From positions 2,604,001-2,668,000 of the forward strand of contig NC_060025.1 in assembly GCF_021134715.1 (NCBI RefSeq): a stretch of DNA of 64,000 nt. Reading direction: 5' to 3'. The position numbers and the translations under genes were made by a program. The notes beneath the pieces are model-generated. The model was not told the origin of the DNA. It did not search any database and was given only the letters and a program-made list of their open reading frames with translations. This DNA comes from Daphnia pulex (lineage: Eukaryota > Arthropoda > Branchiopoda > Diplostraca > Daphniidae). Position 1 is the first letter of the stretch; each line of letters begins with the position of its first letter. Positions 1 to 64,000 of the stretch are shown here, in pieces.

Positions 1-189
1 CTGGACGATCCTGGACAAGGATCCGGCCCGATCGACGATCCTCAAAGGCCTGGGCGAACTCAAAGTCGGACCCACTTTTCCGTGATGGCGATGATGTTGT
101 TGTTGCTGTTCCCGCTGTTTATTAGTTTCGTCCTCGTCGTTAATCCAGGCCGGATTATCCACTCCGCCGTAATTGAATTTGCCGGCCAT
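1..189 (-). CDS. N-terminal exon of an unidentified gene, truncated by the window edge
   Basis: The minus strand opens with ATG at 187-189 and stays open to base 1, giving 63 residues starting MAGKFNYGGVDNPAWINDED. The peptide is hydrophilic with a Gln/His-rich stretch (about residues 27-37), and has no signal peptide or membrane segment. A short acidic start of this kind fits the cytoplasmic N-terminus of a larger protein, for example a transporter or channel, but nothing here fixes the family. The gene continues to the left of the window. Codon usage and GC content are clearly higher than in the flanking AT-rich DNA, which supports coding. The start is the first ATG of the open frame; whether 190-480 is 5' UTR or an intron is not visible. 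Confidence 0.55.
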   Translation of the reverse strand, partial: MAGKFNYGGVDNPAWINDEDETNKQREQQQQHHRHHGKVGPTLSSPRPLRIVDRAGSLSRIVQ

Positions 190-3100
190 GACGACAATTC
201 TCACGAGAAAGTTTGATCCACTCTTGGTCGGGAAAGTGCGTCGAGTGCCGATGGAATCAAAAGTTATGGCCACTGGGAAAACAAAAAATCAGCCCCTTGA
301 GCCCAGGCCTATTGGAACGCCCAGCAGCACTGGGAGTGAAAAACAAAACAAGGGAGGAGCTTGGTGTGGAGGAGCGGAGCGCGTTTGTTCACGATGTGTC
401 ACGATCTAGTTTCACCGGTCGACTAACGACTTCCACGACGGTCCCTCCACCTTTGAACAAACGCCAACCGCCTAGAAAAGAAAAAAAATAAATAAAATAG
501 CCAAATAGAACCACTACCGCTGCCGCTGCTGCTGCTGCTGTTGTTGGTGTGCGAGCGTGAGCAGAGTTGCCCTGCGGGAGAGTCTCTCTCTAGGAGATGG
601 CGAGAGCGTGAAAAAAAAGGAAAGAAAAAAGGAAAGAAAAAAAAGGGAAACCCTGAGAAATATGATTATTTTCTGTGTGAGGCAACCGAGAAAATGTCGA
701 GTCTCTTGATAGTGCTCCCGTGCGTGAAAGACCAGAAAGAAGAAAAAAATACCAACGCCCTTTTTTAGATTTTTCAAAATCTTTTTTTTCTTTTTTCAAA
801 CTGAAAATTAATTTTTTATTTTTTACAAGGAGGGAATCACGCTCGCCCTTGAGCGACCAATGGCTCCGCCGGCTGCTCCTCAACAGTTTTCCGTGAACTT
901 GGGGAAATAAAAAAAACCGATTGCGTCATCCCAAACTACAAAGTTATTCGTCTAATTATTTTTTAATGATTTAGGATTAGATATGATTTGATGGGTTTTT
1001 TTTTATTTCTTCCTGGTCATTTCGCCGTGACGTCAATGGCTGTTTGACGCACGAAAAATTCAAACAGCCGCCGGTTGGTGAAATCATTTTCATTTTCACT
1101 CAGTCACGACAGGCGCTATTCATCCCCCTTTATTTTATTAAAAAGGATGGATGGATGGATGGATGTCATAATCCTCTCGGAGCGACGGGCTCGGCCACCA
1201 CCACTACCACCGCACAATGGAGCGCGTGAAGAACGGCGGGACACATTCCAAATGAATTTCCTTAGCCTTTTACGGTATGTCGCTCTCTCGAGAGAGAAGA
1301 GAAGAGTCAAGGAATCTTTTTGTGTGGAGTCACCACTCACCAGCTATAAGTAGATAGCACCTGCGTTGACTTAATAAGAACGTCGTCCACATTTCTCCCC
1401 CGGAATTTCTATTTTTTATTTTATTTTTCATTCGGCGGGAAATTTGAAAAAAAAAGTAAAAATTTTGCGCGTTTACTTGACCGCGTTATTTTTTCTTTAA
1501 ATGAATTTTAGTTAAGAAAAAATCTAATCAGCTTATTCTCATCGGAGGTTAAAACAACAAAAAAAGTGGTCCATATTTAATGAGGCCGGAGAGAGTGTCA
1601 ACTTTTCGGTCGTGACAAAAGGGAGAAGAAAAACTAAAAAATTTCTTTCAACAAATTTCTTGCGCTGCAGTCTTATGTATAGTCGAGCGTAACCAAAAAA
1701 AAAAACATTATAACTCAACCAGATAGTTTTGTGATTGTCTCTCTCTCTTTTTTCTTCGTGATGTTTTTGTGTGCTGTGCCCAAAACGCCCTTGAAAAAAC
1801 CCAAAAAATTCTTGTCGGGGAGATTTGTCTTTTGTTTTTATACGTTGCTGATGGAAGAATAGCAGCATCGAGACTTCCGCCAACGCAATTCTATACGAGC
1901 TACGAAACCTTCGTTCCAAAGAGTTTTATCGTGATTTTTATAGGCCTCCGGAATTGTTTGTTGGTGTGGTGGTGGGTTTTTTCTCAAGTTCTTTGTCAGA
2001 TCTTGTAATATAGGAAATGGTTTTCCGGATCGATTGGTACACAACATTTGATTCTTTGCGGTTAACGATTGCCACGCCCCGAAATTAAATGAGATCGATA
2101 GCCAAAAAGTTGAAATATTTGAAAAAATAAAAATCGTGAGATTTAGTCTCGATTCTTAAAAAAATATTTCAATGTCCATCAAAAGTGATGGGAGCAGCAG
2201 GGGAGTGGAAGGCACATCTGGAGCAAGGTCAAGGGTATCAACATCCCGACTAGCTAGCTAGATACTTGTATATTCTCCAATCACTATGCTGGCCAGCCAA
2301 ATGTTCCTTTTTCTCTTATTTTTTTACCTCTCTCTTTGAGATAATCAGTCACGCTTATTCTTCTCGGTTCCAATCTACAGCAGAGAAAACGACACAAATA
2401 TATTTTGACTGGCCAGCCAGAATAATATAACATGCACAATAAGAGCTAGTAGTTCTAGTTCTATACAGTCTGCTGGTCGACCGCCAAATGGACATCGTTT
2501 ATATGCCAATGAACAAATTTAAAACATAAAAACAAAAACAAAAAAAGATTTTATTCGTTGGATGAGATTAAACGACGAGTCTAAATGATATAAACTCGTT
2601 GGCCAGCAATTCCATCCTGTGCTAGAAAAAAGCCTTGATCTACTAGTTTATGGCCTAGCACATTATTATGACTATCTACATCAGTATACATGCCTTGATT
2701 ATTACGCAAGCCAATCTGAGAGAGAGAGAGAGATAGATAGATAACATTCAAAGAATGAGAACAACTGTGCGGGTTTTTGCAATTAAATTTCGCCTCACTT
2801 GATCACGACACACTCACGCCGACCAGATGATGAATATCCATCGACCGCCCCCCTTTCTTTCACTTAGATTGTCTCGGTTATTCATCAAAGCTTTTTGTTA
2901 GACACATTTTTCCACCCATCACTTGAATCCTATAAATATTGATTGAATCGTTTTGTAGTATAGACGATTTACCTTTTTGTCTTGTCAACTCCGTTGGGGA
3001 TGAAATCAATTGTCAACTGAATTGAATTTGTCAACTTCTAAAAGGTCTGAGCTCCTACTAAACTGATGGTTGACAGAATTTTAGAAAGTTTATATTTATC

Positions 3101-6100
3101 CGACCTAGGTACTATCTGAAATGTCAACTGTCAATGTGAAGGTGACATTGGCGATTGAGGGTTAGAAGGTCCGAATTTCATTGGTTCGTTGGCCTTTATT
3201 CTTCTCCCCTTTACGGGTGAGTAGATATCTAGATACACACCTGTTGCCTGGTGTAGTAATAGTACCTGGACATGTATATTTGCCAAAAGAGAAAGTCTTG
3301 ACGCGTCCAGTATATGAGTATATAGACAGCCCACACAATCTAGATGAACAGATTTTTCGGAGAGAGTCTGCTGAGACTGTCACTATATACATGTACATAT
3401 ACCTGCGGTTGAAAAATTAGAAAACTATGCGGAATGCGTCGCCAAATAACGACACGAATAATAGAATACCACCACCACTACCACACATTCACGCCATTAA
3501 AGTAAAAACATCCGGCCGAAGGGGATCAATCGAATCCAACCGTATATGTACACACATGATACTACACCAAGACTCTAATAATGGGTAATACCCCCATTGT
3601 TTATGGCTTATGGTATACAGAAATCGTCACGACTGGCTTCTTTTTACAGTGGATAAGCTCTATTAAAAAAATACTCCAGAATTACTATATAGCAAATAAC
3701 ATGTACACACACACACAAGTTGTTTTTGGGCTGAAAGGGGGGAAACAAAATGATCTATTTTGTCTTTATTATTTCTCCGCTGGTATTTTTACTGGACGAA
3801 ATGAAATAGACAAAGAAAAAAGAGATAAAGATATTAAATGTTTCTGGCTGCTGGGCCAAAACAATGCCCAGCTCCCGTTCCCATTCCTTATATCCCCGAG
3901 TTATTACAAACGTCTAAACACACACACACATCCTCAAGGTGCTCTGCCCAATCATATAATACATATCCGCTCGGCTATATACATACACAATAACTCTCCG
4001 CCGTATATACACAGGAGAATTTTTGTCCAGCATTTTATTTTTTATTTTATTTTTCTGAAAGTTTTTCGCGTAAAAATAAAAGAAAAATCTGAGGATATTT
4101 TTTTTTAACAGCTGTTTTTTTGGGTTGTTGTAAATTACCGGCATATTTCACCGATAGTTAAAATAAGCCAACCAATTTTTCTCCTTTTTCGTTCGTGATA
4201 TCGAAAGCAGCAACCCACACTGCTGCTAGACTAGGCACAGCACACACATTGCGACAGTGTTTTCTTGGGGTTTCCAACGTGCTGCCCGCAAGTTTCCCGG
4301 ATAATTTTGTGTCCTAATCCGTTCCGCCGGCGATGTGGGATGACGCCACATGTCACGTTATATAGTCTACGCATGCAGGAATATGCTGGCTGGTTTGTAA
4401 ATGTATCGCCGTCTTATATATATTTTCACTTCCTGAATGTAATAATACACACATCTAATATACATGCATGTAGAGCTATATAAGGTCCGGATCACTTGGA
4501 GTACCTACCTATACTACTACACCGTATTGCGGTCGTTTGATTTCCTTTTCGTCGCCCAGCAGCAGCAGCCGCAAATAATCTGGCGTAATAACAGATGATT
4601 ATATTATACGATGCGGTGTGACACAGCTCAGCTACATATGGAGAGATCTTATTTATTCCATTTGAATTTCTTTTCTTTTTTTTAAATTTTATTTAGAGCT
4701 CAACATTCTCATTAAAATTCAACGAAAAAATTCAATCGGAAATATGCGGTTGATTATTTTTTACCTCGTGAATTTATAAATTTTAACCCGGAAATCTGGA
4801 AACCTCAAATGACATTCCTATTTGACAGGTTAATTGATGTATATGTATAGCGCCTAAATTATTCTCTACAGTTCACCGCAGATTAGATTGTATTCCGGAA
4901 ACAATTATCCGCACCTAATAATTTTCAACTTTCTTATTTTTCTTTCTTCTTTTTATCTACACAAATTGGATTAACATTTGGTGTCTTGTTTGTTTGTTGG
5001 TGTAATTTATATTTTTTTACGATTACGATCATGGACTTTGGGAAATCCCGCGGCGAAGCCCTCCAAGTTTATATGGCCAGCTAGCGACTTTTTATAATAG
5101 ACGCCATCATACGATATGCATAAATGGTCACAAATAATATAACCGAGAGACTCTGGCTATAACTATAATCTTCTCTTTGGGTGTAGACACCCAAAAAGGT
5201 TTTTTAGTCAGCGGGTATTATATCAATTCAAGTGGAATAAATCATATAACATTAACCTAGATTATATATTCGCCTGCGTATATATAACTAAATCATCACT
5301 GCCAGCACGACTAAAATATACAAACAACCGTGTAATCTAATAGATTTTTTTTTCTATTTACAGAAAAATTTATTCGTCTAACAAATATGTATACTCGTGT
5401 CGATATTATTTGTTTATAGATTCACGAAGAGAAAAGAACGTAGTTACGTAGTAGATACCGGAATGATCGATTCGTTTTTGGGCGGGAAAATAAATTTGAA
5501 TATGAAAATTATTATTATTTTTTTTTTCGAATTTCGCACACAGGTGGATATTCCCGATGATATGCAATCATTCAAATTTGATAGGCTAGGCCTTGACTAA
5601 TGTTCTATTCAACAGCTCGCCCTCTCCACTGCTCCGCAGGTGTCCCGAAGGTTTTTTCTTATTCAATTTTTTCTTATTCATTAGCCAATAATGAACGCAG
5701 TTTTCGGGAGATGAATAGATGATGTTGAACTACTAAAACAATATGATTATTTTAAACACAGTCGGTCGTTTCAAGGTTAAAATTTTGAAAATGAAAAGGG
5801 ACAAGAGACAATAACGAGAGCAGATCGGCGTGATGATGCAAAAGACGCGTTGCCAAACACACACAAATAAAATAAAAAGAAATAGAGCCCCGCCCATCGC
5901 CATTAACTAATTGCGCAATAACTATAAAAGCTTCTAGATGGCGCAATTCAAAACTAGTCCCCCCAAACCTTTCCCTTTATTATTATTCCGGTGTGGGAGG
6001 AGTAAATGGATAATAACAATACGATTATACACAAGTAGTACATAACAAAGCGAATAATATTTAATTCATCTTCCAAACCATTTCCCCCAACCCTCCCATT

Positions 6101-6786
6101 TTGCCAAAGTAAAAATAAAATGAAATGAAATAAAACAAAAAACCGCAGGTGCGTGAAATTGTGACATTAGTAGCGCTTCACGGCTCCATTGGTTGCCGGA
6201 TGTTGTCTGCGCTGTTGTGTACGACCAGCAGAAGAAGGTGGGGAAACAACAAAAGGCCTCGGTCTTTTGTCTATGGGAATGTACGCGTACAACCAAAAAT
6301 CATTTAGACGGGAAAGATGACGCTGCAATTATGTAACCGAACGCGGGAGCCGCTCACGAACTCTATTACGCCATCTGTCGATCAGAAAATGAAAAACTTT
6401 CCTAGTCCAGCCTATGTAACAGGTGGTATATGCATTGATTGCTACCAGCGTAATCAGATCCCTGCGAAGGTAAGACCCGAAACAATAAATAACAAATGCG
6501 GGCGGCGTGTTTGCCAGTGCGCAACAGACGATACGCCGCCGGCGGCTATTCCTTGGAAGCAACTGGCCATTATATTTGCTCGAGGTTCTTCCTCCTTGGG
6601 CTCAGTTTTATTGTCTATTCACTGGAAAGAAAAAAAAGGGGGTTCAAAGTACTGCTGCCTGGAACTTTTCATTTCATTTCAGTTCAGGTTCCGGTAACCG
6701 AGCGGCGATGACGCAAAAGAATTCGATTCCGCCGTAATCAATTTTGTCTTTGAGTTTCTATTTCAATTTGTAGCCGGGCGAATAAA
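190..6786. other. Gene-poor AT-rich intergenic region with microsatellites
   Basis: No open frame here has credible coding character. The longer frames are low-complexity or shadows of poly-A/poly-T runs. The region contains simple repeats: CTG/CTT-rich triplets about 519-548, GGAT tetramers about 1145-1164, GA/GATA repeats about 2718-2743, and AC runs near 3703-3717 and 3919-3930. It lies upstream of both the minus-strand gene at 1-189 and the plus-strand gene at 6787, so it may hold regulatory DNA or long 5' introns. No specific site can be defended. Confidence 0.5.
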
Positions 6787-7954
6787 ATGAGAGTGACCAG
6801 CAGAAATGGACGTTATTACTGGACAGTGGCAGGATCGTTCCTCTTTGTATCGGCTCTAGTCATTTACCACGGATCGCGTCAGGTGTTGCTGGAATTCCAA
6901 TCTGAACACCTGGCGACTGCTGGACACCAGCTTATTCAAATCCCATTGGAAAGTGACGATCCGCCCGTCGAGTGTCGCTGCGACAGGAGTCCAACATCGG
7001 TCGTCGGTCGATCCAGCTGCAGTCGAGAAGCGGATCGACGCGGATCCAATCAATCGGTGGTCAGTTATTCGCTGTTCGGCCATCCGGATGAAAACGATCA
7101 AGTCCTCAAGCGTTATTTCTCATCCATCGAGGCCAGGGCGGCCCGCATCCGCCGCTACTACCCCGGCTGGATCATGAGGGTCTACCACAATCTCTCGGCC
7201 GTCGATGAACTCAAATACCTGTGCCCATTGCGCTGCCCAGGGGGAGGCCAGCATCAGGAGCTGATTGAGACCAACGTCGATCTCTGCCACGTCGACAGCA
7301 TCCGGACGGATTTCATCAACAGCGCCTTGATCCAGCGGCTGAATCCGCGCATGTGGAGGTTCCTGGTGATGCTGGATCCGTTGGTCGATCGCTTCATGTC
7401 CAGGGACGTGGACAGCGACATCATTCCGAGGGAAGTGGCCGCCGTCCGCCAGTGGCTCCAGTCCAATTTCACATTCCACGTCATGAGGGACCATCCCAGT
7501 CACGGCGGATTCATGCTGGCCGGACTGTGGGGGGCCAAGAGCGTCCAGCGGAGGGATCTCATCCGTAGACTGGGCCAGGCCATGATCTGGACCAGCCAGA
7601 ACGACGACTACCAAACCGATCAGAATCGATTGGATTTATTCGTCTGGCCATTCGCCACTTTCGACGTGGTAATAAATTCAAATTTGAATATTCAAATTTT
7701 TTTGACTTGATTGGATCATTTGTTTAATTTTTAATTTGCTGGTTTTTTTTTTTTAGATGGCCCACGACTCTTATTTTTGCAACAACTGGGTGATGAAAGT
7801 GGGTCAAGTGACTCCCAGTTTTCCATTTCCGACCCGCCGGATCGGCCACAATTTCACCGGGCTGGATCTCGTCCGCAAAGACATCGCCGATCACATCGTC
7901 ACCTGTCCCTACGAGTGTCGACCACTTAATCACAAAGACTGGCTATTATGTTAA
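6787..7954 (+). CDS. Type II membrane glycosyltransferase-like protein, two exons
   Basis: Exons 6787-7668 and 7757-7954 join at a GTG/gtaata donor and a tttttag acceptor in phase 0, giving 359 residues. Residues about 10-30 form a single hydrophobic signal anchor after a short basic N-terminus, typical of a Golgi type II protein. The luminal part carries a conserved-looking core: a segment PGWIMRVYHN, an acidic DVD in SRDVDSDI (a DxD-like metal/nucleotide-sugar motif), and MRDHPSHGGFMLAGLWGAK, a block I associate with a poorly characterised glycosyltransferase-like family. Paired cysteines (CRCD, CPLRCPG, CPYEC) suggest a disulphide-bonded lumenal domain. The role as a glycosyltransferase is inferred from the topology and the DxD-like motif; donor and acceptor are unknown. 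The stop TAA is followed by an AT-rich tail with AATAAA near 7982. Confidence 0.75.
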
Positions 7955-8204
7955 CAAAATTAAATTATAAATTTCCCAAAAAATAAAATTTTAAACTCAA
8001 ATCAATTTGTTTAAAATTATAAAAATTTATATTCAGATCAGCAACATATTGCACGGACGATATGGGTGGAGGAGGAGTGGGGGGAGGGGGATAAGTGAAA
8101 TGTAAATATAAAACTCTATTTCGTGTGAATTGATATGAGTCAAAATGGACTGCTGGGAAAATACTGGCGGCCCAGCAGTCGATTAATATTATGCTGGGCG
8201 ATGA

Positions 8205-8992
8205 TTAAGCTGAGGTAACTTCCTTGGGTGGCTGGAGTTTGTGACTGGGGAAAGGATGCTGGAGAGATTTGAGGGCCGGTGAGCTGCCGATGGCCCGGAA
8301 GACGATGAGGATCGTGTCAGAGTCGAACGGGCAGCGGGAGAAGGCCCGGCTGCACGTCTCAGAGTTCTTGGCCGTCGAGCCGATGAAGGCCGCGTACTGG
8401 AAGACTCCGCGACCCTTGGCGACTTTGGGTCCGTCGGACGAGACGGCCAAAGGCTTGCCACTGATAAAAACCACATTCAATTATTATTATGAATTAAAAT
8501 TTAATAAAATTCATCAACTTACTCGAACATGGATCGCAGGAGAACTTCTTCCGGCAACAATTCGCTTTCAGCTCGTCGGTGCAGTTCGCAGATGAGCCTG
8601 GACATTATTCGAATCATTTGTCATTTGGTTTCAGTTGAAGGATAAGTTGAATTGAGTTATAATAACGCACCTCGATCCGCATCCGAATTTGTCCGCCTGG
8701 ACAGCCGTGTCGAGATAAGAGTCGATATCCTTGGCGTGATCTTTCTCCGTGTACTCGAGCAGTGCGAAATCGACCGTGTCCACCGACGATTTGGCTTCCT
8801 TGTTCTCTTTCGTCTCGATGATCTGATAATTCAAACAATTATTTCAAAAATGAATTGAATTCAGATTTAAAAATGATTTGGAATTTGATTTCGACTCACC
8901 ACTGTTTCGATTGGGACCGTCTCCGATTCGGGAATGGCGGCCGATTGCGTCTGAGCGATCAAAACTGCAGCGATAAGGTAAACGGCAAACAT
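8205..8992 (-). CDS. Secreted arthropod protein with a CGSRLICEL motif, four coding exons
   Basis: Coding exons on the minus strand are 8900-8992, 8671-8822, 8523-8597 and 8205-8460. All junctions are GT/AG and phases agree, giving 191 residues. Residues 1-19 are a clear signal peptide (MFAVYLIAAVLIAQTQSAA). The mature part has an acidic linker, then FGCGSRLICELHRRAESELL and a C-terminal CSRAFSRCPF segment; this spacing of Cys residues resembles uncharacterised secreted arthropod proteins. I cannot name a function. The start follows a 5' UTR intron: a non-coding exon ends at a gtacgt donor near 9065, and a TATA box sits at 9171-9180. The exon 3/4 frame was chosen because it continues into the long balanced C-terminal frame; an alternative open frame there is Ser/Arg-biased and looks like a shadow. 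Confidence 0.72.
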
Positions 8993-9170
8993 ATTGGACC
9001 TAAAATTCAAATTTAAAAAAATTAAATGATGATTATTATTAATTTAAATTTTTTTTTTAAACGTACCAGGGGTGTAGTACAGCTCTCGATTGGAAAGGGG
9101 AAAGCAACAAAGTGAAGCAGCTGGGAGCGTTGGACACCTGAGACTGTTGTGTCGACTCGACGGTGCTGGC

Positions 9171-9180
9171 CTCTTTTATA
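9171..9180 (-). promoter_or_regulatory. TATA box of the secreted-protein gene
   Basis: TATAAAAGAG on the minus strand lies upstream of a short non-coding first exon (about 9066-9145) whose gtacgt donor leads to the coding exon beginning at 8992. Confidence 0.6.
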
Positions 9181-9223
9181 GATCGGGCCGGGGTCCGACC
9201 CCCCCGTTTGCGCCATCCAATAG

Positions 9224-9247
9224 TCTCTCTCTCTCTCTCTCTCTCTC
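9224..9247. repeat. (TC)n microsatellite
   Basis: Twelve or so uninterrupted TC units lie just upstream of the TATA box of the secreted-protein gene. GAGA-type repeats near promoters can bind GAGA-factor-like proteins in arthropods, but a role here is only a possibility. Confidence 0.8.
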
Positions 9248-9248
9248 G

Positions 9249-10689
9249 TTTTTTTTAAGGGTGTAGTTTAAAATATAATAGAAAACTAGCCTATGATTAT
9301 AGGTATGGGAATATTTCATCTGCGATGAGGAAATTCTTCCAGTTGCTTTCGCTCTCGCTTGGCAGTGAATCGGAAACGATTTAATTGCGCACAGCACATT
9401 TTCACTCTTCACGCCAGTTGGAACACGCTCGTACGATATGGGCGATGGTTTTTTAATATCGCAACTAATAACTTTACGAATTTCACTGGCCCAATACGAA
9501 CTGGACGATATGTATATAGCGGAGCCGTGTACATATAAATACAGGAAAAACAACGTAGAAAGAAAGAGAGAATAGAGAGTGCAGGTATAGTTTAGTTTTC
9601 TATATCGAATGTTATATTATTATTCCGTTTCTTTCTTATTCTGCCCCAAGAACCCGCACACATGCTTGTATATATACATACATACATACACACATCGAAA
9701 GTCTCGAGAAAGAGAAAGTTCACTCTCCTTTTGTCCCTCGGAGCTGTGGTGCCACAGCGGTCAACTTTTGATCGTTTTCTTTTCAAAATTAAGAAGAAAA
9801 TTTAAAAATTCTGCATATTTATTTTTGACTTTCTTGCGGGGGGGCATACAGTCCGTTGAATTATCATTTTCGTATACGATCTCGTTGGAAATCGGTGAAA
9901 AATCATTGAAATTTTTAAATAATTATTGCCCCGATTGTTTTTGACCTTTTATCCAGTGAAAAGAAAGAGAGAGAGAGAAACTGTGGAGGGGAAATCTCCT
10001 GAAGATGGGCCGGCTGTATACATCTATCTGGAAGTCCTTGACCCACATATTTAAAAAAAAAGAGGTAGACTCTAGCTGCTGCCGAGCTATAGTGATGGAA
10101 ATGGCGGCCAGAGCACTTTCTTTTCAACCTTCGTCCGTCCGCTCGTGTGCTGGACGACGGGGGGAAAACGGAACCACTTTCGTTTTCACTTCGAGTTCGA
10201 CGTATAATCAAACACTTCCCTAGTCTTGTTTATTTCTGATTCGTTTCAAAAATAAGACCGGTTCACGATACATATACATGACCATAGAAAATAATATAAG
10301 AGAGATAACAACATAGTCCGATATTATAAAATAAAAACCAGTCGGCCATGGTGAATGTGACAAGATCAAGCGAAATGTTTCAATATTTTATTTGTTTGTT
10401 TTTTCTCGATTTGGCGAAATGTCTAAACGGCACACGACATATCGACGAGCCTTTTTATTCCGTCCAGCCTGACGACGACTACTGTGCATACTGCTGCTGC
10501 GGTTATTTGAAACTGAAATAGTGAAAGTGGCGCCAATCGGATTTCTCTTTCGACAATCGGCGACTAGTAGATGATGCTGCACTTTTTTGGGTTGTTGTTA
10601 TGTAACACATTTATTACAGAGGTTTTTAGAGTGTGCAAAAGAGGAGTTTTGTTATTTTTTCGAGGATACACAATAACACCTTATTTTTT
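9249..10689. other. Intergenic region without recognised gene
   Basis: AT-rich DNA with short GA runs (about 9962-9980). No open frame has splice support or a recognisable domain. Confidence 0.5.
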
Positions 10690-11870
10690 ATTCAAATAAT
10701 CGGACTACCGCTGATTTGTTCGGCATCGTTCCGCTATTGTTTATACACGCATTGACATTTATCAGGTTCAACAGCTGATATATCCATAGCCAATTCATTT
10801 TTCCGCTGCTGAACTTTCTAACCACTTCTCTTTTTGTCTAGTTCATTTACTTTTGCCTAAACTTCGCAATGGGAGAAGGGGGGGGGGGACAAAACGGCGA
10901 AGATTTATGCGTGTGCGTGAACAGAAACGAAATTTACAACGTCCAAAGCAGCAACGGCGAGTTTATAATATGTACTGTTAAAGGAGAGTTGTTGCAAGTG
11001 AAACATGCCACATGCAAACAGTCTTTACGAGATATAACGTGGCGAAAGTGAAGTGAGTTTTCACTATAAGGGAATAAAGCATTTGGCTACTATGTTGTGT
11101 TGTGCGGAAAAGACGTAACAGCACTTCTGGCCCTGAGGCCACGAAATATGCTAATCAATTAGGATGCCTTATAGCAGATTGAATTAACTATACATCTATA
11201 CATAACCGGTTTTCGCCAAAGCACAAGACGAAAGGGAATTCGATGCAGAAATACATTTTCGGATGTCATATTTGTTTCTCCCCATTTCTACGGAAAACAA
11301 ATAACAACTCAGTTGTGAAGAATGAAAATATGAATACAGTTAATACACCGCGAAAAAAGGTGAGATGACAGGCTTCACTTTAGGCATCCTACACAAATTA
11401 GTTTTCCTTTTAATTAAGAAACCAAACTCACAGACACCTCAGCACAAGTCGTAACTGAAGTGAAGCGCAAAAACAAATGAATCAATTCGTGGCCGCATCA
11501 ATCCTTTGCGGACCCCTTTCTTCGACCTCCCTCTCGCTGCTCGTCCAAGGCCATACTTGTTTCCCTATAGCCTTATTACTGCATTATCGTTTCATACTCT
11601 TCAGCGTCCGATAAACTAGACGTCATCGATTCAGAGTATTTATCCCTTATCTCTTTGCATCGTCCTATCCTTGATTCGCTAGTACATCAGTTATATAGTT
11701 CAGGTTAAACTGGCCAATAAAATTGATCGCATTATTCTTTCGACAAACACGAAGGTGATGCATTTTTTCTTTGTGTTATTGATACAACTGTTAAAAAAGG
11801 GATTTTGTTCAATTTGGACAAAAAAACATTAACATCGTATCAGATTTTTACAAATACCAAATTCCTTGCT
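10690..11870 (-). pseudogene. Collapsed third copy of the tandem F-box/LRR gene family
   Basis: 10690-11335 matches the 3' flanks of the two LRR genes (compare 16255-16490 and 18650-19190; shared blocks such as catatgctaa..aattagg). 11339-11390 matches the first-exon start of the gene at 18168: on the minus strand it reads MPKVKPVIS, then shifts and meets a stop within about 15 codons. 11390-11870 matches the 5' flank at 18180-18640, including the shared block cgacaaacacgaaggtgatg. The coding body is therefore missing: 3' flank directly abuts exon 1. The simplest reading is deletion of about 1.7 kb between the stop region and the first exon of a former tandem copy. Confidence 0.75.
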
Positions 11871-11899
11871 CTTAGATGGATGAAGAAACAAACAAGCGA

Positions 11900-13024
11900 T
11901 TAAGGAATGATGATTGTCCAGGGGATTGAATCGAGTAAAAAGAAAAAAGCCCTGGCAACTAGAGCAATAAAATCAGCTAGCACTTGAGATAGCATTCCAA
12001 ACATTACATATGCTTCTGGGGGTTGATTATTAAAATTGGCGAAAATATTGGCGATATTAGTGCGGATAACATTGGTGTTGAACATCACGGCGACCATCAG
12101 AAGGGCTAAAAGATCATTGACAAGGCCTATCAGACCGAAGGCTGCTACCGGTATGATATCAAGCAGTGAAAGGAGGGTCATCACACATCGAATCGCGGAA
12201 AGGATGGCACGAAGGCGATACAAGTAAAAGAAGCCTCCTTCTGAAAAAACTTGGCTTAAAATGCGACGGAATAGAATAGGAAGCTCGCGAATATTCTCCC
12301 AGAACTGTTGGAAATGATGACATTATTAGATGCATTTCTAAAAAATAACTATTTCAAAGTGAATACCGGTTTGGGTTCGCCACTGTAGCGACGATTGTAG
12401 CTATTGATTTCACGGATGAAATTGGCTAAATCTGGCTCTTCATCTGACGCACTGACGGGATTCAATTTATTCTTGCTGAAAGCTTGGAAGAGGCTCGTAA
12501 CCTGAAATGAAAGACATCTGTTAATCAACTGCATCCCATCTGGCAGCATCTGTGATTATATTCACCTGCTGTCTGCAAACAGGGCAAAGGACTGCTCCTA
12601 CAAAACTGCCACGGGCCATGTGGGCCATGTAGGCAAGCCAACAACGACCTGGAAATAGAACAGGCCTATTTTATAATTGTAACCAAAAAGAGGAATATTT
12701 TGACTTGACATGTAGAAGGTTTCACACTTACAGCAGAAGATATGGCCACAGTTGGTCTCCACTTCATACTTAATGTCATTGCGGCAGACAGGGCATTCAT
12801 TCTGTTGACTGTACCTTCTTCTCGGTTGGTTAATTTCAGTTTGTTCTCGTCTCTTAGACCTTGGTAACCAAAATGCCAACACATTAAACACCACAAGAAA
12901 AACTCTGTTACTTTTAATCAACAAACCTTATCGTGTAGTATCCAAAAAGAACGAGGGCAATCCCAAAAGCGAGTGTGCCGAGAATAACCTCTTCGCCAAC
13001 ACATTCGATACTGAACATTACCAT
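11900..13024 (-). CDS. RNF170: RNF170-like RING-type E3 ubiquitin ligase
   Basis: Five exons on the minus strand (12927-13024, 12732-12859, 12566-12648, 12367-12501, 11900-12304) join in phase to 282 residues. After an N-terminal hydrophobic segment (about residues 10-30) comes a C3HC4 RING: CPVC, then CGHIFCCRC, then CPVC. Next are the NPVSASDEEPDL..FIREINSYNRR block and a C-terminal DUF1232-type membrane region with the LLDIIPVAAFG motif. This order matches RNF170, an ER membrane ligase that in vertebrates ubiquitinates activated IP3 receptors for degradation. All eight zinc ligands are present. The C-terminus extends past the usual DUF1232 with two more hydrophobic stretches. The ATG at 13022-13024 is used because translation from it runs into the first membrane segment; a second Met lies two codons in. 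Confidence 0.9.
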
Positions 13025-13589
13025 TTTAACGAGGGGGTATTTGTTGTTGTTTTTTTATTGCTCTAAGATATATTTGTATTGCTACAAAACTTGTGATAAT
13101 TAGTGGGATATTATTTTACTCGTCCAACTTAATATCCAACGTTCACGAACCGTTAAATTTCAACGTTAACCACCTTTTTCACGAACACAATATTTTCTGT
13201 AGCAGACGAAAATAACAATTTCTGTCAACACTCTGACCTCTGACAGTCGACTGCTGGCATTCGACGAGAATCGACAACAACAACTGCAGATTCCCGAGAA
13301 CAATGGATCGTCCCGGTTTGTAGAATTGTATTTCCGTTTCATGTTTTTGCTGCAATCCAGTTAATATGTAAAAGCCAAACTTTTATTGTTTAGGTGCCAG
13401 TTCATTTGAAAATTGAAATCTTATATGCTGATCGGCAAATATTTTACATAGTGGACTGCACAGTTATTGTCTTTACTACAGTCATGGTGTTATTTCACAC
13501 AAGAGATACCTGTTTATGTATAGTAATTTAATTTTTTAAACAGGTTTAATAGCCAGGTGAAGTCTGAGCTTCTGCAGTGCCGTTTAACT

Positions 13590-13740
13590 TGTTCATGGTA
13601 TTGTTGCAGCCAGCTGGTGAATGGTGTATTGAGCGTGCAGCCTGTGGTGTTGGTGAGCCGCTGCATGCAGTCTGTGGTGCATGCTGGTGTTATCCTGAAA
13701 TGTGTTTATCTTCTTTACCAATACTGCAATGCCTGTTTGT
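13590..13740 (+). repeat. Copy of a dispersed GCTGGTG-rich repeat
   Basis: This stretch shares ordered blocks with 57885-57975: cagctggtgaa, gctgcatgcagt and gctggtgttatcctgaa. Looser matches occur at 62480-62600 and 62880-63010. It has no long credible coding frame. It may be part of a non-coding transcript or a non-autonomous element; the ends are not clear. Confidence 0.5.
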
Positions 13741-13949
13741 GCCCCGAAATTCAATCTTAAATTGAAGAAAAATAATGTAGAATGTAGCTGTTGATTATAT
13801 CCTACTTCAACACGGGCACTTATCTCCTTATCCTTCTTTGCCCCACCTGGTTAGGTTGGGATCTTTGAATGTTTCCATACCATAACCGAGATTATTGGCC
13901 GCGATTGAAGTAGTCTATGATGTAGATGTAGACAATTGCATAATCTGTG

Positions 13950-14175
13950 TGGGCTCCATCCTTTTCTGTGGGTCTGTTTCCCTAACTAACCAACGCTAGC
14001 TGGTGGTCACTCATCCGTTGTGATAACCAGAGGATGAGGTAGACTCTTGTCGAACGGGGACTTAGAAAGTTCGTGACATGGGGAAAACTTTTGGAGGGAA
14101 ATGATTCTAACCAGGAATCCTACTACTACTAATCGTTCCCTGGCAAAACTGGCTTCGTACTCTCTTCTCTCATCT
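13950..14175 (-). repeat. Dispersed repeat, inverted relative to a copy at the right edge
   Basis: The reverse complement aligns over about 230 bp with 63612-63855 (shared blocks: agttagggaaac, aagtccccgttcga, tccaaaagttttc, and a flanking ggagccca). Both copies keep an open frame containing the shared peptide pattern LQKFS..SKSPFD. The element family is not recognised. Confidence 0.65.
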
Positions 14176-14836
14176 TCCTTGTCCACCAGGTAATCTCCCT
14201 GCTGGGTACAGTCAATCAAGGCAGTGTCTCCTCCTGTCTTGATTGGAATTTGTCAAAGGTAGTCTATAACAGTGTCGACTATAATAGCTCCCTATTATTG
14301 TAGTAACAGTGAAAATGAAAATTTTTGCAATAATTGAATTTTTAAATTATTCTTCCTTTTTTAGTGCATAAATGGGTGTACATAAATATTAATGCACCGT
14401 ATATATAATAAAATTCTTTTTCCTAAATATTTTATGTATTCTTTAGATTTAATTCATTATTACATAAGATCATAAAGATATAAATGATTTCGTGACGTGA
14501 AAGGATTTTCTATCTATTTTCTTTTCTCTCTTTTCTTCTCTTGAAATGTAAAAGATTACCTAGTAGCAACAGTAAAGTTAAGCGTGTTCAAATATTAAAA
14601 AAATTTCTATAGGCTGGCAAAAATTCAAGCCAAATGGACTTATGTCGATGTAAATTACCGTAAATTACGAGTTAAGGGATTGCTGCAAGGTAGTAATTTC
14701 TTTTGTACATTATTCGTTAAATTGTAAATTAACGAACAATTAAATTTGTAAATAATTTCATCAAGTTGATTATTCCAAAATTTGCAATAAATTACCAGTT
14801 AACCAACTGCGGAGCAAGTTTCCGTCCATGGAATGA

Positions 14837-14844
14837 TATATAAG
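14837..14844 (+). promoter_or_regulatory. TATA box of the LPP-like gene
   Basis: TATATAAG lies 65 bp upstream of the ATG at 14902. The open frame extends back through this box to another ATG at 14833, but a start site about 30 bp downstream of the TATA would exclude that upstream ATG from the mRNA. Confidence 0.6.
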
Positions 14845-14901
14845 CGACCGCTAGACGAAGCGGATAATCATCAAACTAAAAGTCTCAATTCAGATTTCAA
14901 A

Positions 14902-15915
14902 ATGACGAAATTCGAACAAGTGAAAAATGCAGTTTCAAATTCGATCAGATTCTTGTCGTCCAAAAGAGATTCGATCTTAACCCTGATGCTGATGCTTGTT
15001 TGGACGTGTTTGCTGTTTTTGTTCAATACACCTGACCATCAATCAGGCATGGAGAGCCAAGTTCAAATAATTTGTAACGACAAAAGTTACATAAACCACC
15101 CGATGGCATCAAAGGAAAAGATAACATCGAAGAAAGCCATGCTTATCTTGGGACCAATTTTTACCTGTCTCAGCTTTGTCATCATTGCTATTCTCCACGG
15201 AATCGCCGCCGCCGGAAGAACAAAAAATACGAATTTTTCCAAGTGGAAGTTTTTCTATCGTTCTCTGCTTTGGATATTATCGTTACTGACTGGAGTCGTT
15301 CTCGCCTGGTTGTGGGGTAGCAATCGTTTTTATTCCGAAACAAGATTGGCTCCAAACTTCTTGGCCGCCTGCCGACCACTTGATCTGTCTTGCAGTCCCG
15401 ACAGTATTGTTCGGGTGGAGTGTACAACACCTGCTGAAATATGGATGCCTGCCCTATCCGATTCGCTGCCCACATCAGCGGCAATAACAGCTTACCTGAT
15501 GGTGATATCGTTCGTCAAGATGGTACACGTGTTGTGGGTGTTGTGGGTGATGGATAAAACGGCGATAGGCCTAGTCCTGGGCCTGATCCCGCTAGGCCTC
15601 AGTGTAGCGTTTACCTTGGCCACCGGATGCATGATCACCACATGCAACGATGCAAGTTTCAACATTGTCGTTTCCGGCTACATCAAGAGCTTTATGCTGG
15701 CTTGGATTTGGCTAGTGGGGGAGCATTATTGGAGTCGTCAGAGTGAAATTGAAGATCCAAAACTTCCACGTCATTGGAATGACGTGCCGGACAAAAAAGT
15801 CAAACCTGGAAAAGGCTCGGGAAAAGGCCCCACCTCTACCAACCCGACACCTTCGCAACACGAACCTCCAGCGACAACAAATGCGACCATTTACCCGAAT
15901 CTGCCGCCGAAATAG
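14902..15915 (+). CDS. Lipid phosphate phosphatase-like membrane protein, predicted inactive
   Basis: A single exon of 337 residues. The hydrophobicity pattern, with about six membrane segments (near 24-42, 79-103, 119-139, 190-212, 221-242, 257-276), and several local blocks follow the PAP2/LPP family. IICNDKSYINHP matches the family's CNDESIKYPY region, and RLAPNFLAAC matches RLRPHFL.VC. All three catalytic motifs are altered: RP in LRPHFL is AP (residues 150-151), the SGH motif is SAA (192-194), and the SR-SDY-HHWSDV motif has become ATGCMITTCNDASFN (240-254). In LPPs these residues bind phosphate and form the phospho-His intermediate, so hydrolysis is not expected. The Pro/Gly-rich tail (from about 296) is cytosolic. 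Start Met24 of the longer frame was chosen from the TATA box. An intronless layout could mean retroposition. AATAAA is at 16067. Confidence 0.75.
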   Translation: MTKFEQVKNAVSNSIRFLSSKRDSILTLMLMLVWTCLLFLFNTPDHQSGMESQVQIICNDKSYINHPMASKEKITSKKAMLILGPIFTCLSFVIIAILHGIAAAGRTKNTNFSKWKFFYRSLLWILSLLTGVVLAWLWGSNRFYSETRLAPNFLAACRPLDLSCSPDSIVRVECTTPAEIWMPALSDSLPTSAAITAYLMVISFVKMVHVLWVLWVMDKTAIGLVLGLIPLGLSVAFTLATGCMITTCNDASFNIVVSGYIKSFMLAWIWLVGEHYWSRQSEIEDPKLPRHWNDVPDKKVKPGKGSGKGPTSTNPTPSQHEPPATTNATIYPNLPPK

Positions 15916-16066
15916 GAAAATCCCCCAATAGTTCCGGGGCCTCGGTCATACGGTATTAAACGAGTTCAGAACATCTATACCATCAATTGAGATCCGTATG
16001 TCTCGTATATCATCAACAAATGTTACTATTGTCTGGATTTTAATGTATGACGATCGAAATGAATCA

Positions 16067-16072
16067 AATAAA
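16067..16072 (+). terminator. Polyadenylation signal of the LPP-like gene
   Basis: AATAAA lies 152 bp after the stop of the LPP-like gene and is the first canonical signal downstream. Confidence 0.55.
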
Positions 16073-16495
16073 TTTCAAGTTCACTTCATCTGTTATTTCC
16101 TTATTTCACAATTTTTTTTAGTTAAACGTATCATAAGTTCCAGCTTTTTTTTAAATGTTACGCTTTAAATCATTTCCAACAAATGTCTAAAACTAGTTAA
16201 TCTACAGACACATGACGGTTGTGTCTGTAGAATTGGTTCAACTTTGTAGAAAAAATGCCCAGCACTCTGGCCCCAGGGCCAGGACATATGCTAATAAATT
16301 AGGATGCTTATTTAGCAGAATGAATTAACTATTAGTCTATTACATAAAACCGGTTTTCGTAAAAATAGGGGCACAAAACGTATAAATTAAGGGAATTAGA
16401 GAGAAAAACGCTGAAATACATTTTCGTATGTCATCTTTATTTCTCACGATTTCTTCGAAAAACAAACAGCAACTCAGTAATATAGAACACAAAAT

Positions 16496-18168
16496 TCATG
16501 CGTCAAGGGTAATATTTGCAATCCCAAAATTCTTAAAGTCTATAAACAATTCCCAATTTTTATTTTTAGCAATTTCATGCCAATCATGAACATTATTTTT
16601 GGTTACCTTTTCACAAAATAGGAAGCGGATTTGTTTAAGAAGATTGTCATTCATCACCAGTGCATCTAATCCCTGCTTTGTCAGTGAATGACAGGATTCT
16701 AAACATACTATTTGCAGATTTTTTAGGAAGCCATTTGCCACGACTTCTCGTAACAAATCGTCAGTGAGCGCGTCACAAAATGCTATGTAAATGTTTTCTA
16801 CTAAAGGACAAGATAACAAACCAAACAGAACGTCATTTGAGAGGTTGAAGCCGCCCCCCAGAATCTTCAGATCTTGAAAATAACCACGCCCTTTTTCATG
16901 ACGCAATTGAATGATTTCGTTTTCAGACAAGGCACTTAAACTTTGGCAGTGATTGTCGAAGGTCAAGGACATTAAATTGGGACAAAATTTGACGACGGTC
17001 CAAATGTCAATGAACTCAAAGTAGACAAGGTAAAGAACCTTTAACGAATTTCCGATTACCTTCAGCACTGGAGCAAGGCCCTTGTCAAAAGTTATTCCTT
17101 TCCTATTAGAACCACTTTGGTGCCTAATGAATTTGAGTGTGTGTAGATTCTTCAAACTCGTTAGGCAAAACAGATCAGTATCTGTTAATCCCGTTTTAAT
17201 CTCAATGTAGATATCGACAAGCGATGGGCAATATCGCACCACTGACCCGAGTTGGCCGCTTGTATAAACCCCAGCAGGGCGAATGTAAAGATGAGCGAAA
17301 GAGGTAAATTTGTGTGGTTGAGCTTGCGCCGCTGACTGAGCCTCTTCCACTAAGACATCAAATGTGTGATCGTTCTCGACGATCCGCAAGGCTGGACAAT
17401 TCTGTAAAGCCATTTTGATTCCTCTTTTTGCGACAGCGGGGCAGCTCACCAACAATTCTTGAAGGGTCTTGCACAGCTCGTTTGGTTTGAGAACTAACCA
17501 TTCAATGCCAGTGTCCGTCAATCGATTGCAATCATGAACATTCAACACCCTATTTTTAAAAAAATTATGAATTAAACACATTCTTAAGAAATGTTTAAAT
17601 AAGGATAAATTTAAAATACCTTAAGTTTTTACACCAAGTCCCAATGGTTTTTAAACAAGAATTATCAATATCAGAATATTGCAAGACTAACACTTTCAGT
17701 TTTTCAAGTTTGGGACATAAATTCAAGAATTGGTCTTTGTTATAGTGGTACCAACTGGGCATAATTAATTTTTGTTCGGCTGTAACGAGAAACTCGTAGT
17801 TGAAATGTTTCATGTTGGTCTTCGTCAGGTAGGATTCGTGATTAGAAAAAGACTGGATGACAGCATTTAACACAACCGTGGCTATAGAGATATTCAATTA
17901 TTTTACATACAAAATTCATGAAGATAAAAATGCAATTAGAATTGAATAATGAAAATAAGTGTCATTGGTATCATCGCAACTTACGTATTTGTGGTAAAGG
18001 ACTGCTGATGTCAGACTCGCTGTCAGTTCTTTGCTGGATCGAACGTGGGTTACCCGTCCGAGATTTGGAAAGCTCATCAGCATTAACTGGAACTTCACGA
18101 ATTTTATAACTGCAAATAAAGTTAATACACTGCGAAAAAAGTGAGATGACAGGCTTCACTTTAGGCAT
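16496..18168 (-). CDS. F-box-like leucine-rich repeat protein, tandem copy A
   Basis: Three exons (17985-18168, 17620-17881, 16496-17549) join in phase to 499 residues. Exon 1 is hydrophilic (MPKVKPVISLFSQCINFIC..). Its end plus exon 2 gives LPQIPTVVLNAVIQSF, which resembles an F-box start (LP..L..I). Exon 3 carries degenerate LRRs of the Cys-containing/AMN1 type, e.g. LNVHDCNRLTDTGIEWL, a pattern typical of FBXL substrate receptors of SCF ubiquitin ligases. The F-box is weak, so binding to Skp1 is inference. Copy B at 19385-20999 has the same three-exon structure, and much of exon 3 is near-identical (for instance the GRGYFQDLKILGGGFNLSND block), so the pair arose by tandem duplication. The stop is TGA near 16496. 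Confidence 0.8.
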
Positions 18169-18179
18169 CTTTCACACTG

Positions 18180-19384
18180 ATATGTTTTTGTTTTAATTCA
18201 GAGATTCATAGACACCTCAGCACAAGTCGTAACTGAAGTGAAGCGCAAAAACAAATGAATCAATTCGTGGCCGCATCAATCCTTTGCGGACCCCTTTCTT
18301 TGACCTCCCTCTTGTTGCTCGTCCAAGGCCTTAGGCCATACTTGGACTCCTTATTACTTCATTATTGTTTCATACTCTTCAGGCTTCAGCGTCCGATAAA
18401 CTAGACGTCATCGATTCCGAGTATTTATCCCTTATCTCTTTGCACAGTCCTATTCCCGATTCGCTACACCAGTTATAGTTCAGGTAAAACTGGCCAATAA
18501 GATTAATCGCATTATTCTTTCGACAAACACGAAGGTGATGCATTTTTTCTTTGTGTTATTTACAAGTGATTTAAAAAGGGATTTTGTTCAATTTTTACAA
18601 ATAAAAAACATTAACATAGTATCAGATTTAAAAAAAAATAGATATCGTAATCAGACTGTCACTGATTTATTCGGATCTTTCCGCTGTAATAATTTGATGC
18701 GCACTTTACGTTTGAGGTGACGGGCAATTTTTTTTTTCGCTGCTAAACTTTCTTACCGCTTTCTTACCGCGCTTCTTTTTCTTAATTAAGGGATTATCTA
18801 TAACGTTTCAGCTTTAGTTCATTTAGTTTTGCGGTTTGTAGTATTTTATAAATTTCTTATAAGGACGGGACAAAACAACGAAGATAATTGCGTGCGTAAG
18901 CGTGAATTGAATGGATGGAAACCAAGTGTTTTTAACAGCCCGATGAATTAATTCTAAAGAGGCGAAAGTGATAAACCCTGTGAGTTTTTTCTAAGGGAAG
19001 CCATTACATGAGCTCTGCGGAAAAGATATGACCGACCCTGCTGGGGTCTGCACATATGCTAACCAAAATTAGGGATGCCTTCCGCTAAAGGGAATCCAAG
19101 ACACTCGAGAGAACAACATGTATAGGAAATGTTTTCATGTCATCTTTATAATATTTCTCCGGAAATCAACAAACAATTCGATGGAAAAATAGCAACAGGA
19201 GCTCGATACATTTACATACACAGGAAATCAAATATGTGTTATATGTGCCTTTTTTTTATAGGGTATAAATTTATTACGCTTTATATGAGCTATATAATTT
19301 CAGTATCGGCACCCTCGAAATCTTGTCGAAATCATCCCTGATTTGTGCTAGTAAGTAATAAAATTAATTCCCATGTAAAAATTC
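18180..19384. other. Intergenic spacer of the LRR tandem array
   Basis: 18180-18640 is the 5' flank of copy A and 18650-19380 the 3' flank of copy B. Both recur, in swapped order, at 10690-11870 around the collapsed third copy. Open frames inside it are not conserved between copies and are not called. Confidence 0.7.
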
Positions 19385-20999
19385 TCAAACCCTATTTATT
19401 CGCAATTCCCAATTTCGACAACGAGCATATTCGTTCCAATCGCAAACATTTTGTTGGGTTATGTTCAGACAATGACGGAAGCTTAGTTGTTCAAGGCGAT
19501 TGTCATTCATCACCAGTGCATCTAATCCCTGCTTAGTCACTAAATGACAGAAATTTAGACTGAGTATCTTCAGATTTTTTACTGAGCCATTTGCAATAAC
19601 TTCTTGTAACAATTCGTCAGTGAGCGCGTCACAGTGTGTTATCCAAACGCTCTCTAGTAAAGGACAAGATAACAAACCAAACAGAATGTCATTTGAAAGG
19701 TTAAAGCCGCCCCCCAGAATCTTCAGATCTTGAAAATAACCACGCCCTTTTTCGTTACGCAATTGAATGATTTCGTTTTCAGACAAGACACTTAAACTTT
19801 GGCAGTGATTTCTCAAGCTCAGGGACATTAAATTGGGGCAGAACTTGACAACGGTCCAAATATCAACCAATTCAAAGTATGCGATGTAAAGGACTTCTAA
19901 CAAACTTCCGATTACCTTCAGTACTGGAGCCAAGCTCTTGTCAAAGGTTATTTCGTTAAGAGTTGAGCTGCTGTGACGTATGATTTTGAGTATCTGTAGG
20001 TTCTTCAAACTCGTTAAGCAAAACAGATCAGTATCTGTTAACCCTTCTTTAACAAAAATGATCATATGGAATACCGAAGGGCAAAAACGTACAACTAACT
20101 CAAGTTGACCGCTTAAATAAACTTCAGCAGGGCGAAGGATTAGACGAGTGATATTAGTATTTAAAATGTTTGATTGAGCTAACGCCGATGACCGAGCCAA
20201 TTCCACTAACGCATCGAACACGTTGATGTTCTCGACGACCTCCAAGGATGGACAATTCTGTACAACAAATATTATTCCTCTTTTGGTTACAGCATCGCAG
20301 CCCACCATTAATTCAAGAAGGGTCTTGCTCAGTTCGGCTGTTTTGGGAACTAACCATTCAATGCCAGTATCCGTCAATTTTTTGCATTTGCTAATATCCA
20401 ATATCCTATTTAGAAAAAAAAACAGCAATAATTATATGCACAGAATAATCTAAATAAGAATGAATTTTAATTACCTCAAATTTTTACAGCATGTCGCTAT
20501 GAGTTTTAAACAAGAATCGTCAATATTCGAATAACACAAGGCTAACACTTGCAGTTTTTCAAGTTTGGGTAAGAAATTTGAGAATTGTTCATAGTCATAG
20601 GGACAACTAGGAACAATTAACTTTTGAAGTTTGGTTGTAATGAAATTCCTGATGTTGATATGATGCTTCACGATCGTATTCTCAGTTTGGCTACCACAAA
20701 AAGACTGGATGATAGCATCCAACAGGACCGCGGCTAGAGATATTTCATAATTTGTAAAAATCAAACTTAATTAGGTCTTAAAAAACGGAAACAAATACCA
20801 CTTTGTATCGTCGCAACTTACGCAAAGTTTCAAAAGGATTCATGTCGGACTCGCTTTCGGTCCTTTTTCGGTCCCATGGACTGCCCCTCCATGTTGTTAG
20901 AAGCTTATCATCAACGGGAATATCGAAAACTTTTAAATGGCTCTTAACACGGTTAATACACTGTGAATAAAGTGAGATGACAGTTTTAACTTTGGGCAT
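19385..20999 (-). CDS. F-box-like leucine-rich repeat protein, tandem copy B
   Basis: Exons 20822-20999, 20475-20733 and 19385-20405 join in phase to 485 residues. The N-terminus MPKVKTVISLYSQCIN mirrors copy A. The exon 1/2 junction reads NPFETLPAVLLDAIIQSFCG, a better F-box-like match than copy A. LRRs follow, beginning LDISKCKKLTDTGIEWL. The C-terminal LRRs (about the last 60 residues) differ from copy A more than the middle, which is nearly identical, so gene conversion of the middle or selection on the ends is possible. The expected role is a substrate receptor of an SCF-type ligase; the target is unknown. Confidence 0.8.
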
Positions 21000-21968
21000 C
21001 CTAATATCCTATACTGAATTTTAGGGGTTTTAAATTCCCAGAGAATAAATTTCAATCAATCATAAGAATGATTAGGATTCGTAGATACTGAGGAACACAG
21101 CGCGACAAGAAGTGCATCAAAGGAAAATCGAGTACTGAAAGAGAAAACAACTTTTATAGTCCTGATTTTAGGTGGAGAAACTTCCCATGGGAAGTGTACG
21201 TTAGTAGAACGACAAGGTCCGAAGGTCGTGAGGATGACAATAATATAGGGTAATTAACCCCAAGTGGACTACATAATGATGTACCGGTAGAAGTTGACTA
21301 ACGAAAAAAAATCATCACAAATACCAATGTTTTAGAGTGAGGAATAATGTTTGTCTGATTAATTGTCTTGGCGAAAAGCTACTGGCCATTCAAAATAGCT
21401 TGATTGACCGTGTATTTTTTACTTCCTTTTACTGTGTGGAATAGATAGATTAGTTGTCGATTGTCTCACTAGATGGCCAATCGAGCGAAAAAATTAAAAA
21501 AATTATTTTTAAAAAAAAATTCATTTAATGTTTGATTGTTTGTTAATTGTTAATGTTTGAAAAGGATACTATGGCAGCACACCGCGATTAGTTAAGTATG
21601 GTGCGCCGTTTACAACAGGCAAAAATTGAAAATAAAAAAAATCGCAAAATATAAGTGGTCGGCCAAATTTACTATTTATTTAGGCCTACTATTACGTTCA
21701 AATTTTTTCTTATCGTTTTACAACAGCTATTACCAAATACGAATGCACAAAATTATCAAACACCAAAATTTTGATGAATCTGATCACGCCACTCACTGTG
21801 CCAACAAACCAAACAAACAAATGCAAGTCGCCAACCGCAATTCCGGGAGCTCTTCGTTTTCTCTTTTTGCAAAATAAATTTTCAAGTAAAAATGTCCGTG
21901 CAAAATTACGCAACACCGCGCATCGGTTGCAAAAATGTTTGCAATTGTTTAAAAATGTATTGAAAACT
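21000..21968. other. Intergenic, nothing recognised
   Basis: AT-rich spacer between the LRR pair and MIOX. Only the first part (21000-21130) resembles the 5' flank of LRR copy A. No supported gene. Confidence 0.5.
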
Positions 21969-24507
21969 TCACCAACGAACCGTGCCGGGAATATACTTGT
22001 CAATCAATGATTGGTAATAAGGAGTGAGGGCCTCCAAGTCGGGCAACGAGTCGCTTTTGGTATACAAATCAAATTCACTGTAAAAGAGAGAAGAAAACAT
22101 TTACAATCCATTTGTGACTGTAAAGCGTCAAAGTAGGTCAATATTTGGATTATTACTTGAACTCGCGGACCCACGGGAGCATTTGCAAGTCACGTTCGGA
22201 ACTCAGGTGCATATAATCGCCTCCGGAATGCCACGGGTAGAACGAGTGATACCTATACACAACAGACCACACCATACCAATATAAAAAGATATAAACGAA
22301 GTTGTGTGAGAAAAGCAATAATAATAATAATTCTATTGCGATCAATTTTCTCCGTCATATAACTAGAAAAGTCAAATACACACGCAGTTCCATTTCATCC
22401 GCCGGAGAGATGCGGAACTTTCCAAACTTCCGGTTGGTATTTAAAGGCCCAACGTGAAGCAATAAGTTATCAATCACATCCCAGAAGTCCCCGACCAACG
22501 AAACAAAGTAAGTCCGCTCATCCGCAATCTTCTTTAAACACAATTTAAAATAAAAGCTTTGAACTTAATAAATGAATTTCAAATTTGATGACAGAATGAA
22601 ATTCTTCTCCGCCGTTTTGGTATTTGGATTCATGTTGGCTCTGAACCAAGCCGCTCCCGCCGAGGAAAGGCAATTCGAGAGCATCGGTCAGACGTTCAGC
22701 ACCATCGCTGCCATTCCATCCAACTTGGCCTCGGCAATTTTCACTCCGCCGGTGCTCCCGAGCTTTGCCGCTCTGCGCACCATGATGAGCTCATTCTTCA
22801 ACTTCCTGCCAAATCTCATTACCGATTTGTAAACGCATTCACGCTGAGCGTAATCATTACTTTTCACTTTATAGCTGCTTCTCTTTTTTCAATACATTTT
22901 TTGGCGACAATTCTTATTCAATCAAAATCAGTATGCGCACCTGATCATGTAGAGAGCCTCGTCCGGAAGGGTAGCGCCGTGATTGCGCAACACGCGGTAC
23001 AGGTATTCGTCGTGTCCCCAGGACATGGTCACTTGATCCAGCCCACAGTTGGCAGAGTAAATGCCGTATTGGGTGTTGTAACGAGCGTCGTTTAAATCCG
23101 GATTTTCCTCAAACGTATTCGAACGGTAGACAATAGATGGAGCAAAAGCCGCTCCGCACACAAAAGTGTCGCCGACGACTGCCCATTGAGGCTCGTAAAA
23201 TGCCATCACCTTTTAAATGATTGAAAGAAGACAAGACGTTAAATTCACTTGAAACATGGAATAAAAATTGTGTCAAATTGGGTGTCACCTTTCCAAGGTC
23301 GTGAATAAGACCTGTCAAATGAAACCAATCGCGATCCGGATGCGCATGGCGGATGCGTTCGGCCGTCTGGAAAGCGTGAACGATGTTCGGCAGGTCTGTG
23401 TCGGGGTCAGATTCATCCACCAAGTCGTTCAGACGTTCCAAAGCTTCCATGATTGTTGCCGAAAAACGTTCAAATTTGCACCACTCATTCAGCTAAACAA
23501 ATATATTCATTAAAAATGTTGAATCAAATCAAAATGTTACACTAAGTAAATTCATACTTTGCGCTGAGCGAATTCCGTCGTCTGGTGCGTGTGCATCAAT
23601 TTGTAAGTGCGAAAAACGCGTTCGTGAATGCCGCTGTTGCCTTCGTATTGCCGGAATGCTTCGATGGGCTTGTTGGCGAAAATCGGCTCGGGTCGAACCA
23701 TTCTCGAAGGGTCCGTGCATTCCACCTGGTATACAAATACAGGCATCAATAAAATTTTTGGAAATGTCACGCGGCCAAGAAAGTAGTAGAAAGTTTTATA
23801 AATATAATCAGTGATTTTATTTTGGCTGTGAGAGAAAGTCGCTCGGCCGCCAACGGTCCACTTGGATTTTTCTCGAGTTAGTATAAAATAATCAGCATAG
23901 CTTTAAAATTTGACCGATATTTGACCCCGAAAGAAAATTTTAAAATATCTATTTTTTTGTAGCTGATAGAGATGAAGTAGAGGTTGAGTTCAAAGTTCGG
24001 TGACAGATAAAATAAATTAAAGGAACACTTTTTTCATTAAAAAACTGAAAATCAATCAACATCTGCTACTTTTTAAAAGATTTGTTGGGTTTTTACTCTT
24101 ATCTCTTATGCTCAGTTTCTTCCCTCAAGAGATACCCAGCCTCTTAAGATGGCGCCTATGCCGCCTAATTGGCAAATTCCAAAAAAACAGCTTAAAAATC
24201 GTTTAGCTAGAAAAGTAATAATGACACAAAATTGATCATACTAATATTTAAAAAATTGCCAAATCGTCTCAGATAATTAAAACATTTTTTTTATTGAGAA
24301 TTTAAAAAATTGAATTCCTTGGCCTTGGCAACGTGTAGCCAATTTAGCTGACGCCCCCTTGCTACTGTTTTGCCATGCGCCAATCAATTCAACCACATTG
24401 TAAAATTTGTTCTAGCTTGTTAAATGCTCTGTCTGATAAAAAAAAAAAAAAACTACAAGCATAATTACGAATGTGTGAATTACCTGGTGATCGGCGATGA
24501 TCCTCAT
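21969..24507 (-). CDS. MIOX: myo-Inositol oxygenase
   Basis: Six coding exons (24484-24507, 23558-23725, 23289-23492, 22941-23209, 22157-22252, 21969-22077) join in phase to 289 residues, close to the usual 285. MIOX cleaves myo-inositol with O2 to D-glucuronate, the first step of inositol catabolism, in the cytosol with a mixed-valent diiron centre. The metal ligands are present in order: His in RHAHPDRDWFH, HD in GLIHDLGK, His in MSWGHDEYL, His in YPWHSGGDYMH, and Asp in NEFDLYTK. The C-terminus YYQSLIDKYIPGTVRW is diagnostic. The first exon encodes only eight residues (MRIIADHQ) and is separated by a 758-bp intron; it is the weakest part of the model. The 688-bp intron 22253-22940 holds an opposite-strand gene. 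Confidence 0.95.
22438..22447 (+). promoter_or_regulatory. TATA-like box of the gene nested in the MIOX intron
   Basis: TATTTAAAGG lies about 30 bp upstream of a plausible start region (atcaatcac). A short 5' UTR exon follows, ending at a gtaagt donor at 22508. Confidence 0.45.
22596..22832 (+). CDS. Small secreted protein nested in a MIOX intron
   Basis: The frame encodes 78 residues. MKFFSAVLVFGFMLALNQAA is a strong signal peptide, followed by a short acidic propeptide-like EERQ and a hydrophobic, Pro/Phe/Ser-rich mature part without Cys. An earlier in-frame ATG at 22572 is unlikely to be used: a gacag acceptor ends at 22594, and a donor at 22508 makes an 87-bp 5' UTR intron, so the mRNA begins its coding part exactly at this ATG. 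The gene sits inside the intron between MIOX exons 4 and 5, on the opposite strand. The function is unknown; size and composition suggest a secreted peptide or cuticle-associated protein. Confidence 0.65.
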   Translation: MKFFSAVLVFGFMLALNQAAPAEERQFESIGQTFSTIAAIPSNLASAIFTPPVLPSFAALRTMMSSFFNFLPNLITDL

Positions 24508-25284
24508 GTTTCGGCTGTATTATTTATCTCGACCTGGGCCGTATCACGTCGTTCCAATCGACTGTCTAACCTCGTTCTGAAGTTCTCGGCTTTTGCTTCC
24601 CCCCGACAACGACACCAGGAATGAAACAAGGTAACAATATATCTGCACATAACTCTGTTCTGCGTATATGGTCAAATGTTTTTGTTGTTTCGAAACTTGA
24701 GGACGAACTCGTTGACTTTTTCACTTGTTGCTATACACTGTGGCCGTTGCGAAGAGAAAGTCGTTCGCCGATATGCCTCAAGCCAACCATTAGTCCAAAA
24801 AGAAACAGGTAGTTTAAAACTGATTTACCAGACAGATAAATATTTGCCAGGCATTTCATTTCCTAGTCATGTGTGTATTTCCCAACATATCCTCAGGCTA
24901 TTGTTTACCTTTTTTGTTTTAGTACTGCGTAAACTTTTCCAAAAGATTGTGCAATCTACAAATAACAAGGTCAAGTTACAGTTTTGGAAATAATTTAATC
25001 TTTTGTTTTGTTTTTTCAATCACAATTTTCATTAGCTGACATGTGTAACTAATAATCTATATGTGATCGATTTCTGATAAACCCAGCCATCGCCGAGCAA
25101 ATGAGGTGTTGATTTCAAGGTCCATGGTCATCGTCCGGAAGGATTAGTCCCTGAACTTGAACCCTCTCAGGTATAAACCCTTTTCTCATCCCTAAAGTTC
25201 CATTATTTTTGCACGCATTCCTTCACGATATTACTTGGAATCGTTATCGATTGACCTGTTACCAGGACACCTCATTTGTAGAGG

Positions 25285-25402
25285 ATGAGTATTCCGTATT
25301 CCGAGAAATCGGATGTGGCTGACGCTCTCTGGATCAAGGGCATTTTCTTGCACCCAATGGCTGTTCAACTGTTACGCCAACCCTTTATAATGGAATGCGA
25401 AG
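25285..25402 (+). other. Conserved upstream open exon of the FLYWCH gene (candidate uORF)
   Basis: An ATG opens 39 codons (MSIPYSEKSDVADALWIKGI...) up to a GAAG/gtgaga donor. The duplicate at 49000-49117 is also open with three residue changes. Splicing to the ctcag acceptor at 25442 does not enter the FLYWCH frame: the joined frame reads VISSQFQDAL.. and ends soon after the next splice. It is therefore either a uORF or a separate short product. Confidence 0.4.
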
Positions 25403-25463
25403 GTGAGAAAAGTTCATCAGTCGATTGACAACCTTTTCTCAGTGATCTCGTCTCAATTTCAAG

Positions 25464-26599
25464 ATGCCTTGGCCAACATCTTCTCCGTCCAATGCTGTCG
25501 AAGTCATTTTCTGCCGTACCAAGTGCGACAAAATGGCCGTCATTCACCAGAATTATTATTTCCACCACAATCGCAAATACAAGGTAATGTTTCAGCTGAT
25601 TCTGTGGTGATTTGCGTGTCTAATCTGATTGATTTTTCTTTGCAACAGGGAGGTGATTACTGGTGCTGTGCTCAACGTGGGTGCAAAGTCCGTCTCATCA
25701 GCAGCCGTGTCAATCATGAATCCGGTCGGATGGAGTTTTCGCGTCGCAATCAGGCCATCCAACATGAGCATGAGCCGAACGCACCCAATCTGATCGAGAA
25801 AGAATTCCGTCGCCAGTTGGTCACTCAGTTCGATAGAGTCACAGCCAATAAATCAGGATCGCCTCAATCAGCTACTCCTGTTTCCGTTCGTCTAGTCTAC
25901 GATGAGCTGCGCAGTCAGGCCATCAAACGCGGCGTTCCGGAATCTCTGATTCCGTCTTATTGGAATATTCGCAGCACCATGTACCGTATCCGTCGCAAGC
26001 GGGTGTTACTTCACGTTCCGTCAAGTAATTCGGGTTCGGAAAGAAGAGGTGTGTACTCACTTTGCATTTGAACTTTAATTTTGAAAAATTTTCATTCATA
26101 ATGTTCTCATTTTTTAGAAACTAATGAAACTTCTGCTGGAGAAGGATCTGCTAGATCCGGGACTTCTGATCCAGAATCTCCGATCTCATCGACGATGGGT
26201 GAGCCATCGACTAGTCCAGTGCAATCGGAACCATTGTCTCTGGTGACTTGGAAAAATAACGCCCAGGAACAACAGCTTGTTGTCCGTCGCGATCTCGTTC
26301 ATCCGACTACTTCTCCAATCCTGTATCAATCTCTTCAGTCGAGCGGTTCGCCGTCAACTGCACCCATCAATCCGCAACTGCCAACCCAGTTTGAAGCTTC
26401 ACCCATGATCACTCCAATTCCGCCAATTGATCCAGATCTTCTACGTTTTTCCAGTCATTTATTCCCGAGCTACTCCCAATCTCCCACTCTTGCTCCCTCG
26501 TTTCCTTACCAATCACCGGAAATTATGCGGTTTTATGCTGCCATGCATGCCGAATATTTACGCTCGCTCTTTGCTCTCGGCTGCCATCCTCGTATGTAA
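25464..26599 (+). CDS. FLYWCH-type zinc finger protein, copy 1
   Basis: Exons 25464-25583, 25649-26048 and 26118-26599 join in phase to 333 residues. The FLYWCH finger spans about residues 12-83: FCRTKCDKMAVIHQNYYF, then GGDYWCCAQRGCKVRL and a terminal HEHEP, giving the C2H2-type ligands. A basic, helix-rich middle (about 84-175, e.g. RSTMYRIRRKR) and a Ser/Thr/Pro-rich tail (about 175-333) follow. FLYWCH domains bind DNA or proteins in chromatin regulators and derive from Mutator-type transposases; a specific target is unknown. An in-frame stop just upstream (25443) fixes this Met as the first in the frame. The gustatory receptor starts 132 bp downstream on the same strand. Copy 2 at 49179 is intact too. 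Confidence 0.85.
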
Positions 26600-26731
26600 T
26601 GGCCCTTAATTGATTTCTGCTCTTTCTTATTGACGTTTTGCTAATGACCAAAAATTGACGATGAACGACTCGTTCGGAACGTTTCAGCCTAATTGAATAC
26701 ATCCCGATCAACAGCACGTTGCCATGGTACT

Positions 26732-28140
26732 ATGGCATTTCTCGAACAGTATAAGTTAATGGTTGTGATTACTAGTACCGTCGCAGCTATGGTACAGCTT
26801 AGGAATCGGTTCAACGGTTCCGCCGCTTGGCTTCATCGGCTATTGTACTTTTTAGGTCTCGATCCTCCTCCTGGACCTAAATGTAAGACAAACATTTGGG
26901 GATGGCTTTGCTTTCTGGTAATGTCACAAGCCGGCCTTTTCGTGTTCATCGTGAGGTCCGCTCCTCACTTGAAAGGATTCCTCATAAACCTGCCTGCCAC
27001 TCTTCCGTTATTTGACCGTTCCATCCGCTTGTTCAGCGTCAGTTTCATACATTTGATCTTGCTTTTGAAATTGGGTGGAATTCTGGACTCCATGTGTCGT
27101 CAACTCAATTCGGTGGATTTGGAATTACACCGACCTAATCTCTCAAAAGTTCGTAAAGTTTCCATCGCTGGAGTAATTTGGACCCTCTTTGTGGTACGTT
27201 AGATTTATAATTTATAAGTAAAAATTTATGTCGAATCATTATTAATAAAAATGTTTTATTATTTAGTGCAATAGCCAAACTATTTTCTCCATGTACGTAG
27301 AGTCATTTGAAAGAAGGAAGGAATCTTTTTTCCCGTTCCTTGAAACTATCCAGCAGTTCATCCGGATCGAGAGTTATATGATTCTAGATGTCTCTGTTGT
27401 CATCTTCTCTGCTAGCGGCCAACTTTTGGTCACCTTTTATCAGCAATTGGTTCAGAAAACTAATGCTGATGCTTCTTTAACAAAACTATTTTTTTATTCT
27501 TCCATCGCAACCCGATTGTCGTCCGCTGTCACTTTTCTGTGCAGTCAGTTCGCTCTCATCTTGTTGATTAACTGCATTCACTCGTTCTCCTGTCTCCTGT
27601 TTTTCACTGACGCGCTGATGTCTGAAATTGCCGCTCCTGATCAAAGAATTACTTCCTTCTGGACTTCTGTAGTTTTGATTGATGGCCTAGTCCGCTTATG
27701 GTTGATTTGCCACACCGTAGACAACATCTCCAATGCGGTAATCAGAATTTCACTTGGTTTTAAAGATTGGTGATTTAACTCGTTTTCCCTGTATAGGCTA
27801 AACAATCCATATACAGCTTGAGAAAGCTGAGAGACTATCCTTCAAGAGATATTACCCAGACGTATCAGCGCAATCAGGTTGAATAAATATTTAATTGTTT
27901 TCTTTAACTTTGTCACATGATTGATTCAATATTAGGTGACGCTTTCTATTGTGGAAATAGCAGGAACCCTGCCTAAATTCAGATTATATGGACTAGTCAC
28001 TTTGTCCAAGGAACTATTGCTCCAGGTGAAAGTAACGAAAAAATTGGACGCATTTTGAACTTTATTAATCACGAAACTTTTAAAAGGTGATGGAGACTAC
28101 TGCGGCATACGTACTCATGTTGAATGAACTAAAAACTTAG
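26732..28140 (+). CDS. Gr: Gustatory receptor (insect 7TM chemoreceptor family)
   Basis: Five exons (26732-27193, 27267-27737, 27797-27877, 27936-28025, 28087-28140) join in phase to 385 residues, a normal Gr length. There are about seven hydrophobic segments. Three short phase-0 exons end the gene, the last encoding VMETTAAYVLMLNELKT. Short terminal exons and a final aromatic-containing helix are hallmarks of arthropod Grs; the canonical TYhhhhhQF motif is reduced to TAAYVLMLNE. These are inverted-topology ligand-gated cation channels in the plasma membrane of chemosensory neurons; the ligand cannot be predicted. The ATG at 26732 (MAFLEQYK) is used. The short gap to the FLYWCH stop leaves little room for a promoter, so the promoter may lie within the FLYWCH gene. 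A truncated copy lies at 50460-50800. Confidence 0.85.
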
Positions 28141-28645
28141 TTAGCGTAAGCAATTTAGTTATTTTTTAGTTGTTGTCATCTTATTTAATTGATCCAGGTT
28201 TTTTGAAAAAACTTTTTAGTAAAATTTGTAACAGTTTAGTGTGATCCCAAAAGATTATTTAGTTAGCACCTCCAAAAATACTTTGAGGTCCGGAATTGTT
28301 TTTTAGGACAAGTCAAAATGCTGTTAGCATACAATAGTGGCTGGTGTATAATTCCACGTTAAGTTCATAAATATATGCACACTGCTGCACATCCATAAAA
28401 ATTTAGATAAAACGTTTCATATCACAAAAAAAAAAGATAAAAAAATCGGTGGGAGTACGGGGCCAATAGAATAGACCTATGCCTGATAGAGATACGCAGT
28501 TGTCTGCAAACTATTTCAGTTTTATTTGCTGTGAGGAAATGAGAGCTACGGCTTGAACATTAGTTCCTTCCCAGATCTGTTGTTATTCAGTTGTTCAAAA
28601 GTTGCTGTTGAGTGCCAGCTGTAGCAAGGCGGCTATTGTTTCAAA
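28141..28645. other. Spacer before the M28B pair
   Basis: AT-rich, with a poly-A run near 28427-28436. The last 80 bp are probably the 5' UTR of the next gene. No other feature seen. Confidence 0.5.
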
Positions 28646-31600
28646 ATGAATAACAAAGCAATCGCCTTGTTGTTGATTTCAACGGCAGCTATATTTTTCG
28701 TTTTCGGTAATACTGGACTGATTTAAATTGTTATCTTAAAAGGAAAAAATTGTAGTAAAATTGTTTTATTTATTTTACAGGTGCTCTCATCGGATTCTAT
28801 GTTATCGAAGAAAATAATAAAGTTCCCGCTGTGCTGGACGTCAAATCTTTACTGATTGATGAAATTTCGGCTGATAAAATCAGTGAAAACCTCAAGTATT
28901 ACATGACAACATTTGGATTTTAATTATCAGTAATGTAAATTATCTAACTGGTCATCTTAACAGACATTTGACTAGCGTTCCGCATGTGGCTGGAACAGCC
29001 CAGGATTTATTGCAAGCTGAATGGGTTAGAGATAGTTTCCTCGAAGCAGGATTGGATGAAGCTGAAACGGTTCCTTACGACGTGTTACTCTCCTATCCAC
29101 GACCTGGAGTGATCAATACAGTCGAGTTAATCGATGACAAGAATCAAGTTAATTTCACCACAGCTGGTCGGCAACCAGCACTTGGTACACCACAAAATTC
29201 CTACGGCGAAGTCTTTGCGAATTTCAATGCGTACTCAGGAAAGGGCGTTGCCCAAGTAAGTTTATCTATTCGATTCAAACGTTTTTATTATTAAGTATAG
29301 ACTGCTGTTATTAATGTTTGGTTTATTTGTTAAAAGGGAAATATAGTTTATGCTTACTTTGGGCGAGATGCCGATTATGAAGAACTACAAAGTCGAGGGG
29401 TAAACGTAACTGGACACATCGTCCTAGTGCGTTACGGAGCAATTTTCCGCGGATCAAAGGTCAGTATTTGGAATAACTTTTTTCAAAAATTTGATGCGAT
29501 AACAATTTTTATGGTTATTAGGTGGCGATTGCTGCAAGGTGGGGTGCAATTGGAGTGATCCTATTTAGCGACCCTATAGATAAAGCCGTAGAAGGTCGTA
29601 ATTTCACCTTTCCAGATAGTTGGTGGCTGCCAGGCATGGGAGTGGAAAGCGGCTCTCTTTATGTTGTTGACGGCGATCCTTTGACTCCTGCCTACCCTGC
29701 CATTGGTAGGAAAACTCCCATTGAAGATTAAAAGGCTAATATGCTAACCTTTGTCTCATTCAAACGCAGAGAGTGCATTTCGTTTGAAAGAAGAAGACCA
29801 GGCAAACCTGCCCAGGATTCCAGTCCAACCGATCGGCTATGACGAAGCCGAGATATTTCTTCGTAGCATTTCTCCTGAGAATCCACCTCCAGCCGCGTGG
29901 GTTGGTAAATTAGATGCGCCATACAACCTTGGTCCAACACCGCTCAACCCCGGTTGGAACGTCAGGATTAACGTCAGCACCGATAACGAGATGAGGAGAA
30001 CTTATAACACTATAGGAATCTTGCGCGGATCTGTGGAAGACGGTAAATCACGGAATCGAAATGGAATGAAAGGATATCATTAATAATGTTGGATATTTGT
30101 AGATCGTTATGTCCTTTTGGGCAATCATCGAGATGCCTGGACATTTGGTGCCTTGGATCCATCGAGCGGAACGGCTTCCATGATCGAAGTGGTCCGAGCT
30201 TTAGGGCAAATTAAGAAGAATAAAGGTATGCATTATCCCTGTAACAGAAACGTCGATTTCTTTAAATTCAATTTCTTACTGGTTTGTGTAGAATGGCGAC
30301 CAAGAAGGACTATGGTGTTTTGCAGTTGGGGTGCCGAGGAATATGGTTTGATTGGATCCTACGAGTGGACGCAACAATTTGCCAAAGTATTGAGCCAGCG
30401 AGCGGTGGCTTACCTGAATGTGGATGTCGCTGTCGGTGGTAAGGAAGAAAACGCAAACAAAAATTTTACCGGATAAGAATACTTATAAATACTTAAATTT
30501 TCAATTTTCAGGAAATCAAACGTTTCGAGGTTCAGCTTATCCCATGTTGAAACAACTTCTCATTGATTCTTCCAAGCTCGTCCCTAATCCTAATCCAGCT
30601 GAAGTGGCAGATGGCAGAGAAACTGTTTTTCAAACCTGGGTAAAATATCAGCCAGATGCAAACAACCCTGGAAATCCTTCGTAAGAAAATTGAATTGATC
30701 TCTAATTTTCTTTTTAGATTTCGTTTTTTTTTAAATAACTAATAATGAGGTAACTTTTCGACAGAGTTGGTAACATGGGCGGTGGTAGTGATTTTGCGCC
30801 GTTCGCTTATGTCGTTGGAACTCCAACCACAGATTTCGGTTACACGGTAATACATATTTTAATGACCCAAACGTTAATATGTTTCTGTTCTTGACCTTTT
30901 TCTTTCTATTAGGCTCCCAATAGTTATCCAACTTACCATACAATGTATGATAACTATCAGTTGGCCAGTGAGATTGTAGATCGTGGCTTTGTCCACCACC
31001 AGGCTGTGGCGAGAATGTGGGCAATTGCAGCCACCGAACTAGCCGACGCTGTTGTAATACCTTTTGATATCAATTCTTATGCCAGCTTTCTAAACGACTC
31101 GCTGACATCTTTAGAAAAGAAATACGACCAACAGCTACAGCAAAATCAAGCCACTTTCAGTTGAGAACTTTCTATTTTTTATTTTTTTTTTTTGTTTTAG
31201 TTTCACGTAAAACTTTTAAAAAATTTGGTTTATAGAATACTTCCGTGCTTCCGTCGACTATTTCAGTGAATCAACTAAGAATTTCACGGAAACAACCCTG
31301 AAAAATATAAATATGGATGACATTTTAACAGTCAGGCAGGTTAATGACAGACTCACCCAACTGGAGCGTTTCTTCATCGATCCAAAAGGATTACCAGATC
31401 GTCCCGAAACAAAGTTTGCTACATTCTAATAGATTTAAATTTTAAATAAGAACTTGAATTTTTTATGATTTCCGTTACCTTAGTCACATCGTTTTCTCGG
31501 TAAGCGCTAACAACGCTTACGGATCTGACACGTTCGCCGGACTAGTCGATTTGCTCCTCGAAGTGGGCAACAAAACGGAAAGTCAGGACCCAGTTACCTG

Positions 31601-31682
31601 GAACAAGATTCGCCAACATTTGTCAGTTATCGCATTCTTGATTGGTGAAGCTGCTCGTTCGCTAAGCGAAAACTTGTGGTAA
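28646..31682 (+). CDS. N-acetylated-alpha-linked acidic dipeptidase / glutamate carboxypeptidase II-like (M28B), active-type
   Basis: About a dozen exons join with small introns into a type II membrane protein. A short cytosolic MNNK leads into a signal anchor ([21 protein letters not shown]), a stalk, a PA domain ([26 protein letters not shown]) and the M28 zinc peptidase domain, followed by the transferrin-receptor-like dimerisation region ending [14 protein letters not shown]. The co-catalytic zinc site is complete: His in LGNHRDAW, Asp in ALDPSSG, the catalytic/ligand pair GluGlu in WGAEEYG (30336-30341), Asp in LNVDVAVGG, and His in YPTYHTMYD (30937-30939). The family removes C-terminal Glu (N-acetylaspartylglutamate, folyl-polyglutamate) or acts more broadly on peptides at the cell surface. 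The paralogue at 32406 follows in tandem. Confidence 0.9.
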
Positions 31683-32405
31683 CTTGTTTTATTTCTCCAA
31701 TTCGACTAAAATTCCCAACTCCTGATAATCGTGTAATTGCATGCATGTTTAAATTTACCTTTGAACTCTTTTTTTTTCCGTCATTGGTTACATTATTTTT
31801 GTTTATTTTGAATTTTTCTTGACATTGTCCTCGCTAGTGCGGTATTAGCTCGTTTTGACAGGGTGAAACACGGTGTATAATTGGTTGAGCTTGGTTGAAT
31901 TAATCTTTCTTGAACGATCGATTATTTTACGAAAGTGACTTCCGGTATTTTAAATTTGAATTGCAAATACTGTCACAGTACGCTTTGAGAATTCTTTGAT
32001 TCGTTCACAGTAACCCGTGTTTCCAAGGTGAAAGTTGTTTAACCTTGGGGCCTGGAAAATTTGACTCGTGATACTTCCTATAGCTTATTAACGATGTAAG
32101 CTTGACGAAATACCTTGGGTTTTGCCACAACTTTGTTTTCTTATTTTTGTCGAATCATCGATGGCGTCTCATTCTGAACCACGTCTCTGGCCAATCGGAC
32201 ATCAACTTCACATTTCTTAATTGGGAACTTTTTGAAAACAACGTAAATACTTATTAGAAAGGAGAGCACGCACGACTCCCGTTGGTGACACGAACGTGAT
32301 CGCGCATTGGAAAACTATCTGTTTAAGTGGACAAATATAAAAAAAGCGTGATGGGAGGTAAAGTGTTTTAACCTAGTTCAGTGTCGTACTACAGAACCGT
32401 TCAAG
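31683..32405. other. Spacer between the M28B paralogues
   Basis: No open frame of note. The final stretch before 32406 is probably promoter and 5' UTR. Confidence 0.5.
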
Positions 32406-35400
32406 ATGTGGTCGACTCAAGACGTGTCGGAAACTAAAACAATGCTGGATAAAAACAAAAAATCGGGATATTGGATTGTGGCCGTTGCCATCATCTTGTG
32501 CTTCGCTACAGGTAAGTTTATTAATGCTCGCTCTTTTTGTTGCCAAATTACACCGTATTGACTGAATTCCCCTTTAACTCGATCCCAATACGTCTGAAAA
32601 AGGAATTTTGATTGGCCGGTATGGAACAACCTCAGTGGCTGACTACCACAATTTCGACGTTAGGAATTTGGTAATTGACGAAATCTCTGCAGATGAAATC
32701 GACTCCAATCTGAGGTATGTACTATATGAGCGAATACTTTTAACAACCAAGTTGAGGTGCATGACAATGCTTTTCTATTCCTAACAGATATTTGACCAGC
32801 ACGCCTCATGTGGCTGGAACAGTCCAGGATTTATTGCAAGCCGAATGGATGAGAGATCGTTTCCTGGAAGCAGGATTGGACGAAGCTAAAACTATTCCTT
32901 ACGACGTGTTGCTCTCTTACCCGCGTGTTGGAGTGATGAATAAGGTGTCGCTAATCGACGAACAAGGCAGAATTAATTACACAACAGCAGGTCGTCAACC
33001 GCCCCTTGGTTCACCAGAAGAATTTTCCGATGACATTTTGCATAATTTTAATGCTTTCTCGGCTAATGGAGTCGTTGAGGTGCCTAACGAACTGCTTTGG
33101 ATTAATTTATCTTTGATTCATAATTTTGATTGCGTTTACTTTGGATTATTAGGGAAATGTTGTCTACGTCCATTACGGACGCAAGAAGGACTATGAATAC
33201 TTGCTATCAAGAGGTATTAATGTCTCTGGTCATATTGCCCTTATCCGACTAGGAGCGATCTTTCGAGGATCAAAGGTAATAAGAAATTTGAAATGCATGA
33301 TGTCAAAATGTTAAATTTTCTTTTATTTAATATGTTTAGGTGGATTTAGCTGAAAGATACGGCGCTATCGGAGTAATTCTGTTTTCGGATCGCCTAGAGA
33401 AGACCAGTCAGAATCGCAATAATACTTATCCCGATAGCTGGTGGATGCCAGGAACAGGAGCTGAATATGGTCACGTCGGACGCTTGAGGGGCGGAGACTT
33501 GTTGACCCCTTTCTATCCTGCTATAGGTAACAATGCAGTCCAACTAATTTAACAAAAGTATTTTACTTATACACCTCTATTCGTATGGCAGAGAGCGCTT
33601 TCAGGATCAAAGAAGAAAATCACCCTGGCTTGCCTAAGATTCCTGTACAGGCGATAGGTTATGAAGAGGCTGAAGTCATTCTCCGAAACATTTCACCGGA
33701 AAACAGCGCTCCTACTAAATGGATTGGCAAAATGGATGCGCCGTATTCTCTTGGTCCTAGTCTGCGTAATCCTGGTTGGAGAGTAAGGCTGGATGTCAGC
33801 ACAGTCAACGAAAGGAGGACTACATTCAACACAATCGGCATTTTACGAGGATCAGTCGAAGATGGTATTGAAATCCTGGTACACATTTTAAAACGTATGC
33901 TCATTTATTTACTTAATTAGATCGGTATGTTCTTTTGGGAAATCATCGAGATGCCTGGACTTTTGGGGCCCTGGATCCGTCTAGTGGCACTGCTTCTATG
34001 ATCGAGATTGCCCGAGTATTCGGAAAAATGAAACGCGACCAAAGTATTGCGATAGTAGTACCAAATAAAAATCGTTTTGAATTTTATAATTTTCATTTTT
34101 GAACAATACAGATTGGCGACCTAGGCGAACAATTGTCTTTTGCAGTTGGGGCGCTCATGAATACGGACTTGTAGGGTCCTACGAATGGACCCAACAACAT
34201 GCAACCGTTCTGGGCCAACGAGCCGTAGCGTATCTTAATGTAGATACCGCCGTCAGTGGTGAGTCAAAGTGAACAAAAAATCTAACAAACTCTAGTTTTA
34301 CCCGGCTTTGATTAAAACAGGTAATCGTACTCTCTTTGGCAACGCTTTTCCTACTCTGAAACAGCTCCTAATCGACACGGCCAAGCTTATACCTAATCCG
34401 AGTGTGCTTGAAATAGAATCCGGCCATAAAACGGTCTTTGATACCTGGCTGGCCCAATCTCGAGATCAGGATCATGTTGACCAACCAATGTATAGTATAC
34501 ATTTTAAATATTAATAGTATATTTGATGTAGTACTATCATTCACTTTTGATGTTAGGGTGGGGCATCTAGGTGGCGGCAGTGACTTTGAAGGATTTTCTT
34601 ATGTCATTGGCATTCCCGCAGCAGATTTTGGTTACATGGTACAAAAAATAGTTTGATAAACATACTATGCTCAAAACTAATGATCTAATTTTTTTTTCGT
34701 ATAGAAAAATGGCGTTTATCCAACGCAATATTCTCTGTATGATAGTTACCATTTGGCAAGTAATATTGTCGATCGCGGATTTGTTCATCACCAAGCTGTT
34801 GCACGAATGTGGGCTGTGGCGGCTGTTACTCTTTCAGATTCTGTCATCCTTCCGTTTGACGTTCTAGCTTATGCATCCTATCTGAATCATTCACTAAGTT
34901 TGCTTAAAACGAAATATGGACCGATACTACAACAGAACGGTGTTTCACTAAGTATTGATTATAAAGTATAATTATGATTGCCTTTCACGTTTTAATTTTT
35001 ACTCTTTATAAAGAACATGTGCGAGTGTCGGTTGATCATTTCATATTCTCCGTAAAACATTTCAGCGAAAATGAGCTTAAGAACGTCGATCAATCTAACA
35101 TTTTTGCCGTGCGACGAGTTAATGATAAACTCATGTATTTGGAACGTTTCTTCATTGACTCCAAAGGACTTCCGGATCATCCTGAAACTAAGTGAGAGCG
35201 TTAAAAATTTAAGATGAAGAAAATTTCATGACATTGTGTGTTAATTTAATATTTTTAGTCACGTCGTATTTTCGACAAGCAGCAGCGACTCCCACAACTT
35301 TAACACATTTGCTGGGTTGGTTGATCTTATCGTTCAGGTGGAAAACAAGACAGAATCAAACGATCCAGAGATATGGAGCAAAATTCGCCACCATCTTTCT

Positions 35401-35454
35401 GTTATTGCATTTTTAATTGGCGAGGCAGGCCGATCACTCAACGGAGATTTTTAG
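32406..35454 (+). CDS. M28B glutamate carboxypeptidase-like paralogue, predicted catalytically dead
   Basis: The exon layout matches the upstream gene. All exons are open and splice in phase: a type II anchor ([16 protein letters not shown]), stalk, PA domain, M28 domain and dimerisation domain ending GRSLNGDF. The first two ligands are kept ([15 protein letters not shown]), and so is Asp in LNVDTAVSG. However, the catalytic Glu of the EE pair is His (WGAHEYG, codon CAT at 34156-34158), and the last zinc His is Tyr within YPTQYSLYD (TAT at 34729-34731). In GCPII these two residues are the general base and a zinc ligand, so peptidase activity should be lost while the fold and dimerisation may persist, as in the transferrin receptor. 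An intact frame over about 730 codons argues for selection rather than decay. Confidence 0.88.
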
Positions 35455-36426
35455 ATTATGATCTTGTGATCCTGCAGGATTAAGCGCAAATGCACAATAC
35501 AAAATTAGTCTGACGAAATTGTATTACATATTCCTTTTTAACTTTATCCCAATGAATAAACAGTAAAGAAATGTTGTTTTTCTTTTATTTGTGTGGATTG
35601 TGAATTAATTTAATTTAATTATGATGTGATTGATTGAATTCTAATTAAATTCACTTGACAACAACGTCTGCTTCTCTGATATTATTTTCGTGAAAATTTT
35701 GAAAGGTTTGTTACATAATATTATAGTTCGTTCCGTTTCCATGGTAGAAGAGAAGTGAGATAACTGCAATATTGGTTGGATTTTTAATATTTTAAATCTA
35801 AAATACCAAACAAAACGTTCTTAAATTTCGGGGAAATTCCGAATACAAAATGCGTCAGTGCTGTGGTGTGGTTGAACATGTGAGTGGATGTGCAACATGC
35901 TGTGAGGAACTCTGTGAATATGTGTGAGTTTATTTATTTGCTGGCTTATTTTGCATATCATATTTATTGTTTACAAAGTCTTGGCATTTGAACTAAAGAG
36001 GTTGAACACGAAGGATGCTTCAACAAGTACAATAGTATACAGTGGAAAACAGATACTTCAGCAGCACTTGCCTATAATCGTGCTGTGATGTTTGTTGAAC
36101 ACATGGAAATGGTAGTCTAGTAACTTAATAATTCTAAATCAGTTTGCACTTGCTGCAATTGGTTCTCTTGATTTCCTCGCTAAAGTATGAATTGAAAATA
36201 AGTGCTTATATGTTTGGCGAGTTTGTTATGTTTCAATACCTTGTAAGTTGCCAATATTCCCCATTTTATACATACATTTATTTATAATAATGTCAAATTG
36301 CACTTCCTGCCCTCTACTTAACCATTACCAACACAAAATACTTCTTCTTAATATGCATGCATTATGACGAAGGAACTCTGGTTGATTAAACTTTAAATTT
36401 TTTGGGACATATATCTATATATTAGA
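35455..36426. other. Spacer with one possible micro-ORF
   Basis: Apart from a 25-codon Cys-rich frame at 35850-35927, described separately, nothing is recognised. AATAAA lies at about 35555 and probably ends the upstream M28B gene. Confidence 0.5.
35850..35927 (+). CDS. Possible Cys-rich micropeptide
   Basis: A 25-residue frame, MRQCCGVVEHVSGCATCCEE.., contains six Cys. A GT/gtgagt donor overlaps its last codons; splicing to the acaaag acceptor near 35978 would end translation after three further residues (28 aa). It has no signal peptide. It could equally be a non-coding first exon. Confidence 0.2.
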   Translation: MRQCCGVVEHVSGCATCCEELCEYV

Positions 36427-37118
36427 TCAACGTCTCGACGGATTTGGTCTTTTCGTGACGGCTTCATTCATCGCTCGAAGTCCCTTCTTCCACGCCTCCT
36501 TTGTTTCATCAGTGAATCCTTTCCCCAGTTCTTCTTCCAACACTCCCATTAGGGTCACTCCCAGAAGCTGTTTATCAAGACAGTGTTAATTTTCCTGTTC
36601 ACCAAAGTAGGTATACCAAAATTATCACATTATACCTTAAGATCTTCATGATGATATTTTCCTTTTGCCTTAGCGATGAACGGACAATTTTTAGGGTTTT
36701 TCCCAAGGTGTTCAACGTATGAATTGAGCCCAGATACGCAATTCTGAGCTTGAGCGAGAAAGTCTTCATTCGTCGGAAGCTTCATGTGGTCTACTTCCGC
36801 AAAAGCTGGAAACATTTTCTGTGCCTCAGGCTTCAATTCAAAGTAACTAGATTACAGAAAATATTTTATCAATCTTACACTAATCGCATTTGTTTCTTTC
36901 ACTTACCGTAGGAATGTCTTGGGACCGATGTTACCATTCTTTTTGGCAGTATTCCATGTGGAGCGGATCGTGGCCTCATCCCTTTCGTTGAGAAAATTCT
37001 CCAAGATCCTCTGGCTCTCCGACTTTGTCGACGGATCTCTTTGACCGGATGAACTCGCCTGGGAGAATGACAGGTAGGTGCTTAGAACAATAGCGGAGAT
37101 TTTCCATATGTGTACCAA
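36427..37118 (-). CDS. Secreted single-domain globin
   Basis: Exons 36907-37118, 36636-36846 and 36427-36567 join in phase to 187 residues; intron positions interrupt helices B and G as in many globins. Residues 1-22 are a signal peptide (MVHIWKISAIVLSTYLSFSQ..), as in Daphnia extracellular haemoglobins, but here only one globin domain follows. Landmarks: A-helix Trp55 (IRSTWNTA), YFELKPEAQKMFPAF with CD1 Phe86, F..QA..CV with Gln103 at distal E7 and Val108 at E11, and an H helix KEAWKKGLRAM. The F helix reads FIAKAKGKYHH: the usual proximal F8 His position falls on Lys132, with His only at 136/137. Heme binding may therefore be altered or absent, unless the alignment shifts. The start was chosen for the signal peptide in frame with the globin. 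Confidence 0.8.
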
Positions 37119-37884
37119 CTTTGTAGCCGCGAGGACACTCTGCTCGTCCAGGCCGAGCCTCCAGAAAGACCACCAATATTGCAGTCAATATGTAGTGGAC
37201 CAGCATGTTGAATTTTTGAAATTTCAAGTCGTTAAGCAGTTTCCCCTCTTGCACTCAAACTCTTCGGTCTGGGTTTCACGGAATGATATGAGAGCGAGCG
37301 CGATTGGAAGCTGTTTTTGAAGTCATCGCGATGAACATAGCTGTACTGTTTTTGACAGGGCACTGGGGACTACGTGCTTTGAGCTACAGTTTCGGAGGCT
37401 GATAATATTGAAACCAAAGTCGACCGAATGCTGTAAACCCTCAAGGCGTCAATCTCATTTGAGGGCGACGGATGTCTTATCCATAGGGTCATCTAGATTA
37501 GTTGCGGAGGTCGCGTGCTCAGAAACCGAGGAACTTTAACGAGAAGCCAACATTTTTTTTATCGTTTTTATTGGGTCATTTCCCCCTAACGAAAAACACA
37601 CAAAAAGCAATGGAAAAAAAAATGCGTGAAAACTATTTCTTAAATAGCAGTTTGTTTGAAAGATCATTCAAAGCAAATGATTAGCACCTCGTCAGCCAAA
37701 AATACAAGTAAAATGACACGAAAATGTAGTCGGAATCGTTATGTTGAACGCAGCTTGAATAGGAGTAGATCACAGAACTTGGGAACAGAATGAGGGGGGA
37801 AAGCACAGCACATTGAAACAAAAAGATTGACGACTAGAAACTCTTGTTTTTATTTTTCTTCTTCTCGTGGTGGGCGACCCATTA
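37119..37884. other. Spacer between globin and KAP3 genes
   Basis: 37119-37260 is probably globin 5' UTR and carries an overlapping frame with its own signal-like start at 37206. The rest holds nothing recognised. Confidence 0.5.
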
Positions 37885-40800
37885 TTATATTTGCGCATCC
37901 CAAGCATCAATAGATTCGACAGGCGATCCTATGCGGGATTCGGGTGATCCGAAACTGGATGCAGAATTACTTGCACGATCGAGGAGGTCGGCGTGTCGTA
38001 CGCACAAATCTAAAACACTGCCAGCGATACTGTGTTCATCTTCAGTTCCTGATGAAAACACAACAATCGGATTATGTTTGGGTACGATTGGGTACTTGTT
38101 GAAATAAGATTATTACCAGGCGACGATAAGAGGTTCGTTTTGGCGATGGCCTCGAGCCACTGAGCATTGTGCCAGCAGAAACGTTCATTTTTAATCCGCT
38201 CTTCCCATTTGGTATCCGACTCGGCAATCAGCATCAGTCCTCTCTCGCACACTTTTCGAACTTCTAGGTTTTGGTCGGTCATGAGGTCTAGAAAAGAGGC
38301 CGGGATGTCTTCAAACTAATCAAATCACGTCGCTTTATTGACCTTGTTCTTTTTTTTTCAATCTTAATCTGAGAACTGTTTATACTGACTTTGTTCACGA
38401 TGATGAAGCGTATTTCATCATGTCGTAGAAGGCGATAGAAAACATGAAGAATCTGCAAATCAAAAAAAGCCAAAATTATCATGAACGAAAAATCATTGCG
38501 ATATAAAATAATTTTACTTGTAGAACAAATTCGTCATCTTCTTGTTGCGTTCTTAGTAAATTCAATAAGGTAGAGATTAATCCTGAATCGATCAGGTGAA
38601 GGCTTGCCTCGGTAGCTGCAGCGATTGATCGTAGTACCAAAACAGCAGAGAGTTGAACATCGAACGGACTGGTACCTTAATATTACAATATGTGATGAAG
38701 TATTGCATATCGTTTTGTTTATTCGTGAATTACCTGGTTGGAGATGCTTGTCTATCCAGTTTAAGAAACGCTTATCGCTGATAATCGTTTCCCATCCAGT
38801 AGATAAAGAGAATTCCCCAAGGTTGGCCAGCAATCCTAGAGCTTCAACCTGAAACAGGCCGATTGATAACTTTAGTGTTCGAAAGATAGTTTCCTTAGAA
38901 AAGTGTCTTCTTCTCTCACATTGAAATAATCGCCAGAACATTTCAAGATGGCATCGACTATCTTCTCCATAACGACAGGATTGCTCGACTGAGATGACAG
39001 AGCGTGACCGGCAGCATTGCGAAGTAACTTTATTAGTACTGCGTCTTGATTTGCGATCGCCAAATCCAAGAACAGGACAAAGTATTTGCTCTGAAAATTC
39101 AAAAGAAGCGACGTTTAATTGCTAGAATTGAAATGGAATAGCGAAATAGCATTTGTACTTGAGATAATTCGGTAGCAAGCTTTGGAACATGAGCTAGATT
39201 AACAGCCAGGGCGAGTGGAATGGACGGTAGGGGAATTTCTTTGCAACGTAAAAGGTATTCCAAAACGAAGGAGAAGCATTCTGAGCGGCTGATTAGGATA
39301 CGCCCTCTGTCATCAAGACTAATCTGGTAGACCAAGGCCCAGGCGATATTACCCCCTTGAGAATCGGTCAGCATCATTCGAATTAATGAAGGCAACAATC
39401 CCAGTCTCCCTATACGAAGCCTTTAAATCAAACAGCCGGTTAATTTGTTTCCATGGGGCGTCACTAGTCCGTCAATAAGCCATACCGTAAAGCGGGATCG
39501 AAGGAAAGGTTATACAAGACACGGGCAGCAGAGTCCTGCACTAGGCGGTGTGGTGAATCCACTAGAATAGCAGCTTTCTCAATCACTCCTAGTTGAGCCA
39601 TTTCGTCTTTGTTCTCGCCAAAGATAGATAACTTTTGCAGAAACGTCAGCACCAAATAATTAAGCTCTGTAGATTCATTTCAAGGCGTTTAGAAGGCGAG
39701 CAACTGCAGTGCAGGTGAATTATTCGTTACCGTTAACACTGGAATGGATATGTTTACGCTGAAGGGTTCGGATGAGCAAAGAAACTATCCCTTTTTTCCG
39801 CATCTTATCCTCGACACCGGGGTCTTCCGACAAATGAAGTAACACGTAGAAACAAGTTCTTATGAGTAAAGTTTGTTGCAGGAGCGCCGTTTGAAATTTC
39901 CGATGTAGACCGTCTAATAATCAAAGATTACACATAAGTAGAGAACGATTGAAACATTGAATGCAATTTACTTTACCTTGCTCGAAATGTCCTAAATTCA
40001 GTTCGCTTTCCCACTGCTCAAACCTTACAAATTCTCCACGAACAATTTCCATCAATAAGGAGCCAACTTTGAACCGTGTGAGCATAGGGTGGAATGAAGA
40101 GTAAGAGGCAAAATAGAAAAAAGTGAAGGCAATGTTTACAGCTAGGGCGTAATGCTTCCGTCCGTCCTCGCGTAGTACACGATATAGAGCGCCAATCAAA
40201 GATTCATTGAGGCTCAGATCTTGTAAATTTTCATTTTGTTTTGCCAGCTGCAAAATGAGAGAAGTTCCTCGTATTTTCCCTTCCAGCTCTTCATACAGCA
40301 ATTCAATGTAGGAGTCCAGTTTTCCCATGGAGGCTTGTTCATCCATTTGATGGTTGATTATGTCAACCATGTCATCATTCCGCATCAGCTGGCTACTTGT
40401 CATGGGTCTCATCTTATCACTCATATTTGCAGGCTTGTTGTCTGGTCTTTGTTGTAGGTAACTCAGCAGTTGCTGGACTTCATTGAGTCTTGAACTAGGT
40501 ATTAGTTTACATTGATGGATCACTTCTTTGGCAAGCCCATTGATGTCTGTTGTGGCATTCAAGCTTTGGACTTTAATCATCTTCTGTGCCTCCTAAAAAA
40601 AGAGCAGAAGATTAAACGTTAAAGTTGAAACTTGACTTTGTTATCATAAATTTTTCTAGCTTTTATTTTTTGAATGTTATTGTTGTGACAAGTTTCTAGT
40701 TTTGCAGTATTCATCTTACTCTTTTTTCACCAGCCATTGGTTCTCCATCGGTGGAAAGAAGGATAGCTTCTATTCGATAGAAAACGATAAGAGCCTTTTC

Positions 40801-40946
40801 GATTGGGTGTACATCGACAGAATCGAATTTAATTCGCCTTTACATGCCCAATAAAAATGAACGTTATTGAAATTACGGCTCATTAAAACTACAAAAATAT
40901 TATTGATTTACCTTTTGAGATATTGAGCATTATCCGAGTCGCACAT
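37885..40946 (-). CDS. KIFAP3: Kinesin-associated protein 3 (KAP3), kinesin-2 accessory subunit
   Basis: About eleven exons on the minus strand join in phase, giving roughly 700 residues. Exon 1 is MCDSDNAQYLKR (40912-40946), followed by RIKFDSVDVHPIEKALIVFY, EAQKMIKVQSLNATTDINGL and then armadillo repeats, e.g. LRLGLLPSLIRMM-type helices. The diagnostic C-terminal block is EVRKVCERGLMLIAESD..KNERFCWHNAQWLE. KAP3 is the non-motor subunit of heterotrimeric kinesin-2 (KIF3A/B), linking it to intraflagellar transport trains and other cargo, so it acts in ciliated sensory neurons and axons. The human protein has 792 residues; the unstructured tail is shorter here and ends IDAWDAQI. No damage was seen in the exons I translated. 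Confidence 0.93.
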
Positions 40947-41807
40947 TCGGCAGCTTAAAAGGTTACGCTTTCTTAATCAACTTTAGTTTAAAAAGTTGAG
41001 ATAGACGTGAACCACGGCTCTTTTATTTCTACAAACATCTAATGTATTGAAAGTGGTTGCCAGGCAACTATTCGGGTGTCTACTGCTTCCCTTCCCAATT
41101 TTTTTGACGTATATATTCCGCGCAATGTTTTCTCAAAACAAAATATTTATATCGAAATACCGCGAAAACTGGCTAATTTTAAAAAAATTGTTGTGATCAT
41201 GTTCGAAAAAAAATGAAGCGGTTTTTCCCCTAATGTAATGATATTTTTTTTTTCATAAACTTGTTTAAACAAATCTGTTGAAAATTGTTCAATGGAAACC
41301 ATGTATTTTCTTAGCTAACAATAGAGACATACAGGGTAATTATTACAAAGCAAAATACCCGACGAAGGCTTCCTTGAGAACAAGTGAAAACCAAAGAGAA
41401 AAATTCGAAAAAAAAAAATTGTAATTAAAAAAACATGAACACGACTACAGATTAAAAGCAATCACGGGCAAGACGATTATAAAGACTTGATAATAAAAAG
41501 AGGCAGTGAAAACAAGTGGTGTTGTGCATTAAAACCGTCCTAGTCCTGGCAGAAAATCATACCAAGATTGCCTTTCGAGATCGAGATTATCTTCGATAAC
41601 AAATTTGTGATCTCGCGTATTCTCTCCGTTTGACATTGCCTCAACCACCGATAGGAAGATTCCAAAGCTTTTTAAAAAGCACAGAAACTCTGGTATCATT
41701 AAATGGGGGAGAAAATAGTTAATATATATTTTTTTTTTCTGTCAACAAAACAGTCTTAAAGTTTGCTGTCCCGTTACACTGCCTTGAGCTCCGCGCGACG
41801 ACTATGG
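40947..41807. other. Spacer between KAP3 and Polycomb-like
   Basis: AT-rich. It contains the 5' end of KAP3 and the 3' UTR of the Polycomb-like gene. No further feature seen. Confidence 0.5.
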
Positions 41808-44252
41808 TCATGTTACATTTTCAGTGTCCCAGTGTATTAAATACTGCGCGTGCCCTTTAGACAGTACCCTACGAGCGTGCACGGTGTACTTCTCACCCCG
41901 CGATACACGCTCTTCTATGCCAAAATAGCTTAGAATAGATTCTTTGGGAGTTGGTTGATAGGGATTGGTTTGGGGACTCGTGAATCGAAATGAAGTGTCT
42001 GCGCTAAATAGTGCACTAGCCAAATCTGGTTGAGAAGATCGCTTCCATTTCCGCACGAATCTCTTACGCTTGACTTCGCCAGTCTTGGTAATTCGAATAT
42101 CCTTTTCACTTAAACGCGTCTTCAGTGGACGAACGAAGAGATAACCAGAGCTGCGCGGAAGATTCTGATTTTGGGTAGATAAATTGCAGAACGGATTGTT
42201 TAAGCCGTCAAAGTTTTGGGGCGGTGGTATGAACATGTCTAAAGTTCCCTTCGAAGACGTTTCGTCGCAACTGGTTTCTACCGGAGTGGTCAACGAAGCT
42301 GAAAAGGATGAGACACTGCTTGAATTCTCTTCTCCTCCGTTGGTCCGTTTACGCTTGTTGGTCTTTTTGCTCGATAAGACCATCAACTTGACTTCGTCAG
42401 AACTTATTTCACAGATGCTCTCCTCAGATGTTGCTCTTTGCTGGCGAACCCGCAAAGTACGGTGAAGTTCAGGATCAGACGGTCTTGCTCGCTTTTTGGA
42501 AGGTTTTTCTCGTTCTTCACTCATTGCTAGTGACGAATGAGCTCTCTTGTTTTTACGAAACCCTTCAGTCTGTTTCTTCATGACCGGTGGGGTCGGAGAA
42601 ATTTTCCTGTACAACAATTTCGATTGATGACATTTTTAACTTTGAAAAGTTAATAAATAGCAAGTACTTACTCGACAACTGTGCCTTGGGGAATCGAATT
42701 GCGTTTTGTCCACAACTGTAGTGTGTGTCGGGACTGTGGGGCTAATACAGAAGGAAATGTAGAGGGCAATTGGAAACGCAATCCCCACATGGTCTTCTTC
42801 TTTTTCAATTCTCGTCCGCACATAAATCTGATAAGATAAAAGATGTTGAAGCAAAATTCTTCATAAAGTGTAAGCAAAACACATTTTACCGGTTTTTGAA
42901 CTGCCAGAAAGCGGCCAGTATCCTGGTTCGTTTTTCAGTGTCTGTCAAATGTAATAGCTAGACGAGAAGAAAGAAACATTGAATTTTTGAATAACAGTCA
43001 ACAACAGTAACGAAATATTGTACCTCGCCGGAAGGGTGGAAATATTTCCAGTTATTCTCTATGAACGGTAATATGCTCATATCTAGATCGTGGTATTTCT
43101 TTGTCGTTTCCAGAGTCAAATTGAAAAGTGCAATGTGAGCCATATCCGCTAGGGTTAGCTCTTCACTTAATCTCATGAGGCGTTCTTCGTTGCCATTGTT
43201 GCACACGGAGCACAAGAAAAGAAAAAACCTGAATAACTCAAAAGGTTAACTGATTTGTTCCTACAACATTTTAAGGAAATTTTTACCTGTCGCCGTATAA
43301 CAAAGGTTGCTTTAAGATAGATATGCATTCACCGTGAAACCATTGCGAGCATCCACAACACTGCAGCATTCGTTTAAACCATTCACCCAACTGTCCACAA
43401 TAGCAATACTTTTGCTCAGCATTTGTGAAATGGTTTGCATCCCACCTAAGATTCGCCAACTAGATGCGAGAAAGATGAAATGTTGCATTAAGAGTTATTC
43501 CACATTGTTGTTTTATACACCCTTACGTCGTACGGAAAGCTACGTCTTTTGCGGATCGTGTTGGAAGAACTGCTGTTGTTGTTGTTGACTTTACCCCGTA
43601 TATCTGGTTGCGAGTTGGCAATCTTATTTTTTTCCCTAGCTTGCCTCTTTTCCATGCATCTCATGCAAAGCCAATCTGTTTCTCCATTGGCAAACTGGCT
43701 TGGTAATGCAGGCTTTTTTGGAAAAAAAGTCAAAGAAGGTTACTAAAATGCTCACACACTGATTACTAAAAATAATACCTCATGACAGCGTTGATGGTAT
43801 CCTCTTCTGCAGCAGTGACACAATAATATTTTATTACTAGAAGTAGACTGTATACTCTTGCACAAAATGCATGAAATATCAGTTTCCTCTTGAATTTTAA
43901 TTTTTCTTAGATCACAAAAGTGAGCCCATCTTTCAGTATCATCTCCAAACTGAATAAGACACTTTTCTTGAAATGTGAGAACCTGCAAGTATAAATTTAT
44001 AATAATACTTTTCGGGGAAGTTGAATGCACTAGCAAAAATACCTGAACAATTGTGCCAAAAATGAAAAGTCCATCTTCATCATGAAGAAGTACATCTTCA
44101 CCTTCAGTAAATGTTACACGATCAACGGTTGTAGAATCTGGTGCTACAGGAGATTCATCTTTGGTCTAAAAGAATAATTTCTTGTTATTAACCGTGCTAG
44201 CAATTTAGAAATTTTTAATGAAACATACCAAGGCTTTGTAAGAATGTGACAT
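41808..44252 (-). CDS. Pcl: Polycomb-like protein (PHF1/MTF2/PHF19 family), PRC2 accessory subunit
   Basis: A multi-exon minus-strand gene starting MSHSYKAL (44229-44252). Domains in order: a Tudor domain (EDVLLHDEDGLFIFGTIVQ, then LIQFGDDTERWAHF), PHD1 (CILCKSIQSTSSNKILLCHC, CRRGYHQRCHE, then WLCMRC), PHD2 (KYCYCGQLGEWFKRMLQCCG, CSQWFHGEC, CSVC), the extended winged-helix region (LKKKKTMWGLRFQLPSTFPS), a basic Ser-rich linker, and the C-terminal MTF2-type chromo-like domain (GEKYTVHARRVLSKG, AQYLIHWDTE). This is the full Pcl architecture. The family recruits PRC2 to CpG-rich, H3K36me3-marked chromatin through the winged helix and Tudor and stimulates H3K27 methylation in the nucleus. The final exon (41808-42605) holds the long linker and the C-terminal domain. 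Confidence 0.93.
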
Positions 44253-46577
44253 GTTGAGGCTGCAATCAGGTTTGTCGTTGGACTTCAACCACCTTATTCC
44301 CCTCACCTGTTGCTTAACTCTTTCTAGTCACTTGGCAAGAAGAAACATATTTGTCTTCAATTAATTAGTTTGGTCCAGAACACATCGAATGAATTAAATC
44401 TGAATTAGCATTCGAAAATCATTTAAATTTACACAATCGGTCTAAAGATCCATTCGTTATAAATATGAGGAGCACTCTTTGGTTATTTCAAATAGTGAAA
44501 TCGTGAGATACTGATTAAACTACCAACGAACATTAACGATAACTTAACAGCGGTTGAAAACTTGAAACAGAAACGTCAAAGTTTGAAGGAATTTTATCGA
44601 CAGTTACCACTAGACGCCATTTAACCTTGATTTTCAAGCCTAGCGGACGAATGAGAAACCGGTATTAGAGCGGGAAGCGAAAATTTGATTTCTGTCTGTT
44701 TTTGTCTGTTGTCTTTTCGTTTTTTTGTTGTTTTCAGTTTAATGAATTATTTATTTTTTCTTGATGATGTCCACATTAAATTTACTAAAGCAACTATAAA
44801 ATCGTGGATTAGCTTTTCGCCAAAATGTAATTATCATCAAATCTAAAATAGCTTATATAGCTGATTCCGAATTTAAGATCATCTTTAATTCTCATAATAT
44901 ACTTCAAAAGTGAAGAAACGATGCCATTAGAGACAGCATTCGTTTCAAGAAATATAGTTAAATGGGCTAGCCGTTAAATGAATTTAGAAAATTAAATATT
45001 TCTGCATTTTAAACTTGATGAACAAATAACAAAAAAAGGCGGATTATGACGTATTATTTTGTTTATTCGACACACTGTACTATTTTGATCAAGGTTCACT
45101 CGAAGGATTTTTGTGCTAACATGTTCGATTGTGGTACCAACAATTAAATTAGATTAGGAAGCAAAATCCATTAAGCTCAACTGGTTCCATAACTAGTTTT
45201 TGCTGTGTAACCTTTTTCTCGACAATTTTCCGCTGTTTATTTTGAATGAACATCGGTGTTCGTCAAACGTAATAAGACATGTACTGCAGAGCATGTACTA
45301 TAACTAGGGGCGACCGAAGAATATTCTTTTTAGAATGGGAAAATTCCACTGGTTTTCTGCAGGAGAACAATGATAGCAAATAGTTTCGGAAGTAGATTAT
45401 GAAAAAAATCTAGATAATATTTAAAACAAATTAATTTAAACAATAAAAAAATTCCGGGAAAAGTTGCTTCAAACCCATTTTAAAAAGTTATCGAGTACGT
45501 CAAATATACTGGTGTTAGCCTCAACATCATTGATTAGACAACAATCAAAGCCAACAAGTACCGTTTACATTTCGCGGTATTTTTTTTATTCCATGAAATT
45601 TTTTGCTTTAGCCTTAACATCATTGACTAGACATTCTGACATTCAAAGCCAACAAGTAATTTAAAATAAAAAGTTATTGAGTACATGATAACTGAATACT
45701 TACCTACTGGCGTTAGCCTTAACATAATTGATTAGACATTCAAAGTCAACAAGTAGGCTACATCTTAAATTCCATTCACGGTAACATATTTCGAAATTCA
45801 GTTAACAAGGAATTAAGCGACGAAGTAGATGTCAAGGAAATCAAGCCGAGCTTAGGTTACGCCTTGTTTCATCTACCCTGGTCGAGTGCCTTCGGCAGCA
45901 ATGGGAAACATGCCCATTTAATTATTGGCGACCAATATATCCTTGATCAATGCGATAATGATTTAATTCATGAAATATCAGTTGATAATCGAATGTGTTT
46001 TCATTTGCCGAACTCGAACAACATTTAGCATCGGGAAAAATCTTTAAAGAAACAACTGAATCACTGGCATATCACTGTTCAACATAGATTTTGATGCCAA
46101 TTTTAGTTAGTTCATAGTAAATAAATTTAGTATTAAAGACGAGACAAGACCACATATATTCACTTTGCCAAACTCGCCCCTTTCAATTCAAATTTAGGTC
46201 ACTTTTGCTTTTGCGATACAAGTCATTCAACTAACTATGTACACATCTCATCAAACCTGTTGCAAATTATGCCCAAAGCGATACTGTCTGATGATTCAAC
46301 TTATCAATTCAGAAGGTTTAAATTGGATCACCTTGCGACCCCTTTCACTTTGCAAAACGGGTAATACCCTTGATAATATCCTTCTTTTTATACTCTATTA
46401 TATGTTTATCATGTCCACTGAACTTGGCCTTTCAAAAAATGCTTCCATTCTCTTTGCTGCTTGTTTTGGGGTCCGACCTAGGTCGACATCATTGAACGTC
46501 CTTATTCCTCACGTAGACAAATCAGTATCGATTTAAACATGCCAAATAAGAATATTGAATCAGATGAAACTGACATC
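44253..46577. other. Intergenic region with degenerate tandem repeats
   Basis: AT-rich and without a supported gene. It contains the three-unit repeat at 45482-45755 listed separately. Confidence 0.5.
45482..45755. repeat. Three imperfect tandem units of about 95-100 bp
   Basis: Units near 45511, 45604 and 45709 share the blocks ttagcctyaacat, attgaytagaca and caaagycaacaagta; outer units are also preceded by aaagttat-gagta. Divergence between units is about 10-20%, so this is an old local duplication with no coding frame. Confidence 0.65.
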
Positions 46578-46585
46578 TATAAAAG
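46578..46585 (+). promoter_or_regulatory. TATA box of a cuticular protein gene
   Basis: TATAAAAG lies 60 bp before the ATG at 46646, with an Inr-like cagtact about 30 bp downstream. Confidence 0.7.
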
Positions 46586-46645
46586 CCCGCACGAAATCCA
46601 GATTGCCCCAGTACTGAAATCTGTCTCAATTGCAAACTATTCAAC

Positions 46646-47229
46646 ATGAGGATTCAATTATTTACTTGGTTAGTGATGGCTAGTGCGGTACTGCTCGCAG
46701 TCGCTTCCGCTAGAAATATTTCTCCCGCTTCGACTTATAAGCCCAACGAACACGTAAGCAACATTTTTGGTCAAAGATTTCATTGTGATTTTCGATTGGA
46801 AATTAAGAAATTAAACTATTCTGTACCGTATTACATTAGGCGGCTAAACCCTCCAACTTCAAGTTTCCGAGTGATGACGTGTATTCTACTGGTTATCGCC
46901 GTATTTTCCACCCAGACGGCCGTATTCAAATCGTCAGCTATGTCACTGATGCAAAACACGAGAGCGAGAGGAAATACCAAGAAAATAGACCCGTAGCTTC
47001 TTACCCTGCTCCAGCCTATCGAGCTCCTCCAACAACTCCACGGCCATACGTTACCATCACATCTGCACCATTTTACCCGGCTCCCATTTCTCACGTCGTC
47101 GTTTCTCCGCCTTACGGTCAGACCCTCGACTTTTCTTCGCCCTATGATGATCCCACTTATGTCACCTCTAACGTCGATCTTTCCACGCTGTTTCGGGAAA
47201 CCGCTTCGAGAAAATTTCTTCGCCATTAA
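46646..47229 (+). CDS. Divergent R&R-like cuticular protein
   Basis: Exons 46646-46753 and 46840-47229 join in phase 0 to 165 residues. The signal peptide spans residues 1-22 (MRIQLFTWLVMASAVLLAVA). Exon 2 carries a partial Rebers-Riddiford core, YSTGYRRIFHPDGRIQIVSY followed by VTDAKHESERKYQE, then a Pro/Ala/Tyr-rich tail (APAYRAPPTTPRP) and a C-terminal acidic-to-basic end. Compared with the RR-2 genes at 52586 and 54627, the N-terminal half of the chitin-binding domain is missing and GYVADV is absent, so chitin binding may be weak. The intron splits the signal-peptide region from the RR core as in other cuticle genes. Extracellular, in the cuticle. Confidence 0.78.
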
Positions 47230-47622
47230 TATAAGCGTTTGCGATAAGTTAATGTTAAAGTAATGGGAAAATATTAATAATAATAAAGCGTGCATTGTCA
47301 ATTTCTTGCATTATTTCCAACCAGCTTCTAAAATGGATCAGAAGCATTGATCTAACACTTATAATTAAGGAAAATTCTTAATATTCTGATATTTTTAAGA
47401 CTTATTGAATGTGAGGGTCGTGTTCGTTTGGTAAAAACTTGGTAAAAACAAAAATATCAACTTTCGTTTAAATTCTGTTTGCGTCATGACCGATTCAACA
47501 CCTAAATACCGTAGGCCTACCCGGTAAATACTTCGTGGCATACGCAGCACGATAAACCTCACTTGTGGGGTGAAATGTCGTCCATATGTCATATTCTATG
47601 TCATATTCGTTCAAACATATCA

Positions 47623-47704
47623 GACGTGGTGGCCGAGTGGTTAAGGCGACAGACTGCTAATCTGTTGTGCTCTGCACGCATGAGTTCGAATCTCATCCTC
47701 GTCG
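47623..47704 (+). tRNA. tRNA-Ser(GCT): tRNA-Ser (anticodon GCT)
   Basis: A class II tRNA with A box TGGCCGAGTGGTTAAGG, anticodon arm ACAGA-CTGCTAA-TCTGT, an extra arm TGTGCTCTGCACG, and T arm ATGAG-TTCGAAT-CTCAT with a B box GTTCGAATC. The acceptor stem GACGTGG/CCTCGTC has one T-T mismatch at position 5, where the common arthropod gene has GACGAGG. No intron. A T-run (ctttttatt) follows about 10 bp downstream. Confidence 0.92.
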
Positions 47705-48464
47705 ATGGTATCTTCTTTTTATTACATTTTTAAAGATAAGAAATTAAATCAACTCTTTTCGTCAGTTTCGTTCGTCATTATCTTATGCTGGACGATCGGA
47801 TAACAACTCATCATACCTCAAAGCTTTCGTTTTCTGATCTGATCCTTACAAGTTTTGGTTTTGTTTTTTAATCCAGCCGCCATCATACGCGTTACCTGGT
47901 GGAGGAAGTACGGACTGCTCATTGGAATCTCATTTTATCCGTCGTCTGCTTTAATTTAACGATTTAACGCATGCAGTTTGTTGCTGAAAATGGCAGTGAC
48001 CTTCAAGTCGTACGTATCTTCTGTTTATCTTTATCTTATTTATATTTCTTCGTCTTATTACAGTTAAGGTTTCAAAATGTTCCAATTGTTGGTTTTAAAT
48101 AATTTGAACTATATTCAGATTTTTTCAAGTTGGAAATTCATGGGCATGTTGGTTGTACGGACTGCCGGTCACGGTCGTGCAAACACATATGTTAGCCTTT
48201 CTTGTCACTGCGTCAAAGTCTAAAACAATTAAAAGAATGTTCGGTTCAAGACTAGCTTGTTTTCAATTTTTAGTCGACTTCTCAGTGCAGTCTAGTGCAA
48301 TTCGTCTGCGATTAATTTAAAACTGAATAAAGAATGGGTGTGTATATTTTATACATCCTTGGAGCATCAGTGTGTTAATTTACAGATGATGCAGTCCTAA
48401 ATATTTTTTTACTTGCATGCACCTCCGACAACCTCCTCGGCTGGAACCCAACAGCAACTCCGCT
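47705..48464. other. Spacer, nothing recognised
   Basis: AT-rich DNA between tRNA-Ser and the start of the segmental duplication. Confidence 0.5.
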
Positions 48465-50800
48465 ATATGCGCACCGTGGCCGTTGCGAAGGGTATTAGTT
48501 CGCTGATGTGCCTCAAGCCACCCGTTAGTCCAAAAAGAAACAGGTAGTTTAAAACTGATTTATCAGACAGAGTAATTCATTTCTTTGTCATGCGTTTATT
48601 TTCTTTTCAACATATCCTCAGGCTATTGTTTACCTTTTCTGTTTTAAACTTTTCCAAAAGATTGTGCAATCTACAAATAACAAGGTCAAGTTACAGTTTT
48701 GGAAATCATTTAATCTTTTGTTTTGTTTTTTCAATCACAATTTTCATTAGCTGACATGTGTAACTAATCATCTATATGTGATCGATTTCTGATAAACCCA
48801 GCCATCGCCGAGCAAATGAGGTGTTGATTTCAAGGTCCATGGTCATCGTCCGGAAGGATTAGTCCCTGAACTTGAACCCTCTCAGGTATAAACCATTTTC
48901 TCAACCCTAAAGTTCCATTATTTTTACACGCATTCCTTCACGATATTACTTGGAATCGTTATCGATTGACCTGTTACCAGGACACCTCATTTGTAGAGGA
49001 TGAGTAGGCCGTATTCCGGGAAATCGGATGTGGCTGACGCTCTCTGGATCAAGGGCATTTTCTTGCACCCAATGGCTGTTCAACTGTTACGCCAAACCTT
49101 TATAATGGAATGCGAAGGTGAGAAAAGTTCATCAGTCGATTGACAACCTTTTCTCAGTGATCTCGTCTCAATTTCAAGATGCCTTGGCCAACATCTTCTC
49201 CGTCCAATGCTGTCGAAGTCATTTTCTGCCGTACCAAGTGCGACAAAATGGCTGTCATTCACCAGAATTATTATTTCCACCACAATCGCAAATACAAGGT
49301 AATGTTTCAGTTGATTCTGTGGTGATTTGCGTGTCTAATCTGATGATTTTTCTGTGCAACAGGGAGGTGATTACTGGTGCTGTGCTCAACGGGGGTGCAA
49401 AGTCCGTCTCATCAGCAGCCGTGTCAATCATGAATCCGGTCGGATGGAGTTTTCGCGTCGCAACCAGGCCATTCAACATGAGCATGAGCCGAACGCACCC
49501 AATCTGATCGAGAAAGAATTCCGTCGCCAGTTGGTCACTCAGTTCGATCGAGTCACAGCCAATAAATCAGGATCGCCTCAATCAGCTACTCCTGTTTCCG
49601 TTCGTCTAGTCTACGATGAGCTGCGCAGTCAGGCCATCAAACGCGGCGTTCCGGAATCTCTGATTCCGTCTTATTGGAATATTCGCAGCACCATGTACCG
49701 TATCCGTCGCAAGCGGGTGTTACTTCACGTTCCGTCAAGTAATTCAAGTTCGGAAAGAAGAGGTGTGTACTCACTTTGCATTTGAACTTTAATTTTGAAA
49801 GATTTTCATTCATTATGTTCTCATTTTTTTAGAAACTAATAAAACTTCTGCTGGAGAAGGATCTGCTAGATCCGTGTCTTCTGATCCAGAATCTCCGATC
49901 TCATCGACGATGGGTGAGCCATCGACTAGTCCAGTGCAATCGGAACCATTGTCTTTGGTGACTTGGAAAAATAACGCCCAGGAACAACAGCTTGTTGTCC
50001 GTCGCGATCTCGTTCATCCGACTACTTCTCCAATCCTGTATCAATCTCTTCAGACGAGCGGTTCGCCGTCAACTGCACCCATCAATCCACAACTGCCAAT
50101 CCAGTTTGAAGCTTCACCCTTGATCACTCCAATTCCGCCAATTGATCCAAATCTTCTTCGTTTTTCCAGTCATTTATTCCCGAGCTACTCCCAATCTCCC
50201 ACTCTTGCTCCCTCGTTTCCTTACCAATCACCGGAAATTATGCGGTTTTATGCTGCTATGCATGCCGAATATTTACGCTCGCTCTTTGCTCTCGGCTGCC
50301 ATCCTCGTATGTAATGGCCTTTAATTGATTTCTGCTCTTTCTTATTGACGTTTTGCTAATGACCAAAAATTGACGATGAACGACTCGTTCGGAACGTTTC
50401 ACCTTAATTGAATACATCCCGATCAACAGCACGATGCCATGGTACTATAATTAATAGCATTTCTCGAACAGTATAAGTTGATGGCTGTGGTTACTAGTTC
50501 CGATGCAGCTATGGTACAGCTTAAGAATCGGTTCAACAGTTCCGCAGCTGGGCTTCATCGACTATTGTGCTTTTTAGGTCTTGATCCTGCTCCTGAATCC
50601 AAATGTAAGACAAACATTTGGGGATGGCTTTTCTTTCTTGTAATGTCACAAGCCGGCCTTTTCGTGTTCCTCGTGAGGTCCGCTCCTCACTTGAAAGGTT
50701 TCCTTATAAACGTGCTTGCCACTCTTCCGTTGCTAGACCGTTCCATCCGCTTGTTCAGCGTCAGTTTCATACATTTGATCTTGCTTTTGAAATTGGGTCG
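48465..50800 (+). repeat. Right copy of the FLYWCH/Gr segmental duplication
   Basis: Direct, near-identical copy of 24733-27085. It retains the conserved upstream open exon (49000-49117) and a full FLYWCH gene. The right breakpoint falls inside the receptor's first exon. Confidence 0.9.
49179..50314 (+). CDS. FLYWCH-type zinc finger protein, copy 2
   Basis: Exons 49179-49298, 49363-49762 and 49833-50314 have exactly the same lengths as in copy 1 (120, 400 and 482 nt) and join to 333 residues. The finger residues are unchanged (FCRTKCDKMAVIHQNYYF, YWCCAQRGCKVRL, HEHEP). Differences from copy 1 are a handful of substitutions, mostly in the Ser/Thr/Pro tail (for example GTSDPE to VSSDPE and PMITPIPPIDPD to PLITPIPPIDPN). 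Indels are confined to introns, which suggests both copies are under purifying selection or the duplication is very recent. Confidence 0.83.
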
Positions 50801-50938
50801 AATCCTTCTACTCAAAACAGCTGAGTACCCAGTTTGGAATCTTATCTCCAACTTTATGACGTCCTCTATCATCAGCACTCCTTATAGACGAAGTGAATTC
50901 GAAACGAGTCGATGTATTGTCGTACTTTTGTAGCGTGT
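50447..50938 (+). pseudogene. Truncated gustatory receptor copy
   Basis: 50460-50800 matches codons 2 to about 112 of the receptor at 26732 (NRFN.SAA.LHRLL.FLGLDP, LVMSQAGLFVF, RSAPHLKGFLIN). The start ATG is altered to ATA by changes just upstream, and the sequence leaves the receptor after LLLKLG, continuing into unrelated DNA with a stop near 50933. All later exons are absent. It was created by the duplication breakpoint. Confidence 0.88.
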
Positions 50939-51965
50939 GCGTATATTGTTATTTTCTTAATTTAACTGTACTACTTCAAAATTTTGCAAATGTCTGCGTT
51001 CTCCGTTCTGTTTGTTTCGAAATCGACAGATGAGTTCTTTTAATCCTCATCCCTTAATCAGGATGCAAACCTTAATTAAAATTATTAAAAAAAAATAGTT
51101 TTTAAAACATCTAAAGGAGGTAGGCTCTAGAGGAAAAGTTATTCTCAATTACTTTGAATTATTGCAAAAAAAGTGACATTTTTGGAAAAATATTTCACGA
51201 ACATGTAGGTGGCGTGGAGATCATTGAGTTCTCAGTTCTCACGGAAGTGTAGAATTTTCGTTGGCTAGGTTTCCATATTCGAAGTTTCAAACTTCCAATT
51301 CACTGACTCAGTACAAACAACAGTTACCAACGTTGTAATCGTGAGTATAATAGCATTTGACAAAAAATCTGTACCGTGCAAAGTTCTTATTTTTTCTCGT
51401 TTGCCTAAGTCAATGTTTCATCTGCTGGTGCTGCCTGTCTTGAAACAAAGCAGTCAAGTGAAGGAAATGTTTTAACCTTTACAGGATTACCAAATTACAT
51501 TTGTGCAAGAAGCAGTCCAGGAACTAGGTGCACTATGTCCTCCAAACTTCCAGTACAAGAAGCAGTCGTGCTGGTTTTCTTAATTTCTCCATGCTGACTA
51601 TGAGTGCTATGAGAAATGCTGACTCAAATACAACAACAAGGTAACATCTAGATCTCAAAAGTTACAGTGTGATTGTTGAAGTTGATTTTGTTCGTGGAAT
51701 GAGCATCCAGCGTCAGCTACACCAACCCTAACAGCTGAAACTGGACTGCTGGACATGTTGTTTCACCCAAAAAGTAATTTATTAAAACTAAATTTCCAAT
51801 CTCATTTAGACCAACACTGCTGTAGTTCTTCACCTGGCAACAAAGTGTCACTGCTCTATAAGGAAAAAGGCAGAGTGAAGATGTTGATTGTCAACGTCAG
51901 TGACTGCGGGACTGTTGACAGGTAACCAAGTTTTTGCCCATATGTTCCAGCATTCAAGAAAATTG
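50939..51965. other. Spacer, nothing recognised
   Basis: AT-rich. A few exon-like short frames on the plus strand near 51390-51900 have no consistent splice model. Confidence 0.45.
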
Positions 51966-52585
51966 GAGATTATTAATCACTTGTGCTCAAGTTTTCAATG
52001 CCTGGTTTGCTCACTACCTGGTGCAAAACAAATTAAAAGGTCATTGGCCACCTCAGCCCTATTTGTATATTTTAAAGAAATTTGCCACATTTCTTGGTTA
52101 ACCAAAGCTGAACGAAACTTTTGTTTGCTGCGTGTACGTGAATTGCATTAACGGTGTCATTATTTCTTTTCTTGCTTTTATAGGACTTCCATAGGCATTC
52201 CGAAGTCGATGACCACGAAGCGCTTCACTCACCCACCACATTCTAAATCGTATTTCCATATTCTGAAAGCAGTTCTTGACCGTTGGCGTCGTGTTTCCGT
52301 GGACCAAGTAATCGATTTTTTTAACTTTTTGGGTATCTATGTAGTTATCGATTTCTATCTGCGTATTGAACTTATGGTGATCCAATCCATCCCAATCGGT
52401 TCCGGCCATTCAATTTCCGCAAGACAGAAGAATTCCTTTGTCTTGTAAAACAGAACCGAGAATCCAGTAATATTTTAGCGCTTCCATAATTAAAATATTT
52501 ATGGTAGTACTTTGATCGAATTGAATTTTTGTATTAAATAATAAGTTTAGATACACACATTTCAGCGGTTTCAATTACTTGCAAT

Positions 52586-53302
52586 TTAATACTGGGGCTG
52601 GACTGCGGGGGCTTTGTAGACCGGAGTGGCGGTGTAAGCCGGGGCCGGGGCAGAGTATGTGGGAGCGGTGACGGTGTAGGTGGGACCATTTTTGACCGGG
52701 GCAGTGTATGTGGGAGCGGTGTAAGTGGGAGCAGTGGGCTTGTAAGCAGGAGCGGAGTAGGTGGGAGCGGTGGGCTTGTAAGCTGGGGCGGAGTAGGTGG
52801 TAGCTTTGTAGTTGTTTTCGACGTATTCGGGATACTTGGCTTCACCGGTGTACTTGACGTCGGCGACATATCCGTAGCTGTCAGCCCTGTAGGTGACAAT
52901 TTGGGTGCGGCCGTCGGGAAGGACGACACGGTATGATCCGGTGGTCACTTTGCCATCGCTGCTCTCGGAATGGGAATAGTCGTTGTAGTAATCATTGACG
53001 GCCCAGCTGAAGTCGTAAGGTTGGGGAGTCTTCATAAAATATTCATTTGCAAAAGTTAATTTCCATGTTTCTTTCAATTCATTTATGAAATGAGACTCAC
53101 CTCGTATTTGGCTTCATATGTAGATTTGTATGCCGGAGCTTCGTACTTGGGAGCGTATTCGGCTGACCTGTAAGAATCGGCGGCAGCGACAGCGAAAAGG
53201 GCGGCGAGGATCAAGAACTAATAAAATATGGAACATTTGACGCCATTTAATAAGGTAATGCGTTTAAGGAGACAACGTTTTTAAAATATTTCTTACTTTC
53301 AT
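52586..53302 (-). CDS. RR-2-type cuticular protein, tandem copy 1
   Basis: Exons 53297-53302 (just Met-Lys), 53101-53217 and 52586-53029 join in phase to 188 residues. MKFLILAALFAVAAA is the signal peptide, with the intron after codon 2 as in many cuticle genes. The Rebers-Riddiford chitin-binding domain reads YDFSWAVNDYYNDYSHSESS, GSYRVVLPDGRTQIVTYRAD, then GYVADVKYTGEA. A C-terminal repeat region of (A/T)PTYSAPAYKPTA units follows. The protein binds chitin in exo-/endocuticle. Compared with copy 2 this gene has two extra repeat insertions (about 29 residues), including a unique PVKNGPTYTVTA. A TATA box lies at 53370-53377. Confidence 0.93.
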
Positions 53303-53369
53303 TTTGTAGTAGTGGTTAAATTGCTGAAAACAGTTGGTGAACTGATAATTTCAGTTCAGTCTGTTCACG

Positions 53370-53377
53370 TTTTTATA
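53370..53377 (-). promoter_or_regulatory. TATA box of cuticle gene copy 1
   Basis: TATAAAAA on the minus strand, 68 bp upstream of the ATG, conserved in copy 2 together with the following cgtgaacag. Confidence 0.7.
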
Positions 53378-53520
53378 CGAAATTCGAGAGTACATTCCGA
53401 CTGATACGTTTGAATATGGCAATTTTTCAAAAGTTATGCATTCAGCAAAAGTGATTGGTAGAGGTTATGCAAATAATTGGCGGTCAAGGTAGACGAAAAT
53501 CAAAATAGACCCCACCTGTC

Positions 53521-54019
53521 TGCTCGCGTGAAAAGAAAACTTAGATGAACATTGGGCAACCGATAACAGGTTGAAACACAATTAAGGGAGTCAGAATTTG
53601 AAATGAAAAAGATACCGTTGCTCGACTTTTAGGGAAATTGGACTTGGTTAATGACCTATTTAATTGACGTTCTCTTTTATCCTCGTTTCAAAACTTCACG
53701 GGAATTCCCCCTCTGGTTGATTGGGCGATTGTTTTTTCTTAACCGTCTTAAACTATGCTACGACAAAATGATTTAATCCATTCATGTAGATTTCCCGCCA
53801 TTAAATGAAATCACTGTCAGTCAAAGTAAAAGAATTTGATAAAATTTGAATTATACCGAGTGTCTCTTAACGGTAGGCTTATGTAAGAATCTCAGAAATG
53901 AACTTCGGAACGTGGGGCCAACTATTAACCGCTTCGTCTTCGTCACCGAAGATATAGGTCTACAACTCTCCATGACGTCCATGCCCATCTCCACATCCTC
54001 TTTCATGTCGTCCATGTGT
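53521..54019. other. Spacer between tandem duplication units
   Basis: No recognisable feature. Confidence 0.45.
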
Positions 54020-54626
54020 TGCTTTCATTGCCCGTTTTACTCACTACCTGGTGCAAAACAAAATAATGGGTCCTCGGGTCACCTCAGCGCATGGTATATG
54101 TTAAAGAAATTTTCTACATTTCTTGGTTAACTGAAGCTGAACGAAACTTTAGTTTGTAGCGTTTTACGTGATTTGCGTTAAAGGTGTCATTATTCTTTTC
54201 TTGCTCTTACAGCACTTTCATAGGCACTTTCATGCCGAATCGATGACCACGAAGCGCTTCACGCTCAAGGCCAGCACATTTTTCTGAATTGTGTATCCAT
54301 ATTCTGAATGCAGTTTTTGTCCATTGTCGTCGTGTTTCCGTGAACCAAGTAATCGATTTTTTTAACTTTTTGGGTATCTATGTAGTTATCAATTTCTATC
54401 TGCGTATTGAACTTATGGTGATCCAATCCATCCCAATCGGTTCCGGCCATTCAATTTCCGCAAGACAGAAGAATTCCTTTGTCTTGTAAAACAGAACCGA
54501 GAATCCAGGAATATTTTAGCGCTTCCATAATTAAAATATTTATGGTAGTACTTTGATTGAATTGAATTTTTGTATTAAATAATAAGTTTAGATACACACA
54601 TTTCAGCGGTTTCAATTACTTGCAAT

Positions 54627-55251
54627 TTAATACTGGGGCTGGACTGCGGGGGCTTTGTAGACCGGAGTGGCGGTGTAAGCCGGGGCCGGGGCAGAGTATG
54701 TGGGAGCGGTGTAAGTGGGAGCGGTGGGCTTGTAAGCTGGGGCGGAGTAGGTGGTAGCTTTGTAGTTGTTTTCGACGTATTCGGGATACTTGGCTTCACC
54801 GGTGTACTTGACGTCGGCGACATATCCGTAGCTGTCAGCCCTGTAGGTGACAATTTGGGTGCGGCCGTCGGGAAGGACGACGCGGTATGATCCGGTTACG
54901 ACATTGCCGTCGCTCTTCTCAGAGTGTTCGTAGTCGTTGTAGTAATCATTGACGGCCCAGCTGAAGTCGTAAGGTTGGGGAGTCTTCATAAAATATTTAT
55001 TTCGAAAGTTAATTTCCGTGTTTCGTTGATTCATTTATGAAATGAGACTCACCTCGTATTTTGCTTCATATGTAGATTTGTATGCCGGAGCTTCATACTT
55101 GGGAGCGTATTCGGCTGACCTGTAAGAATCGGCGGCAGCGACAGCGAAAAGGGCGGCGAGGATCAAGAACTAATAAAATATGGATTATTTGACACCATTT
55201 AATAAGGTAATGAGTTTTAGGAGACAACGTTTAAAGATTTCCTACTTTCAT
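54627..55251 (-). CDS. RR-2-type cuticular protein, tandem copy 2
   Basis: Exons 55246-55251, 55053-55169 and 54627-54983 join in phase to 159 residues. The signal peptide and exon 2 are the same as in copy 1. The RR domain differs at a few positions (YEHSEKSDGNVVTGSYRVVL versus YSHSESSDGKVTTGSYRVVL) and the C-terminal AP-rich repeat is shorter. The role is the same: structural chitin-binding cuticle protein. A TATA box lies at 55319-55326. Confidence 0.93.
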
Positions 55252-55318
55252 GTTGGAGTAGTAGTCAACTTGCTGAAAACAGTTGGTAAACTGATAATTT
55301 CAGTCCAGTCTGTTCACG

Positions 55319-55326
55319 TTTTTATA
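55319..55326 (-). promoter_or_regulatory. TATA box of cuticle gene copy 2
   Basis: TATAAAAA on the minus strand, 68 bp upstream of the ATG, in the same relative position as in copy 1. Confidence 0.7.
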
Positions 55327-55560
55327 CAAAATTGGAGAGTATATCCCGACTGATACGTTTTTAAATATGGCATTTATCAAAAGTCAAGTATTCAGCGAAA
55401 GTAATTGGTAGAGGTTATGCAAATAATAAGTAGTCAAGGTAAAAGAAAATAGAAATGCACCCCGCCCATCAATGAAGGGAAAAGTTAGATGAACATTGTG
55501 CGACCGGTAACAGATTAGTAACCAATTTGAATCATAAGTTGAATTTTGAAAGCACCCGTT

Positions 55561-56962
55561 GCTCGACTTGTAGAGGAATTTGTATTTGGTTAATGACCTA
55601 CAAAACTGTCACAACATTATTGCCGTTCTCTTTTATCCTGGTTTAGGAATCCTTGCGGGAATTTCCCCCGTCTTTTCTCCATAGTCTTCCTTTTGATTGT
55701 TTAGACCAATTGATCAATTCGTTGTCTTTTATCGAAAACGTTGGTTCGCCGAACTGGCTTAATTGATTGATGTAGATTTCGCAGCGAATAATTGTTAGTT
55801 GTGTGGATTGATCACAGCTAGTTGATCACAGCCAGCACAGCGCAAGAATTATTGAATTTGTTAAACAGGAGAATTTATTGTAGTAAGGAAGAAGGAAGGT
55901 ATTGTGGAGTTGTATCCGACCTGGGTACTCTCTCCCGCTCGCACCTCGTTGACTGCGCACTGGGCCTCAACTTGATCTCTATTAATTATTATCGTGTTAA
56001 TCATTATCGAGTGAACTTTATAATAATAGGCGATCTGAGTACGAATCTCAGAAGTCAATTTCAGAAGGTGATACCAACTAGTTGAGACTCGAGACACCGG
56101 ATTAAAAGATACGCTCTTTTTATGGACGCCCTTTATCAACAGAGCTGAGGATTCCTAGTAAGCCTGAATTCGAAACTAGGTTTACACTTTATTCTGGAAT
56201 CGAAGAGAGACCATCAACAACTAATCCATCCCAGTGACCAGTGAAAAAAAAAAAACGTTTCTAAGGGTTTTGTACGTTCGTACAGAAACCCTTCGGGTAA
56301 TTTATTTAAATAACAAAACTATTGTTATGTACTTTTTATGTTAAATTCACAGCAATACTTATAACGCTGCTTGAAATACGGGCTCTATATACATTTTTTT
56401 AATTTCAAAAACTTTCTTGACAGCGGTCAATAAAGGAATAGAACTAAGAATAAATGGTCGGAAGTCAACAGTTCCGCAATCCGCATCCACTTGATTTTCA
56501 AACAGCTATCTAGTTAGCGCAATGGTGTTAGCGATACGAAATTGTAGTTTTTTTAATATATTCCAGTGATACAAATTGTGATGATCACAATTAGTGCTGC
56601 TTGCTCTGTAAGTGAAAATACGTCATTTGAATCATGGATAAGAAATCGAACAGCTGTTAATAGAAGTTGTGGCATGTATTTTGAATTTAGGTTTGATAAT
56701 TTATCATGTCCAAGATTTAAAAAAGAAATTAGATGGAATGCTTTTCCACTCTGCAGATGATGTTGAATGAATTGGGAATTGCCCAGGTAGTACCAAATAC
56801 GCTAAAACTACTTGCCGTCGGTCAGAGCGTGAGTCCGTGGCATGCATTTAAAAAGTTGGAATACGGATATCAAATTGAATAGCTGTTAGACATCTGCTAG
56901 TTTTTTTTTCAGGAGACCTTCATGATTCGTTTTTATTTTAATGTAATTCGATTTCACATATC
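55561..56962. other. Intergenic region with one hairpin
   Basis: No gene supported. It contains the near-perfect hairpin at 56263-56293, listed separately. Confidence 0.45.
56263..56293. repeat. Short near-perfect inverted repeat (hairpin)
   Basis: The arms aagggttttgtacg and cgtacagaaaccctt pair over 14 bp with one bulged base around a two-base loop. Function unknown; it could be a terminus or remnant of a mobile element. Confidence 0.6.
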
Positions 56963-57034
56963 GGCTCGATGGTCTAGGGGTATGATTCTCGCTTAGGGTG
57001 CGAGAGGTCCCGGGTTCAAATCCCGGTCGAGCCC
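56963..57034 (+). tRNA. tRNA-Pro(AGG): tRNA-Pro (anticodon AGG)
   Basis: A 72-nt cloverleaf: acceptor GGCTCGA/TCGAGCC, D arm with A box TGGTCTAGGGGTATGATTC, anticodon arm CTCGC-TTAGGGT-GCGAG, and T arm CCCGG-GTTCAAAT-CCCGG (here GTTCAAATCC is the B box). All stems pair perfectly, and the discriminator base is C. No intron. Confidence 0.97.
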
Positions 57035-57164
57035 TGATGTTCATTTTGATTTTGTCGATAAGGAATACATGTAATCCATATTCTTGAACCGTTGAACGTT
57101 GTTTGTGTAAGATTTGGTAGCTAATTTTATCCCAAAACTTAATACTGAAAAAAATTTCTTTGTA

Positions 57165-57325
57165 TGCGACAGTAGAACTCCAAAGACATTATTTATAACT
57201 ACTTTTTTAAAATATTATTAAAAATACCCGACAAAAGAACTCCAGAACGACAGTAGAACTCCACTACGCAACAATAGAACTCCAATAAATTCTTTAATTA
57301 TTTTCATGATCAACAATAGAACTAC
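57165..57325 (+). repeat. Five-copy short motif array (C-R-ACARTAGAACTCCA)
   Basis: The motif tagaactcca or a one-base variant, usually preceded by cgaca or caaca, occurs near 57168, 57230, 57249, 57270 and 57312 with irregular spacing of about 19-62 bp. It lies 130 bp downstream of tRNA-Pro. Confidence 0.6.
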
Positions 57326-57479
57326 ATTGAATTTTAAATATCTCAAATGTTCGACAATCCATCCATCCTTGTTCCGTACAGTCAAACGTGGTAATCGTGG
57401 AGGAATCTATTGGCTCCGTCAGTAGGTGGCTAAAATCAAGTTGTCCCCCAGCCGCCAGATGACGCGATCACGCGATTAA

Positions 57480-58640
57480 CTTAACGAAAGTTCGCCATTT
57501 TGTTCCGAAACGCCAAGTGAAAAGGTATTCCAAATTCGTTACGGAATTGCTGTGTCGATCTACATTTTCAGCATTTAAATTTAATGGTAAATTCTAGTTT
57601 GGATTTCTCAAATTTAATTAATCCTAGACGTTGCTGTGTGAATTTACAGGCAATCTGGCATATAATTTCCACTTGGCCAAATAATCGATCACGTGGACTG
57701 AAACTACTTTTCATTTTGCTTAAATGTCCGTTGTTAGCTGTACCTGTTCGGATGTACGTCTCATCTCACGCAGAAACACTACAGAGGTAGTTGAGTCAGT
57801 TTGTTGATAAATTTACCTGCAACGATGCTATAGATTTTATTAGTTGGTGTTCAGGTTGGAGATCCTGTTGCAGAATTTGAGAACTCGACAAATTCTGAGC
57901 TCCAGCCAGCTGGTGAAAGGTGTGCTGCAGCTGCTGCATGCAGTTTATTGAGCTGGTGTTATCCTGAAGTGTCATTGCAGGAAAAGTTTTTGAAATGGTA
58001 AGTTGATTGAATTTATTGGCTGTAACTTGGGAAGTCTTGCGTCTTTTTTTTTTCAATTCAACTGACAAGTAAAATCTAATCTGATGTAGACAATAAGTGG
58101 TGCTATTTCTTGCTTCCAAATAATAGTTTCCGTGAAAGATATTAGATAGCGATCAGCTTCTTTTTAGTTAACTTTTTAACTTTCTTTTGATCAAACTAGA
58201 ACAACAATTTCCACTCTGTATTGCAAACTTTTTCTAAAACTTAAAAATTAGATGTACAGAATTCTCCAGAATTTGCCAATAGAAACTTGGAAAAATGTCT
58301 GATTTCATTTGTTTTACACGATTTCTTTTGCATATTAAGTTTGATCATGGAAAATAACATTCCTTTTTCCCTATAGGACTTGGTGACACTTAAACTATGC
58401 CTGTGCAGTGGTTTTGCAGCCTGTTTCCAGTTGAGAGATGTGATTATGTAGCTGACACAGGATTGAAGAAAAAGAACTGAAGTAGCTGTGCCTCAGGAGT
58501 TGCAGATAGTGTTTGGTTCCTCATAGAAGTTTATTTAAAGAGTATTGAGATGATCAGCCACTTCTGCCTATAACTTATGTAAAACGTCAAAGTTGTAACT
58601 TGTAAGAAATATACAAGTCAAGTGCTAAACATGTTTTATT
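57480..58640 (+). ncRNA. Possible spliced non-coding transcript (weak)
   Basis: A promoter-proximal looking segment (gccattttgttccgaaacgc) ends at an AAAG/gtattc donor near 57523. Further downstream are plausible exon borders, the GCTGGTG-rich repeat at 57885-57975, and AATA-rich 3' sequence near 58670. No frame is longer than about 100 codons. This is a tentative reading only. Confidence 0.2.
57885..57975 (+). repeat. Copy of the dispersed GCTGGTG-rich repeat
   Basis: Ordered blocks are shared with 13590-13740: ccagctggtgaa.ggtgt, gctgcatgcagt and gctggtgttatcctgaa. Confidence 0.5.
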
Positions 58641-58768
58641 ATAAGTTATAAAAAGTTAAAGACACAGCAAACAAAAAACTTAAAAGGAATTGCTGTATTG
58701 TCCCACCTCCACCCACAATTCCACCACATTTTACAATCACATACATTACATACATACACTTAACTTAA

Positions 58769-59094
58769 CCCGTTGGCTGCCACGCCATACAACCCGTAGG
58801 TTGTTTTCTACTCTCTACGCGCCATGTCTGAAGGATCCATGACCAAGGTGGGACTTGCCATTGCTGACAAGTCCGGGCTGACACGGTGATAGGAGAAGAT
58901 GGAATGCACAACCTCTAGAATCCATCACCGTATCGACAGGGGGGAAGTCCCTATGGTGCATTGCCTAACAGGCGCCTTGCGGCGAATTTTGGGCTGGTGC
59001 GACTTTCCGACCCCGCGGCATGAAAACCACGAGACCGAACAGCGCGGCCCGTGCTAAGGAGCTAGGGGAGAACAAAGGCGTGGCAGACAACGGG
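58769..59094. mobile_element. piggyBac-like MITE with TTAA target duplication
   Basis: The 326-bp element begins CCCGTTGGCTGCCACGCC and ends GGCGTGGCAGACAACGGG, terminal inverted repeats of 18 bp matching at 17. It is bounded on both sides by TTAA (58765-58768 and 59095-59098), the target-site duplication of piggyBac transposons. The interior is GC-richer than its surroundings and has no transposase frame, so this is a non-autonomous copy mobilised in trans. The nearly perfect ends suggest a fairly recent insertion. Confidence 0.88.
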
Positions 59095-59361
59095 TTAACT
59101 ATCACAAACACAAATGTTACCAACAACAAAAGATGATCCGCGCTGACATTTTGGAGATAACGGAGATGTTTTGGTGTCCATCTTCTCGACGTTTCCTCTG
59201 CATTACTTGAATAATGAGAAAACAATTCTTATTTAGTGACATGGCAATAAAAGTAGCGTAATACAGATAGAAAGAATAATCAGGTTTTAAGCTCAAAGAT
59301 TGAAAGTTTCGATTTTTTAAACTTAAAATCAAGCTTGTAATATTGAGAACTGTAAACACAG

Positions 59362-59824
59362 AACAAAGCTCACTTGCTAGTTTTTTTATATTTTCCGGAA
59401 GTATACCGGAAGTAACCACAGCACCTTAACCATTGAGCTGTCGTCAAATTAAACTATATATTTTTGATCTCCATGAAATTTGGGGTCGAACAGGTGTGAT
59501 TTAAACGAAATCCAAAATTTGGCCAAAATCGAGAATTTTCCTGATGCATAGAATATTTATTTCACTATTTAGTGACAACGCGATATCTGACAAATCTATA
59601 GCTCAGGAACAAACTGACAAAACTATAGTTCAGGAAAATTCTCAAAACCGGAAGTACGAAAACGTATAAAAAACTACATGAACTTTAACACAAATTTGAC
59701 GAGGATCACGAATTTGTGGTTCTTTGGTGCGTCAAATGAATATTTACTGAACTACTGACTGAAATGAGAAAACCGGAAGTAGAAAAAAACACAATATTTA
59801 AAAATCTAACAAGTGAGCTTTGTT
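59362..59824. mobile_element. Candidate MITE with about 30-bp terminal inverted repeats
   Basis: The left end aacaaagctcacttgctag and the right end (reverse complement aacaaagctcacttgttag) match over about 30 bp. The interior contains several ccggaagt motifs and two copies of a tatagytcagga block, with no coding frame. A target-site duplication is not evident, so the superfamily is unknown. Confidence 0.55.
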
Positions 59825-60109
59825 GGTGGAATAGTTATCGTCAGTTTTCACTAAAAGATTTCCACACAACAGCTGCCGATAAATGTTTAAAGAGATTTTA
59901 AAGTAACTGAAACTGACTGTTTTGACAGCTGACTATTATCGAAAAGCCATCTAGCGTTAGGAAAAAAACTTCTAAGTAACACTACGTTTGCGCGCAAGTA
60001 GGGCCTGATTTCGGAATTATTACAGACACAAGTAAGTGACACAAGTAAAGTATACTATTACCTATTAGAATAGATAATCTACGAAAATAAGTAAATTGTC
60101 GGGTACCTG

Positions 60110-60357
60110 GGCAAAATCCCGTGGTGAGGTGACTGCAGGTGTGTAACAGCGGCAAGGAAGCGACCACTGAAGTGTTCCAACTAGTCAGTGAAATAAGACA
60201 AGTTGTATTTTTGTGTACGAAGCGATGAAGCAGGAGCTGGATGAGCTTACGTCGGGAAGATAAGGACGGAGCAGAACGTTGGTCATGGACAAAAGCCAGC
60301 GTTGGCTCAAGAATATCCGTGCCAGGACCACACGATTCCACAAAGAAACTGCGTGCT
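60110..60357 (-). other. Open, splice-bounded stretch without recognised product
   Basis: On the minus strand a frame of about 83 codons lies between a polypyrimidine-rich tttttacag acceptor and a CCAG/gtaccc donor. An upstream MNFSVCFLEK/gtaaag exon candidate (about 60424-60453) joins it in a different frame that soon stops. It may be part of a non-coding RNA or an unrecognised gene. Confidence 0.2.
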
Positions 60358-61167
60358 CTGTAAAAAAAAAAATGTTTTACATTAATGAAAATATAAAAAT
60401 GAATAAAGCATATCAATCTTTACCTTTTCTAAGAAGCACACTGAAAAGTTCATGATGACAAAGCCGTAATAATGGAATTCACAGCAACCAACAGCATTAC
60501 TCTACATGTTGAGATAAATTTCCTGATGCTAAAGAAAGTGTCATGAAGTATTGCAGGAGTGTGGTGATAGGTGGTTCACTTTACACTCTTCATGTCACTG
60601 AAACTCTAAGTGGAAATGGGACAAGGAAATTCTGTATGTTATTTGCAAATTTACACAAATTTACCTATAAGAAATAAAACTCTACCTATCTTTTAGCTGG
60701 GTTGCCTTTCCAAAGTAAAAATAGCCGTAACAACAAACATGCTGTTGCAGCCTTGCAGGGTATGCCACCAAATTTGCGAGTTTCAGAAAAGATCCTATGG
60801 TTCATAAGCAAGAATACATATGTTATATGAAAATCTGAATTGTAATGGTCTGGTAGCAGTAATGGGGAAATACCTTATCTCGGCACATTTATATTCCACT
60901 ATATGTGCTCTTCAAACATGGGTTTTTGGCTTTTGACAGCATGAGGATCTAATGGATGGAAATTGACTGAGCACTAAGTCAACTTGTTGGAATGACTGAC
61001 AGTATGCATCTAGAATTTGAAGAAATAAGTTGATAGTATAGTATAAAAATAAGAAAACTATGTAAAGATAAACCTACATAAGATACGAAGTTAAATTTGG
61101 TATTTGAAATCACAGGAATAAGTATAAATTACCATCAATTTGTTTCGCTCATTTTGCCTCGTTTCAC

Positions 61168-61791
61168 CCATGGCCTACTTAATGGTTAAGGCCTGTAAAC
61201 TTGAATCCTGCCCCATGAAGGCGAGAGGATCTGCCAAATTCCCTATCCTTTCCCCGGGCAAGAGCCAATCAGACGAAAAATGGAGGTTACAACTTCGCCA
61301 CCTGTCGTTCAATACTGCTATCTCGTTAGAATGGTTAGGTAGCTTGATATAATAAATTTTTCTACGGGCATTTCAAAGCAATTGTAGCTGTATGGATAGC
61401 GATGTCAGCCACCACACCACGGCACGGCGTTCAATTCTCGGGTGGAAGGTATCTTTTTAATTTGCAGTTTATAACAAAGGTTGTGTTTCACGGAATAATT
61501 TATTCAAAAATTTTGCTGGAATTATACACATGTCCTTTTTACCCTATTTAGTCGTTTTCCTCAACATCTGCTGTTGAACTTAGTAGGAAAAACGCATTTC
61601 GTGGCATCAAACAATTTGTTATTTAGTTTACAACGAAATTTACATCTTAAAACACCAGATGGCGAAGTTGTAACCTCCATTTTTCGCCTGATTGGCTCTC
61701 ACAGGGACAGGGCTAGGGAATTTGGCCACACCTCTCGCCTTCATGGCAGTGGATACAAGTCTACAGGCCTTAACCATAGAGTAGGCCATGG
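61168..61791. mobile_element. Inverted pair of tRNA-like (SINE-like) repeats
   Basis: The arms 61168-61303 and 61654-61791 are reverse complements over about 136 bp (shared blocks ccatggcctac, ggttaaggcctgta, catgaaggcgagagg, ccaaattccct, gagccaatcag, tggaggttacaacttcgcca). Identity is roughly 85%. Each arm starts with a tRNA A-box-like tggcctac..atggttaagg. The 350-bp spacer holds a further tRNA-like sequence. Confidence 0.7.
61380..61450 (+). other. tRNA-like sequence (probable SINE head or tRNA pseudogene)
   Basis: It has an A-box-like TAGCTGTATGGATAGCG and a B-box-like GTTCAATTCT at normal spacing. The acceptor and anticodon stems do not pair well, so a functional tRNA is unlikely. Confidence 0.45.
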
Positions 61792-62479
61792 TTTCACCAT
61801 GAACAACATTGGCGACCCTGGCGACATCTAGTAACGAGTTTTGGAACTTAAGTTGGTTGCACAGTCAGTCACAGACGTCAGACAGACATGTCAATAGACA
61901 ATACGCGTAACTTCACAAGTTACTTAAAAAAAGTTTAACAACGGAGATCGGATAACAAGTGAACTGTTTTAAGTAATAGATAAAACAATCTTTAGCTAAT
62001 AATTCTTACTGCATTCTTGACTAAATGTTTTCAGATAATTTCAGCTGAAGTTTTCATGTACCTTGCAAACTAGGTGCTTGTGACAATAGAAATGAAATGG
62101 TCTAATCCAATAAAGCAAGCTCACAGGCACAACCTATGTCTTCTGAAGAAAAATTATTTCTGTTGCAGGTTAGTTATTTTACCAAAAATATTTTGAATTA
62201 CTGTGTTCTTTAAGACAATATAATGTTCACATTTACTTTTCCCTTTCAAGTTGTAAATCTTCAGATATTGATGCTTTCGCCATCAGATCCGCCAATTCTT
62301 TGTTGCTGATGAGAGAGAGAATTCATCATTTTGTGTGCAACAGTTTTAATGATTTTTATTTCTAATTTAAATTTTGCTTTATATTTTGCATTTAGACCGA
62401 ATGAGAACCATTTTGTTGCCCATCCAAGGATAAGGAAAAGGCCAACACCACCAACACGGTCAACAAGGTTCTTTGTTTG

Positions 62480-63010
62480 TTTACCCTTTGGCTGGTGAAA
62501 GATTGTTGTGCATCAAGTTAACCTGTGGCTGTTCCTTGTTGCTGGTGTCTTGTTACGGAAGTTGCAGGCAGTATTTTGTTCAATTTGCATTATGTCTGTA
62601 GATTTACAGCTAGTTTAAGTCTTAGCTTCACCTTCTTCTTTGTTCCAGTCTAATTCACACATGGATTTTTTCAGCCAGTCTGTTGAATTTGACGTGCACA
62701 ATTTTCTTAATGGTATAATTATGATAGGCTTAATTAACTCCTGTAAATAACATAAAGTGACATTTATTTGTCTTTTCATTGACAGCATTTCCATTGATGC
62801 TGAAGATTAATTCATTTAATTTTGGTTATAGGTTTAGCGTTTATGTTCGCGTAGTTGCTGTCCGATGTGGGCGTGGCACGTTGTTGCAGCCTATGAGCAG
62901 CTGGTGTCTGGTGAAAGATCTTTCTGCATCAAGTTCAACTGGTTGTTCCTTGGTGGTGGTGTTGTGTACCAAAATTGCATCATTACATTGTTAATTTGTC
63001 ATTGTGTCTA
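62480..63010 (+). repeat. Two internal copies of the GCTGGTG-type repeat
   Basis: 62505-62600 and 62895-63000 share gctggtg..gtgaaaga, tgcatcaagtt and gttgttccttg-type blocks with each other, and are loosely related to 57885-57975 and 13590-13740. Confidence 0.45.
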
Positions 63011-63611
63011 TGTAGTTATCGTTTATAAGTTAAGAAGCATCAAAAAGAAATATGGGATGTTCATGTCAAACAAATAATAAACATTTTTGGGGGATTGGGA
63101 AAGGACAGTGGAGTATGTTGGAGGGAGGGGTAATTCAAGTTTGGATAAAAAATTAGTTAATCTATAACCCTACAAACATATCCCTACCAATTAATCTCCA
63201 AACCCCTTCCAATTCTTCAAATAACCCCAAAAACATGCACATTTTAATCCTTAAATTTCTACCCTAAAACCACACAAACCAATTTTAAACCCAAACAATG
63301 TAGTGTCAATAATGAATAAAAAATTTGTATTTTAAACCAGCTTTTTTCTTTTTCTTTTCAATAATTCAATAAACAGAGCGTCCGGTTCAATACATTTTTC
63401 TACTGTACGAGTTTATTGCAAACCCGGCACCACCGCTGCGGCAATGAGACAAAAAGCGATGATCTATTTGTGCGGAAATCTGCGTGACTGATGCAGATGT
63501 CCGCAAAACTAATCCACGGCTTTTTCTTTCATTGGGTAGTGGGCTGCTTCTTATAAACTCGCACATGCTGTTATAGGTTTTGTCTACGGCCCCCAGAGAT
63601 AGTATCTGGAC

Positions 63612-63855
63612 CGAGAAGAAGAGAGAAGTACGAGGCAAGTTTTTCCGGGGAGATCATCCTATGCTCATACTAGGCTTCCGGGTTAGACTCATGACCCTCC
63701 AAAAGTTTTCATCGGATCATGGGCCTTCCAAGTCCCCGTTCGACCAGAGCCCTCCCCTCCTCCTGGTTTCACAGCGGGTGAGTGACCACCGGCGGGCGTT
63801 GGTTAGTGGTTAGTTAGGGAAACGGGGCCACAGAAAAGAAGGGAGCCCAGAAATG
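63612..63855 (+). repeat. Dispersed repeat, second copy
   Basis: Inverted relative to 13950-14175. It preserves an open frame with LGFRVRLMTLQKFS..SKSPFDQS, comparable to VGFLVRIISLQKFS..SKSPFDKS in the other copy. Family not recognised. Confidence 0.65.
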
Positions 63856-64000
63856 CACTTGTAGTTTAACTAACTACACAATTTATAAGTCTTGAATGAC
63901 AGCATGCTCTCGTCGGTTTTCGGCAATGGATGAAGTCCACGATAAGTAGCGAAGGAGTTAGCCTGTAGGCACTAGGCAGAATGAACATTTTACATTTATT

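Follow-up and report, generated by a model that had tools for sequence, protein, structure and literature searches.

A GCPII-like gene of Daphnia pulex with an altered peptidase site, probably a non-catalytic neighbour of a complete-site paralogue

Two tandem M28B genes and their paralogues

The window analysed here is a stretch of 64,000 nucleotides of Daphnia pulex (contig NC_060025.1, positions 2,604,001 to 2,668,000). It carries on its forward strand two tandem genes of the M28B family, hereafter A and B. Gene B occupies positions 32406-35454, with its ATG at 32406 and its stop codon ending at 35454. The GT-AG splice model inferred from the sequence gives 13 exons and 744 amino acids without any internal stop, and the introns, all of the GT-AG type, measure 56-91 nt. 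A preliminary description of this DNA had proposed an intact frame between the same two positions, and these coordinates prove to be exact.

28646-31682, forward strand: gene A, tandem paralogue with a complete site, 13 exons, 730 amino acids (splice model, residue table)
32406-32511, 32603-32714, 32788-33079, 33153-33275 and 33340-33526, forward strand: exons 1-5 of gene B (splice model)
33592-33864, 33921-34043, 34112-34258, 34321-34489 and 34557-34638, forward strand: exons 6-10 of gene B (splice model)
34705-34951, 35014-35191 and 35259-35454, forward strand: exons 11-13 of gene B (splice model)
32406-32616, forward strand: N-terminal tail (about 21 amino acids) and transmembrane anchor (about residues 22-40) of B, type II, spanning intron 1 (by eye; aligned with the N terminus of human GCPII)
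35555-35560, forward strand: AATAAA, possible poly(A) signal about 100 nt past the stop codon of B (from the sequence)

Frame damage at the junction of exons 11 and 12 of B was considered and rejected: the donor at 34951 restores the phase as in gene A, whereas a donor at 34953 breaks the frame. Exon 11 ends at 34951 and, with 247 nt, has the same length as exon 11 of A. Alternative exons carrying a complete site inside gene B were also rejected, since introns of the size given above are too short to hide them.

By its domains, B is a member of M28B. Indeed, the Pfam domains PA (42.7 bits), Peptidase_M28 (68.5 bits) and TFR_dimer (74.9 bits) are found in one protein, each above its cut-off. 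Inspection by eye and alignment with GCPII bear out the earlier claim of a membrane-anchored protein, and a short N-terminal anchor is seen by eye in A as well as in B. The tail preceding the hydrophobic stretch (32406-32470 in B) is, also by eye, about 21 amino acids long in B vs. about 4 in A. Between the stop codon of A and position 32300 (31683-32300), there is no AATAAA or ATTAAA, vs. one at 35555 after B.

Genes A and B have the same exon layout and the same intron phases, and a BLAST alignment of their products (730 columns, 960 bits) shows 62% identity. Three queries, the profiles of M28 and TFR_dimer and the protein sequence of A, were run against the genome (133.19 Mb, 13 contigs). 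Only the best candidates were scored, and the number of M28B genes is that of the genes found: at least four, A, B, C, and D, have PA, Peptidase_M28, and TFR_dimer, all three domains being present in each of the four proteins. Gene C lies on the same contig as A and B, about 0.7 Mb away, and gene D on contig 3. Two of the eight regions with an M28 match (L039 and L040) were modelled and the six others were left out; in the profile search, the remaining M28 matches of the genome have no adjoining TFR_dimer match. In a tree of 13 rows, which takes in 8 of 69 bacterial homologues and leaves out the transferrin receptors (TfR), A and B group together (support 100/100) and the four genes of the genome form one clade (100/99), apart from human GCPII.

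Active-site residues of gene B

Homologous positions are given in GCPII numbering. In the part of PMC10794815 considered here, E424 is described as critical for catalysis, acting as a proton shuttle, H377, D387, E425, D453, and H553 as zinc-binding residues, and R210, N257, Y552, K699, and Y700 as residues of substrate recognition. In genes A, C, and D, all six metal or catalytic residues (H377, D387, E424, E425, D453, and H553) are kept. At positions 424, 552, 553, 700, and 257, B has H, Q, Y, H, and H, respectively, where A, C, and D have E, Y, H, Y, and S/T. The motifs of B are WGAHEYG and YPTQYS, vs. WGAEEYG and YPTYHT in A. An alignment slip at YPTQYS was rejected, the alignment being gap-free from YPT on. 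The codons concerned are the following (from the residue table unless otherwise stated).

33472-33474, forward strand: codon of H256, at the position of GCPII N257 (of the 68 bacterial homologues aligned there, 67 have Ser and one has Thr)
33944-33946, forward strand: codon of H373, kept Zn2 ligand (GCPII H377)
33974-33976, forward strand: codon of D383, kept bridging ligand (GCPII D387)
34156-34158, forward strand: codon CAT of H421, which replaces the general-base Glu (GCPII E424)
34159-34161, forward strand: codon of E422, kept Zn1 ligand (GCPII E425)
34243-34245, forward strand: codon of D450, kept Zn2 ligand (GCPII D453)
34726-34731, forward strand: codons CAA TAT of Q546-Y547, which replace Tyr-His (GCPII Y552, substrate pocket, and H553, Zn1 ligand)
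35293-35295, forward strand: codon CAC of H692, which replaces GCPII Y700 (substrate pocket)

Measured against what an active peptidase carries, B has no general-base Glu (His421) and an incomplete set of five ligands (Tyr547 for H553). Among the substrate-recognition residues named above, R210 alone is kept; position 699 varies across the paralogues, being Ala, Ser, Gly, and Lys in A, B, C, and D. Relative to the paralogues, E424H and Y552Q each imply at least two base changes, and the four active-site codons of B at least six. The preliminary description had recognized the replacements in WGAHEYG and YPTQYS as well as two other kept ligand regions (H373/D383 and D450), in agreement with the residue table. 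However, it understated the extent of the change, since the Gln at Y552 and the His at 700 and 257 were missed. Its "dismantled zinc site" is right insofar as the site is damaged but too strong a term, as B keeps four of the five metal ligands, that is, the full Zn2 triad (H377, D387, and D453) and two of the three Zn1 ligands.

Other features of GCPII are unevenly retained. The residues T269, Y272, E433, and E436 are those which we take to form its calcium site; three of them are present in B (T269, Y272, and E433), and the fourth, E436, corresponds to Gln in both A and B. None of the S1 arginines of GCPII (463, 534, and 536) is found in B or in D; R463 is present in A and R536 in C.

For the estimation of conservation, 69 bacterial M28B loci, mostly from Acidobacteria by title, were fetched by patterns containing GNH[RM]D[AS]WT and VQ[PA]IGY[DE]E. 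These rows are independent neither of each other nor of the columns H377 and P296, whose conservation is partly due to the selection of the sample because the fetch patterns include both. With gapped rows set aside, position 424 is Glu in 69/69 rows, 552 is Tyr in 68/68, 553 is His in 68/68, 700 is Tyr in 65/66, 210 is Arg in 68/68, and 257 is Ser or Thr in 68/68. A column was considered near-universal when it is conserved in 95% or more of the bacterial rows as well as in all four remaining animal sequences. Gene B alone breaks 11 of 71 such columns (Y205, P231, D233, P267, P296, L323, E424, Y552, H553, R684, and Y700), vs. 1 of 61 for A (11 vs. 1, binomial p 0.006). In the corresponding counts, gene C, like A, breaks 1 of 61, gene D 4 of 64, and human GCPII 5 of 65. 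Relatives in viral contigs were also looked for, and none was found among 89 candidate stretches.

Four retained metal ligands out of five would also be expected of a modified enzyme. B might then be a re-tooled enzyme, using H421 or Y547 as a Zn1 ligand, a histidine as the base, and a His-lined pocket for another substrate or metal. Three pocket positions of B are now His (257, 424, and 700), and the protein has 25 His vs. 9 in A; of the 25, 12 lie at positions that are His-free in A, C, D, and human GCPII. However, the His count alone says little, because gene C is also His-rich (21) and has a complete site. Moreover, His at 424 or Tyr at 553 occurs in none of the 69 bacterial sequences (68 aligned at 553) nor of the four animal ones (A, C, D, and human GCPII). 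According to an excerpt of PMC7522609, M28 enzymes commonly bind one zinc at ligand sites 2, 3, and 5 and the second at sites 1, 2, and 4, and the glutaminyl cyclases are one-zinc members. With our own assignment of these sites to GCPII (1, H377; 2, D387; 3, E425; 4, D453; 5, H553), site 5 is lost and sites 1-4 are kept in B; therefore, Zn2 has its full triad, and two of the three ligands of Zn1 remain. By this assignment, the zinc position formed by sites 2, 3, and 5 is the one that is damaged in B. The glutaminyl cyclases are active with their zinc at that position, whereas the metal of B would sit at the other one. Altogether, we regard a re-tooled enzyme as rather unlikely.

Constraint on gene B

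Between A and B, dN is 0.271 and dS 2.89, giving an omega of 0.094 with a saturated dS. In our own codon model with separate branch rates, omega is 0.103 on branch A and 0.097 on branch B (difference p 0.93), and omega = 1 is rejected on branch B (p 6e-5), these values being rough because the deeper branches are saturated in dS. Both the pairwise value and that of branch B, which the preliminary description had proposed as a check, are far below 1. At the amino-acid level, B evolves at most a little faster than A: changes specific to B number 50 vs. 32 for A (p 0.06), and at positions that are five-way invariant the numbers are 20 vs. 15 (p 0.50).

When human GCPII is included in the reference, active-site columns are enriched among the changes of B, with 4/10 changed vs. 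16/181 elsewhere (Fisher p 0.012); in the same count, A, C, and D each have 0/6 active-site changes. With the three paralogues only as the reference, the figures are 4/12 vs. 44/285 and the enrichment is not significant (p 0.11). An even spread of all the non-synonymous changes estimated for B would readily place four hits among the ten site columns (P 0.37, a rough value that assumes 72% non-synonymous sites). The main weight of the case therefore rests on the broken near-universal positions taken together with the strong overall constraint, and not on the enrichment test alone.

A recent loss of function would make B an early pseudogene with its frame still intact. The lesions do include the catalytic machinery, the branch of B in the tree is somewhat longer than that of A (0.35 vs. 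0.26), and B has lost seven conserved prolines vs. one in A, counted at positions common to the other three paralogues. However, 13 exons, GT-AG borders, and an open frame have been kept across a dS of 2.9, omega on B is no different from that on A, and the base changes in the four active-site codons need time. Furthermore, were neutral decay to account for just the dN excess of B relative to A, P for hits in four of the ten site columns would be about 0.0006, again a rough value under the assumption of 72% non-synonymous sites. We consider such an early pseudogene improbable. As expected of a pseudoenzyme, B combines the loss of catalytic residues with constraint elsewhere in the protein, the constraint being estimated from paralogues of one genome. 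Hence, judged from its sequence, B looks like a maintained pseudo-peptidase, not a decaying pseudogene.

A possible binding or partner role and its known counterparts

The explanation that we favour, with a probability of about two in three, is that B is a membrane-anchored GCPII-like ectodomain which would have lost peptide hydrolysis and would be kept by selection for a non-catalytic binding or partner role. The protein would adopt the usual dimeric fold, and Zn2 would probably remain occupied by a single metal ion. Because the general base is gone, standard hydrolysis would be impossible in B, with no activation of water by the standard route. The remodelled pocket has gained three histidines and is most likely a binding site for a ligand; alternatively, B may pair with its neighbour A in a dimer, as the catalytically inactive partner. 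The roles suggested earlier for B (receptor, scaffold, or dominant partner in a heterodimer) are conjectural, as no feature directly indicates a ligand or an association with A. A bolder version, which we put forward only tentatively, is that selection turned the pocket into a His-rich site for a metal or a ligand, with H256, H421, and H692 beside the Zn2 triad. B could then be an arthropod receptor or a metal-sensing partner of A, and this peptidase family would have given rise, independently and for the second time, to a non-enzymatic surface protein. In the first 30 residues of B, no [DE]xxxL[LI] motif was found, the only motif being a Y-x-x-hydrophobic at the membrane edge. As for A, a complete site is no proof of activity, because, in the part of PMC9768917 considered, no substrate was identified for recombinant M28B proteins of trematodes whose sites are complete.

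Among known structures, GCPII/III give long alignments with B, over residues 22-740 for PDB 9hlw (E 1.8e-142) and 44-739 for PDB 3fec (E 3.6e-152). The likeness includes the four metal ligands, R210, and the three calcium-site residues, and the difference consists in the absence of E424 and H553 and the replacement of Y552, Y700, and N257. TfR1 chains match B less well (E about 5e-48), with 167 bits vs. 479 bits for GCPII. Human NAALADase L2 presumably lacks catalytic residues. It is presented as an M28B paralogue in the part of PMC10794815 considered, where transferrin receptors 1 and 2 also appear as non-enzymatic members of the same family; NAALADase L2 is set beside B by description only.

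In this family, the non-catalytic surface protein that we propose has a counterpart, as the transferrin receptor is a well-known case of a peptidase fold turned receptor. B is not orthologous to vertebrate TfR, since it is the sister of A in a tree without TfR and is closer to GCPII in its match scores. An excerpt of PMC11094094 reports TfR orthologues from vertebrates only. The loss in B, a sister of the complete-site gene A, is thus separate from that of TfR, and the independence from the transferrin receptor path that had been suggested earlier holds within what this excerpt reports.

The weakest alternative is that B is an arthropod analogue of TfR devoted to the uptake of an iron carrier. 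We take RGD to be the transferrin-binding motif of TfR, and RGD and the iron-responsive element (IRE) presumably mark TfR. The RGD motif is absent from the B protein, and no IRE was found in 28300-36500 by an Rfam scan (E up to 5), in which an sroH match (E 4.3), far below its own gathering score, was put down to chance. B does belong to the same family with the same domain set, and NAALAD2 has been proposed as a transferrin-receptor-like iron protein in sponges and clam, but these proposals, as far as the excerpts of PMC7034838 and PMC12896564 go, argue from homology, IRE prediction, and expression, and we consider the analogy very unlikely for B.

Among the titles of the matches listed in open-licence literature on Daphnia, M28B/GCPII, the transferrin receptor, and pseudoenzymes, there is no account of gene B, and the combination of Daphnia and pseudoenzyme gave no match in that literature. 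A "glutamate carboxypeptidase" of the proteomics study PMC2674882 was rejected as the product of B, the sole such match in the part of the study considered being a cytosolic dipeptidase entry. If the non-catalytic reading of B is true, the gene would represent a separate case, arranged in tandem, in an invertebrate, and invertebrates are reported to be without transferrin receptors. The complete-site twin A adjoining it would let the change from peptidase to binding protein be tested side by side. It would also mean that arthropod annotations of the "NAALAD2/GCPII" type can include non-enzymes.

Finally, some observations concern the structure of the paralogues. Gene C has a single 998-nt exon (L039:3681-4678) in place of exons 3-7 of A and B, and a 24-nt exon (L039:5820-5843) coding for DIGSYPLY, directly before the zinc-ligand His. 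In exon 3, the first 145 nt (28964-29108 in A, 32788-32932 in B) are 84% identical between A and B vs. 64% in the remainder of the exon. Synonymous differences number 11/38 in residues 73-120 of B vs. 247/400 elsewhere (p 1e-4, for a stretch picked after a sliding table). This high-identity stretch is perhaps a gene-conversion tract between A and B.
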